In this document: piece by piece, positions 1 through 64,000 of the stretch
How the letters are laid out: every line of letters begins with the position of its first letter
Position numbering within the stretch: position 1 is the stretch's first letter
Assembly (NCBI RefSeq): GCF_050624435.1
Contig: NC_134542.1
Span: 108,111,677 to 108,175,676 of the forward strand
Direction of reading: 5' to 3'
Source of the DNA: Tenrec ecaudatus
Lineage: Eukaryota > Chordata > Mammalia > Afrosoricida > Tenrecidae
Length of the DNA stretch: 64,000 nt
Position numbers and translations under genes: made by a program
Notes under the pieces: model-generated
The model's database searches: none
Told to the model about the DNA's origin: nothing
What the model saw: the letters and a program-made list of their open reading frames with translations, nothing else

Positions 1-244
1 CAAGATTTGTGTCCCACAAGTATGCAAACATTTCCATTTTCCTGTCATGGAAATCTGAGGGACAGAATTCTTCATGGAAGGGTTACAGAAAGAGAAACAT
101 TGTCCTTAGAACTGTACAGATCTAGATGTGTTAAGAAATAATAGCTTCACATTTTTTATATCTGTGTTTAATGGAAGCATCTCTAACTTCTTTAGAAACA
201 TATTTTAACTGCCAGAAGAAAAAAACAAATCTGGTAGAATGTAC

Positions 245-505
245 TTGAGAATCAAGGAGACTTCATCTCACATACTTTCAGCATGCTGTCAGGAGGGATC
301 AGCCTCCAGAGAGGGATATGGTACATGATGTAGGATCAGCAGAAAATAAACAAAAGTCCCTTAGTAAGATAAATTGTCAAGTGACTGCAGCTATCAACTC
401 AAAGCTAGAGATTACTGTGAGTATGGCTGAGAGCAAGGAGATGGTTTATTCTGCTTTACATAGAGATATTACAAGCCAGAACCGACTACAGGACAGTTTA
501 TTCCA
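245..505 (+). mobile_element. RTE/BovB LINE fragment, 3' end
   Basis: The text runs through the end of the BovB open frame (tcatctcacatacttt, gtcaggagggatcag) into the BovB 3' tail (ttctgctttacatagagat, then ccgactacaggaca). Many substitutions show it is old. It encodes nothing intact. Confidence 0.75.
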
Positions 506-589
506 ACAGCATACAAAAACATGGCAGGATTTTCTTCTCTAAAGAACCCAGCTTAAGACACAAGGTTCCTGGTACAAATTGAGATGTTT

Positions 590-943
590 TAACCAATGGG
601 TGTAACACTAGAAGCACTCATTCTATTTCAGGAAATTCAGAATACAACTACCTGAGAAGTCATCTGGAAGAGCTCCATTTGTGGTTATTACAAGAAAGGT
701 GACATAAAAGAATGTGGAAATTATCAAATGATATTATTAATACCACACATAAGCAAAATTATGCTAACAATTTCAGCAGTACATTAACAAGAGCTATCAA
801 ATAAGGACTATCATCATTTCTGTCAGATTGATCTTAACTGAAAGCAGAAAATACCAGAAAGACAATTACGTGTGTTTTATTGACTATACAAAGGTATTTG
901 ATTGCAGTATATATCATGAGGTATTGTGGATAACATTGTTGAA
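590..943 (+). mobile_element. RTE/BovB LINE fragment, reverse transcriptase region
   Basis: Decayed BovB reverse transcriptase text in sense orientation. It includes a stretch corresponding to the segment before RT motif A (gaaagcagaaaataccagaa, then tgtgttttattgactat). It stops at about 943, where the same region of BovB restarts in the opposite direction. Confidence 0.7.
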
Positions 944-1640
944 GCTTTGGCATAGTCAATAAAACACAGGAAAATACCTTTTGGAGTTCTTTCAGCCAAG
1001 ATGCATATGACATCAGCAGTGATAGCTATCATTCCACATCCTTGTGGAATTTTTGGATATCTTGCTTGGATATCTGGACGTTTTTTGTTGATGTACTGCT
1101 GCGAACATTTTAAAATTAACTTTTTGTGTTGCACCACAAACCACAATGTCAGTTGTTGGAAACCACCAGCCTCCCTGAGGGAGAAGGATGAGACTCTGCT
1201 CCTCTAAAGGGTTACACCCCTAGAAACCCACAGGGGCAGCTCTAGTCTGGCCTATAGAGCCACTAGGTTTCGGAATGGCTGTGTGTGTGTGTATAATATT
1301 TTAGTTGTATGTAATATACATTGCACTGCTTGTTAATTTCTGTATTTGGTGGGACCACCTTTCTTTGGAATAGGTATGTATATGGAACTCTTCCAAATGA
1401 TTGACAAAGCACATCTTCCAAATCATACAGTAGTGAATATGTCTAATGTTGCATTCATTTGTCGAAATATCTCAATGGGTGTTTCATTAATTCCTGTTTT
1501 TTACCAGTATTTTCAGAACAACTTGAATTTCTTCCTTAGTTCTACAGGGTATCCACCAATTCTTTTTGGTACAATAATTCCATATTTCTCCCATCCTTTT
1601 TTATGCTGTCTTTCTGAATCATTCATTTTTTTGCCAATAA
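944..1640 (-). mobile_element. RTE/BovB LINE fragment, reverse transcriptase region, split by a SINE
   Basis: Read on the minus strand this is BovB reverse transcriptase. A short open stretch (877-1146, minus) contains FIDYAKA, the usual RT motif A context. The element continues past an AfroSINE inserted at about 1128-1290 and resumes with the upstream RT segment, where rctttggaataggtatgta matches the BovB complement. It overlaps the BovB region of the adjacent plus-strand fragment, so the two form a head-to-head pair. Confidence 0.7.
1128..1290 (+). mobile_element. AfroSINE (tRNA-derived SINE)
   Basis: Carries the AfroSINE body: a box-B-like segment (gttggaaaccaccag), the gggagaaggatgag segment, and gaaacccacaggggcag. 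It interrupts the minus-strand BovB copy and so is younger than it. Confidence 0.8.
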
Positions 1641-1779
1641 ATCCTTCAATATTGTAACTAAAGATCTGGATTTTTTTCTTCAGGGTTTTTTTCCCCACTT
1701 GAACAATATAGCATGATTTTCTTTTTAAATTTCTAACTATAATTTTTGAAGTTATTAAAATACTTTATTTTGTCTTTTC

Positions 1780-2830
1780 TAATAATCATTTTATTGGGAG
1801 CTCTTACAGATATTATAATAATCCATAATTCAGTTAGATGAAGCATAATTTTACAATCACTACTATCAGCTTCAAAACATTTTTATTTCTTTTTGAACTC
1901 TTTGATATCAGCTTCCCCTTTATTCTCGTCCTCCCCACCCTATCCCCTAGAAGCCCTTATTATATTATATATTTTTTGCCACATTTTACACCAAACAATG
2001 TATCCTTTCACCTGCAATTCTGTTACTTTTTCCCCTAAGGGGGGCTTACAGTCATCATTGTTATCAGCTCCCCCTTCCCCCTCCCCCCATTTTCCTGTAC
2101 CCTCAGGGAATCATTACTTCTGTTACTGTTTCTGAAGGGTTATCTATCTTGGCTTTTATCCATCAAATGATCTTAATTATACAAATGAACATATACGTGT
2201 CTAACAAGATTGATGAGGTAAAATGTCCTCTAGTTCTTTGATATTTCCATCCCTCCCTATCATGGTTCTTGTTTTAACTCAGGCCATAATAGTGAGGGGA
2301 GGAAATATTAAAGAAATAGAGGATCTTATGTGCTTTATCAGTGCTCTACGACACTGTAGAAATATCATCTCCTTCGTGAGGCTCTTCTGTGAGGGACTGT
2401 TCTTGTAAGGGAATGTCCAATTATCTTACAGGTGGATTTGGGGGGTCTCTACTTTGTCCGTGCTCCTTTGCATCAACTTGATTGCTTGCTTTTGAACTTC
2501 TTATACCTATCATCATAGATACCTCATGATCACACAGGCTGGTGTGTTTCTTCCACATGGGCTTTGTTGATTCCCCACTAGATGGCTGCTTGTTTAACTT
2601 CAAGCCTTTAAGACCCCAGATGTTATACCCTTGCACCATCAGCTTTCTTTATATTTGCTAAAAAACCCATTTTGTCTTCAGCGATCATGTTGGGAAGGTA
2701 AGTAGCATATAGTGCCACATTAGTAGAACAAACTATTCTGGTACTGAGATAAGATTTAAATTGAAGCTCTAAGTTCGTCTGCTTCCTTGTTGTATTTAAA
2801 TACATATACATACATAGATAGGGCTAACCC
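1780..2830 (-). mobile_element. L1 3'UTR fragment, older afrotherian subfamily
   Basis: The minus strand carries the long 3'UTR typical of this genome's L1s. On the plus strand it starts with ttttattgggagctcttaca. It ends near the block ctggtgtgtttcttccacat, then caagcctttaagacccc, then ttgtcttcagcgatcatg. It is more diverged than the copies at 9972-11621 and 18583-19340 and has only one copy of the block that is doubled in the first of those. Three short open frames inside it are 3'UTR noise. Confidence 0.75.
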
Positions 2831-4194
2831 TTTAGGGTGATGTTCTTGCTCAGAGCAGTTCATTCACAGAGAGGTCTACAGGGCTGCCCTCGGGTTGAGA
2901 CATGATGTCCCCTCCCTAGATGATAGTGCTACAGAGGACAGTACTGAGGATACAGTTTAGGGAGCACTGCTGGTGTGAGCCACATGGGGACAAAGCAAGA
3001 AGTAAGTGCAACAGACCAGTACTGGCAAAAAAGCCATGAAGTCCCTGAGGAATCCTGATTGTAGACTTCTGACTCAGGGGACAGCACTTGGCACCACATC
3101 TGAACTGGTGTGTGTACTCACAAGGAGGGCACACCAAAAGTCCAAAAGTATACAGAGCTGGCGGTGGGGGTTGGGGGTCACTAGACTTGCCGGAAGAGGA
3201 ATGTGGACTTGTAGAAGGTGTACATCTCAGTCCCCGGTGCTGAGGAATAAAAGGGTATAAGTGCTATTAAGTAAATGGGTCCCAGGATATGGAACTCTGG
3301 AAGAAAGGGTGATTGCACTAATGGGTTATAACAGGCCCTACTTGTTATGTAACAGAGAACTAGATACCCATCTACTCTAGGCCAGTATAACAGCTAGACT
3401 TGGGACTATTTGTACTGTCTTTCTTATTTTTTTCTTTTTCTTCATTCTATGTTAGTGAGGCAGGACAAGCAATCCCAAGGAGACAGTGAAGGGACTGACA
3501 GTCCTGAGGGGGTGGGGAATGAGAGCAGAGGAGGCTGAGGTGAGGTGAGCGGTGAGTCAATAATGACAGGGAGAGGGAAATAGCAAGGGCTCTAAAGTTG
3601 ACAGGGTAGCATTCCTGCTCATGTTTAATCAATTGAAATGTGTCAGAGGAATTATTGAGAGGTGAATCATGGGTAAACACGATAGTGGGGCAGGATGAAA
3701 GAAAAAAGAAAAAGGCAAAAGAACAAGAGAGTAAAAATTATATATAGGTATAAATATAAACATGTATATATGTAAATATATAAAGATAGGTGTATTTGTC
3801 TCTTTTGTCTTTTTGAGCTATCATTTAAAATATTCTTCATATCTCATTTGTTCTTTTTACTACAGTGCCTTTCCAGGCAAGAGTCTGTTCTGCCAACTAT
3901 TTTGGGTTTTGTTTTTCCCTGCAGTCTTTCTAATTGCCTTTTGCTTTCTTCATATATAATATCCTTGATGTCATCCCCCCAAACTCATCAGGTCTTTGGT
4001 AATTAATATTCAATATGTCACATCTTTTCTTTCGGTGGGATATTATTGAATGATAATCATAGCAACCAATCTCCCTTGTAAAAACAAGGTTATTATCAAA
4101 TCACGGAGAGCACTTTATTTCAGACAAAATATTGAAACGTTCTTTTAAAACATGAATATATGCTATTTCTCTTTGAGATGTCACTTTCGGGTCA
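2831..4194. other. No gene recognised
   Basis: Purine-rich stretches on the plus strand at 3470-3560 and AT-rich sequence at 3730-3790. The first part may be the remote 5' portion of the neighbouring L1 3'UTR, but I cannot align it with confidence. Confidence 0.4.
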
Positions 4195-4697
4195 TGTGTT
4201 GGTCAAGGTAGACTAGAGAAACAAATTCATAGACACTCATGTGTACAGGAAAGAGCTTTATATAAAGAGTAATTGTACATTAAGAAAATATCCTCACCCA
4301 ATCCTGATCAAGTTCATAAGTCCTTTATTAGCCCATATGTCAGACAGCAATTTGTAAATTCCTCTTCAGTCTCATGCAACACATGCAGTGATGCCGAATG
4401 CAGGAAGATCACAGGCCAGTGGGCGGAAAGTCTTATGGATCCAGTGGTGGCGTAAGCATCTCAGAGCTGGCAGGGGTCCCCGCGTAGTTCTGTCAGCTCC
4501 AGGGCTCTAGCATAGCTCCATGTGTCCTCTCAACAGGAATGTCTCACAGGGAACATGTGAGTACCCTGTTTCCAGCAAGCTATTTTTCTCCTTAGTGGCT
4601 CCAAATGAGGTCATCAAGCTGTGACCTGATTGACAGGCTAAACTCCACCCCTTCACTCTTACGTCTCAGGTTGACAATAGATTATCTAACTACCACA
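4195..4697 (+). mobile_element. Solo LTR-like element, older subtype
   Basis: Begins tgtgttggtcaagg and ends ctaactaccaca. Along its length it matches the other LTR-like copies of this window (gagaaacaaattcatagaca; agcatctcagagctggcagg; gtctcacagg). It is 503 bp. No convincing 5-bp duplication is left (ggtca against gctag), which fits greater age. Confidence 0.65.
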
Positions 4698-5014
4698 GCT
4701 AGTGGATTAGAAGGTTCTCTGATTCAAAATGGTCAAGAATGATTCATTTCAGCTCACAAATGAAAAATATCTCAATCTTCAAGTGTTTCCTTATGTATTT
4801 GATAATTTCCCAGGTTCCTTGATTTGTATTTTGTGAATTCCTCCTTTATTCATACTTGTTACACATTCCACAAATATGTGTGGTTGCTCTTCTCATTTGC
4901 AGTAAGTGTCTACCAGCCACTGAAACTCTCAACAGCTGTGTTCCATCCATGTAATTAAGGTCAGCTCTTCTTTGAGGGTGTAACTCTTCCCCATTCTTAG
5001 GTTGTGAGTTTGTT
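4698..5014. other. No gene recognised
   Basis: AT-rich sequence between the LTR-like element and a SINE. I see no open frame of note or repeat that I can name. Confidence 0.35.
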
Positions 5015-5292
5015 ACTCTCAGGACCCCCATGGCATAATGCTTGCGAGTTGAGCAGCAAACCACAGGGTCAGCTGCTGGACACTACCAGTTGTTCCTCAG
5101 AAGAAAGAAGAGACTTTCTACTCCATCCCAGAGGGTCCCCATGAATCAAACTCGAATTGATGGAAGTGAGGCTGTTTTTTTGGTTATCATACTGAGGAGC
5201 TAATTTTTCAGCATTATATAACTGGGTTGTTGTGAGTTGCCCTCGTTTCAATGGCAATGAGTTTGTTTATTTGTTTGTTTGTTTGTTTGTTT
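5015..5292 (+). mobile_element. AfroSINE copies ending in a (GTTT)n tail
   Basis: A diverged SINE body runs from about 5015 to 5190 (ccatggcataatgc; gactttctactcc). A second SINE 3' end (ttgccctcgtttcaatggcaat) follows at about 5225 and runs into a (GTTT)n tail at 5258-5292. The plan suggests two overlapping insertions or one with an internal duplication. Confidence 0.65.
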
Positions 5293-5784
5293 TATAAGGC
5301 AATATGCTGCCACTATTCAAACCATTTTCACTGACTAATTTTTCCAGAAGTAGATGACTGGATCCTTTTCTCTATACTACATTTGTTTGAAAATGCTGTT
5401 GAAATTTTTCCACTGTAGGTTGTGTTTTAAAAACAGGTGTTTTAAAAACTTGTGTTTTAAAAACAGGTGGCATATTTTCTTATGTCACAGGAACAAGCAA
5501 ATTAACACAGTATGAAAAATTTAGATGTGAATGGTGGAAAGGGAATGGGTATTACTGGGTGCTAAAATAATTCTAAAACAAACAGAAGAAAATCAGATAA
5601 AGACAATGATAAAGGTGGTGACCTATTTTTGAAAACACATTAATGATTTCTGAGTCAAATGTATATGAACTTACTGGTTTCAGGTCAAGGCGATGGTGCT
5701 TCCTACGTGTTGAAACATATATACTAGTCTCTGCACTCAAAAGAGAAGCATAATTGATTGATCTCTGATTACACAATTTAACTC
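5293..5784. other. No gene recognised
   Basis: AT-rich. It holds a local repetition of gtgttttaaaaac at 5424-5466 in three near-identical copies and nothing gene-like. Confidence 0.4.
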
Positions 5785-5990
5785 ATTGCCAGAGTTTCTA
5801 GTGACACAGGGATTAAGCCCTTGGCTGCTAAGTAAAAGGTCAGCAATTCTAACCCAGTACCTGCTTCATGAGAGAAAGCTGTGTCAGACTGCTGCCTTGA
5901 AAATGTACTACACTGGAAATCCCCTTAGGCAGTTATGCTCCACACTGTGGAACATACGAATCAAGACTGATTCAAGCAATGCGTTTTAGA
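5785..5990 (+). mobile_element. AfroSINE, diverged
   Basis: SINE plan still readable: gtgacacagggattaagccc, then ggctgctaagtaaaaggtca, then a gagagaaagctgtgtcagac segment. The 3' half is poor. Confidence 0.6.
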
Positions 5991-8129
5991 GTTCTTGGAA
6001 AATTAAAAGTTGCATTAAAAAGAGATCTCTCTTTACTCTAAAGATTATGTCCTAAACTCGTTTTCTCTCCTGTTGGATTCTAAGTCAACCTTAGTTGCCT
6101 TTGAACCCTATCTCATGTTTGGCTGTGTGTCACAGTAGAATTGTGCTCACTGGGGTCTTTTACAAACATTTTGGTGAAAATACAGATAACACATCCTCTG
6201 TCGTGGCAACATTTTTCACAGGTACAATCCAGCGATTAAACCCATCGGTGATGATGTATAACCATCCCACCAATACCCACTGTTCAGTCTTTCATTTGAC
6301 TCAGAAGTAGATTACAGGACTTGATTCCTTTCAGTTAGCCATCAAGCACATTACCCGTTTTCTATTGCCCATTGCTTAACGATTTAGAGATGGCCTGATG
6401 TTAATTATTTAATCCATTGCTGGTGCTGCATCACCATTATCCAAACAGAGCAAAAACTGGTTTGTATGAAAATTAACGTCAAAGAAAAGTGGTCTGTGCC
6501 TTTGCAGACAGGAACATGGTGGTCCTGCAGGCGTCCATCATCATCGAGCGAAGAATGTTGAGGTCTCAATTTTCCAACATGTCGTGGCAAAGTCTGATTG
6601 TTATGCATTATCTCAAATCATTGCCCAACTCTTCCATTGACTGTCCACCTCTAGCTATAACTCTCATGTCAAAGTCTGATAGAAATGATTTCATCTGTGA
6701 CTCTGCTGAGACACAGTCAAAGCAGTACATTTTGCATAGTGTGGGAAATGATTTTGAGTTTAATCCAGTTCTTAAAGGACAAAAGTTGGCATCCCCAACA
6801 CTCCCCTCACCACTGGCACTAATTAGTTCCCATCCTGACAGCCAAAGTAGATAGTACCGGGACTGAATATTAAGTCAAGGTGGCGTAAACGGCTCTTGCC
6901 CGAAGAGTTTCTATCTCTTGTTCACTACTGAGTTTATTTCTCTCAGGATCTAAGGATGTATTATTATTTGTCATTCTGTTTGTCTAACCAATTACAGTAT
7001 TTATTCTTCTGAAAATATAACATATTTGCTACAAAGAAAATATTACAGACTAAGGAGAAAAGCAACACTAACCTTTTTTAAGTCCTGAATAAAAAGTGAT
7101 CACAACGTAGGTATCTTAAAAGCTGAAACACTAAGTAATATATATTGACACATTTTTCATGTTAGAAGTGATAGAATATTATTTCACCTTGTATTCAAAC
7201 ATTTTAAATATATACCTACTGCCTTTACTTTATTACAAAAGGTATGTTTTAGAATTCATGAAATCCGAAAATCACTTCAAATTCAAATCCACTGACTACC
7301 AGGTAGGTCCTTTCTTTCTATTTAGCCGACTTGGCACTTTTACTTTGTACTTTGAACTTGAAAAGTGCTTATCAGCTTTATTAGTTAACCCTTGTAACGT
7401 GTCCATGAAGGAGACAAATGGTGAGCATTAGTGTGACACACATTAGTGTACTCCTCTGAGAGATGACAGCACAGAAGTTCATGGAGGTTAAATGATTGCC
7501 ACAAGATTGCCCATCAAGTCTTAAGGAAAAAAAACCCTTTGTCTCCATTACCTAACTTCTCACCCATAGCAAGGATAAGGGTAACATTAGGGTACAACAG
7601 CCCACAAGAATCTAAGGTGTAGTTCTCTTTAAAATGAGAGTTCTGCAATGCATTTTGTTAACATACCAAAAATCTATCCATTGAGCAACTATGTTAGATA
7701 TATATTTCTTTGTCACTTCCCCATTTAAGATGGGATCATCTTAAAAGGCTCTGACATAAATTGTTGTGGAAAAGATCGATTAGTTTAAAAGCTTTTTCCT
7801 TTTAACAGATCAGATAGTCATTATATTTCACCCTTTTGCATGTGATTTTCATTGAATCATTTTAATCATTTATTCATTTGGGGAAAAAAATTCACCAAAC
7901 CAGGATGTACTTCAAATCTATTTTTCAGCCCTGGTCTTTCTTGCTAATCTTTGGATTTAAAATTCTGGGAATTGGAAAAAAGTGGCCTACTCCGGAATAC
8001 ATTTCTTCAGAAGCAGAATTTCTAAAAACCTATTCAGCTGTCTTCACAGGACATACTTACCATCTCATTTATAATCCTTTCTCCCATTTAAAAAAGACTA
8101 TTAGCCACAACTAGATCTTTTAGAGTCGA
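5991..8129. other. No gene recognised
   Basis: Over 2 kb without a recognisable gene or repeat boundary. A plus-strand open stretch at 6489-6854 (121 codons) has no family signature and no clear splice or promoter context; I treat it as chance. Confidence 0.4.
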
Positions 8130-8305
8130 GCTGTATTCAAGTCACAGTGACCTTATAGGAAAGAATACAATGACCCAATAGAGGTCCCAAAGCGGGGCTC
8201 TGTAGAATCAGCCTGCCACGTGCTCCTCCTTAGAGAAGTTGGTGGCCTTTTAATTGGTCTTCAAACACTTAACCCCTGTATCACCAGGGCTTCTCTAAAA
8301 ACTGA
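8130..8305 (-). mobile_element. AfroSINE
   Basis: Minus-strand SINE. The plus text runs from the gagtcggaatcgac-type 3' region (gtcgagctgtattcaagtca) to the 5' end complement (ttaacccctgtatcaccagg). Confidence 0.65.
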
Positions 8306-9404
8306 GCAAGTGGTGAAGATACGAAAGGGTGACATCCTTAAGAACTGACGCTAAAAAGAAAGATATTCTGGTGCATCTAAGTATAACAACTATGAACAAT
8401 TCATTTTGGATATGTCAATATTTTTATATAATTTGTTCTTTTCTATTTTTTACCCCTTTGTGTTAGTTTATAATATCTGAATGGACATTTGCTTGACAAT
8501 GAATACATAAAGAAATATTTAGGGTCAAATTCATACTCTCCTATAGTCTTTTTTTTTTTATAAGAGAGATGCCAAACTGTGGGGAGGCAACGCTGAACAC
8601 AGTTTGCTAAAGTAAAATGCAGAGATATACATTACTGTTCTCTCTTGATCCCAAAATGAGAACGCTACTATATTTAAATAGTAGAAGGGAATCATCAAAT
8701 AATTACTGGAATTGTGTATTTCTTTTTTGCATTTTACAATACACTCTTGAGAAATAAATGCTATAGATTACCATTGAGATTTAACGGATAAAGGCTATAA
8801 AGCGCAGAGAATCTGAGCTTTATCGAAATCCCAGGGATGTAATTCAGGTCTGTCATAGATCTCATAATCAAGATATGAACTTTTTGATAGCAAGTCCAAA
8901 GAATTCTCCTTATAATTCTTTCAGTAGTCTAGATAATACATTTTTAAAATATCGTATTGTAGTTCTATGTAGCAAATTAACAAATATAGTAGGAAGAATA
9001 TGCCATAACAGCCATTGCGTTTAACATAAAATAGAAAGCCATGATGGAGTAAAGGCCAATAAAAATCTTAATAAACAACTCTTTATTAGCCTGCAAAACA
9101 TCTACCATTTTCAGTAGCTTGTTAAGAATTGTTGCCCTTTGCTGTGCAATTAACCAAGTGAGTGGTTTCCTGATGGAAATTGATCCAAACCTGTTTCATG
9201 TGATTATTACACACCAGCCCCAACATACTCTCGATAATTTCAGAGAATAACTCATTGTAAACCATGCATTTTAGTGTAAATTCAGAATCTGATTGAGGTA
9301 CTCTAATCAGTCTAAAGCATCAATGGGTCCTCTACAGAGGGATGCTGCACGACAGAGAAGAGCTGACAGCCTCCCCCACCCCCCCCCCAGCTTCCTTCGC
9401 TGCA
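8306..9404. other. No gene recognised
   Basis: AT-rich single-copy-looking sequence. A pyrimidine-rich, C-run segment appears at about 9370-9390. Confidence 0.4.
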
Positions 9405-9485
9405 ATTTTATGGAGGCAAATCACCAAGGCTTCCCCCCCGACCCCCACGGAGCACCTGTTGGATTTACACCGCCAACCTTTTGTT
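9405..9485 (-). mobile_element. AfroSINE fragment (uncertain)
   Basis: Only the tRNA-related half is suggested, by ggatttacaccgccaacctt, which is close to the SINE box-B complement. The rest is too diverged. Confidence 0.35.
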
Positions 9486-10331
9486 GAATGTTCAAGCCGT
9501 TATTGAATGTTCAATGGGCGCCCAAAAGAATCATTCCATGATAAACACATTCTGTCCTTTTTATGAAATCATGCTTAGTGGGACCTATATCTTCAAGGGT
9601 TACCTGGTGCCTACAGAATCAAGTGTAATTCTACCTTTGTGACATTCAAGATGATCCCAGGTGTGTTTCCAGGTTTATTTCTTTTTTCTCCAGCCTTCTA
9701 ACTACTCACCTTCATAATTCTCTTAAATGGGCGGCCTCTTATCACTTATTCAATCTGTTTTTTCTCCCGTAACTTATGTCTAAAGTCACTTGACTCATTT
9801 ACTGTCCATTCAGAGTTTATATATTTGCTATGTCCCCCCAAACAGACTCTTAAAATTTCTCTATATATTCCTCTATAAAGGTACCAGCTTATATTATGTG
9901 TAATGTTAATTTTATATTAAAGTCCAGTACCATTTGGGCATTGCATTAGACATTTTAAAACTTCTGCCATCGGCCTGGTGGGAAATGATCAAGGGTAAGG
10001 TTGCTTAGAGAAGAGGTATACTCTAGCCCAGGTGGCAATGAAGCATGGTAGTAGGGCAGGAGGAAGGTCAAGGGAGATGGAGGAAAGAGCTAGGAGTCAA
10101 AGGGCATTCATGGAGGTCTAGACAAAGACATGTACATGCAAATATATATAGGAGGTTGGGGAAATAGATCTTTGTGTCTATATTTATAGGTCAAGTATTA
10201 AGGTGGCGGAAGGACCTTGGGCCTCTACTCAAACACTCCCTCTATGCATGAATACCTTCTTTTATTAAATTGGAACTCTATGATGCTCACTCTCCCGACA
10301 CAACAGCTGGAGCCAACATGGGTGAACAAGT

Positions 10332-10755
10332 AAATGTGGTGAAGAAAGCTGATGGTGCCCGGCTATCAAAAGAGATAGTGACTGGGGTCTTAAAGGCTTG
10401 AAGATAAACAAGCGGCCATCTAGCTCAGAAGCAACAAAGTCCACATGGAAGAACACACCAGCCTGTGTGATCGAGTGGTTCCAAAGGGATCAGTTACCAG
10501 GCATCAAAGAACAAAAACTCATATCATTGACTGCACACCTCCATGATAGGATCGCTGAAGACAAATGGGTGCATAAGCAAATGTGGTGAAGAAAGCTGAT
10601 GGTGTCCGGCTATCAAAAGAGATAGCGTCTGGGGTCTTAAAGGCTTGAAGGTGAACAAGCGGCCATCTCGCTCAGAAACAAATAAGCCCACATGGAAGAA
10701 GCACACCGGCCAGTGCGATCACGAGGTGCCCAAGGGACCAGGTATAAGGCATCAT
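10332..10755 (+). repeat. Tandem duplication inside the L1 3'UTR, period about 247 bp
   Basis: The block aaatgtggtgaagaaagctg starts at 10332 and again at 10579. Both copies continue through ggctatcaaaagagatag, ggggtcttaaaggcttgaag and caagcggccatct. The two units differ at several positions, so the duplication was not very recent. The older minus-strand copy at 1780-2830 shows a single unit. Confidence 0.85.
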
Positions 10756-11473
10756 GCAAAAAAAAAAAAAAAAAAGATATAAGTGTGTGTATGTATGTGT
10801 ATTTATGTGTATATGTATATATGTATGTGTATATATATATTATATTAAATGAGGGGGGAAGTGCAGAGTGGAGACCCAAGGCCCAAGTGTCAGCCAATGG
10901 AAATCCCCTCATAGAGGGGCTTAGGAGAGGAGATGGGTTAATTAGGGTGTGAGGTAGTATCGATGAAGAACACAGCTTTCCCCCAGATCCTGGATGCTTC
11001 CTCCCCCCAACTACCATGATCCGAATTCTACCTTACAGGGCTGGATAGGACAGAGGCTGTACACTGGTACATAGGAGGGTTGGAGATACAGGGAATCCAG
11101 GGTGGATGATACCTCCAGGACCAAGGGAGTGAGGGACGATGCTGGGAGAGTGGAGGGTGAGTGGGTTGGAAAGGGGGAACTGATTACAAGGAGCCACATG
11201 TGACCTCTTCCCTGGGAGAGGGACAGCAGAGAAGGGGGGAAGGGAGACCCCGAATAGGGCAAGATATGACAAAATAACGAGGTATAAATTACCAAGGGCA
11301 TATGAGGGAGGGGGGAAAAGGGAGGGAGGGGGGAAAAAAGGAGGACCTGATGCAAGGGGCTTAGGTGAAGAGCAAATGCCTTGAGAGTGATTGGGACAGG
11401 GAGTGTATGGGTATGCTTTGTACAATTGATGTATGTATATGTATGGATTGTGGTAAGAGTTGTTGGAGTCCCT

Positions 11474-11606
11474 AATAAAATGTAAAAGAAGAAAAAAAAA
11501 AAAGAAAAAGAAAATGATTAGGGCAAAATATGTACAGATGTGCTTTATACAATTGATGTATGTCTATGTATGGATTGTGATAAGTGTTGTATGAGCCCCT
11601 AATAAA
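11474..11606 (+). terminator. Two polyadenylation signals in a doubled L1 3' end
   Basis: AATAAA occurs at 11474-11479 and again at 11601-11606, each following a copy of the same L1 terminal segment (tacaattgatgtatgt, then atgtatggattgtg). An A-rich linker, like an old poly(A) tail, lies between them. The minus-strand L1 at 18583-19340 has the same arrangement with signals at 18626-18631 and 18747-18752. Confidence 0.8.
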
Positions 11607-11636
11607 ATGTTTAAAAAAAAAAAAACTTCTGCCATC

Positions 11637-14604
11637 ATTTCAAACTCTCTTGTATTTTTAAGTGAACTAATATAATTGAGCACAATATTTTCTAGCAACC
11701 ATTAACTATTAGGGCCAGGCATTGGCTAAGCTCTTTAAATCCCCTCCTCGTTTAGAACAACCACTCGCAAGTGATCACTGTGCACACTGAGCACTCTGTT
11801 ACATCCTAAGTCTCATAATAAAGAGATAACTGACAAAGTAACAATTTAACACTAGGTATTTCTGAGTCTTGGAATCAAATTTATATTACTGCAGAACCAT
11901 TATCAGGGACTGCAATTGAAGTTAAAAATTATGAACTAACATTATTTTTATCTGCAGTTCTTAAATAGAAACAAGATAGAGGAAAAACTAGGACAATCCC
12001 AATAAAGTTTGTAGTTTTGTTAATAATAATGTGCCAACTTTAATTTCTTGGTTTTGATAGATGCACTTTTGCTATGTAAGATGCTAATATTAGTGAAAAA
12101 CAGGTTGAAGGGATATAAGATCTTCCTATATTGTTTTGTGACTTTCCTGTAAATTTAAACTTATTTTAAAATTTAAAAAAGAATTATTTCTCTCATCTCA
12201 TAATTGACATTGTAATTTTAGTAGCTTGATTATGAAATTTTCTGGTCTCTCATAGCCTCTTGATAGTGTGTCTACCCATTTATTGAATTTGTCCTGTTAC
12301 TCATACTTATTTGTGTGGATGTACATGTGTGTATATGCACTTGGCTTCATTTCTCTCCAAATTGTCAATGATATAATGGAAGATACTTTGTTTAACTAAT
12401 AATTGTTCTGTTCCTCCCACACATTTTGCTAGAGACTCTAGACAAAATGGCAGTGCAAATAAAATTTGTTGCATTAATGTTAGTTAAGGTGGATAATTTA
12501 TTTTAGAATTGTGATAGATTTGCATACATTCAAGTCATCAGATTTCCCACAGCTTGCACATTCTCTAATGACAAAGTGGCCAGTACCATTTACAGTTAGT
12601 TTATGGCTACTAAATCAAAGAATGAAGTGATCCCCAAACTGATACTTGGACACTGTTTAAAATTCCACCTTTGCTCATGAAGTTAGGGGCTGTAGAGTAT
12701 TAAATACACTTGATAAAATATTCATTATCTAAGACATATACATATTGAATAAGAAAAAAGCGGGCTCCTTCTTTCCAAATATTAAACCACAGTTGGATGC
12801 TTTTGTTGTTGGTCAATGTTCTTTCTTCAACATGTACTCAATCCTATGCTGCACACATTATGAAACAATTGCATTTCACTTAGTCTGAATAAAAATAAAT
12901 AAATGATGAAATAATGCTGTTATCTGTCTCTCAGGTTTTCAATGTCCATCTGATAATGATCCCACTGAAGACATCAAGGTAAACGTCTGCTTTCATAAAG
13001 ACCAAGACATTTCCCAGTTCTTTCTGCACACGCAAAGCCAGCCATGCCTGCCTTGGTGTCAATGGGTCACAAAAGTAGTAGCAGACGCTGGAAAATCTGA
13101 CCCTCTACCACAAGAGCTCATCTCCTGGGCTTGAAGGTAGTTTTTAAAACTAACCCTCCACAATAGCATGCCTTGCCTCATGGGTGGGTGTAACGAATCA
13201 ATGGCAGTTGAATTAGAATTCTTCTTTGCCCTTGATACCTCAGAGTACTGCTCAGCCCACTGAGTTAATGGGATATTGCAAAGGCATATCACAGTGTCCT
13301 AATTTCTGAACCCTTTCATACTTAAGAACAGAGTGGCACGGCACTTTAAGCCATCAACTAGGACAGATTTCTCCACTCGTGCCTAGAGAATGGGAATAAA
13401 TGTGCAAATCTATACAATTGTGCTTCCCTCACTATCTATCTTGTCAAAATGAATCGACGTGGGAATCAAGTCAAATCTGCTTCAGCAGATTAGAGAGAAA
13501 TAAAGTATATTTTTACTCTTGAGTCACAAAGAGCAACTCTCCTTCCCTGCTGTGCCAATTTGTCTTGGGCTAGTGGTTCTGAAGGTGAAACTTTGAAGGT
13601 TCTGCGAATGAGAAGCCATACTGCACAGGGTGGAATAAAAACAAGAAACAGCATTTTAAAATGAAATAAGGTACCATAGAATATACTGTATGATGCCTTT
13701 TTTAACTTAAAATAATATAGTATTGTCTTGAGCACGATCCGAAGTAATTGCAAAAAAGAATAGGCTTGGTATATTTTCTACTTAAAAATCAAGAAAGCTC
13801 TCTGGGTACTTTTGATTTAATGATTTCCCTGAGCCTCTCCCTTTCATTTGTCTGCTTCTACGTGGTAGCAAATCACCCTGCACATTTTTGTGAATGAGTG
13901 AATGGGTGCTAGGGCATGTCAGGAAGAAGGGGTGCAGAGGTGGAATGGGGTGGTAGGGGCAAGGGAGAGGCCCATGAAAGAAAAAGAAAGAGGTAACTGA
14001 TGTCTCTAAAATTTGAACTTTTAGATGAATCATTTGGGGTCAGTATCCAGAGCCAAATGTGATTTGCCGTATAAACGTCTCATTCATCACACACATTTGC
14101 TTTCTCCACTAATACTGTTATATTCCCTTGGAACATCCATGCCATCATGATAATTTACTCACCCAACACAGACCCTTATTCTCCCTCAAAGGCATGACAT
14201 AGTGCCTTTATTTCCAAACTGAGATGTAATTTTTTAACAGAGACGTTGGCATATTCAGGGGAAAGGTGGCTGATTTTCAGTTAGCTGTTGTTTTGGTGAG
14301 ATCACTTTTCAGAATCCATCAATGTTACCTGCACTGAAGACCTGAGATAAAATAACTCATCATGCCCATTAGGGACTCTCCAGCCAGTCTGGTATTCAGG
14401 AAAATATCATTAGTGCTTAATGCACTGTCCAGGCAAAGTGTTAGCAGACAACACAGGGAAAGCAGGAACTCAGGTGACTGCCAGGAAATTGACAGAGAGT
14501 AACTGTGCTTTGTCCCGAATCCTGGAGGCATCTGGAGAACTTCAGAAATTCATGTTGGACACAGATTTAGACTCGGACTTTCACATCTGTGATGTTACGC
14601 ATAG
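11637..14604. other. Low-repeat stretch, no gene established
   Basis: About 3 kb with few recognisable transposons, the cleanest long stretch of the left half. It is AT-rich to 12.9 kb and more balanced from 12.9 to 14.5 kb. It contains one candidate splice-flanked segment (12935-12978), listed separately, and otherwise only short unremarkable open frames. Confidence 0.45.
12935..12978 (+). other. Candidate 44-nt internal exon (weak)
   Basis: The segment is preceded by a pyrimidine-rich acceptor-like stretch ending tctgtctctcag and followed by a donor-like aag/gtaaac. Two of three frames are open across it; one reads FQCPSDNDPTEDIK. I do not recognise this peptide, and short AG-GT pairs arise often by chance. 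Confidence 0.12.
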
Positions 14605-14760
14605 ATATCCGTAATGTGTGGGACTGTTAGCCACCAAGTTGGCAGTTCAAGCCTACTCGCTGAGCCAGATGAGGCTGCTTCCATAAAAAGTTAGTCTAAA
14701 CAGCCCCATGGAGGGTCACTCGACGGCCACACCCACTGTACGGCAGTGGCGCTTTGCTTG
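14605..14760 (+). mobile_element. AfroSINE
   Basis: SINE body with gggactgttagccaccaagt, gttcaagcctac, agatgaggctgcttcc and a 3' end near cagtggcgctttgcttg. It lies directly beyond the broken end of the minus-strand L1 ORF1 fragment. Confidence 0.7.
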
Positions 14761-14825
14761 TTTGTTTGTGTTATTTCATTTATGTGTTCCTTGGCGACCC
14801 TCGAGCTTATGTTCCGTTGGTCGTT

Positions 14826-15065
14826 TCAGTGATTATTTCTTTCCGTTGCCATCTCTATCTGTTTAGATTCTTGCTCTTGCATGTTTTCCCTTATTTTCTC
14901 TCTGTTTTTGTCCATGTTTCCCCTGATACTTAATGCTGTGGTGTAATATTGTCCACTGTTTTCCCATGAGTCACTCATCCTCAGATGGGCACGCCCCTTG
15001 TCATGTCCATAGGGATGGTTTATGACGTCACCTTGGCTTTTGTGGCTGTTGTGTAGGCACTGCAC
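14826..15065 (-). pseudogene. L1 ORF1 N-terminal fragment
   Basis: A 79-codon open frame follows an L1 5'UTR on the same strand. It begins with ATG and is hydrophilic, with a C-terminal half rich in K, R, E and Q (NREKIRENMQEQESKQIEM) as expected for the ORF1p coiled coil. ORF1p is the RNA-binding trimer of the L1 particle and is normally over 300 residues, so this keeps only the start. A stop after NNH ends it. Similar charged text runs on in the same frame for about 25 codons before the neighbouring SINE. No RRM or C-terminal domain and no ORF2 follow. Assignment rests on position and composition, not on alignment. Confidence 0.55.
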
Positions 15066-15646
15066 TTTTCAAAGGGGTTCACTTTCTCAGTTCTCTCCAG
15101 TATTGGGGGTTTTGTTCCAAATGATTTTCTGTAAACAACAACAACAACAAAATGTAGGCAGGCAAAACCCTCAGGCTTTGTTTACCATCTCTTGTCACAC
15201 TGTGTGTTCTAGCTTCTCCCTGCTCCTGGATCAATTTTGTCTAATATATTAAAGGTCATTTTCCAGGTTTCAACTTTCAATGGTTCTCAAGTATAGCAGA
15301 GGGCATCCTGGAGCCAGTCAGTCTTGTCTCAGGCACCCCCACCCAGGCAAGATATCACAATATCTTGATATCATGAATCAATCAATATTGACTAGTATTA
15401 AAGGACAATCTTCTCTCTGTGATTACTGCTCTCTCCCCTTCCTTGTTTCAGCAGCCACATTTTTCAGGTGGAAAATCCATGCCCAGTGTATACCCCCATG
15501 GTGCTAGGGATTGCTTTACCAGTTTGCATGAGACTTTTTCCCATGCTCTATGGGGGCTGGCTCTCAAGGGAAACACTCAAGTAGAATTTTCTTCATCTTC
15601 CGGGGAGAGTACGTTCCAGAGGAACCTGGTAAAGACAGGTCTTACT

Positions 15647-16560
15647 GGTTTCAGAACCCTGAGGCCCTGATGTGGGTTGGGGAGCAGTCTCTGCAGAGTG
15701 GCCCTCCTCTTGGCTCCATTCGCCAGCCAGGGGAGGGATCGTCTGGAATATCTCCCAGGGAATCCAGGCGTGTTGCTCTCCGAGACCCCGCTGGAGTGTT
15801 CTGCCGCCCGTGTAGCCTCCACTCAAGCGTCCTGCAGCACACAGCAGTTTCAGTCAGCAGTCCTCAGCAGAAAAATGTGAACACCACAATCACCGCCCCA
15901 GGTCTATCCTGTTGGTTTCAGAAGCCTGAACTGTGGGGTGCACCGGCAGGCAGATGGAGGTCTGAGTGTGGCCGTGGACGCCACTGCGGGGGCCACTAGC
16001 TGTTACCAGGCGGGGGAAGAATATCATGTGCAGGTGAGGTGCCTGTGGAGGTTGGTGTACTTGCTGTCAGAGGCTCTCCCCTCCCAAGCTCTCACGGGTG
16101 GCTGGTTAGCTGCAAGTGAAGTCTCCACTCAAGATGCCTGCTCCAGAGCAGACAGCGGCTCAGTCAGCAGCCTTCAGTGCCTGTAGGAAATGAGGGCAAA
16201 TGAACTCAAACTGAGCTCGAGAGAGGTTTTTTTTTTTTTTGTTTCTTTCAGAGGCCTGAGCTACGGGGTAGGCATGTAGTTGGGTAAAGCGCCTTGCTAT
16301 TGTACCAGTTCCGTGTAATAAGCCACAGAGGGTCTGGGGTGCCAGTGTATGGGAGCAGAGGGTGGGGTGTCACACTGTTGGGTCTGCTTTTTGCTATCAA
16401 TGCTTGCCCCAGCATGTTGACTGTGTTTGGGTATAACCTCCACTCAAGATGCCTGTTTCCTAGCACACAGCAGCCTCAGTTAGCCGTCTAGAGCACTGAG
16501 GAAAGAACAGGTCAATCTAGCTGACTTTTCAGGAGGTTGACCCTTTGATTTCTGAGGCCC
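15647..16560 (-). repeat. Monomer-like units in the L1 5'UTR
   Basis: On the plus strand the cue tttcaga(a/g)gcctgag or a close form recurs at 15647, 15914, 16245 and 16547. A second cue, ctccactcaag, recurs at 15817, 16123 and 16438. Spacing is 267-331 bp for the first and 306-315 bp for the second, so the two cues agree on a repeating unit of about 300 bp. Confidence 0.7.
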
Positions 16561-17032
16561 GAGCCCTGGGTGCAAAGGGAGCCAGTGACAGCGCTGACTT
16601 CCGGAGCAGATTCTCCTGCCAGGTCTTCTGTCGCAGGTCGACAGCAGGTTTGCAGCCAACAGAGTCGATTGGAGGTGCTGACACATTTCCAGCAGACCCC
16701 CGGACGTCTGCATTGCAGATGATAGAGCCGAAGCGTCATGTCCTGTCTCTGTGAGCAGGCAAGCCTGTGGTGGTTAGGAAAGTGGGGGCTTTGCTCAGGC
16801 CACTTCCTCAGTTCCTAACAGCTGGTGGCCTGCACCATGGGAGACTGGCAGGGCTGATGGGAGTATTGATTTGCCTACTATATAGAACTCATTGATTTGT
16901 TGATTCTTACCTGTCAGCAACTTCCTGGTACTGTCTTCTGCTCCCCAATTCAAATCTCTCACAGCTGAGCACCGTTTTTGTTGTCTTTTTTGTTGTGTTA
17001 GTGGGGAGTGATCACAACACTGGTCTGTTTAT

Positions 17033-17043
17033 GCCGCCATCTC
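17033..17043 (-). promoter_or_regulatory. YY1-type site at the L1 5' end
   Basis: Minus-strand gagatggcggc. A YY1 site near the first bases of L1 directs the start of transcription in known mammalian L1s. Here it supports placing the 5' end at about 17060. Confidence 0.5.
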
Positions 17044-17060
17044 TACAGAATCACGCGGCC

Positions 17061-18147
17061 ATCCAGGAATTTCAGTCAGTGCCACACAGGGGGAAAGACC
17101 TTGAGAAAATGATTGAGCCTAAACAACCCTCCCAGGAACAGTTTTAGTCACCTTTCAACATGTTCCTACAATTGATGATTTGTGTCATTCAGAGAGGGAC
17201 CGAGCCATGTGATTGCAGTAGACAAAATGCCATGAGATTGTGCAGCCCTATGTAAAACCAGGGGTTCATCTCTTCTCTGGGTACCTGACTCAACAGACAG
17301 ATTTAATACATACAAAAGCATTTGGGGTTTGTGAATGGTATTGGTTTCTTTCCAGGAATTGATTCCCATTTAAAAAATAGGCCTACATTTTCTGAGTTTT
17401 AGCCAAATGATTCTGAGAGGTGAATAGACTGATTGCTAATTCCATGGTGAATATTTTTCGACCAGTCTCACATTCTACATTCAAGAGCTCAAAAGAACCA
17501 CATTTTGGGTGATAGATCTCTGGGATGGTTAGCTCCACTCAAGTTAACCTAAAATAGACATGTTTGTAAAAAAATTTGGGATGGAGCACACATTTAATAT
17601 AGCCATGTACACAATATGAAGAGCAATGAAAAAACCCCAAACTATAATTCATGAAAAAGTAACAGCACATACTTTGGAATTGTTATCATTTCAGCTAAAA
17701 TTAATTCTTAAAATGATCACTAAGAATTACTCTAACATTTTTCTTATAGCTAATGCTATTCCTGAATCCAATGATATTTTCGTAGAGACTTTTTAAAAAC
17801 CAATCCAGAATATCTCTATATTGGTTTGGAAGAGGTACTAAAACCTCAATGTGATGAAAAAAGCCACAAACACAAGAACGTAAAGGTGACATAATGTCTT
17901 TTCTCTTTAGTATATCATTTTGCATAAAGTTTGCCTGGTCAGGAATCTTTTATTCTCTGTAAACATAGAATACTTGCAAAGAATCCTAATATTTTTGTTT
18001 TTGATTCCTAAAAACCTCAAAAATACTTTAAAACACGGGCATTTTGACATGTGTTTTATTGCATTTGTTACTAACATGCCTTTAAATACTACTGCCTAAA
18101 ATTGTCTATGAGAAGCAGAAAGCTCACAAAGTGGGATTGCCCTGTGT
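17061..18147. other. No gene recognised
   Basis: AT-rich, with no repeat that I can name. A minus-strand open stretch of 74 codons at 17701-17925 has no recognisable content. Confidence 0.4.
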
Positions 18148-18152
18148 AAGGC

Positions 18153-19440
18153 TGAGGTAGTTAGTTGATTGTACCAACCTGGCTGATAAACGCATGTGGG
18201 ATTAATTGAAGGGCAGAGGGATAAATGACTAAGTGAGCTTTGCCTTTCAAGTTCTCTGGTTTCTTGCTTTGTGGTGATCACACCAGGGTGCAGCTGCCTT
18301 AGCAGTTCCCTGCTTCAGCTTGCAAGACTGACTTCCTGTAAGACACCCCCACGGAGAAGCTACATGGACCTACCCCGAAGCAGCCCTGGGTGCTGGAGCG
18401 GCCATGTGGAGACTCCTGCCAGCGCTGAGATGCTTACACATTTACTGACTCACCTTACCTCCTGCAGTTGGCATCATTGCCTTGTTTTGTGAGATGGAGG
18501 AGGACTTTGTGGGTTGGTGGCGGACATAAGGGTTAATGCCGGACTTGTGGGCTTGGGCAGCACTGGGTTGGGATGTTTTCTTTTTTTGCTTTCTTTTATT
18601 TATTATTATTTTTTAATTTAAACAATTTATTAGGGGCTCATTCAATTCTTATCACAGTTCATACATATACATACATCAATTGTATAAAGCACATCTGTAC
18701 AGTCTTTGCCCTAATCATTTTTTTCTCCTCTTTTCTTTTTTTACATTTTATTAGGGACTCATACAACTCTTATCACCATCCATACATATACATACATCAA
18801 TTGTATAAAGCACATCCATACATTCCCTGCCCCAATCATTCTCAAGGCATTTGCTCTCCACTTAAGCCCCTTGCATCAGGTCCTCTTTTTTTTTTCCCCT
18901 CCCTCCCTTTTCCCCCCTCCCTCATGTGCCCTTGGTAATTTATACATTGTTATTTTGTCATATCTTGCCCTATCCGGAGTCTCCCTTCCCCCCTTCTCTG
19001 CTGTCCCTTTCCCAGGGAAGAGGTCACATGTGGATCCTTGTAATCAGTTCCCCCTTTCCAACCCACTCACCCTCCACTCTCCCAGCATCGTCCCTCACAC
19101 CCTTGGTCCTGAAGGTATAATCCACCCTGGATTCCCTGTACCTCCAACCCTCATATGTACAAGTGTACAGCCTCTGTCCTATCCAGGCCTGCAAGGTAGA
19201 ATTTGGATCATGGTAGCTGGGGTGAGGAAGCATCCAGGATCTGGGGGAAAGCTGTGTTCTTCATCGGTACTACCTCGCACCCTAATTAACCCATCTCCTC
19301 CCCTAAACCCCTTTATGAGGGGATCTCCATTGGCCGACACTTGGGATGTTTTCTTGATGCTCACTTAACCTTTATATACAACTCTCTTTTATACATGAGT
19401 TTCTGTGGATTTGTTTCTCTAAAGTACCCAGACTAATACA
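18153..19440 (-). mobile_element. Solo LTR (515 bp) split by a nested L1
   Basis: Exact 5-bp duplication aaggc at 18148-18152 and 19441-19445. On the plus strand the element starts tgaggtagttagtt and ends cagactaataca. Removing the nested insertion and one target copy leaves 430 + 85 = 515 bp, the same length as the copy at 61027-61541. TG...CA ends and a 5-bp duplication are the signature of an LTR integrated by an ERV-L/MaLR type integrase. No internal proviral sequence is present. Confidence 0.85.
18568..19355 (-). mobile_element. 5'-truncated L1 3'UTR nested in the LTR
   Basis: The direct repeat ttgggatgttttctt (15 bp) lies at 18568-18582 and 19341-19355. The L1 between them (18583-19340, 758 bp) is in minus orientation with its poly(A) end at the left. 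It carries the same doubled 3' terminus as the 9972-11621 copy. Two overlapping open frames (18871-19368 and 18926-19120) are non-coding 3'UTR. Confidence 0.9.
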
Positions 19441-19519
19441 AAGGCCTTTCCTTCAGGAACTCCAGGGAGGAATGGGACAAAGAAATGAAAAGCTAAATTC
19501 ATTTCACCATCTATGAAGC

Positions 19520-19745
19520 ATCATGTTTGTTGCAACCCCCTACACCATTACCAATGGTCTTGGAGTTGATTCTGACTCCAGCAAACCCTTGCAAATCAGA
19601 GTAGAACTGTGCTCCAGAAGAGTTTTCAGTGGTTTGTTTCTAAGGAGCAGATTGCTAAATCCTTCTTCCAGGTTACATCAGGGTGGGCTTACAGCTCCAA
19701 CCAAGACCCTCCACTATTGTACCATCCAGGGACTCCAATAGTGTA
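19520..19745 (-). mobile_element. AfroSINE
   Basis: Plus text runs from ggagttgattctgactcc (the SINE 3' region complement) to accatccagggactcc (the 5' end complement). Confidence 0.65.
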
Positions 19746-22545
19746 AAAGAAATTTATAAACCAAGCTGTCTCCATGCAGGATAGTTCTTAATATTTATGA
19801 TGGTAGTAATATAAACACACCTAGACCTTACTTATTGGCACAGTTGGAGTCCAAAGACCAAGTGGTGCAATACTAAAGTGGAGGATGATTACAGCAGATC
19901 ACAAAGTAGAGTATGACTGCATCATTACGTAACTACCAAATCATACCATGCCTCATGATTAAATCACTGAGAATCAAAGGCAGCTGTGCTCACACTTAAC
20001 ATGCATCATCACAACTAGCAAGAGCCCACATGACTTCTTGGTGTTTATTACTGCCAGACATGAATCATTAACTCTCAAATTAGTCAGATAGTAGATTTTA
20101 TATTAGTCATAAATTAGAAATGTCACATAACAAGAGAGTCAAAATAAGTGAGAAATATGCTTATGTCTATTTTTCAGGGGAGGGAATGAAGGATCAGATA
20201 CATTTTTACACCGACTGAAGGTCAATCAATTAAGGAAGCATGGCTCAAAGACCGTGATATGAATCCAATTGTAATTCCAGAGGCACAGAGCCTGCTGAGC
20301 CTTGGAGCAGAAGTTAAAACTGATGGGGTTGGGTTGATTGGGAAAGACATAAACCCCTCTTTATTTAAACCAGATTTATGTCAGAATTTCAAGTAAAGCT
20401 TGATTGATTAAAAGATATGCAATTTAGAAAATTTGGTGCATTCCACATTGGGTAACCAACTGCCCCAGTTTTCTCAGAATTGAGGGGTTTGCCAGAACAT
20501 ATGAATTTCAGTGAAAAGGAAATAAAGTCCCAGACAAATTTGGATGAGTTGGTTACTCTACTGCTCTGTTTCCCATCGGAATATTTATTTCTTAGAGTCT
20601 ACAGATTTACCAAATAGCCTTTCATTTATCTGGAGTACGACCCCGGTTGACTGAAATATTTGGAAAAATACTTACCAAGGTTTTGCATGTGTCCCTCCGG
20701 TCCTGACTGGGTACCAAAGAGACATAACTTTGTACCATCTCACAGGGATTTTCCTTCATGCAAACAACAAAAACAAAAACTGTAGTGATTAAAAATACAT
20801 TTGAATATTTCTTCCCTTCCTTTCACTTGAGGAATGGCTTTCAAACTTTTTGGTCAAAATCTACAATCCTTCACCAAATACTGCTGCTAACGTTTTATAG
20901 AGAACTTATATATTTGTTGCCAGATTTTAGTACCTGAAGGGCAGGCAAGAATTACTGAGGTTCGGGAGCACAGGTTTTCATTCCTGAAATTGGTCCCTCT
21001 CCTCACTTCCTATACTGATGCTACGGCCTAAAGCTCTGGTTTTCAGACGGTCGTGAACTCAAATATCATCAGGGAGTGGATTAACCTAGATAATTTCATG
21101 ACACATCACAGGAGTCTCAACAAGTCAGGTCCAGGAAAGTACTAGACATCTTTCTTAGCAAGTAGTGTGAACACAGGTGATTCTCAAGTAGCCCTGTGAA
21201 CACTAGCTTCAGGATCGTAGTCCTGAGCTTTCCCACAAATGATACATTGGCATTTATTTATTCTCTGTTGTTCATGTATTCATCCAAATATGCCAAACAT
21301 ATGTGAGTGATACTGGTATTGCAGGTCTTGCCTTGAAAACACATCATGGCAAGAAACATAAGTATTTGTAATATGTTTGGCATTCTTGGTAAGATTTTAT
21401 TTAAGAGATCAACACGACTTGAAGTGGATTAACTTAAGGACTAAGTAACCATGGCGAAATATGTGTAAAAAGTGATACCATGGTTTTGCTAGATGTAAGC
21501 ATCAGTGTGCTGTGGAAGAGAGCAAGCAAGACAGGGGATTGAAATAAACGACAAAGAGGTTGTTGGAACAATCCAGATTAGACTCTTTAAGTTAAAATAC
21601 TGAGAGGTCAGGTTGTAGATAAAAGATAAGGGGAATAAAAGAAACAACCGTTATGACAAAAAATGAATAGAAAGATTGTGGAACAAAAGAAAAATATGGT
21701 CTTTTGAAGGATTGATATTCGTTTGTCTGGTTTAGGAAGCTGAGTTTATAAGAGTGCCATTCGGTGTATTACGAATGAAGGAAGGTGAGGATATTTTTTG
21801 AGGGATTTCTGTGCTTAAGTTTACAGGAGTTAGCTGGATTTGAGCAGGACATGAAGCACCTAACTGAAAGATAATGTTTAAAGATTAATGCACATGCCTG
21901 AGGCAGAAAGGACCAATCTGAATTAGAACTGGACAAGTTGAAATGTGATCACTATGAAACCGCAGAATTGAACAAAGCAACACGGGCATCGAGGAACATA
22001 GGAGGAGAAGAATAAAAATAATGAATAATATGCTGGATGAAATATCAAAATATATTGAAGTACATGGAAACTATAGTATAGAGGTTGTAGCAATTTCCAA
22101 TTCCCCAAACCTTAAAAAAATCTAGTTATTGTAGTTTATTTGTATGACTCATTGATGACTCACCCAAACTAAGCAGCAACAGTAAAGCAAATTGTATAAC
22201 CTGATGCATGGTGGTTTGTAGATTTTAATTTTCATATTAAATAGAAATATCTACAACATGTACTGTAGAAATATTAATTTGAATATGAGTGTCTGCCTCA
22301 GAATCCTTGAGGAATGTTATGGAATATATCTTGTCTTCTAAGATTCAAAGGATTGAAACGCAACTGGGACCAATTGTTTTCATAAAAGAGATTTTTGGAT
22401 TTATAGTAGTAGATTTTGATGAATTTGCATATGTTTTTAATCTCTGTACTTTTGTTACTCTCGAGAGTATAAAATATTAATTATCATGTCAAACCTATGA
22501 GGATTATATTCCTAGAATATTTATTAAAGAAAAAACCAAGCCAGC
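19746..22545. other. No gene recognised
   Basis: Nearly 3 kb of AT-rich sequence without clear repeats or convincing open frames. It may be single-copy DNA or very old decayed repeats. Confidence 0.4.
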
Positions 22546-23027
22546 TCCATGAACGTTGGCCTCGTCGCTGCGGAGACTAGACTCCCACCAGTGCCTGGCT
22601 ACCACACACAACAGCTCCTGCTGCACAGAGAGAGAGAGATTTTAGAACAAACATCAACCCCCTGAAATATAATAGGAATTACAGGGCCGCCTGAGCCAAA
22701 GGCTCCCTAAGACTATCAACTTGAAATATTCTTTAAACTTTAAACTCAACTCACCCCCAGAACTCCCCTTTTAGGTTGGCTCACAAAATAAACAATATTC
22801 ATTTTGAGCATCACACCGTTTTAAATAATCATCCACATGAGATCTTTACCCTAAACCAATAAGGGAAAGTGTGTGGGGAGCAGGGAGAGGGGTAAAGAAG
22901 TTAGACTGAGGAAAACAGTACAGCGAGAAATAGAAATACTATTGACACCTTGCCAAAAATGTACCCAATGCCACTGATCCAATGACAACCCTACAGAGAG
23001 ATAATACGAGACAATATAAGCAAGAAG
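22546..23027 (+). other. Unassigned segment joined to a BovB tail
   Basis: Starts with a GC-rich stretch (ggcctcgtcgctgcggagac), a short GA run and then AT-rich text. It runs without a visible break into a BovB 3' end at about 23028. It could be the 5' part of a non-autonomous RTE derivative or an unrelated neighbour. Confidence 0.3.
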
Positions 23028-23240
23028 AATGAGCTGCCATCTCACTTATTTGGACATGTGACCGAGAGGGTCCAGTCCTTGGAGAAGGACTGCATGCTTG
23101 GTTGAGTTGAGGGTAAACAAACAAGAGGTAGAGAGATTGATCAAGGGGCTGCAATCAAGAGCTTTAATCTAGCAGCAATCGTGAGACCTGACGGCGTTGT
23201 GTTCGACTGTGCTTGGTTCATTATGAGTCAGATCGTCAGA
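23028..23240 (+). mobile_element. RTE/BovB LINE fragment, 3' end
   Basis: Matches the end of BovB: ctcacttatttggacatgtg, ccttggagaaggact, gcatgcttggttgag, and a tail ending near tgagtcagatcgtc. Confidence 0.7.
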
Positions 23241-23828
23241 TCATCCAGCCGAGCATGGGGAGCAGAGTATATCCTTTGGACTTAGACCTTCGCACTGGGT
23301 CCCTTCTAGAAGCAGAGGGAGATTGACGTCCAGATGCACGGAGCCCTCCAAAGAACATTGAACTAACTTTCTGAAAGGAGACCAAAAACTTACTTGCAGG
23401 GCTGATGGAGGAAGAAAGCCTTCCCTTACCACTAGCTTCCTGGTCGTGGACATTTAGTGCCCAATTCTCTGCAGTAATAAGTTTCTCTTTGTAAAAGTGA
23501 TCCTCGTGCCGTACTTATGTTATGTAGCAGCTCTAGATAGCTAAGGTAGGCACCCAGTAAAACCTCTGTGGTATGAATGGAGATTCAGTCTCAAGCAATC
23601 ATGAATGAGGAATTGACTCAAGCTGTTTGTAAATTAAGAGGAGTTCAGGATCTTGAAATGCCTTATAATAAGTTTAAAGACATAATACCAATTAATGTTG
23701 CAATAAATTAGAGACAAAGCAAGACTTCCTTGTAACGTCATCAATAGTAAAGCTCAGAGAATCTAAATGTAGACTGACAACAAATCAGTGATCCAGTTTA
23801 TTCCTCTCCAAATTTTACCATGTTCTAC

Positions 23829-23882
<54 letters not shown>

Positions 23883-24634
23883 AGCAAACATAATAGTTCA
23901 CTGAAAACTCTCAGGACCGGCACCAAGACAATTTAGAGATTGATGACTCTCCTTCTCCTGACATTCCTGTTCAATTAGGTAGCGGTCAGGGAGACATCTG
24001 CTTCATATTTCAGCAATGATTATTAAGTACTTCAAGGGAAACAAAGCTCCCTAATTTTAGATCTTGGAAATTACTAAGCAAATTCACTACATATACAATG
24101 GTTAGAAATTCTCTAGCGATTTATTCATGTTATTTTAGAAAATCCACCTCTTATTATTTATTGCTTTATTTTGTTAGTTTTTACCTCCCTCTCCAACCTT
24201 CCTGTTTACCCTCTTTAAATACACCTTGACTCTAGATCAAATGTAGTGGTGGGTCTCATTAAATGCTGAGCAGCCCATTTGACAAACTCTACTTTCACAG
24301 AAGTTACACAAGAGAAATACATAATATAATTTTTATGGTTGACTGCCTTGAGAAAATTTCGCACACTAGAAGCATAATTCATTCAAGGGGGGAAAAGTCT
24401 CTTTAGCTGAGTTATTACCTGAGTGCCGTCCTGCAGCGGGAAATAAAGTTGGAAAGCTGCTTCTGCTCCATAAGGAGTCGAAATGGATTTGGGTCATCAA
24501 TAACGTGAGGGGGTTCAGAATCAGGGTCTGAAGGGATTTCCCTCTAACAGGTAATGCTTGTCATCATGACGCTTGTGTCTCTGGTGCAATAGGGCACATG
24601 ATGCACACTTCCCATTTGTAACCTCACTGGAACC
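23241..24634. other. No gene recognised
   Basis: Apart from the (TG)n tract listed separately I can name nothing here. Confidence 0.4.
23831..23880 (+). repeat. (TG)25 microsatellite
   Basis: Fifty uninterrupted bases of alternating TG, likely polymorphic and capable of Z-DNA. Confidence 0.97.
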
Positions 24635-25161
24635 TGTTTTGAGTTAAATTGTGTGACCCTCTCCTCCCCCTCAAAAACATGTGTCAGCTTATGTAGGTCA
24701 AGATTCTTCGTATGATGTAATTATCCTAAGTCTGGTGAATCCTGATTTCTATTATGCTAAGGAGGCCGGGTAAGTAACAGTTATGTTAATAAGGTAGCGT
24801 AATGTTCGTAGAATTAAGTTGTCTAATCTTAAGTCAATGATCAGAAAGACTTCAATGCCATCCAGGCAGACGAGGCAGGAGTGGAGTGAGTCCTGGGAGA
24901 TCTGGGGCTCTGCACTGTGACCTGCCCCACCAATGAAGGCTGAGGGATGGACACCGGAAGATTGTCAAGTGAGGCCAAACCCCAGGAGGTTGGAAGAAGA
25001 AAAGGACCTTGTCTCAGAGCCAGTTTTGAGGGAAACGTTCCCCCAGAGCTGGTATCCTGAATTGGCTTCTGTCACCCTAAAGTGTGTGTGAATGCATTTA
25101 TGTTTTTAAAAGTTATTTCATTTGGGATATTTCTGTTACAGCAATATAGATAACTAAGACT
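24635..25161 (+). mobile_element. MaLR-type solo LTR (MLT1-like)
   Basis: Starts tgttttgagttaaattgtgt and ends with the usual MaLR close atagataactaagac. It is 527 bp. Flanks gaacc (24630-24634) and gaatc (25162-25166) agree at 4 of 5 positions, as expected of an aged 5-bp duplication. Confidence 0.7.
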
Positions 25162-25959
25162 GAATCATAATAGACCCGTTATTATGAAGGTTATCTTTCT
25201 TGTTTACAGATGAGTTTGACGAGGCTCAGGAAGGTCAACTAACTCCTATGGATTCATAGCTCTTTTGAATCCAAGCCTACTGAATTTCAGTCAAGGGATT
25301 TCTTCCCCTGTGACTCCCATGACATACTTTCCCTCCTCCTAATTAGAAGTTTTATATTGCTGGTTTTTCTCTCTAATTGCTAAGTCTCTGTAAATCTCAT
25401 ATTCGTATGTCCGCACTGAGCTTGTCAGTGCAAGCCAGAAAAAATACTAACAGGGCAGCAAGGAGAAACCTGCTCCAGAGAAAAGCAATCACAAGATTTT
25501 TGTCCCAGAAACTCAATGCAGAGAATGTTTTAATAAAGCTGCAGATGATGCAGAGGATAGAAGCCAGATGGATTCTTATGCTAATAGTCAAGCACACAAG
25601 AATGTTTATCCCTTGCCAAATCATTTGTTTGCTGTTGTGTGCAAAATGTAATTGTATCACATTGCTGTGTGAAGTGCTAAGTAAAATGTTGCTTTGTCAT
25701 CTCTATCTATTCAGACAGAGAACTTTGATTTCCTAAATCCAATATTTGCATATCCTAATATAGTTATAGAGCTAGCACCGTATCACACTGGCATTTTAAG
25801 AAAGTCACTTGGAAAGTAAATGAGAAATAAATATGGGGTATGTTATCTGGAATATTTAATGATCTCTACTGATCCCTGGCCTACTCTCTTCCACCCTTGA
25901 CCATTAATACATTTGTTTCTTCCATGACAAGAATTACTACTGTATTGGTAAAACATACT
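25162..25959. other. No gene recognised
   Basis: A 119-codon plus-strand open stretch (25377-25736) lies here. It is Cys- and Leu-rich at its end and matches no family I know; the opposite strand is also open. I regard it as chance. Confidence 0.35.
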
Positions 25960-26300
25960 GATTCTATTGTGGACTGTCAGAAGAACAAACAAATCTATGT
26001 TGACAGAAGTACAGCCAGAAGTCTTCTTAGATTAGAGGGTAGCAAGACTTCATCTCACATATTTTGTACCTACCGGGATTTGTCCCTAAGAAGACATTAT
26101 TCTTGTTAAGTAAAGAGTCAGCAAAGGAGAGGAAGCTCCTCAATGAGATGGAATGACACCATAGCTACCACCATGGGCTCAAACAGAGTAATGATTGTGA
26201 GGAATGTGCAGGACAGGAAGGTAGTTGGTTCTGTTGTCCATAGGGGACTTGTGAGGAAACATGTAACAATGGATAATAAGGATCAGTTTTGCAAGTAAAG
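25960..26300 (+). mobile_element. RTE/BovB LINE fragment, 3' end
   Basis: Reads through the BovB C-terminal coding region (gaagtacagccagaagtctt), then caaaggagaggaagctcctc, and the tail ggttctgttgtccatagggg. Confidence 0.75.
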
Positions 26301-27014
26301 ATAGCAAACTAATTGCTTTTCTTCAGGAACCTAAAAGGGAATAAACATATGGCTAGGGATCAAAAGAAGAGAGAAATGGAGATACTTTGAAATGTCAGGT
26401 ATTTGGATGAATACTTCTCGGTTGGCTCTCGTTTCTGCTGCTTTCTGTGATTCTGTGATCTTTACACTTTATTTACTACTCAGCCCAAATGGATACCAAG
26501 AGAGATATTGTCAGTGGGCCCTAAGTGTATATAAATGAGACAGCATGGACTTATAGGTGATTTTCTTCCTAAATCCAGTTTTCTGGAAAATAATATCAAT
26601 TTACTATTATATTCAAATTTCCATTCTTGGTCCAACAATGATGTGCTATTTATCACCTAGCTAATGCACTCCTTATAGTCTAAACAACTACTGCATAAAA
26701 GTCCACAATATTTGTCCATTTATTTAATAATCTTTTTCTGATGTTTTCTGTGTAATTATCTGGCTTGCCACTAATAGTAGAAATCAATGCCGTCTATAAA
26801 CTTCTTGAGACTAGGGATGGTATTCCAATGGTTTTGCATAAAAGCTTATGAAGTTCCAGATAACATTTCTTAATAATTATTACTTTGTCATGACAATGAA
26901 CTTGATGAAGATGTTAGGAAATAAAATTAAACAATACATTGATCAGAAAAAGGATATAATCAATAACTAAGAATAATCATATTCACCTACATTTCATAAT
27001 AATTTATGTGCCTA
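26301..27014. other. No gene recognised
   Basis: AT-rich; no open frame or repeat that I can support. Confidence 0.4.
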
Positions 27015-27210
27015 GAAAGAAAAAAAGAGAACATACTGCCATCAAGTTGCTTTGGAGTAATATTGATGCTAGATAAGGTTTACAGTGCTTTGAAAATCTT
27101 TATGGAAGCCTGCAACTTCATGTTGTTCTTCAGAGTGGATGATGGATTTGAACTGTTCACCCAGGAATTAGCATTCCCACAGTTACCCTAGAGCACCACC
27201 AGGATGCCTT
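27015..27210 (-). mobile_element. AfroSINE, diverged
   Basis: The tRNA-related part is recognisable in complement: gatggatttgaactgttcac and the end gagcaccaccaggatgcc. Confidence 0.6.
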
Positions 27211-28340
27211 TCTATGCCTATGGAGAATGTACTTAGTGAATTATCTGAAAAATTAGTAGCTTCATAATATAATAGACAGTCAAGTGATCTAAGAACAGAC
27301 ATTGTTTATCTATTTTTATAGTAAGAAAAAGCCCTTTCATGTTAGGTCTCAGGTTAACAGAGAACACAAATCTGGCACTAGCAATACATTACACAAAAAT
27401 CTAAACTTGAATAAAGGATTTCTACCTATGTGGCAAGAAATCCATTAACCACTCATGAATAAATAGGCTAATGATACGTTAACTGAAAAGTATGGAAAGC
27501 CAACTACATATAATTCCAACTTATTAGAAACAAAATCATTATGAAGGATCTTTTTTTATAAAGTATATATTGTGGAAAATCAATTGAATGGGATGAGATG
27601 GATACCTAGAGAGGTATTAAGAAAGGTATCTGGGTATATTGATAAACTTAATTGTACATTCATGTGGCAAGTGCTAGATAGAGCATCAAAATAGGTAAGA
27701 GTGAGATTCGATTAAAGACAAGGCACCATGGAGATAGAGGCTTGAAGTAGCACCGTTAATGATGATAAGAACAGTAGCAGGATGAATTCAAGACCTTCCG
27801 TTGCTGTTGTTTTGCTGTTTGTTGACAACTGTGCTTTTATTCCTCGTGGCCCTTATTTCCTTAAGTCTGTTAGGACAAACCCTATTCTCCAGTTAATTGG
27901 CTATATCCCCATCCTAAAAAGCCTGAATCCCTTAATTAAAGATATTCTCTTAGGACAGAAGAAATTTTCTTTTGGAGCCATGTTATCAATACTGCTTTGA
28001 GCAGTTTGTTCTTTCTTGAAAATGTTCATTGGATTATACTTCCTTTCCTTTGAAGCCACCTTCCACCCATTTTAAGAAGAGCTGTGACGTTTCTGTAACC
28101 TCCCCAAGGTGCCAAGGACGGGTGTATCCTCTTCCATTCCACCAAAAGGACACATGGTGGTGACACTGGGTGCAAGCCAGCACAGACTTGCTGGGCTTAG
28201 AAGCAGCTAGGGGAGAATATTGCAGTAGAAGATATTTTTCAGAAAGACATTTAGATTATACTAATGAATACTCTGTATATTAATGCATATGTATTTGCCT
28301 TAATCTACAGACCTTTCAAAAGCATGATTATATGTGTGTA
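27211..28340. other. No gene recognised
   Basis: AT-rich to 27.8 kb, then more balanced. Several short open frames have no family signature. Confidence 0.4.
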
Positions 28341-28344
28341 TATC

Positions 28345-28404
<60 letters not shown>

Positions 28405-28415
28405 CTATCTATCTA
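28341..28415 (+). repeat. (TATC)n microsatellite
   Basis: About 18 tetranucleotide units with one interruption (tctactatc). It borders the 3' tail of the BovB copy that hosts the provirus; RTE elements often end in simple repeats. Confidence 0.93.
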
Positions 28416-28451
28416 CATGCTCTGTCTCATATTACTCCTATGCATGCAATG
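28416..28451 (-). mobile_element. BovB 3' tail, left of the provirus
   Basis: gtctcatattactcctatgc corresponds to the complement of the extreme 3' end of BovB. The rest of this copy resumes right of the provirus at about 30570, so the retrovirus integrated inside a BovB element. Confidence 0.6.
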
Positions 28452-28571
28452 TGTCGGGAGCCATGAGGCCCAGCCATAACTTTGCCTGTCTGTAGCCATG
28501 AGGCCCCGCCATTGTCTTGATCTTTATTACCTGAGCTCTAACTTTCCACAGGAACTGTTTTTTCTGCAGTC

Positions 28572-28695
28572 ATTGTTCTCAGGGAAACACCTGCAGCTTG
28601 CTTCCCCCATTTATTGTTCTCAGGGAAACACCTGTGGCTTGCTTCCCTCATTTATTGTTCTCAGGGAATCACCTGCAGCTTATTTCCCTTTCCCT
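28572..28695 (+). repeat. 41-bp direct repeats in U3
   Basis: Units begin attgttctcaggga at 28572, 28613 and 28654, exactly 41 bp apart. The 3' LTR has only two units (30344 and 30385). U3 repeats of this kind usually act as enhancers in retroviruses and change number readily. Confidence 0.92.
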
Positions 28696-28699
28696 GGCC

Positions 28700-28707
28700 T
28701 ATATAAG
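28700..28707 (+). promoter_or_regulatory. TATA box of the 5' LTR
   Basis: tatataag just after the U3 repeats. The same site lies at 30431-30438 in the 3' LTR. Confidence 0.75.
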
Positions 28708-28838
28708 CTGTAGCCTTTTACTCAATCAATGAGACTTGATCAGACTGCTTTCTTGTCTCCATTTCTCATGTCTCTTGTCCCCCCAATTCCCACTCCCTCC
28801 TCCAGGGTCGCATTGAAGTTCCTGTGGGTCGGGACATC

Positions 28839-28856
28839 TGGCGCCCAATGTGGGGC
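28839..28856 (+). promoter_or_regulatory. Primer binding site, tRNA-Lys(1,2) type
   Basis: Eighteen bases starting tggcgcccaa, differing at one position from the tRNA-Lys(1,2) complement used by betaretroviruses such as Mason-Pfizer monkey virus. It sits two bases after the 5' LTR. Confidence 0.88.
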
Positions 28857-28976
28857 CCGGATACGAGAGATACCATGAGGAAGAAGGCGCCAAAGAAGGC
28901 CGGGGAGTGAGGCCAGAGAGTAAAAGTGAAAGAAAAATCCTTCGGCTGCCGCGGGAGCCTGCCACACCGAGACTGA

Positions 28977-28984
28977 AGGTTAGT
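28977..28984 (+). promoter_or_regulatory. Possible leader splice donor
   Basis: ag/gttagt lies 20 bases before the gag start, a normal place for the major splice donor that would produce env mRNA. Confidence 0.35.
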
Positions 28985-28998
28985 AAAAGCGTCTGAAA

Positions 28999-29673
28999 AT
29001 GGGACAAGAATTAAGCCAGCATCAGATTTATGTTAAACAGTTGAAAGAGGCTTTAAAGACACGAGGAGTAAAGGTTAAAAGTTATGATTTATTTAAATTT
29101 TTTGACTTTATAAAAGATACTTGTCCTTGGTTTCCACAGGAAGGGACAATTGATATAAAAATATGGAAAAGGGTTGGCAGTGCTTTGGAGCATTATTATG
29201 AGGTCTTTGGACAGGAAAGAATTCCTGTTACAGCTTTTTCTTATTGGAATTTAATTAAAGATTTGATAGATAGGAAGGAGAGTTGTCCGCAAATAACGGG
29301 GGCCATTGCCCAGACGGAAGAAATATTAAAAGTAAGTTCTAAAACAGATCTCAGAAAGTCTCCACCAGAGAAGGAGATTGACATTATTTCTCTAGAAAGT
29401 GATGAAGAGGGGGCCAAGGGTCCTCCTATAATAGAGGAACTTAAAGAAAACATTAGTCAGCTTAAAGAAGAGATAAAACTAGAAGAGTTACATCAGTCTG
29501 TGATTACCAGGCTGCAGACATTGAGATCAGGGTGTCAGAACCAGAAAAAGGGACAGAAATTGCCCGCCCACTTCAACAGCCTAGGCAATATCTCCCTACA
29601 AAGAAAATGCTTGCAGAAAGAGAGGAGGGGGATTTCTCTCCTGTACATGCTTTCCCAGTTACTGAGACCATAG
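28999..29673 (+). pseudogene. gag: Betaretroviral gag, matrix and following region (broken)
   Basis: Open for 224 codons. The ATG has a strong context (A at -3, G at +4) and starts MGQ, so Gly2 is set for myristoylation and membrane targeting. Residues 1-100 look like a betaretroviral matrix domain. Residues 42-50 read CPWFPQEGT, the region which in type-D viruses contributes to the cytoplasmic targeting signal for assembly near the centrosome. An acidic stretch ([12 protein letters not shown]) and a helical charged stretch (about 145-168) follow. No PPPY or PSAP late motif is visible. From about 29530 the retroviral reading moves to another frame, so the last ~45 codons here are out of frame. 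I infer a small indel there. Confidence 0.85.
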
Positions 29674-29809
29674 ATGAGCAGGGGAGCCTGTCCGAAATTA
29701 TGTTGGGCTCAAATTCGCCCTCATAAAGGAATTAAAAAAGGCTTTTCTCAATATGGGGCTACCTCTCCATACAGCTTAGCCCTTTTAGATTCTTTGGCTG
29801 AACGGGCTT
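29530..29809 (+). pseudogene. gag: Remains of gag: end of the matrix-linker and start of capsid
   Basis: Gag-like text runs in the frame of 29532-29726 and then returns to the original frame by about 29700, so there are two compensating shifts. The capsid probably begins at about 29655 (PVTE), with a typical capsid N-terminal segment in the second part (FSQYGATSPYSLALLDSL). It breaks off at about 29809, where env sequence begins. Confidence 0.75.
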
Positions 29810-29995
29810 TTACCCTATCTCTTACTACTTTTGGGCCCCTTGGTTAGCCTATTACTCTTGCTCTCACTGGGACCTGTGGTGTTTACCAAGCTCATGGCAT
29901 TTATCAAGCAACAGATTGAGGCCATCCAGGCAAAGCCTATACAGGTCCATTACCACCGCCTTGAGATGTGCGAACAGGGTGGCTCATACGAGTAG
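29810..29995 (+). pseudogene. env: C-terminal end of Env transmembrane subunit
   Basis: About 61 codons open to a stop at 29993-29995. It starts with a very hydrophobic membrane-spanning segment (LLLLLGPLVSLLLLLSLGPV) followed by a basic and amphipathic cytoplasmic tail. The layout resembles the end of type-D and gammaretroviral Env. There is no start codon, surface subunit or fusion peptide, so this is only a remnant fused by deletion to the capsid remnant in a different frame. Env normally mediates entry; this piece cannot. Confidence 0.8.
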
Positions 29996-30003
29996 TTATG
30001 ATA

Positions 30004-30190
30004 AGACCCCCTGCCCTTGTGTGCTGAACTGGACAGTCAATGACGGGTAAGGTCGGCACAAGACATACCAACCTAAGACAGACATTGGTTTGCTCTTATT
30101 TTATGAAAGCATTCCATTGATCAATGACGGGTAAGGATGACTCTTGATGCCTGACAACCTAAGACAGACGCAGTTCCCGAAGGGATCTCT
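30004..30190 (+). promoter_or_regulatory. Constitutive transport element-like RNA (CTE)
   Basis: Between the env stop and the polypurine tract lie paired copies of two short motifs in the order tgacgggtaa (30041), aacctaagaca (30070), tgacgggtaa (30125), aacctaagacag (30156). This two-fold arrangement is the hallmark of the type-D retroviral CTE, in which the motifs form two identical internal loops that bind the cellular export receptor NXF1/TAP and carry unspliced RNA out of the nucleus. The stretches 30050-30066 and 30135-30155 are complementary by eye, as needed for the stem between the loops; 30081-30124 would form the apical part. Position just upstream of the 3' LTR agrees with Mason-Pfizer monkey virus. 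Confidence 0.88.
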
Positions 30191-30206
30191 CTTGGTTTTA
30201 CAAAAT

Positions 30207-30219
30207 AAAAAAAGGGAGA
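30207..30219 (+). promoter_or_regulatory. Polypurine tract
   Basis: aaaaaaagggaga ends two bases before the 3' LTR, where plus-strand DNA synthesis would be primed. Confidence 0.88.
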
Positions 30220-30221
30220 CC

Positions 30222-30565
30222 TGTCAGGAGCCATGAGACCCGGCTATAACTTTGCCTGTCCATAGCCATGAGGCTCAGCCATTGTCTTGATCTTTATTGC
30301 CTGAGCTCTGTAACTTTCCACAGGAACTGTTTTTTCTGCAGTCATTGTTCTCAGGGAAACACCTGTGGCTTGCTTCTCCCCGTTATTGTTCTCAGGGAAT
30401 CACCTGCTGCTTATTTCCCTTTCCCTGGCCTATATAAGCTGAAGCCTTTTACTCAATCAACGAGACTTGATCAGACTGCTGTCTTGTCTCCTTTTCTCAT
30501 GTCTCTTGTCCCCCCCAAGTCCCACTCCTTCCTCCAGGGTCCGCGTTGAAGTTCCCACGGGGACA
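30222..30565 (+). repeat. 3' LTR of the betaretrovirus
   Basis: 344 bp from tgtcaggagccatgag to ggggaca. It is 41 bp shorter than the 5' LTR because one U3 unit is missing. TATA box at 30431-30438. Flanks give no exact 6-bp duplication; the nearest pair is gcaatg (28446-28451) and gaaatg (30570-30575), the second offset by four bases. Confidence 0.92.
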
Positions 30566-31180
30566 CTCCGAAATGAAACATTGCTAGGTCTTGGGACAGC
30601 TTCACAATAGTTGTTATGCTTGGGCCATTTGTTGTCACTCTTTCAGCCCCTATGCCAATTCATCTCCTTGAGTTTCTCCTTTTCCTCTCATCTTCTACTT
30701 TACCCAGCACGCTGTCCTACCCCAGGCGCTGGTCTCTACTGATAATATGTACAAAGTGTATTAGACAGAATCTTGCCATCCTGGGTGCTAAGGAATGAGA
30801 CATTTTTTTGTTGTTGTGGCATCCCATAACACTTTCACTATTCTTTGCCAATAGCATAATTCATGATACCAATTCTTCTCCAGTCTTCCTTCCTCTCTGT
30901 CCAGCTTTCCTATATTGAAAGTACCATGGCTTGAGCCAGGTCCACCAAAGTCCTCAAAGTGACAGCTTTAAATACATTTTAAATAAGTCTTATGCAGCAG
31001 ATTTGTCTAGTGTAATACTTAGTTTTAATTCTTGACTGCTGCTCCCGTGAGTGTTGAGGAGTCCAAATTAAAAGACATCATTTAATGATCTCAGTCTTCT
31101 CACAGTTTATTATAATATTGTCTACTGGTCCAGTTGTGAGGATTTTTTTCCTTAAATTTATGTATTTAATTTATACTGAA
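30566..31180 (-). mobile_element. RTE/BovB LINE, right of the provirus
   Basis: Minus-strand BovB 3' region and C-terminal coding part (plus text caatagttgttatgcttggg, then caattcttctccagtcttcc, then gtccagttgtgaggattttt). It continues the fragment at 28416-28451. Confidence 0.75.
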
Positions 31181-32089
31181 AGCATAAGTTTTAATAGTCA
31201 TCATCACGTGATATATATGTATATTTGTACAATATATAATTGCATTATATAATAAATATAATGTAGAATGTATAATATAATAATGTATAGTCGCATATTA
31301 TGTTTAATATATTAGAATTATATATATATTATTGCATTTTTGGTAAATGAATCTACAGGAAAATGGGTTCCTTTCAACAACTCCATATGACATTCAGGGG
31401 CTTTTAGCTACATGCTCCACACAGTGTCGGCTTTCTCGTGGTCTTTGTTCTAGTTTTTCATTCTCACTAGCTAAGTGCTGCTTACAGTGTCCATTAGACC
31501 TGCAAGTTTGGAGTTTTGAAAATTTGAAGTTCTGTTCTACATTTTCTGCCTTTTCTATCAGAATCCATTTGCTGTGACCCAGTTCAGAACCTTTGCTAGT
31601 GGCAGGTAAGCGTTATCTAGTTCTCATCTCAAGTTAAAGAGTTAAAGAAGGCTCAGGGGGCGCGGAGGGGGGGGGGGGTCATGGAGGCAATTGGTTCTGT
31701 AGTACACTCATCTAATTCTCAGCTTTCTTTCTTTCTCTATTGCTACAGACTAATAGAACCCGGTATTTGTGTCTTAGACAATAACTTACAAGCTTTTAAG
31801 ACCTTGGGCACTACTTACTGAACTATAACATATGATATAAACTTTATGAACTATATTATGTCTTGAATTGTTCCATGAGACTGTGTATACCCACATAACC
31901 CTAATATACCAACCCACTACCACTGAGTTTATTACAAGTCTTATCCACCCTAATAGAATTTTCAAGACTAAATATAGAAGCAGATAGCTTCATTTTTCTT
32001 TCAGAGACTAGTTGGTTGATCTGATCTGTGGACCTGGTAGTTAACAGTGCAATGTCTACCCCACACACTCTCTCTCTAGTGGGTTATCT
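31181..32089. other. No gene; AT-rich block and a G run
   Basis: 31205-31340 is almost pure A/T with repeated atataat-like words. 31667-31678 is a run of 12 G. Otherwise nothing recognised. Confidence 0.45.
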
Positions 32090-32270
32090 AGTGGGCTTCT
32101 AACCACCACCAGGTCAGGAATTCAAGCCCACTAGCTGCTCCCTGGGAGAAATATGATGCTTTCTAATCTCAGAAAGATTTGTGACCTCAGAAATCCCATG
32201 GAGCCTTTTACTGTGCCTTGTAAGGTTGCTATGAGTCTGAATGAACTAAATAGCCACATGGTAGGAGAAA
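32090..32270 (+). mobile_element. AfroSINE
   Basis: SINE body with caggaattcaagcccactag, ctgctccctgggagaaatat and ggttgctatgagtctgaatg. Confidence 0.72.
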
Positions 32271-33589
32271 TATATATATTTCAGATGTTCATGGAGAGTT
32301 TCCACTATCTTTTATTTCCATTTTTTCTCTATTAGAAGTTTATATATGCACACATACACAAATGCACACAGTCACAGGTGTGCACATGCTCACTTATATA
32401 CACATGTGGGCACACATGCACTGATAGTCCCCAATTTACAAATGAGATCTCTTCTAACCTGTCTTTAAGAATTCTTACGTCAATCATAATAGGCATGTAT
32501 GGTTCTTATTTAGCATTACTTTAGTGCAAGAAAGTCTGGACGTCTTTTCTTTGATTTAATAGCTGTGCGTGCAACAAATAACTGTTGCAAGTTGGGGCTG
32601 TCTCAATCACTTCTAAATGTAGGCACATCTATATAAAAGCTAAAGCAGGGCTTCCAACCAGTGAGCAGACTCCTGCTCAAAGATGGTGGCCGACTGCCTT
32701 GCTTTGGAAGGGGTGTGACTCTCCACAGTTCTACTAATAATCCCATGTAAACAAATCCCAGGAAGGGTTTAAGGTTTCTCTTTCAGGGCTTTGATATGCA
32801 ATTTCCCCTTTTCTACTTATCATGAATCACTTAAACTGCTATAATTTTGTATGTTTTGCTTCACCGGCAATGACAGAACCAGTTAAGAAGGCAAGTAGAA
32901 ATTTTCTATCCATTGAGGTTTGTAACTTATGGTTGTATTTGTGTATTCAGTGCCTGGGTTACAAAAGTCCAGTGAAACAAACAAACAAATAAACTCATGG
33001 TTACCAATCCCCATATGTCACCATCCCACCCCATACTATTTCAGCATTGTCCCCAATCCCTTACCCACAAACAAAACTGCATGTTCTTTCCCTAACACTA
33101 GGTCAGTGGAAACCATTGGGGGGGAAAGTCTGGTGTGAAAGAGAGGAGATCAAAGATTAGGGCCTGGGCAATGGCAACATATTATGGTCCATAATTACAA
33201 ACATATGGAACAAAAGTCAAGATATTATTATTATTACCATTTGTTATAATGAGAAAGTTTAGTGTATCTGAAAGTATTTCCTTAATTTCTTTTGATGCAC
33301 AGAAAGATACACTACATACTAAGACACATAGTTAATTGATATTACATAGAAACCATACTTAGAAAAATTAGAACCAGAACTAATTTGTAATTGGGTGATA
33401 CTGTGTTTGTGTGTGTGTGTAAGTGCATCTACACATTCTAAGATAAAATAAAACATTTGCTAATACATTTTTTCTTGTGTACATACAATTTATTACATCG
33501 ATCAAGTTGTGAATACTTTACTCAAATCATAGCCCCAAAGTGACTACTATATAAAGAATGATTTTTTTCCCTCCTATTCATACCAGTGG
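32271..33589. other. No gene recognised
   Basis: AT-rich. It includes a CA-rich degenerate stretch at 32345-32425. Confidence 0.4.
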
Positions 33590-33798
33590 TAACCAACAAT
33601 GAACATTGATCTCAGTATATATATATCAGTCATTTCATAAAAGTGACATAATACAATATTGGTAACATTATCATGATTTCTCTCAGTATCTTGGGCTCCA
33701 GATTCAAACATGTTATAAAATGTGTTGGGAACTAATTTCTCTTTATGACCAAGTCATTTCATTGTTCATATGTATCACATTTTGTTTTCCATTAATCT

Positions 33799-33842
33799 TG
33801 TGTTAGACAGGGTTTTCTACAGAAACAAAACCAGGACATGTG

Positions 33843-33895
<53 letters not shown>

Positions 33896-34403
33896 CATAA
33901 GAAAAACAGCTAATTAGCCCACATAGCGGAACAAATGGCTCAGTTCAACTCCATGAGACAGTTTTACACTGGCAGTCCTTCAACTCACTAGGGCTGCTGG
34001 GTGCAGGTAAAGGAAACAGACAGCTGAGTCTTCTGTAGAGCAGCATAGGCAGTCTGGCCAGAGGCAGCAAACAGCAGGGCAGGTTATCAGGCATCAGCCA
34101 GATGCCAGGGTCCGACAGTCCCCAGCTTGTGATGTATATACCAGCTGTGTGGCAAAGGAGGTCTTGAAGGAACCTCAAACTACAGTGACACAGTCCTCAG
34201 GCGGGGTATCCCATAGGTGTGTAGCTCACAAGTTGAGGCGGAGAACTAACTAAGGTAGCCACACACTTGTCCGATCATCAAAGAGCAGGAGACAAAGACG
34301 AGGCTTGCCAAGCCATTTATCTCTTTGCCCTTCAATAAAACTCCAACCTTATTAACCCCACAAGTGTTTATTGGCCAGGTTGACACAATAATCCTACTTA
34401 TCA
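33799..34403 (+). mobile_element. Solo LTR, ~600-bp subtype
   Basis: Starts tgtgttagacagggtttt. It shares gcagtccttcaactcac, aggcagcaaacagcagggca and ggccaggttgacacaataa with the copy at 36192-36791. A (CA)24 microsatellite (33847-33894) has expanded near its start. Flanks aatct (33794-33798) and aatct (34406-34410) match, though the end of the element is two bases short of the second copy, so the right boundary is uncertain. Confidence 0.75.
33847..33894 (+). repeat. (CA)24 microsatellite
   Basis: Uninterrupted CA tract inside the LTR. Confidence 0.96.
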
Positions 34404-34799
34404 TAAATCTCTTGAACACTTAGGTTGTTTTTAGTAGTGCTGAAATGATCATAGGTCTGCATATATCTGTTCATGTCTCTTCTATTAGTTCTTCAAAGAA
34501 TATACAATGGATTATAATTGCTGGGTCATAAATAGTTCTATTTTATAATTGTTTGAAAAATTCTATACTGTTTTACAATGGAGTCAATTTTACCATTTTA
34601 CAATGTTACCAAGGCTTCCAGTTTCCCCATATCCTTACCAATATTTTTAGTTTATTGTGTCTTGTATGCATATATGCATGCATGAATGCCTATGCTCTAT
34701 TTTCAACATTTTAGCAGGACAAGATGATATCTCAGGGTAGTTTGGGCTTTCATTCTCTTTAATACCTAATAGTAGGACACATCCACCACTTGTTTGTCA

Positions 34800-35139
34800 C
34801 ACTGTGATGGCTTGTATGTTACTGCGCTCCTGGAAGGTATTTCACTGGCATCTCAAATTCCATCAGGGTCACCCATTCCAGATGAGAAATGGATGACAAA
34901 AAGAACCAGCTCTCCACTTCAGAAACACTGGCTGCCGAAAACCGTATGCAACATTGAAACATTGTCAGATACTTGAAGTCTCTCTAAAAGGTCAAGGTTG
35001 TCAGAGATACTGCCAGAAGATGAGCCCTTCGGGTCCAAAGGCAATCAAAATATGACTAGGAAAAACTGCCTTCTTGCAGTAGAACTGACCACAATAAAGT
35101 GAATGGAGCAAAGTCCATGACAGCAGCGAATTCGGGAGC
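34800..35139 (+). other. Unassigned, probably repeat-derived
   Basis: Text such as gaaacattgtcagatacttg and cagaagatgagccctt precedes a BovB fragment. I suspect an interspersed repeat but cannot name it or show a second copy in the window. Confidence 0.3.
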
Positions 35140-35940
35140 TTCATACTACATGGTTTAATATCAGGAAATGTGTCCATCGGGGTTGTGTCCTTTCACCATG
35201 CTTATTCAGTCTGAATGCTGAGCATACTCACAGAAGCTAGGTTATATGAAGATGAATGTGGCACTGGGATTGGAGGAAGGCTTAACTTTAATATGTAGAT
35301 GACACAACCTTGCTTGTTGAAAGTGAAGGGGACTTGAAGCGCTTGCTGATGAAGATCAAGGATTGCAGCCTTCAGTGTGGATTACAACTCACTGTAAGGA
35401 AGACGAAAAGTCTGACAACTGAGCCATGGCAACAATATGAAAAGTGGAGAAAAGATTGAAATTGTCAAGAATTTTGTCTTTGGATCCTCAATGTTCATTA
35501 AAGTAGCAGTCGAGATCAAAGAACATATTTTATTGGGTAAATCTGCACAAAATCTTTTGGCGGTGTTGAAAATCAAGGATGTTACTTTGAGGATGCACCT
35601 GACCTTAGCCATAAGATTTCCCATATGTACGTGAATGTTGACATTGAAGAAAGACCAATGAAGACTTGATGCATTTGAATTATGGGGTTGGCAAAAATTA
35701 TTTAAATTACTATAGACTGCCAAAAGAACTAACAGATGTCTCTTGGAAGAAGTACAGTCAGACTGTTCCTTAGAGACTGGATGGTAAAGCATTGTCTCAC
35801 ATACTTTGGCCATGTCAGGAGAGACAAATCCTTGGGAAAAGATATTTTTCTTGGTAAAGTAGTGGGGCAGTAAAAAAGAGGAGGCCTTCAACAAGATGAA
35901 GTAACTGACACAGTCACTTCACCAAACAGCAGTGAGCATT
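35140..35940 (+). mobile_element. RTE/BovB LINE fragment, C-terminal coding region
   Basis: One of the longer BovB pieces. The RT active-site area is suggested by the text around 35290-35310 (tagatgacacaacctt). The downstream region is open for 65 codons at 35437-35634 (GEKIEIVKNFVFGSS, then LGKSAQNLLAVLK), followed by the BovB C-terminal segment ending near gaagtacagtcagactgttc and tttggccatgtcaggagaga. Several stops and shifts interrupt it. Confidence 0.8.
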
Positions 35941-36191
35941 ATTTGATTTGTTAATTGGCAACTTGAATATTCTCTGTACATTTTTTAAAATTCTGTACAT
36001 TTTATTATTGTGTTGGTCTAATTAAATGATAAAAATTTAATTTATATTATGCATCTATAGTATATGTCTTAGAAAACCAAAAGGGCAGTCTAACTTTGTC
36101 CTATAGGGTTACTGTAGGACAGAATTGACTACATGTCAATAAATATAGTATATGTTGCTTCCTAATGTCCTGTTCTCAATCTGTAGGTTGT

Positions 36192-36791
36192 TGTGTTAGA
36201 CAGGGTTCTCCAGCAAAAGAAAAACAGATTGCTATTAAATTTATATATATATATATTTATAGAGAAATATATATATATAAACATAAGAATGAACAGTTAA
36301 ATTATAGATAATACAAGAAATGAACAGTTAAATTATAAAGCAGTACAAATGGCTCAGTGCAACTCACTCCCGTAAGACAGTTGTGAGACACTGGCAGTCC
36401 TTCAAGTCTTGAGGGCTGCAGGGTAGTCCTCTGTAGAGAGAATTCTGGCTACCCGAGCATAGGCAGCAAACAGCAAGGCAGGTCACCAACAGAGAGCCAG
36501 GTCACCAACTCTTAATCCCCAGCTCAAGAGATGTAAATTCCAATTGTGTGGTGAAGCAGGTCTTGAAGGAAACCTCAAATTACAGCAACACAGTCCACAG
36601 ATTAGGTGTCCCACAGGTAGTGTAGCTTGCAAATTGAGGCACGGAACAAGCAAGGCAGCCACACACTGGTCCAAGAATCAAAGAGCGAGAGACAAGAAAG
36701 GCGAGGCTCTCTGAGCCATTCATCTCTCCACCCTTCAATATTAATCCCATGGCTTTATCGGCCAGGCTGGCACAATAAACTAACTTCCTCA
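36192..36791 (+). mobile_element. Solo LTR, 600 bp, with exact target duplication
   Basis: TG...CA element starting tgtgttagacagggttctcc and ending aactaacttcctca. The duplication gttgt is exact at 36187-36191 and 36792-36796. AATAAA lies about 15 bases before the end (cacaataaac), consistent with a sense-orientation LTR. An AT-rich tract occurs near the start. Confidence 0.9.
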
Positions 36792-37247
36792 GTTGTCATT
36801 TACATTTTTTATAAAGTCTTAGTTACCTAATTTGTTTTCTGATGCTTGTGCATTTATAGCTATGTTTTATTATCATTAATAAAAATAAGACCGTCCCATA
36901 GTTTTTACCCTTTATTTTCTTCCAAGAAATGTATAGCTAGCTCTAACTTTTAACATTTCAGTCCTTGTTCCATTGTGAGTTAATTTTTCTGTACGTAGCT
37001 AATTTATCAGCATCATTTGTTGGTGAGACCGTTTTCTCCTCATTGAGTGAACTTTGATTCTTGCTGGAATAGAAAATGGATTTATTTCTGGATTCTCAAT
37101 TCTATCCCATTGGTCTATATATGCATTGCTGAACCAGTAGTAGGTTGTTTTGATTACTGTAGTTATAGAATGGGTTTTGAAACAAGAAAGCCTCCTACTT
37201 TTTTCCTCTACTTTCAGATCATTTCTAAGAATTTGTATAAAGACTGT

Positions 37248-37313
37248 TTCTCCATGTGATTTTTAAATTCTTTTTTTAACCTAACGCTAACCCTAAGATT
37301 CTCCATGTGATTT
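37248..37313 (-). repeat. Telomere-like insertion flanked by a 15-bp direct repeat
   Basis: ttctccatgtgattt is duplicated exactly at 37248-37262 and 37299-37313. The 36 bases between read, on the minus strand, tcttagggttagcgttaggt, then a run of seven A and gaatttaa. Three TTAGGG-like units followed by an A run and target duplications form a miniature retroinsertion pattern. Short telomeric insertions at repaired breaks are the main alternative. Confidence 0.6.
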
Positions 37314-37350
37314 CAACGAAGAGTTAATACTTTTTTGTTCCTTTATTGTT

Positions 37351-37500
37351 GTAGTTTGCTGTTGAGTCAATTCCAACACACAGAAACCCAATAGCATGAA
37401 GTAGAGCTGCCCCTGTAGGTTTTGCTATGCTGTAATCTCTATAGAAGAATCTCTGATGGCAAACAGATCACCAGATCTTCTCTCCCCTGGATTCCCTGGT
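37351..37500 (-). mobile_element. AfroSINE
   Basis: gctgttgagtcaattccaac, cacagaaacccaatagcatg and the 5' complement ggattccctggtgg. Confidence 0.65.
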
Positions 37501-38714
37501 GGGTATCAGTTCCCAATCTTTCAGTTATGACTTGGTATAGTCCTATGGTGATAGCACTAAGTTTTAGAGCTTATCATTTCTGCTTTTAATATATAATGAT
37601 AAATGCAAGTCTTTTATTAAATTAGTCAATGAATTATGACAAGATTATTTATCTGAATGATGTGCCAAATTGATCTCTACTTGATATAGGCATTTTATAA
37701 AACAGAAGCATATATTTTTTAAAAAAATAAATAATGGTTTAGCATGTTAAAATGTGATACTACCTATGTTTAAATGTGATCATTTATTTGTAAAAGGAAT
37801 TTTAGAACAAACAAGAATTATTCTGAACTGCAAGATTGATGGCAGAGTACATATTGCCTTGTATGAGTGCATTAATTTTTAATAAAAAATTATGAACTCG
37901 ACTTAATTTTGATATCCTATTGAAATCAACATTGCTTTTGCTAATTGAGATTCTAGAGCTATTTCATTCCAAATTAAAGTACTCCTCAAGAATATCTACA
38001 CATACCTTTCTTTTCATCTCTTCTGCTAAGTCACTTACTAATAACTTTGTGCTATAGCAATTACTCATAAACTGAAAATCACCAGTGAATGTTATTGGAT
38101 TGTAGTAAAATGATCTAATATTGAGTTCGCCTACCACAGTTTATATCATTACGCAGAATCAGAATTCAAAATTGATGATTTAAGGGCTTATTTTGCTTCT
38201 AAAACTTGCTATTTTTTGGAGTACCTATAAAATAATTTGTATAAAATATGTAATTCATGTAAACCTATTCATATTTATAAGAGTGAGTCACCATTATTAG
38301 CAGCAAACTGAACTATAAAAACACACTTATAGCACAGCAACAGTTACAAGCAAAACTGTCTGTTCAGAGTGTGATAAGTTCCTCTTTCCAGAAATGTCCA
38401 AATTTAAACTTCAGGTCTGAGTGTCAGCACTTTTTCAAACCACTAGATGTTAGTTATTATACTTTGATTATTACAGGATCATTTGAAAACTTTCCCCATT
38501 TTTTCCTCTATGACAGATTTTTCTTGCTTGGAACTTAGGATTTGAACAAACCCTTAAATTTCCCAGGAAGCCAGAAAAAGAGTTCATGCAAGGAAAGGCT
38601 GGGGCCAGCGGAGTATTCTTCCCATTACTGCTCCGATCAGGGTTCTAAGACTATCATTATTTGAGTGCTAAAAGATGACAGACAACCATCACTTGAAAAC
38701 ACACTTGCAGTTTT
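37501..38714. other. No gene recognised
   Basis: AT-rich sequence without recognisable repeats or open frames. Confidence 0.4.
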
Positions 38715-39310
38715 CAGGTGCGGTCAAGTCGGTTTCAAATTACAGTGACCTGGTGTGTACAAGAGACTGAAACACTGCCCTGTCCTTCCCTTCCTCACAT
38801 TTGTTCTTATGGTCAAGCCCACTTACGTTGCAGTCACTGTGTCAATCCATCTTGTTGAGGGCCCTCCATGGCGCTTTCAATATTCTTTGACAAATGCATC
38901 AATTCTTCTTCAGTCTTCCTTACTCACTGTCCAACTTTCACATGCATATGAGGCCATTGAAAATACCATGGCGTGGGTTGGACTCACTTTGGTCAGTCTC
39001 AAAGTAACATCCTTGCTTTTGAACACTTTAAAGAGATCTTGTGGAGTAGATTTACCCAATGCAATGCATTGTTTAACCTCTTGACTTCTACTTTCATGAT
39101 CATTGACTGTGGAGCCAAGCAAGACAAAATCCTTGACAACTTCAACCATTTCTCTATTTCTCATGATGTTACCTGTTGGTGGGGTTGTCAGAATTTTGGT
39201 CGTCTTTATACTGAGTTGTAATTCCTACTGAAAACGTCAATATTTGAGCTTCATTGGCAAGTGTTCAAGTCCCCCTCACTTTTAGCAAGCAAGGTTGTGA
39301 TATCTGTATA
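38715..39310 (-). mobile_element. RTE/BovB LINE fragment, C-terminus and 3' end
   Basis: Minus-strand BovB. An open stretch at 38910-39164 reads KDFVLLGSTVNDHESRSQEV and then ALGKSTPQDLFKVFKSKDV, the conserved RTE segment downstream of the catalytic core. The catalytic motifs themselves lie beyond the fragment's end. Confidence 0.82.
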
Positions 39311-39319
39311 TTTCAGGTC

Positions 39320-39430
39320 TTTAGTCTGAATCCCTCAATGGAGAAAGATGAAACTGCCTGCTACTGTAAATATTTACAGCTGCAGAAACTACATTGGCTT
39401 GCTGTGAGTCAAAATTGGCAGCAAGTTTGG
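39320..39430 (+). mobile_element. AfroSINE fragment (weak)
   Basis: gagaaagatgaaactgcctg and a tacagctgcagaaac segment resemble the middle of the SINE. Confidence 0.35.
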
Positions 39431-41093
39431 TTCGAAGGATGGCTTCTTGCTGAGAGAAGGGTCAGGTTTTGGAAGGAGAGTAAAGGTCTTGAGTTCAATT
39501 TGGGGTCTGATTCCAGAGTTTGCTTCATATACAAGCAAAAGAGGTTTACTGAGACATGGAGATGGTCTGAACTAAGGAGACATAAACATTGAAGACAAAA
39601 CACATGAAGATGGTTGCTTTGCTCTGCAGTGAGAAAGAAATAGTTGTACAGTTGGAACAGGTACTAAATGTCACAGTTCTCATTGACTGACAGGGGAACA
39701 CGGGCCTCAAAGATAGGATATCTAAGAACAGGAAATTCACAGGGATAGGTTGCTCACATATATGTATAACCACATGATAGGATGGCCACAAGATAATGGC
39801 AGGGGATATTTATCTGGTGACCTTGGGTTATTTTTTTAATCATATATGTTATTTGAGGCTCATTATAAATATTTATAATGCTGTGTATGGAGACACCTTG
39901 GGCATAAGGTAACTTATCTTGCATCTATTTGACCATATAAATAAAACCCTTTGGAAATAGTTGGTGGTATCTTATGCCTGGCAGACTGTATAGAAAAGGA
40001 ATGCATTCTTTAGGTTATAAGGTTATGTCAATATCAAAGTTTTAGGAACTCTTGTTAGAAAACACAACTTTAAAAGTCAACATGGATTCTAGAGTTATGC
40101 TGATATTTTAAAATGCCCATAGGACACTGAAGTAGAACTATCAAGCAGGTAGCTGAACAAAAGATCAGAAGCTAATAAAATATGATATTGATATATAAAT
40201 ATTATTGGCTGGTATATACTACACAGACAGTACAGGATAAGGCAAAAGGACCTAATTGAGGTGCCGATGAGGAGAGCTGGCCACCTTTGTATTCCCTGAA
40301 CTTCCACACCCACATTGTTTTCTCCCCTTTACACAAATTGGTTTTTAGTTTTCTCAATAACAGGCTAGTTGAGCTTGAAGATTTGCTTGGGCAAGAACCT
40401 AACACCCTGCCTAATACTTGCTGTTCTATTTCCTTAAGCCTGGACCACTAGCCCCCACAGGCCTGTAGTATTCTGCTGTGATCTGATTGGACCAAAATAT
40501 TTGGGATTTTCTTTGAACACTACGTAGTTTCCATGTACAGTGTTTCATCCAGTACGCTGGGCTTCCTTAACCCTCAGGAACAAATCAAATTAAGCTTTGT
40601 GTGGCCTACGTACTTGAAGCATAACCATTTAGGACTCATTCTACATCCCACAGGTATATAACCTAAAATACACCATGGTCTAACTTATGAAACTGTCTCC
40701 CAGGGACAATTGTACATTTCAATTATCTTTAGAGCTTAAGAATTACCCAGGAAATAAAATTACACTTTTGTTTACCTACTTTTTATATATTTTATCATTG
40801 TTGGTCATAGAGAAATATCTTTGGATGGAATCAGAAGATTGGTGTTTTCATTTAAATAATTGAAATAAATTAAATTTGACTTCAATGTAGAGTAAAATTT
40901 TAGACAAATGACAATAATCCTATTATTTTTTCACATGAATATTAAGTATAATTTTATTTAGCTGCCTCTATTTTGTTGGTAGAAGAAAACAAATAATAAA
41001 TGTGTTCCACAATTAAAATTGCTAAATTACGTAAGCTTTTATTTTATTAGTATGTATATTTTAAGATAAATATATTTTCAGTAATAAAATGTC
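39431..41093. other. No gene recognised
   Basis: AT-rich; short open frames only. Confidence 0.4.
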
Positions 41094-41116
41094 TTTTTTT
41101 TTCTTTTTGGTGGCTC

Positions 41117-41627
41117 TATGTTTGGGTAATTTAGAGAAACAAATCCACAGAAACTCATGTATAAGAGAAACTTGTATATAAAGGGTAAGTGCACATCAAG
41201 AAAACATCCCAACCCAGTGCTGCCCAAGTCCACAAGTCCAACATTAGCCCATGTGTCTGACACCAACATACAAATTCCTCTTCCATCTCACAAAACACAT
41301 TGATGACGACTGCAGTAGGAAAGCCGAATCACTGAATATGTAAGCATCTCAGCACTGGCAGGGGTCTCCACGTGGCTGCTCCAGCACCCAGGGCTGCATT
41401 GGGGTAGGTCCATGCAGTTTCTTCTCAGAGATGTCTCACAGGAAGTGAGCCTTGCCAGCTGAAGCAGGGAACTGGTAAAGGCAGCTGCACCCTGATCCAA
41501 CCATCAGAAAGCAAGAGACCTGAGAACTAGAAAGGTGAGGCTTACTGTCCCATTTATCTCTCTGCCCTTCAATTAACCCCACATTTGTTTACTGGCCAAG
41601 TTGGCACAATAAACTTGAACAATCTCA
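41117..41627 (+). mobile_element. Solo LTR, 511 bp, in the 3' end of the EIF1 retrocopy
   Basis: The duplication ggctc is exact at 41112-41116 and 41628-41632. The start is slightly mutated (tatgtttgggtaat) and the end is gaacaatctca. It shares agagaaacaaatccacagaa, aagaaaacatcccaacccag and gggtaggtccatg with the copy at 61027-61541. Confidence 0.88.
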
Positions 41628-41639
41628 GGCTCTTTTTAG

Positions 41640-41645
41640 TTTATT
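41640..41645 (-). terminator. EIF1-derived polyadenylation signal
   Basis: AATAAA on the minus strand, near the 3' end of the retrocopied mRNA and just inside the LTR boundary. Confidence 0.75.
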
Positions 41646-42414
41646 GCATGAAGGAATTACCCTAGTCCAAGTTAAAAGTGGACCCCAAATGGTTACATCA
41701 TATAAGCGGTGATGTTTGAAACTTGTGACAAGGGACAGATTTTCTACTCATTGCAAGGAAATCCTCACTTAAGCTTCTTTGAAGCACAAACACTTAAAAC
41801 TCACGAACATTCAGCTGGCCATCCCTAGCCTGTCCATTCTCTACAAGACACTGGCCTATATTCCTGCACTGGTCACCCTGGAGCTGAATCCCATCTCCAT
41901 ATTCTGGATGCTCGATCACAGTTCCATTGAAGGCAAATTTCTTCTTAAACGCCTTCCTGAGTTTCTGTGTCATAATTATCAGCAATTCCTTGGACAGTGG
42001 GTAAGGGTCTTTCTTCCTGCCGTTGCGCTGATTAATTCTTAAATGGATTGAATCCTCAGTCCCCGCAGGCAGAGGTCATCATCCTTATTGGCATTAGCAA
42101 AGGGGTAGAAAGAGTGGAGGTTCTGGAGACTGGACATATGATACGATTCCTTCTCTGTGGAGATGCCCTGCAGGAGAAGGTGGGCAGGGGGAGTGGGGGT
42201 GACACAGCGTCAGGAATGAGGGCTCAGTGGGGAGGCTGCTGAGTCCTCAGAGGCAGCGCCTCAGTGATCGGGGCCTCTTATTTATTTTTATGTCAAATAA
42301 AATACATGGTTATTTCTATTTTCTTAATTGATATTTTAACGACTATTGAGTATATTGGTTAGTTTCCTGTATCTCCCTAAATTAGTGTAACATAGTGATA
42401 TTCTACCAACATTA

Positions 42415-42620
42415 AAAACTCAAAATCACTGCCATCAAATCAACCCCAACTCATAAGGATATTATAGGGTGACAGAAAAGTGCCCCGGTGACTTTTTGAA
42501 GCTGAAATAAGTATTTCCTGGAGCGAAAAGTATCTTCTCTCTCAGAGCAACTCATGGTTTTGAACTGATTTTGCAGCTTGTAGCCAGCTTCTCACCCACT
42601 ACACCACTGGGACTCTGTAT
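42415..42620 (-). mobile_element. AfroSINE
   Basis: ctgccatcaaatcaacccca, then tcataaggatattatagggt, and the 5' complement tctcacccactacaccactg. Confidence 0.7.
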
Positions 42621-42689
42621 ATTCATGTTGGGCCTCCATTATGTCTTCCTTTTTGACTATAAATATTGATGTTTAGAGCAATATCAAAA

Positions 42690-42900
42690 GGAACCCTGGT
42701 AGGGTTATGTGCCAAGTTTGGGGCTGTTAACCACAAGGTCATTGGTCCAAAACCACCCGTCATTCCCTGGGGAAAAGTTGCAGCTGTCTGATTCTGTAAA
42801 GACTAACAGCCTTATAAATCCAAGCAAGAATGTCTACTCGGTCCTTTAGGCTTGCTATAAGTCAGAATCTACTTGATGACAATCGATTGGTTGGTGTTGC
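42690..42900 (+). mobile_element. AfroSINE
   Basis: aaggaaccctggtagggtta, then ggctgttaaccacaaggtca and ctataagtcagaatctactt. A further weaker SINE-like stretch (ggaattctggtaatacaatt) follows at about 42910-43060. Confidence 0.72.
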
Positions 42901-43060
42901 AGCTATATCAAAGGAATTCTGGTAATACAATTGTTAAGCACTTTGCTGCTAGCTAACCAGTAACTGAATAGGAAAACAAAACAAAACAACAAACAAAACA
43001 CTTGCAAATCTCCTGAACAGATTACAGTCTCAGAAACCACCCAGTCCCATCATATCTATC

Positions 43061-46000
43061 ATATAGCATCATGTGAATCAGAATTGCCTCCTAGCACACA
43101 GTCAATGAAGTTACCTCATATTCAAGTGTATGTCTTCAGTAATATGTTCACTGCTTGGTATCATCACAGTTCCATCAATACTAGTTGCATCAGTGAAGGT
43201 CCCATCAAAGCTCCAAGTTTATTATCACAGAGAATACCTTTTATACACAAAGTTTTTGGCACCATGATAGCTCTCATTGCATCGTTAAAAGATACCAGGC
43301 TTTGTCCCTACTCCACCACGATGTAGTTACATAACTTTGTTGATAGAATTTTAGCACAATCCACATTTTATACTGGGTGGTATTTATTGCTATAAAAATT
43401 ATTCATCAAATCATTATTCTCAGTGGGTTTCTTTTAGCCAATCAGTAAATCAGGAAAGATGAAAATAACTTATTTTTGATGCAAAGTTGAGAATCTAATT
43501 TGACAGAAAATAGAGAAGCATCAAGGGCCAGCACTCAGACATGCATGAATATATCATAAGGAAACAGAATCCTGCAAGAACTATTCTACATGCAACAGTG
43601 ACAGAGGAAAATAGAGTACCGATGATATATGGATTCAACATCTAGCAGAATAAATTAGAATGTGAAAGAGGAGTGTTCTTAATTTTTAAAATAGATTGAC
43701 TTTAGAAATAATGTTTTGCTACTGGGGAATTAACGTTTTAAGGCCAGGGTTGCATAAGAAAAGTTGTTGAAGTGTTTTATCTAAACAAGGATGGCAGAAT
43801 GAGGAAGGGGAGAGAGAATTGTGTGTGTGTGCACGCGCGCGCGCGCGCATACAAAAGGAAACCTGAAAACAATGTGAAGACTTATGCCATTGTCGGTCTT
43901 CAGTGTGTTAAGGAGATAGTATACACACACACACACACACACACACGTATTTGCTGGGTTATGAAGCCTTGAGAGCCAAAGGCAAGATAATTAATATCCT
44001 TTGATCCATTACTTAGTGGTAATGTTTAGAAAAGGCAAGTTCCAGTCAAAATAATTTTTCCAGATATGGTGATCAACTGATTCAGAGCCTTCTGCTGGAA
44101 GATGATTGATGTGCTGAGGTCAAACCAAAAAAAAAGTACTTTGAAGTCAAATAACTCTGAATGGCACTGGGTAATCAAAAGCAAAATAGTCTGTTTGGCT
44201 TCTTGAAGTCTTGCTAAAATTCCCCGGTAATGTCCACCGTGGAACTCCAGGCAGGCAGAGGAAGATGCGCCCTATTGAAATCTATTACCAAAGGATAACA
44301 TCTATTAACACTCAATAGAAAGCACAGGATTTGAATCCCTTTATCTTTCAGCAACAATTCTCAATCAACAGAATACCCACTAAACCTCTATATTAAACCC
44401 CTATCTTTAACCTAGTCACAGTGAGTACACACAGCATCAAAATATTGTTCTCTAACTACCATTTTCAATTTTAAAAAGAAGAAAAAGAAACAGGGCTCTT
44501 TGAAGAACTGATTGATTTGGGGTCTTGGACAGAAAAAAACATGCCTGGAGAAGCCTTTGGTGTTGGAAAGTAAGGAAAACGGATGAAAAACAGATTAACC
44601 TAAATAGAATAAGGAAGGTGGACACCACCCGTACAAAGGAGCATGGGCACCCAGCTTCAAGGGCTCCTGCTGGTCAAAGCCACAACAACCCAAACAAGAA
44701 AATACACAGTGATGGTATTAATCATCACCCCAAATATGTTAATGTCCATATTAAATGAATGGAGAGAATGAATACATAAAGGTGAAACAACAATTTCTTA
44801 CTAAGAGTTCCAATTAACATATGTAGAAGTAATGAAATAAAAATTTACCATTAGAATAGCCTGGCAGTGCTTGAAGGAGGCCAACATTACCCTAGGCACA
44901 AAAACTTGTGGGTGGAAGCCAAAGCGTAGGTAGCATGTTTGTGCAGTCTTAAAGTATTTCTCTCAAAATATTTAGTAATTGTCGAGAATAAATAGTAACA
45001 TTACATTGAAGAGCTCCGACATATAGTACTTGTTATACAAATGAACCAAAGATGGTCTCTGCATTGGCGCTAGATTCTTCCTTCATAATAAGCTAAAACC
45101 TATTTAGGCCGCATACTCAAAAGCCTCTATCACCTAATTCAAATTTGTATACAACCAATTATTAAAATATCCTAAATAAGAATTTTAGACTTACTGCCTG
45201 TCTGCTTTGCATCGCCCATGAAGCAGCATGCACACTCAGTTGCTCTAGGTAAGATCAGCCCTGTCATTATAAGGGCCCTTGTGAGTACTGCCCTCCCATG
45301 CTCTCTGAACTCCCTTTTCACTTCTATTTCTTCCAGGAGGCTCCTTCTCTGGCTGGCATCTGCCCAGCTGGGCCCTGCCGACCTGTCCTTGGAGACTCTT
45401 CTCCTGTGAAGGACTGTCGGTGGGCTGCCTAGAAACCTGTCAAAGCAGCGGCCTTGATAAGAGCTTACAGTGCCACTCTGCTCTCTCACGGTCAGATCTT
45501 TTTGTTTGATCAGTCGTGAAATCCCCCTGAATTACACTACCTTAATTAAAGGCTCAATATAGAGATTGCCAGCAATATTATGCAAGGCCTCATGTATCCA
45601 CTAAGAAAGTCACAAGAAGAACGCTTCACCTTGGTGGTTTCCTTCCTAGAAATGCATAAAGCAGATAGAAGCATGAAAGAACAGCAGACAAATCCAAATT
45701 GATGGACACTCTATAAAAACTAACCAGGACTCTTCAAAACTGTCAAGATTATAAAAGATTAGAATGAAATCTGAAAAGACAGGAAAATTGAGTAATTGTC
45801 ACAGCCTGAAGGAGGCTAAAGAGTCAGGGAAACCAAATGGAATGTGAGATCCCGAATTAGAAAAATGTTGCGGTTATAAATACATTTTTTACTTCATGTT
45901 AGCTAATAATACAGTACCAGATGAATTTCATCATTTTAATACCTATTCTATGATTGTATGAGACAATAACTTAAGGGGGAACTGGATAAAGTTCAGATAA

Positions 46001-46240
46001 GAAATGAGAATTTGTTGTCTCTTGTTTTTGTGGTGTTTACAAAAGGTTAAAGAATTCTTCCATAAAATAATAATAAAATGATTAAATAATTTTTAAATAG
46101 CATAATACAGGAATTTAATAAAAAAGAAAAAGAAAGAAAACAGTCTGCTGAGAAAATGGCATCAGGACCACCGCCGGTGTCTGTGCAGTTCCTCCACTCT
46201 GCCTCATAGTCACAACAGGACTCTGTTTCGCTGCCTCAAT
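43061..46240. other. No gene established
   Basis: About 3 kb with few repeats. 45180-45490 is more GC-rich, and a minus-strand frame of 105 codons is open there (45172-45489). It has no recognisable domain, and the plus strand shows an acceptor-like pyrimidine stretch (tttcacttctatttcttccag) within it. Non-coding conserved sequence or chance are both possible. Confidence 0.35.
43821..43850 (+). repeat. (GT)5/(CG)n purine-pyrimidine alternation
   Basis: Thirty bases of strict purine-pyrimidine alternation including about eight CG steps, rare in CpG-depleted mammalian DNA. It is a classic Z-DNA former. A second tract, (AC)12 at 43923-43946, lies 70 bases on. Confidence 0.9.
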
Positions 46241-46433
46241 CAGAGGTTCTCAACCTTTCTGATGTTGCGACCCTTTCATACAGTTCTTCATGTTATGGTA
46301 ACCCCCCAACCATTAAATTATTTTCGTTGCTGCTTCATAACTGTAATTTTGCTACTGTGATGAATCGGGTGACCCCTGTGACAGGGTTATTTGAGCCCCA
46401 AAGGGGTCGCGACCCACAAGTTGAGAACCGCTG
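46241..46433 (-). mobile_element. SPIN-type hAT element, non-autonomous (193 bp)
   Basis: Terminal inverted repeats cagaggttctcaacct and its near complement ending gttgagaaccgctg. The body (ttcataactgtaattttgct; ggggtcgcgacccacaag) matches the short non-autonomous SPIN elements. No transposase. Flanking octamers do not match well. Confidence 0.82.
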
Positions 46434-46938
46434 ATATAGATGCTGTGGCCTCTGGACCCTCTGCCACTTCAGATAAGGGTCTTCTGCATGCTCTGCTAAA
46501 GGTTCTTCTGTCATGATGGTCATGGGTTTTTTTTCTCTCTGCTTCTAAGATGGTTTACTTATATCCAGAGGAGTGGCAAAACTGACCAATCTCCTTACTT
46601 AGTGTTTCACACATCCTGTTTGCATGGTCCCTCCCAATCATTGGTGGGAGCTGTAAAGACAGGAATAGATGTGTTTTATTTAAGTTACTTTCTAACTCTT
46701 CTAGCAAATGAACCTTTTTTAAACTGTATGTCATGATCACTATCGCAATTACTTAAGATAAAGAATTATACTTTGCCTCAAGATAGTACTTTCCCCTTCC
46801 TCTTTTTGCCATACTGACTTCTAGTTCTTTGTTTTAAAAGTATAATGTTCTTTTGAGAACAATTGTCAAAATAGATCTCCCTAAATTTATGGTCCTACTG
46901 ATTCCAACAAGATAATACTTTAAAAATGCATAGAATAT

Positions 46939-47349
46939 TGTCATGGATTAAGTTATCTCTCTCAAAACATGTGTCCAGTTGGTTAAACCATGATGCTTTG
47001 TGGCTTGGCAATTATTTAATGATGTAATTTGCCAAGTATGTGAAGATACTGCTATCCACTATGATGTGGTCTGATATGATCCACATTTATCTCATGTAAG
47101 GAGATTAGGGTGGGATTCAATATCATTAGTCGGATCTCTCAGCCCTGATCCAACCTCAGGATATAAAGGGAAATCTCTGTATTTGAATTGTATCAGCTTT
47201 TATTTTACAAGAAATGTAAGGAGAGAGAAATGAGAAGAAAGAGTTTAAAGGGAACTCAAAATAAGAGTTTAAAGGGAACTCAACATTTCCCTTTACACAG
47301 AGTTGGGCCGTGTCAACTTTTAATATACAAGAGATACAAGAAGAGAGAA

Positions 47350-47403
<54 letters not shown>

Positions 47404-47701
47404 CCTAACAACAACTAAGAAGAGCCAGGATTGTTACACATGTCCTTTGGACCCAGGATCCTTGAACTGGGAACCTCATAGGCTCAAGATAAGGCATGCT
47501 AAGACTCAGGATATCTCCAGGGAAATTCAGGCCAAGAGCAGCTGAAAGGCAACAAGGACTCTCCTAAACTGTGAGTCCACACAGACCTTCTAGACCTCTG
47601 TCTTATTCAAACTCTGGCCTCCTCAACAGTAGGAGGACAGATCTGTTTGTGGTTATGCACCTGTGATGCTTTTGTTGTAGGCACTCGACATAACTAAGAG
47701 A
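46939..47701 (+). mobile_element. MaLR-like solo LTR with (GA)n expansion
   Basis: Starts tgtcatggattaagttatct, continues with aaaacatgtgtccagttggt, and ends with the MaLR close gacataactaagaga. Flanks aatat (46934-46938) and aatgt (47702-47706) agree at 4 of 5 bases. A (GA)24 tract lies at 47352-47400. A direct repetition of gagtttaaagggaactcaa occurs at 47242 and 47265. Confidence 0.65.
47352..47400 (+). repeat. (GA)n microsatellite
   Basis: Continuous GA tract of 49 bases, a possible triplex-forming (H-DNA) sequence. Confidence 0.95.
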
Positions 47702-48884
47702 AATGTTATGAGTGATTTCTAAGGATTGACTTTTTTAAAGTTAAGAGTTAAGATGTCAAGGAAACAAGATATCATGAGGTTTAATTTAAGAACCATAGAA
47801 ACAATAGAAGATTTCAGACCATACGTTACCATATTGTGCATGAAATTGGCTATTTAGAAAAAGAAATAGCAAAGTGAAAATTGTTATAATTTGAAATCTC
47901 TGACTTGAAATTGCACTGTTATCCACAAAGTCAACATTTTCTGGTTGGTTTATTAATAAGATTACAAGTTCCTTAGGACCTACACTACACTGTCCTTCCT
48001 AATTCTATCGGGGGGTTTCACCTCTTCCTCACATATAGAAAGCGGAATTTCTCTAGAACAATCCAACGACGGCATAGTTAACCTAACTATCAAGCCTACA
48101 TTTTCTCCAATGGACACAGCTTACAATGAAAACGATGAGGAATGAGAGAGAAGACAGGAAGGGACAGTTGAAAGTTCTGCCTAAAAACTGCTAGCTCTCC
48201 TAAGGGGGCTTCTTAAAATCACTGACAATGTGCAGATGCAGTAGATACCTGGGTTTGAGTCTGGGGGACCTTTTGTTTATGTTTTCCTGAGAGCTAATTC
48301 TACAAATCACTGTCTGACATGTTGGCAGAGCAGCATGACAACATGTCAAAGGGACAAATGGACACAGTGGCTCTAATAAGAGGCGCTGCCCAGGACAGAT
48401 GATGAGCCTGGTGCAGGACAGGCAGGGGCTATTTCCTTCTAATGCATATACAGTTGCTATGAGTTCAACCAACTTGGCAATGCCTAATAATAACAGCAAT
48501 TAAATTTTAGGATGTAAAAATCGCCTAGGTTAGGATAGTTAGATTCTGTTTAAACTTGTAATAATTATGGACGAAAACAATTATTTGGTTAGTTTTCTTC
48601 AAAGTCCTATGCTAACCCTCTTTACTGTCAGTTTTCCATGACCAAAAAAAGATTCAAGATCTTCCTTTTTGACACTCTGTATACAAATAACATTTGTTTC
48701 CACCGTAAAAGTGGCACAGCAATGTCGATCTTTCGGTTTTGAACACTTATATTTCCTGATTTTATAGAATGCCAGAATTCCAAGATACTCATCATTTAAA
48801 AATTTTGCTAAGTCCTTAAAGTTGGTAATAAATAGATTTAGCCAGTAATGCATAACCTAAATAAGTACAGCAAAACCTTCATAA
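47702..48884. other. No gene established
   Basis: A minus-strand open stretch at 48599-48853 (84 codons) and another at 48200-48499 are the only candidates. Neither shows a family motif, signal peptide or splice context I trust. Confidence 0.35.
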
Positions 48885-49082
48885 CTGCGGTTCTCAACCT
48901 GTGGGTCGCAACCCCTTTGGGGGTCGAATGACCTTTTCACAGGGATTGTCCAATTCACAACAGTAGCAAACTTACAGTTATGAAGTAGCAGTAAAAATAA
49001 TTTTATGGCGGGGGGGGGGGTTCAGCACAACATGAGGAGCTGTATGAAAGGGTTTCTGCATGAGGAAGGTTGAGAACCACTG
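48885..49082 (+). mobile_element. SPIN-type hAT element, non-autonomous (198 bp)
   Basis: Begins ctgcggttctcaacctgtgg, ends ggttgagaaccactg. Near-identical octamers ccttcata (48876-48883) and ccttcaga (49083-49090) flank it, the 8-bp duplication expected of hAT transposition. An internal run of 11 G lies near 49010. The orientation is opposite to the copy at 46241. Confidence 0.88.
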
Positions 49083-49184
49083 CCTTCAGAAGTAATACCA
49101 TCTAAACACGGCCAGAGTCTTTTAACTTGTTCTCCCAAAGATATTATGACAGGGGAGGGCTAGGACGAGAATTGTCTCCATTAG

Positions 49185-49400
49185 AAACTCAAAATCAAGT
49201 GCAATCCAGTGGAGTCTATTTTGACTTACAGTAACCCTATAGAGTAAGGTCGAACTCTTCTGTAGGATTTCCTAAAGGCTGTAGCCTTTACAGACCCAAT
49301 CTGCCATCTCTTCTTTCACTGGATGGACCAGGGATTTGAAATCTTGTACCTTTAGTCCGTAGCTAAGCGCTTAACCATGATGCCTCCTAGACTCCTTAGA
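49185..49400 (-). mobile_element. AfroSINE
   Basis: tggagtctattttgacttac, ggatttgaaatcttgtacct and the end cttaaccatgatgcctcct. Confidence 0.68.
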
Positions 49401-50569
49401 TTCAATAGAAAGAACTAAAAATGTCAAATTAGGTTTAAAGATTCTCCACGCCAATCCAAAGGAGCTTCTTAGAACTACTCTATTTTACTGGGAAGATTTA
49501 ATTTACTGCACTGATGGATCTTTCTCTCCTCATACTTTAATGGGCCCTTAGTATTCAAGCATCATCTCTCAGTGCTTGCTCCTGGAGGCCTGAGAACAGG
49601 ATCTGGGTATAATTGCCTCCAAAGGACTAAAACATCAGCTGTCCCTTCCTATTCCCAAAGACCCTTCTTAATTTTTCACTCCTATAATTATCATGGGTAA
49701 TTTTAGGGACAGATGTATAATCACTTGCTTAATGTAAAACGTCCTTGGCCAGAGTCTGGTGTCGTATTCTGCCAGCCTTTCCATTGGAGTCAGGCTTGTC
49801 CTAGAACATGTTTTGTGCTGTAAGAGTGGTTGGTCCTGTGCCTGCTCTTTATTTCAGCTGCAGAGATTCTTAATCTTTCCTTTGACACTTGTGGGTTAGA
49901 AGCCTGAAAAGGATTTCAGGTTCCTTGCTACTTCCTCTAGTGTCTGTCCAGCAGTCTGTTCTTTGCCTTACTGTGTGGTATCATTCTTTGAAAGATTGCC
50001 TTCCCTTTTGATTAATCTACATTTTTGTTTCTGTTAGTTGGTCTATAAATTTAAATTTTTACCTCTTTCCTTTTCAGCTAATATAGGCAAATCAATGTAA
50101 GTGCCATACAACACATTTTTTTTTTACACTGCCGCAGAGAATCTTCCAATCACCAGCTACTGAGCAAAGTGGGAATGGAGTGGGTCTCTTACAGGCTTGT
50201 TTTCCCTCCCGTCTCTGAAGCTGGCAGAATACTGGCTATTCTCCCGATGCGGTCCTGGGAGGTCCTCTTTTTGTTCTGCATACAGTAAAATTTCTCGTCA
50301 TCTACAAACTAAAAAGGTGTCTTTTTTTTAATGAGTGCTCATCTTGGACATATATCCTGTGCAAATTTTGGAAAGAAGATGGAGGTTTTCTATTTTCAAA
50401 TGTCAAATATTAAATGTTCCCATCAACAGCTGATAAAATGTTACTCATATTTTAAATCAGTGGACACAGTGAGTGAGATAACAGGAGCCTTAAGAATTAT
50501 TGTGTTTTAAGCAAGAGAAACACTTGTTAGATTTGGTCCCTGAAAATACAATTGCAATTTATTGGACCT
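49401..50569. other. No gene recognised
   Basis: Moderate GC with no long open frame and no repeat that I can name. It could be single-copy sequence. Confidence 0.4.
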
Positions 50570-50765
50570 GGCAGGTTGTTGGGTGTTAACCTCAAGGTTA
50601 GCAGTTCTAAGCAAGTAGCTGCCCCTTAGGAGAAAGATGAGGCTTTGTACCTCTGTCAAGAGTCACAGTCAAGGAAACCCACAGGGGTGGTTCTACTCTG
50701 TCTTGTAGGGTAGCTTTGAGTTCGAATGGACTCCATGGCAAGGAGTCTGCTTTTGGTTTGGTAAG
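50570..50765 (+). mobile_element. AfroSINE
   Basis: Clear body: gttaacctcaaggttagcag, gccccttaggagaaagatga and gaaacccacaggggtggttc. Confidence 0.8.
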
Positions 50766-50879
50766 AAGAGGAAAGTAGCAGTAATTAGGGAGTCATGGGT
50801 ATCTTAGCCAATCTCTGTCAATCATTCTCTCATTCTGTCCATCTTTCAAATACTACACTACTCCACAGGCAAAAAAAGA

Positions 50880-51080
50880 GACCTGCTGGTGCCAAGGGTT
50901 AAGTGATCAGCTGCAATCGGAAAGGTTGGCGATTTGAACTTACCCGGTGACTTCAAGGAGAAATGTCAGGTGATCTGCTTCTGCACTGACTACAGCCAAG
51001 AACACAGGATTCTCTTATCTATCCTTGTGTTGGGTTGATATAAGTTGAAACCCAATCAGTAGTGCCTAACAACAATACCA
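50880..51080 (+). mobile_element. AfroSINE, diverged
   Basis: gacctgctggtgccaagggt, then ggttggcgatttgaact, ending gtagtgcctaacaacaatac. Confidence 0.62.
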
Positions 51081-52009
51081 CACCTTGACGTTGCACATCT
51101 GAGCTGCATTTATTTCCCCTTCCTCTAATGAATGGTTCCAACATTCGAGTCTAGACTATCAGCTGAAAAGTTCAAAGGGTTCAAACCTCTGCAGAGTCAT
51201 CTCTGAAAACAGGCTGGGGAATCGGCTTTGACAAAAGACAGGCCTGGGATCACACCTTTGAAAACTTTTTTGGCCCCATTGAATTTTGACATACAAAAGA
51301 TCATCATGAGTCAGAATTGAATCAACAACAGGGAACAATGAGAGAGAAAAAAACTTCTTTGGTTGTTGTTTGCATTTCCAAATTTAAAGAGAATTTCAGA
51401 TTCTAGAAGTCTTAGATCTAAGTGCTCTTGCTTACTTCCGTCTTGGCTTTCATGGGCTCTTATTTCTGCTACAAGACACCAGCTAGAGTAGCTGAGTGAC
51501 AGTTCCAAAATCTCTGTAGAAGAGTCTAATTGAGAACTGTGTTTAGGTGTTCACACTCATTTAATGAACAAAGGCTATGAGTTAGTTATCTGCCTACTTT
51601 CCAAGGCTATGGAAGAAGCCTCTTAAGGAAGATGATCAGATGTACAGATAGGATAGACAGCCCATAAATGCTCTTGCTGGGTCCTAATATTTAGAGATGG
51701 ATTGTAGTATTTTATTGCATTAAAAAAACAATTTTACATTTTTCATGCTATTTTACATGTGACTGCTTCCCTCCATTTCAGACAGCAAAGCATTTGTAGG
51801 TGAGTGGAATAACTAAATATTCACATATGAGGTTTTCTCCTGCTGTGGGAACTCAGTCCTAAGAACTTCCCCCCTTTTCATTTTTTCAAGTCTTTACTAT
51901 CATCTATTTTGTCAAGATCCTTTTCAATATTGTTTCACCGGAGTTTATAATATATGGCTCATTTTTTAAATTGAATTTATGATTTAGAAAAAACCCACAA
52001 ATACAAAAT
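51081..52009. other. No gene recognised
   Basis: AT-rich; only short open frames. Confidence 0.4.
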
Positions 52010-52195
52010 GCCAAAACCCAAACTCATCGCCCTGAAGTCAATTCTCATTCACATTGACCTTCTAGGTCACAGGAGAGCTGTCCTGGAGAGCTTCCAAGAC
52101 CGAGTATTTGCAGAAGCAGACTCACAGAAAGTAGCCGCTGGGCTCCAACTACAAACCTTGCTGTTCGCCACTGAGCATTTTAATCACTGCACAAT
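52010..52195 (-). mobile_element. AfroSINE
   Basis: Plus text ccaaactcatcgccctgaag, then tctaggtcacaggagagctg, ending near ttttaatcactgcaca. Confidence 0.65.
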
Positions 52196-52369
52196 CAAGG
52201 TGTCTTTAGAATTCATGATATGAGAATTTGTCCTTCTAAGATGTTCCAGGTGACGGTTGATTGGAACTTTTAAGAAATTCCAGGTGCCATTGGTGAAATT
52301 ATTCTTTTAACACCACTGACCTGATTTATTTTTATTCTCATCGTAAGCGAAGATACCAAGAACCAAACA

Positions 52370-52545
52370 CAATGCCATTGAGTCAATGCTGACTCATGGT
52401 GACCCACTGTGGGTTCCAGAGACTATACATTTTTATAGGAGCAGAAAGTCCAGTCTTTCTCCCATGGAGCTGCTCATGATTTCAAACTGCTGATAACCAA
52501 GATCCCAGCCCAAAGCTTCATTACTACACTGTCAATGCTCCTCCA
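52370..52545 (-). mobile_element. AfroSINE
   Basis: ccattgagtcaatgctgact, then catggtgacccactgtgggt, ending ttactacactgtcaatgctc. Confidence 0.72.
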
Positions 52546-54497
52546 AAACCCCTTTTTCTTTTTACCACGGGGGTACAGTTCTTGAAACTAGATTCTTTTG
52601 TTTTGAAAATTATAATATGTCCATTTTCTAAATTTCTTGGACTATTGAATCAATGAAGTTTTTTCAGATTTTCTAATGCTGCCTTTCCCAAACATTCTTC
52701 CTTACTGAGATAAGCTTCTCCTATATTATATGTTTATTCCATCCACTATTATATGCATATTGTATCTATTAATAAAGGAACATTTATATTATCTTTCAGA
52801 TGGAAAAGAAGCATGCCCTAGCTCAATGAGCATGTAGCTTTAAAATAAATTTAAGATTTAAAAACATTTTAAATGTGGTGGATATAAATACTATTCAAAC
52901 ACTTTGAAGATGCACATGCATCTTAGTGAGAATGTACTTATTATCCATAGTTAATAAAGGCGTGATCACTTCAATGGAACTTTGAGAGAGAAAAGTAATT
53001 TAACTCATGAATTCTATTTTTTACTTGTAATCCTTGTTTGCACTAAGAATCCCAATGTATATGTGTATGTAGTTAAAAAGGAGAAAGAGTCTCAGCATGT
53101 TCTCTGGAAGAGTTAGCATGAATACATATTTCTATTGTACATATGATTTTGTTTAACCACCAATAATTTCAAGATCGCTGAACTTACCTCAAGAATTCTA
53201 TCTTCCCCTAATTTTGCTAATGCCTGTATATTAACATTTCTCTCTTTCACATTACCATGCTCTTTCCAGAAAACAAACAAACAACAACACTGAAATCATT
53301 CAGTTTCCATTTTCCGTATACTGTTTAAAATGTCTTTGGTGTGTTAACAGATACATATATAATCAGGTCCCTTTGAAAAGAAACTATTTCGTATGCATTG
53401 AAGGAATGTGTTACTTACTCTCAAGTCAATCTATCTGTTCTGTCACTCACAGTAAAAAGAATAGGCACGACAGAATGCATGTATATAAATGGGACAGTTC
53501 TTAAATCTCACTAATTTTATGAGGTTAACATTATTTGCACATTTTGAAATTAATAGAAAGTGGAAGCATCAAGGATGTTGAAATGGTTGACGGAAGTGTA
53601 AAGAGCGAGCAATCACTAAGTCAGGGCTCTGGTCTAGCTTCTTCTCAAACATTTTTACAACCCTGAATCCACCATCTCCTGAGCCCAAATCAAAAGAGAA
53701 GGACATTGTGGGGTTACGTTTTCCTGTGGATGCCCTGATCCTTTTTGCTCAGTCTTAGTCAGACATTGGTTCTCTCCAGGCAAAGCCTCAACGGTTCCTT
53801 TGCTGGAATCTCTGACACGCTGATGGAGAGGAAGCCTATGACGATGCACTGATGCAGAGTCGGGTCTCTGGGATGCAGGCAGGGCCGAGTGAGTACCTGG
53901 GTGGCGATGCTCGAGATTCAGAGCCTGAAATACAGAGGCTACCTGTAGAGCTTGTTCTACCTCACTTCTTCCCACCGTCCCTTGTCAACTCACAAATCTT
54001 CCACTGTTCTCTCCGCACGATGGACTTAAATCAACCTTACTACTTCACAGATGTGTGTAATAGATACTATTTTATAGGAGGTGTTTTTTTCTTTCACTGA
54101 AGTAGTCTGCCTTTATAAAGACACACAGAGACAACATCGTCTCCAAATGTCATTAAAATGCAAATACCTAGTATTTAATTTACAAAATGACCACTGTTTT
54201 ATATAAAAATTTACCTTTAAAAAATACTTCAGTATGTTTTGGAGGAAGCTTTAAGACCATTATTTGCTGTCATTCATTATACCAAGATCATTTGGCACAA
54301 AAAAATGTAACTCAAGCTTCCCAGAAGGCTAATAATAACGATCATAATAGTGTTAAGAGGTGCCACAGAGTCTAGATCCCGCTGATTATGACCTTGTTTA
54401 CTAGGTGTGCAATATGAAGGAAGTTATTTAACCTTCCTGTGCCTCTTGTGTAAAATAATAATTTTGGCACCAACTCTAACAGGTTTAATTCTGTTTA

Positions 54498-54500
<3 letters not shown>
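52546..54500. other. No gene established
   Basis: AT-rich apart from 53600-53980, which is GC-richer and open for 106 codons on the minus strand (53655-53975). The peptide is rich in Q, H, P and S with no known motif and looks like non-coding sequence. Confidence 0.35.
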
Positions 54501-54542
<42 letters not shown>

Positions 54543-54560
54543 ATATATATATATATATAT
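54501..54560 (+). repeat. (CT)n(AT)n compound microsatellite
   Basis: (CT)18 at 54501-54536 passes through tatct into an AT tract ending at 54560. Confidence 0.95.
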
Positions 54561-54925
54561 TTTTAATGTAAAGACGATCAGTTAGTGTCCTCAATGTAGT
54601 ATATCAGACTTCCAGGCAATTTTACTCCCCCACAATATGGAATGTGGCATCCTTCACAATAAACATTGAAGAAGTCTCTTACAAAGAGATATGATGGAGA
54701 CATACCGTTCTAGATTAATTCATTCTACACTTCATTCATCTACCAGGCACTGGAAAGTTATGGGTGTCAGTATTTTCAAAATGAAAACAAAAACTTTCCA
54801 GGTGACTCTGATAAAAGATGATTTGAGGATTGCTGAGAAGCATTGCATTTAAGTGGGAGAGGGGTTTTTAAAAGGTAGCATCCAGAAATGCTTTTGAAAA
54901 TGAAAGCGTGTAGTGGACAACTGAA

Positions 54926-55110
54926 GAGCCCTGGTGGTGTAGTGGCCATGTGTTGAGCTGCGATCTGCATGGTCAGCAGTTTGAAACCACCGGCAGCTCC
55001 AAGGGAGAAAGATGAGCTTTCTACTCCTGTAACAGTTATAGTCTCAGAAACCCACAGGGCGTCTCTGTGAGTCAGCATTGACCTGATGGCAGTGAGTTTG
55101 AGTTTTTTTG
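54926..55110 (+). mobile_element. AfroSINE, best-preserved copy
   Basis: A full-length copy starting gagccctggtggtgtagtgg, with RNA polymerase III box A near 54934-54945 (tggtgtagtggc) and box B near 54977-54988 (cagtttgaaacc). It ends gatggcagtgagtttgagtt and a T-rich tail. Its low divergence makes it the best reference for the other copies here. Confidence 0.88.
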
Positions 55111-55199
55111 ATGATTATACTGAGAAACAAAGTTGTCTAGGGCACCTGAAATGGTTTATTTATAATTAAAATGAAAGCAAGAGAAAAACATATTGTACC

Positions 55200-55400
55200 T
55201 ATTAGAAACCCTGTTGGCTTCATGAGGTATGCTCCCCACGAGGTCAACAATTCAAAAGCGCCAGCCACTCCTTGGGAGAAAGACAAGGCTTTCTCTTTCC
55301 GTCAGGAATTATGGTCTCAGAAAACCACAGAGGCAGTTCGACCCGGTCCTGTGGGGGCACGGTGAGTGGAAATGGACTGCATGGCCGGGAGTTTGGTGCT
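55200..55400 (+). mobile_element. AfroSINE
   Basis: agaaaccctgttggcttcat, then cccacgaggtcaacaattca, then gccactccttgggagaaaga. Confidence 0.78.
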
Positions 55401-55619
55401 TGAAGTTGGATGAGTGCTTGGGTGAGAGTTTAATAGTTTTCTTAGTCACCGAGGGTTACTGTTAGGATGGAGACAAAGAAGTTGAGACGGGCTTCGAGAG
55501 ATCAACAACGCATCCTATAACAAGCAGGGTCTGGTATGCGGTAAGACGAGAGTGGTCACAGCCAGGGAAGTGGAAGACTTGAGTGGCGGGGAAGGGCGGG
55601 TGGGGGTAACACGATGAGC

Positions 55620-57300
55620 CACCGCCTTGTTCGGTGCCATTGAGACGTTCTACCTATTGTGGCCCTATATACAACGGAAATTAACACTACCTTGTCCTGT
55701 GCCATACTCACAATTGTTGTATGTTTCAGCCCCTTGTTACAAGCACTGTGTTAATCTACCTCCTTGGCAGTCTTCCTATTTTCCCTGCCCTTCCCCTTTA
55801 CTAAGCTTCATGTCCTGTGTCGGAGATTGGTCTCTCCTGAGAACATGTCCAAAGTGCATGAGATGAAGTCTAGCCACCCATGGAATATTCTGGCTGCACT
55901 TCTCCCAAGACAGTTTTGATCATTCTTTTGGTATATCATCATGCTACCAATATTCTTCACCGGCACCATAATTTGCTTGTATCAATTCTTCTCCATTCTC
56001 CTTTATTCAATGTCCAGTTTTCACATGCAGCTGAGATGATTGAACATAGCCTGGCTTTGGGTCAGGTTCATGTCATTCCTCATTGTGACATCCCTGCTCT
56101 TTCACACTAAAGAGGTCTTCGGCAGGAGTTTTGCCCAATGCAAATACTGATTTTTCAACTGCTGCTCCTATGAGCATTGATTGTAGAGTCATGCAAGATG
56201 AAATCATTGGGCCCTTCAGTCTCTTCTCCATGTGTCATGGTATCTATTGGTTCGGTTATGAGGATTTTAGTTTTGTTTACAGTGAGTTGCAAGTCATACT
56301 GAAGACTGCAGTCCTTGATCTACATCATCAAGTACTTCAGTCCTCCTCACATCAGCAAGCAATCTCGTGTCCTTCGCATATTGCAGGTGGTAGTCAGCCT
56401 TCCTCCAATCCCTGTTCTGCATTCTTCTTCATATAATCCGTCTTATTTATATACCATAGGAGCTGAATACATGTGGTGAAAAGACACAACCCCGATACAC
56501 ATCTTTAATTATTTAAATTCATTATTAATTGGGAGTTCATGCCTCTATCTTACCATTCCATAGTTCAATCACATCAAACAGCATTGTACAATTGCTAACA
56601 CAATCAGTTTCCAAACAGTCTTTTCCTTCCTGGACTCCTTAACATCAGCTCCCTTTTACACTCTGCCCTCCACCCCCCCGCCCAAGACTGTACCCTTCCC
56701 AACCCTGAAATCCTTAGTATTCCCTGGTTTTTCTCAAAGGACTGCCTGTTAGTCCTGCATAAGCACACTAAATTTTTCAGTAATTCTCATTCTTCTCAAT
56801 GCTTTCCATAGCTTGTGAAAATCATCAGTCATATGTTTTTGTCTAGGCAATTAAAAAAAACAAACAGGAAACATCTTTCTGTTATTCTATGCTTACAGCA
56901 CAGGTCTATTTGATATCAGCAATAATATTCCTTGCTTTATAATCCCTTCTGCATCTGACTTGAATTTCTTGCAGCTCCAGATGTATTGCTGCAACCATTG
57001 TTAAATGTAATTAAGCAACATCTTCCTTGCATAAGATATTCATGATATTGTTTGATAATTTACTCATTGTTGGGTCATCTTCCTTTGGAATGTGTACAGA
57101 TATGAATCCGCTCCAGTCCATTGAAAAATTACCCATAAAATTTCTTGACCCAGACAACTGAGTGTTTGCAGTGCTTCATAAAAGTGTCTAAACATTTCAA
57201 TTGGTATTTCTGCAATTCCCAGAGTTTTGTTTTCACTGATGCCTTTAGTGCTCCTGGGACTTTGGGAAAGGATTGACCAGTCCTTCTGGGTCTAGATTTT
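55620..57300 (-). mobile_element. RTE/BovB LINE, longest copy, split by an L1
   Basis: Minus-strand BovB from its 3' end (about 55620) through the C-terminal coding part (cccttgttacaagcactgtg; tcaattcttctccattctcc; gtcattcctcattgtgacat) and the RT core region. After an L1 insertion at about 56506-56755 it resumes with upstream RT text (ctcattcttctcaatgcttt; aacatttcaattggtatttc). About 1.4 kb of BovB in all, with many stops. Confidence 0.78.
56506..56755 (-). mobile_element. L1 3' end nested in BovB
   Basis: attaattgggagttcatgcc, then cattgtacaattgctaacac, then catcagctcccttttacact: the end of the afrotherian L1 3'UTR in minus orientation, interrupting the BovB copy. Target duplication not identified. 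Confidence 0.65.
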
Positions 57301-57644
57301 GTATGTTAATTCCGTGCTCTTTTAATGGCTCCTTCAGAGATCAATATTTTGCCCATAGTGTCTTTCCATGTTGTAACTCAAAGCTTGAGTCCCCCCACAC
57401 ACACCCAGTTCTTTCAGTTTAATATATGCTGAACATATTCTTCCTTTTACTTTCCTAACTCCAGGTCATTGCCCACTTCTCTATAATTCCTCTATTTGTC
57501 CTCAAGTTGTCATGCATATTTTCAAATAAAATACAAGTAAATTATCATAGGAAATTGCACCACTACTACATTTTTCATTCAATGTCAATACTAATCTTCA
57601 GTACACACCTAGAACTCTTGATATTTTACCACAACCATAGCAGT

Positions 57645-57845
57645 GTGTACAGAGCCCTGGTAGCTCTGTGGTCAAGAATTTGGCTGCTACCCACAAGGTC
57701 GGGGGTTTAATGCCATCAGTTTGCCTGGGGGAAAAAGATGAGGCACTATTTTCCCATTCAGGTTTAAAGCCTTAGAACTCCTTCAGGAGTTCTGTTTTGT
57801 CCTGTATGGACTCTGTGAGTTCGTGTTGACTGCTTGGCAGGGGGT
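57645..57845 (+). mobile_element. AfroSINE
   Basis: acagagccctggtagctctg, ggctgctacccacaaggtcg and the segment gaaaaagatgaggcac. Confidence 0.8.
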
Positions 57846-58609
57846 TGGGTTTTGACTTAGAGTGGAAGAGCAGAGATGGAGAAAGGAACTTAGAAGAGGA
57901 GAAAGATGAAATCACAAACTTGTTTTCACAACCCAGTATTGTGATTACTTTGGGTAAGATGTTACAAATAATGACTGCCTCCATTGGGCTAGTATTTTCA
58001 TCCTTACACAAATTATCTAATTTCTAATTTACCTCCTTTGTGATTTGGCAACTCCTGAACAATTCCTTTGTTTTGAAACCAACTTGATGTCAGTGAGTGA
58101 TTGAGTGAAACCGTTTTTTAAGTTCTCCCTGTATTTAGAGAATATCAGTGGTGTGAATATTCAGCCAAAATCACTGTAATGGAAATAATGTATGATACAA
58201 GAAAACACACAGTTTATACCCTTCCACAGGAATACTTTGTTTTAGAGACAGAGGGATTACTATACTCAACTTCCACTCTTTGACTCAGATAACGTTGCTA
58301 TGGTTTCTGGTATCCCTAGTTACACATTTGCATGTGAAAAAAATAACAGAAGAGATATCCAAAAAAGCAGAAAACGAGGGCAAAACAAAGAATACTCCTG
58401 AAATGTGAAATACACTGAGTATATCACATTTTCTCTAGAAAATCAATTTTACTCATTAATAATAACCAAAGACTAGGTGAGTTGGGAGAAAATATCAAGG
58501 ACATCATAAGTAAAGGAAGCAAAAGGTCATTCAAAACAAAGCACAATAACAAGAAAGAAGGAAAAGACCAAATGATTGTCACAAGAGACCCTGAAACTTG
58601 CTCTTGAAT
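57846..58609. other. No gene recognised
   Basis: AT-rich; short open frames on both strands at 57772-58027 are unremarkable. Confidence 0.4.
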
Positions 58610-58740
58610 AGAGCAATGAAAGGCACTGGATCATAACAAAGTCTGGATACCCCTGTGAAGAATGGGACTTCCAGAACGTTTAACTGGGTTCTTGTGGAAC
58701 TCATACAGAGATCAGGAGGCACTTATTTTCAAAATAGTGC
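58610..58740 (+). mobile_element. RTE/BovB LINE fragment
   Basis: ggatcataacaaagtctgga, then gaatgggacttccagaacgt, then catacagagatcaggaggca. It is open in the RTE frame (MGLPERLTGFLWNSYRDQEA). Confidence 0.7.
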
Positions 58741-59665
58741 AGCCACTGTGGAAAACTATATGTCAGTTCTTCAAGCTACAAGAGATAGGTTTACCAGAAG
58801 AACCAGCATGTCCACTCCTAGGTGGATACCCTAGGAACATACACAAAAGTGCAAAGCAACATTCTTCACAATAGCCAAAACGTGAAAATGACCCCAAATT
58901 CCATCAACAGATGAGTAGAATTTAAAAATGTGGTCTATCCATACAACAGACTATTATTCAGTCACAATACAGGAAGGTTGTTGTCAGGTGCCAACCAGTT
59001 GGGTCCAACCAATCAGAAAAGGCATGGGTTGGGGTTACTTTTGTTCATCATTCTTTCATCACTTTGCGTGATGTCCTTCTCCAGGGACTGGTCTCTTCTG
59101 ACAACATGCCAAAAGTGTGTAAGACATACAAAGTGTGCATGCTTCTAAGGAGCATCATGGCCTTACTTCTTCCAAGACAGATCAATTGATCCTTGTAGCA
59201 GTCCATCGCATTTTCAATATTCTTCAGCACCACATGCATATGAGGCGATTGAAAAGACCATGACTTGGGTCCAATGCACCTTAGTCCTCAAAGTAACATC
59301 CTTGCTTTTCAAAAAAAAAAACAACAATGAAATAATGATGTATGTTATAACATGGATAAACTTTGAAAGTAGTGGGCTAAGTGAAAGAGGCTAGTCACAA
59401 AAGACCACATGCTGTAGGATTCTACTCAGTAAAAGTCGGCATTGGGAAATATAGATAAACAGAAAGTAGGTTCTTATTAGTTACTTAAGACTGTGAATAG
59501 AGGTAATGGTTGAAGGGGACAGTAATGGCTAAAGGAAGCCGAGCTTTTGCCTGAGGTGGTGAGCAGCTACTAGCATTGGACTTTGGTGCTGTTTGTGCCT
59601 GTGAGCTGCATATGGGAAGTGAGTGAAGATGATGTGCTAATCATATCTCAATAAAGCGACCTTAA
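58738..59665 (+). mobile_element. Old L1 3' end, split by a BovB insertion
   Basis: gtgcagccactgtggaaaac, then acaatagccaaaacgtgaaa and ccatcaacagatgagtagaa are the well-known end of mammalian L1 ORF2. It resumes at about 59320 with ataacatggataaactttga and ends with a polyadenylation signal (tcaataaagcgac). Ancient mammalian L1, older than the BovB copy inside it. Confidence 0.78.
58976..59310 (-). mobile_element. BovB 3' end nested in the old L1
   Basis: Minus orientation; plus text ggttgttgtcaggtgccaac to caaagtaacatccttgcttt. The fragment carries the RTE C-terminal coding end in an open stretch at 59048-59239. Confidence 0.75.
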
Positions 59666-59809
59666 AAACGGGAAGAAATAAAAAAAAGAGAGGTAATGTT
59701 CACAGAATAAGGGAACACTGAGTGAATTAAAATCAGGAAAGAGGTGGGCTGGGATTATTACATACTTTCACCATAATTGGTCAAATTGTATGCTTGCTAA
59801 TTATCTTGA

Positions 59810-60290
59810 GAACAGAGATATTAGGAAGAAGGCACACAAATTCAGCATTGGAGGAGGATTTATTAACAATCTATAATACGGAGGTGGCACAACCTTGCTT
59901 TATGAAAGCAATGAAGTCATGCAATATTTACTGTTTAAGATCAAAGAATAAACTTAACTAAAAGCAAATGCAAGTCCTTATAACTAGAACAATAAACCAG
60001 TTACACTATGATAAAAGATGGGAATGGTCAAGAGCTTCCCTTGCTTGGAGGTTGGGGAGGAGCACTTGATTGTATTATTGAGACTGTATTGAAGAAAGGA
60101 AGACCCAGAGGGAATATTGATCAATGCTGAATCAGAAGTATGGAAACTGGGCTCTCTTTCAGACCTTTCTTTGACACTGGAAGCAACGTCTAAGAAGCAG
60201 CAATGTTTCTTTCTCCCAAGCATCCAGATGAAGCAAGAGTCACTAGCATCATTCAGAGCAGAGGAACTGAGTAGAAAGTAAGTACATGAG
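59810..60290 (+). mobile_element. RTE/BovB LINE fragment, heavily decayed
   Basis: ggaggaggatttattaacaa and ggaggtggcacaaccttgct mark the RT active-site neighbourhood. The downstream part is hard to follow. Confidence 0.5.
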
Positions 60291-60529
60291 GGGCTTAAAA
60301 AATTTCATGAATAAAGTTTTTAATTTCATGAAGAAATTGAACTAAAAGGTAATGGCATCTCCCCCACACACTTGTTTTTATTTTAACAATGTGATGTAAA
60401 CCAATACCTAATTCACTATACAAATAAGTTTCACTGTGAATTAGGTGGGGCTTTTGCATTGCATATCATCAATTTTGTATTTGACAGTTTAAACTACTTA
60501 GCAAATCCCCAATAGGTTGACTTGCCCGC

Positions 60530-61810
60530 CTCCTTTGCTTTCTCCTCTACGTCTCGAGGTTTACTATCTTCCACATCACCCACAATAATACCTGTCAGTC
60601 CTCCAGTTCACTGCTTCATCTTCTATCCCAGCTTGGTAGCCACCAAGGTCTGTCCTCTTTGCTTTGCTTTGCAAGGCTTTGTCTTGTTTTGTTTTCCTTA
60701 TAGAAGTGAAATATCCGATCATTTAGGATTGACTTCACTCAGATTACTGTACTCCAAGGCCATCGATGACAGGAGGTGCTTCCTAGTTTCAACATATATT
60801 TTTAATGATGTGTTGCAGTCCATTTGTGTATGGACTGAAGTTTATCTCTTCGTCTACTGGTGCACATTAAGGTTGTCTCCATTTCCTTGCTATTGTTAAA
60901 AGTGCTGTGAGGAACGTGGGGATGCAGGTGTCTGTTCATGCTGACTCCTAATTCTTCAGGGTATATACCCAGCCGAGAAACTGCTGCATCACATGACATT
61001 TTTCTTTGCAATATTTGAAAGACTGCTGTGTTAGTCTGGGTACTTTAGAGAAACAAATCCACAGAAACTCATGTATAAGAGAGAGTTGTATATAAAGGTT
61101 GAGTGCACAACAAGAAAACATCCCAACCCAGTGCTGCCCAAGCCCACAAGTCCAACATTAACCCATTAACCAATATGTCCACCACCAATCCACAAAGTCC
61201 TCTTCCATCTCACAAAACACACCCAATGACACCGACTGCAGGAGTCAGTGAATGTGTAAGTATCTCAGCACTGGGAGAAGTCTCCACATGGCTGTTCCAG
61301 CACCCAGGCTGCATTGGGGTAGGTCCAGGTGGCTTCTTCTCAGAGATGTCTTATAGGAAGAGAGCCTTGCCAGCCGAAGCAGAGAACTGGCTAAGGCAGC
61401 TGCACCCTGGTGCGACCATCACAAAGCAAGAGACCTGAGAATTAGAAAGATGAGGTTCAAGGTTCACTGAGCCATTTATCCTCCTCCCTTCAATTAACCC
61501 ACATGTGTTTATCAGCCAGGTTAGCACAATAAACTACCTCAACTGCCTTGTCACTTTTCACAAGGGTTGCTCATATTTATAATCCCACCAGCAGTCTGAA
61601 GTTTCCAGTATCTCCACACTCTTTCCAGCATTTGATATTTCTTCTTGTTGTTTTAATTTGTCTGCCATTTTGGTATAGGGTGGTATCTCATCATTGCTCT
61701 GATTTCTGTCTCCCAGATGGCTAGTGATCATGAGCTTTCCTTCACAGGTTTGTTAGTCATTTAGATATAAAATTTGGTGTCTACTTCTTTAACTATGTAT
61801 AGCCATTTCT
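60530..61810 (-). mobile_element. Old L1 3' region, split by an LTR
   Basis: Minus-strand L1 text before the LTR (gtgttgcagtccatttgtgt; ggttgtctccatttccttgc; gggtatatacccagccgaga) and after it (ataatcccaccagcagtctg; agtatctccacactctttcc). The two halves join without a gap when the LTR and one duplication are removed. Confidence 0.78.
61027..61541 (+). mobile_element. Solo LTR, 515 bp, with exact target duplication
   Basis: TG...CA element starting tgtgttagtctgggtacttt and ending ataaactacctca. The duplication actgc is exact at 61022-61026 and 61542-61546. AATAAA sits close to the end. This is the cleanest copy of the 515-bp subtype. Open frames inside (61103-61438) are not coding. Confidence 0.92.
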
Positions 61811-61814
61811 TTTT

Positions 61815-62375
61815 GTTGTTGCTGTTGTTTTTAAATCATTTTATTTGGGCCTCTTACAGGTCTTAGCACCATCTGTACATTCATCCACTGTGTCAAGCAT
61901 ATTTGTACATATGTTCCCATCATTTTCAAAGCATTTTCTTTCTACTTGAGCCTACATATTGTGAAACCCTTCTTATCCTCCTTTTAGAGGTGTTTCTCTC
62001 CCGTTAACATACCCAAATTGGCCCTTAAAATTCCTACCCAATCTTTTGAGCTGCTCTTGTCAATTTGGTCACATAGATAATTCTTAAAAGAACTTAAAAT
62101 TCTTAAAGGAACTAATGCTAGATATCTTTTACTAGTTAAGCTAAACTGTTTTTTTTCCCAACCATCTTATTGGTGGCTCTTACGGCTCTTATCACAATCC
62201 ATACATCCATCCATATGTCAAGTCCATTTGCACAAATGTTGTCATCATTTTCAAAACATTTTTCTACTTGAGCCCTTGGTATCTGCTCTCTTCCCCCCTC
62301 CCCCACCCACCCTCCCTCCTTCATGAATCCTTGATAATTTATAAAAAATAATTTCATGCCTTACACCATAAGCCA
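61815..62375 (-). mobile_element. Two adjacent L1 3'UTR ends
   Basis: The terminal L1 motif occurs twice in minus orientation: cattttatttgggcctctta at about 61840 and catcttattggtggctctta at about 62163, each followed by cattttcaaa(g/a)cattt and ctacttgagcc. They are separate insertions or a local duplication. Confidence 0.7.
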
Positions 62376-62459
62376 TTTCTTGATATAAATCTATTTCTAT
62401 GTGCAAACACATACAAACATCACTTATTTTGCTTCTCTAGAGAACCCCAAAACACACAG

Positions 62460-62890
62460 GCTTGTTTTAACTAGCTGTGTTGTAGGTTTTGAGGTTGAGA
62501 AGTAAGAAACCTCCTGTTTTGTTCTTCTTCTTAAGTTCTTTGCTTATCCTGGGTTTTTTCCTTCTCCAAATAAAGTTAGCAATTACATTTTCCATTTCTG
62601 TAAAGAATGAATTTGAGATATGCATCAGGATTACATTGCATTTATAATTTGCTTTGCATATCATTGACAATTTTACACTGTTAAGTCTCTATAGTCTTCC
62701 ATCCTGTAGGGTTCTTTTGGTAGTGCTCTGTTGTTTTCTTTATATGTCTTTTATTTATTTGGTTAGATTATTTACTCCTAAGTATTTCATTTTTTTGTGT
62801 GGATACATTTTAAAACTCTCTTTGTTAGTAGACAGGAATCTGATTGAATTTTGTATGTTAATATTGTATCCTACCACATAATAATTTCAT
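62460..62890 (-). mobile_element. L1 ORF2 C-terminal fragment
   Basis: An open stretch at 62467-62670 (minus) reads NSFFTEMENVIANFIWRRKK and then KNKTGGFLLLNLKTY, the conserved segment downstream of the RT domain of L1 ORF2p. The full ORF2 is about 1275 residues; this is a small remnant. Confidence 0.75.
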
Positions 62891-62984
62891 TTATCTCGGT
62901 TCACTATCAAAACTCAAGGAATAAATAGACAAGAAATTAAATGGCATATTTCATTGAGAGATCCGTGGTCAAATACTCTTTGAA

Positions 62985-63430
62985 ACTGTTTAAGAAGCAA
63001 AAATGTAACTTTGAGGACTGTGGTGGGCCTGACTCAGGCCATGGCCAATTGCCTCATATTGATGCAAAAGTTAGACAATCAATAAGAAAGGACAAGGAAG
63101 ACTTTTTAACTTTGAATTATGGTACAAGTGAAGAATGCTAAATATACCCTATACTTACAGGAGAAGGAACAAATCTGTTTTAGAAGAATTCTCAGCAGAA
63201 TCCTCCCTAGAAATGAGGATGGTGAAACCTATGTATGTACCATCAGGAGGGATCAGTACCTGGAAAAGGGTTTCCTTGCATGGAGAAGTCATTTGGGGGA
63301 GGGGGGGAAGGGAAGACTTTCAAAGAGCTAGATGGATACACCAATGAATCTGAGGATGGTTTATGACAGAGAAGTGTTTTGTTCTACTGTACAGGAGGCA
63401 CTATGAGGGGGGACCATTCTATAACAGCTA
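62985..63430 (+). mobile_element. RTE/BovB LINE fragment, C-terminus and 3' end
   Basis: tgtaactttgaggactgtgg, ttgaattatggtacaagtga, ggaacaaatctgttttagaa, accatcaggagggatcagta and the tail tgttctactgtacaggaggc follow the BovB end in order. Overlapping short frames are interrupted. Confidence 0.78.
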
Positions 63431-64000
63431 ACTGCAACACTAGCATCCCTTCCTGAATGGAACAGCACCTGCACATTTTGAACATGGAGTTCCAATCTGA
63501 ACTGGTTCCCCTAAAATTAGCAATTACATAGTATGCACAACTATGTAACTTTATATATTCCCTTATATAAGAAGGAAATAATAAATAAAGTTGTGACAAG
63601 AATTTGCTTTCATGAATTTTAAGGGGATTTGTTTTCAACACCTTTGGAAAATAACTTGTAATGGAGTCAACATAACCTGATTGACCACCATCTCTACCAC
63701 AGGCATTCCTATGATGGTGTTGCTCATTGCAATATTATAAATTGTCATCTGAAAGTACAATTTGAACTGTGTTCTGAAATGACCAAAACATATTGTCACT
63801 CATATTGTAGGATTGTATAAATGATATTATTACCTCTGTTGACTTTAACACTCCTCCCAAAGCCTTCCTTTGTCTCTATAATTTTTACAGACTTAGTGCA
63901 TATTTTTTATTGTTTTCACCACGTCTCCCCTCTAGTTAGTAACTCCCATAGCTCCCATTCCCACCACTCCATCACAGAATGTGTGAAAATCCTTTCTTGG
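63431..64000. other. No gene recognised
   Basis: AT-rich end of the window without recognisable repeat or open frame of note. Confidence 0.4.

What the first reader, a model, noticed from the sequence alone, without database searches (positions are those of the whole stretch)
30004..30190. A type-D retrovirus CTE fossil in an afrotherian genome
Seen: four half-motifs in the order tgacgggtaa, aacctaagaca, tgacgggtaa, aacctaagacag, with complementary stem stretches, between env and the polypurine tract. Known: this is the plan of the Mason-Pfizer type CTE that recruits NXF1/TAP for export of unspliced RNA. Inference: a betaretrovirus with this export strategy infected the ancestors of this afrotherian, and the RNA element survived while nearly all coding sequence was lost. 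It may still act on any transcript that reads through the locus.
Basis: partly seen in the sequence, partly recalled or inferred. Interest (0 to 1): 0.75.

Follow-up and report, generated by a model that had tools for sequence, protein, structure and literature searches.

The report
Retroviral export element in mini-provirus family
The stretch looks like the RNA export signal of a monkey-type retrovirus, and it sits in one copy of a gutted virus that spread through this mammal's genome as a short, largely gene-less element in which that signal is among the best-kept inner parts.

Summary
Observation confirmed. 30025-30178 holds the four half-motifs in the stated order and folds in silico into one hairpin with two internal loops related by 180-degree rotation, between the env stop and the polypurine tract. 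It belongs to an MPMV-like betaretroviral remnant: Rfam MPMV packaging signal (226.6 bits), MPMV-type matrix, gammaretrovirus-type Env tail. But it is not a lone fossil. The host genome holds many copies of the same deleted form: 29 of 29 other loci fetched with a matrix query share the gag-to-env junction and the CTE, and 9 of 16 bounded copies have exact, different 6-bp target duplications, so the element integrated already deleted, repeatedly. Best reading: a non-autonomous mini-retrovirus of cis-acting parts, mobilised in trans. With its 32-nt lead-in the CTE is the least diverse internal part (non-CpG diversity 0.010-0.011 against 0.041-0.051 in the four larger segments), even against each copy's own LTR divergence; that is unexplained. 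NXF1 binding and export were not testable; helper searches did not complete; 'afrotherian' rests on recalled repeats.

The parts
28452..28836 (+). 5' LTR (starts TGT, ends ACA), with one more 41-bp U3 repeat unit than the 3' LTR
   Evidence: 24 mismatches in 336 aligned bases to the 3' LTR, K2P 0.0756
28839..28856 (+). primer-binding site, read as the tRNA-Lys type
   Evidence: place; aligned to the first positions of RF00459; the tRNA-Lys reading is recalled and fits PMC3621094 passages
28839..29128 (+). MPMV packaging signal, whole Rfam model RF00459
   Evidence: 226.6 bits, gathering 54; 20 of 20 sister loci scanned also match, 70.6-241.9 bits (20 of 27 then held)
28999..29530 (+). matrix region of gag, open in the window
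   Evidence: PF02337 97.3 bits; M-PMV matrix chains in the PDB 165-196 bits
29531..29795 (+). rest of gag, frameshifted, ending in the start of capsid
   Evidence: Gag_p24 18.7 bits, below its cut-off of 24
29796..29995 (+). C-terminal tail of a gammaretrovirus-type Env with its stop; the deletion junction lies at about 29795-29814
   Evidence: PF00429 23.0 bits, cut-off 22.5; best PDB match Syncytin-2, E 0.00097; stop 29993-29995
30025..30178 (+). CTE-like hairpin
30039..30051 (+). lower internal loop, 5' side (motif at 30041-30050)
30070..30080 (+). upper internal loop, 5' side
30123..30134 (+). upper internal loop, 3' side (motif at 30125-30134)
30156..30166 (+). lower internal loop, 3' side
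30207..30219 (+). polypurine tract
   Evidence: position just before the 3' LTR
30222..30565 (+). 3' LTR

Best explanation
The stretch is a constitutive transport element of the MPMV/SRV kind inside one copy of a non-autonomous retroviral family. An MPMV-like betaretrovirus lost everything between early capsid and the Env membrane tail in one deletion. The roughly 2.1-kb remnant kept cis-acting parts: LTRs, primer site, packaging signal, CTE, polypurine tract. Inferred mechanism: its unspliced RNA leaves the nucleus because the two loops of the CTE recruit NXF1, and proteins of a helper virus package, copy and integrate it; copies without a working CTE spread poorly. Shown: anatomy, fold in silico, shared deletion, repeated integration in the deleted state, low diversity of the CTE block. 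Inferred: NXF1 recruitment, export, packaging, the helper, and selection for export as the cause of the low diversity.
For: Core fold and motif repeats. Packaging signal in the window and in 20 of 20 sister loci scanned. Same junction in 18 of 26 loci of a CTE query, 29 of 29 of a matrix query and 13 of 13 CTE-bearing loci of an LTR query, window left out each time. Exact, all different 6-bp target duplications in 9 of 16 bounded matrix-query loci and 5 of 6 in two more. Matrix frame broken in 13 of 15 rows, codon positions differing alike (0.049, 0.065, 0.064). Star-like matrix tree, 4.3% of length internal. Non-CpG diversity of the CTE 0.011 against 0.041-0.051 in matrix-query loci, which were not chosen by the CTE.
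Against: The stretch as given folds no better than 22 of 200 shuffles and the lower loop is weak with native flanks. No MPMV CTE sequence could be aligned; the match of the motifs to MPMV is recalled. No helper provirus was shown. Matrix pN/pS is 0.59, so some past coding constraint is not excluded. Selection during spread does not explain the shortage of private CTE changes after insertion. The window itself has no target duplication. Loci are the best-ranked of more candidates (40 scored of 233, 123 and 855).
Confidence: 0.66

Rival explanations
1. The mini-retrovirus family is real, but the CTE did nothing for its spread; it is a passenger beside the polypurine tract, and its low diversity comes from gene conversion, a low local mutation rate or ranked sampling.
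For: Private changes fall stepwise: MA 0.0166, rest of gag 0.0132, TM 0.0072, CTE block 0.0033, which a sharp functional edge does not predict. The deficit is in changes after insertion, where selection on dozens of copies is hard to believe. Private-to-shared ratios do not differ significantly (p 0.09, 0.76, 0.78, 0.18).
Against: Trinucleotide context predicts 72 private changes against 17 seen; the TM rate predicts 37. The deficit appears in loci chosen by the matrix, not the CTE. In the pooled, overlapping samples changes at paired sites keep pairing in 10 of 23 cells, against 52 of 294 possible single changes.
Confidence: 0.25
2. Copies arose by duplication and recombination of host DNA after one insertion, not by repeated retroviral integration.
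For: One array has four units with CTEs exactly 1710 bp apart. The window copy and four other bounded loci (L074, L076, L077, L091) lack a good 6-bp duplication.
Against: Nine of 16 bounded loci have exact 6-bp duplications, all different.
Confidence: 0.05
3. A lone dead provirus whose CTE survived by chance while coding sequence decayed at this locus.
For: The window alone looks like this; under neutral decay the four motifs had a 0.22 chance of no change.
Against: Many copies share the deletion and the CTE.
Confidence: 0.02

Closest known systems
Constitutive transport element of MPMV / simian type D retroviruses
   Same: Length class and plan: long stem-loop of about 150-175 nt with two internal loops (PMC7551171, passages), immediately downstream of env (PMC3621094, passages); the same loop motifs by recall.
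MPMV-like type D betaretroviruses (group VIII of PMC3621094; the SRV, SMRV, DrERV, TvERV, MicrocebusERV-2-3 clade of PMC9825726, passages)
   Same: MPMV-type matrix and packaging signal with gammaretrovirus-type Env.
   Different: Reduced to a cis-only remnant; no pol to place on a tree.
SERV-K/MER11 element with a CTE-like region (PMC11379458, passages)
   Same: Endogenous betaretrovirus with a 3' export element that can act without a viral protein.
   Different: That region is about 1000 nt, with no MPMV-like NXF1 loops according to the paper.
Non-autonomous LTR elements moved by a relative, such as mouse ETn with MusD (recalled, no call)
   Same: Internally deleted, LTR-bounded, dispersed copies that integrated in the deleted state.
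   Different: Here an MPMV-type CTE is retained and is among the best-kept internal parts; the helper is unknown.

Membership tests
MPMV-type CTE | lies between env and the polypurine tract / 3' LTR | tested here: met
   (env stop 29993-29995, tract 30207-30219, 3' LTR from 30222)
MPMV-type CTE | long stem-loop of about 150-175 nt with two internal loops | tested here: met
   met for the 154-nt core; feature from PMC7551171 passages
MPMV-type CTE | both loops form in native flanks | tested here: inconclusive
   upper loop above 0.99 in five contexts, lower 0.003-0.52 in the four longer ones; 10 of 52 rows in 231 nt
MPMV-type CTE | sequence alignment to the MPMV or SRV CTE | not tested
   no reference sequence came from any call; motif identity is recalled
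MPMV-type CTE | binds NXF1 and exports intron-containing RNA | not testable with these tools
   bench test needed
MPMV-like type D betaretrovirus | MPMV-type packaging signal and matrix | tested here: met
   RF00459 226.6 bits; PDB M-PMV matrix 165-196 bits against 54-58 for other chains
MPMV-like type D betaretrovirus | gammaretrovirus-type Env | tested here: met
   PF00429 just above cut-off in the window; 227 bits in sister copy L044
MPMV-like type D betaretrovirus | dUTPase in pro | tested here: met
   only in sister copy L044; the window has no pro
MPMV-like type D betaretrovirus | place of pol on a tree | not testable with these tools
   no pol in the window or in the pieces seen
Non-autonomous LTR element family | many copies with one and the same deletion | tested here: met
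   18 of 26, 29 of 29, 13 of 13
Non-autonomous LTR element family | independent integrations in the deleted state | tested here: met
   exact 6-bp duplications in 9 of 16 bounded loci
Non-autonomous LTR element family | a helper with pol in the same genome | not tested
   searches did not complete

The most novel reading that the evidence does not exclude
The CTE blocks of many dispersed copies have stayed under constraint after insertion, because host transcripts that carry them depend on the NXF1 loops: a genome-wide set of viral export signals that the host still uses. Basis: the CTE block has about a fifth of the private changes of the matrix and about half those of the TM tail in the same 28 copies, and nine copies with exact target duplications show 6 changes against 27.8 expected from their own LTR divergence.
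Probability: 0.12. Interest if true: 0.9.

Novelty: new variant of a known kind. Interest (0 to 1): 0.62.

Why it matters
It shows which parts an MPMV-like virus keeps when it is reduced to an amplified cis-only element, and the export signal is one of them and among the least changed. It offers dozens of natural replicates for asking whether a CTE was needed for spread, and whether retroviral export signals left in a genome still act on host RNAs.

Tried and rejected
Chance motifs: rejected. Wider motif patterns matched 23 viral and 14 prokaryote contigs, 37 motif pairs in all; none has two pairs within 250 bases, so I take them as chance. The strict pattern found none in viral contigs. A matrix query of viral contigs found no relative. 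A printed CTE sequence in papers: 49 papers hold one of the strings; of the 20 listed none is about CTEs by title. Zolotukhin 2001 is not held. A contrast of shared with private changes was not significant. Host genes: ten ORFs gave one weak, implausible Pfam match. The first register check of the loop helices was mis-set and reads 0 and 0; it was redone. First-pass LTR edges were wrong for several copies and were redone. Notebook slips, mended here: says the junction is in 8 of 8 first loci (six of seven others show its gag side); one search says 15 of 30 LTR loci are solo and 15 have internal sequence (16 and 14); one search says all four array units are 99.9-100% alike (two in-register comparisons are).

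Paper searches that bear on novelty: 'constitutive transport element' with 'tenrec' gave one paper, PMC8579622, about another element (passages); 'betaretrovirus', 'endogenous' and 'Afrotheria' gave 18 (listing); 'tenrec' and 'betaretrovirus' gave 13 (listing; PMC9825726 passages). I saw no report of a CTE in such a host in these; the library omits most subscription journals.

Full report
What is there. The stretch lies in a short proviral remnant at 28452-30565 on the plus strand: 5' LTR, primer-binding site, an Rfam MPMV packaging signal covering the whole model (226.6 bits), an open matrix region (PF02337 97.3 bits; the six best solved chains, 165-196 bits, are matrix or core p10 entries, two of them named M-PMV, while other Gag or matrix chains score 54-58), a frameshifted rest of gag with a sub-threshold capsid match, a jump into the C-terminal end of a gammaretrovirus-type Env (PF00429, just above cut-off), the hairpin, a polypurine tract and the 3' LTR. 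Betaretroviral gag with gammaretrovirus-type env is the combination of the MPMV-like type D clade (PMC3621094, passages).

The hairpin. In the 154-nt core both loops form: each has an ACCU/GGGU helix flanked by AAUGAC opposite AAGACA, the second loop being the first turned round. AAGACA is also the conserved motif of the gamma-CTE of MLV that recruits NXF1 (PMC7551171, passages). Against this, the coordinates as given fold no better than 22 of 200 shuffles, and the lower loop is weak once flanks are added. The upper loop is firm: above 0.5 in 51 of 52 rows in both longer contexts (the rows come from two overlapping samples).

The turn in the story. The host genome (3.92 Gb in 2140 contigs) was searched with the 187-nt stretch: 233 first-look candidates, 40 scored, the window at 100% and 39 others at 99%. 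Of the seven other loci first fetched, all run from CTE into the TM tail and six show the junction from the gag side. Of 26 other CTE-query loci (the array L046 left out), 18 span the window's junction; eight (L044, L049, L051, L055, L059, L060, L064, L065) are other forms. In L044, L060 and L055 protease sequence runs into the Env TM domain without pol between; L044 also has dUTPase; L051 has matrix, capsid and protease pieces; an ORF of L065 matched nothing. A matrix query, which does not see the CTE, gave 123 candidates, 40 scored, 30 fetched: all 29 other loci have the junction and the CTE. An LTR query gave 855 candidates, 40 scored, 30 fetched: 16 show no internal segment in the flanks held, as solo LTRs would; 14 do, the window included, and the 13 others all have the CTE and the junction. 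Four of those 13 lie in one array, and the three samples overlap, so they are not independent. No candidate count is a verified copy number.

Integrated already deleted. Of 30 matrix-query loci, the window included, 16 could be bounded at all four LTR edges and 14 were dropped. Nine have exact 6-bp duplications, all different; two have 5 of 6; five, the window included, do not match well. LTR differences at non-CpG sites average 0.046 over the 16, that is 0.023 per LTR. A matrix tree of 30 tips has 4.3% of its length on internal branches, one of 27 nodes with support above 0.9, and a mean tip of 0.033. Together this points to a burst of copies from a source already deleted. Dating is loose: the window's LTR distance of 0.0756 gives 17, 11 or 8 million years at three assumed rates (rates recalled). 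One array of four units with CTEs exactly 1710 bp apart shows later recombination too.

The CTE block is the least diverse internal part. In matrix-query loci the median identity to the window is 98.7% for the CTE (96.8-99.4), 93.8 for MA, 94.3 for the rest of gag, 95.9 for TM, 81.1 for the leader (28 loci) and 89.3 for the LTR. Non-CpG diversity is 0.011 for the CTE and 0.010 for the 32 nt before it, against 0.048 (MA), 0.041 (rest of gag), 0.044 (TM), 0.051 (leader) and 0.020 for the 28 nt after it. The dip runs from about 29981 to 30190. CTE-query loci show it more strongly (0.005), but they were chosen by the CTE. The matrix is not obviously kept as a protein: 13 of 15 rows are broken and codon positions differ alike, though pN/pS is 0.59. 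At 30052 the window has G where 26 of 26 other CTE-query loci have A.

What I cannot explain. Selection for export during spread would make CTEs alike at insertion, but later changes should hit them like their neighbours. They do not: private changes in the CTE block are 0.21 of the matrix rate (95% bootstrap 0.12-0.32), 0.27 of the rest of gag (0.15-0.44) and 0.46 of TM (0.27-0.74) over 28 copies. Nine copies with exact duplications carry 6 changes (30052 left out) against 27.8 expected from their LTRs. Trinucleotide context predicts 72 against 17, the TM rate 37. The stepwise fall from MA to CTE and the non-significant private-to-shared contrast argue against a simple functional reading. Distinct changes lean to the apical loop (8 in 25 nt, against 4 in the 42 motif nt and 16 in the other 87), and changes at paired sites keep pairing in 10 of 23 cells, pooled over two overlapping samples, against 52 of 294 possible single changes, as RNA constraint would. 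Gene conversion, local mutation rate, real constraint after insertion and a bias of best-ranked sampling all stay open.

Mechanism. Shown: anatomy, fold in silico, shared deletion, repeated integration, relative diversity. Inferred from knowledge of MPMV (PMC7551171 and PMC11379458, passages): NXF1 recruitment and export of unspliced RNA, here of the element's own genome. Inferred: packaging and copying by proteins supplied in trans; the packaging signal is present in 20 of 20 sister loci scanned, of 27 held then. No helper was found because those searches did not complete.

Host. 'Afrotherian' was not tested by any search. Repeats at 52364/54953 and 46241/48881 resemble AfroSINE and SPIN elements as I recall them, which would fit a tenrec. 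PMC9825726 reports lemur betaretroviruses matching a tenrec genome at 70% (passages).

Verdict. The locus is not a solitary survivor but one copy of an amplified, pol-less mini-retrovirus in which the CTE block is the least diverse internal part. It is a new variant of a known kind, with an unexplained shortage of changes in the CTE that deserves an unranked genome-wide count.

Noticed in passing
50127-50264, minus strand: SNORA7 match (114.7 bits) followed by a run of nine A, so probably a retrocopy.
   Followed up: partly
L046 (C119), array at 45-7462: Four head-to-tail LTR-internal units with CTEs exactly 1710 bp apart; two in-register comparisons 99.9-100%; the last LTR has extra 35-bp repeats.
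   Followed up: partly
L044, L055, L060, L051, L049: Other deletion forms: protease (with dUTPase in L044) joined to the Env TM end without pol, all with the CTE, which was the query.
   Followed up: partly
   Followed up: no
52364-52513 and 54953-55100: SINE-like repeats that resemble AfroSINE as I recall it.
   Followed up: no
10882-11623 and 18609-19345: Inverted repeat pair of about 740 bp, 91% identical.
   Followed up: no
28536-28689: The 5' LTR has an extra 41-bp U3 repeat unit compared with the 3' LTR.
   Followed up: no
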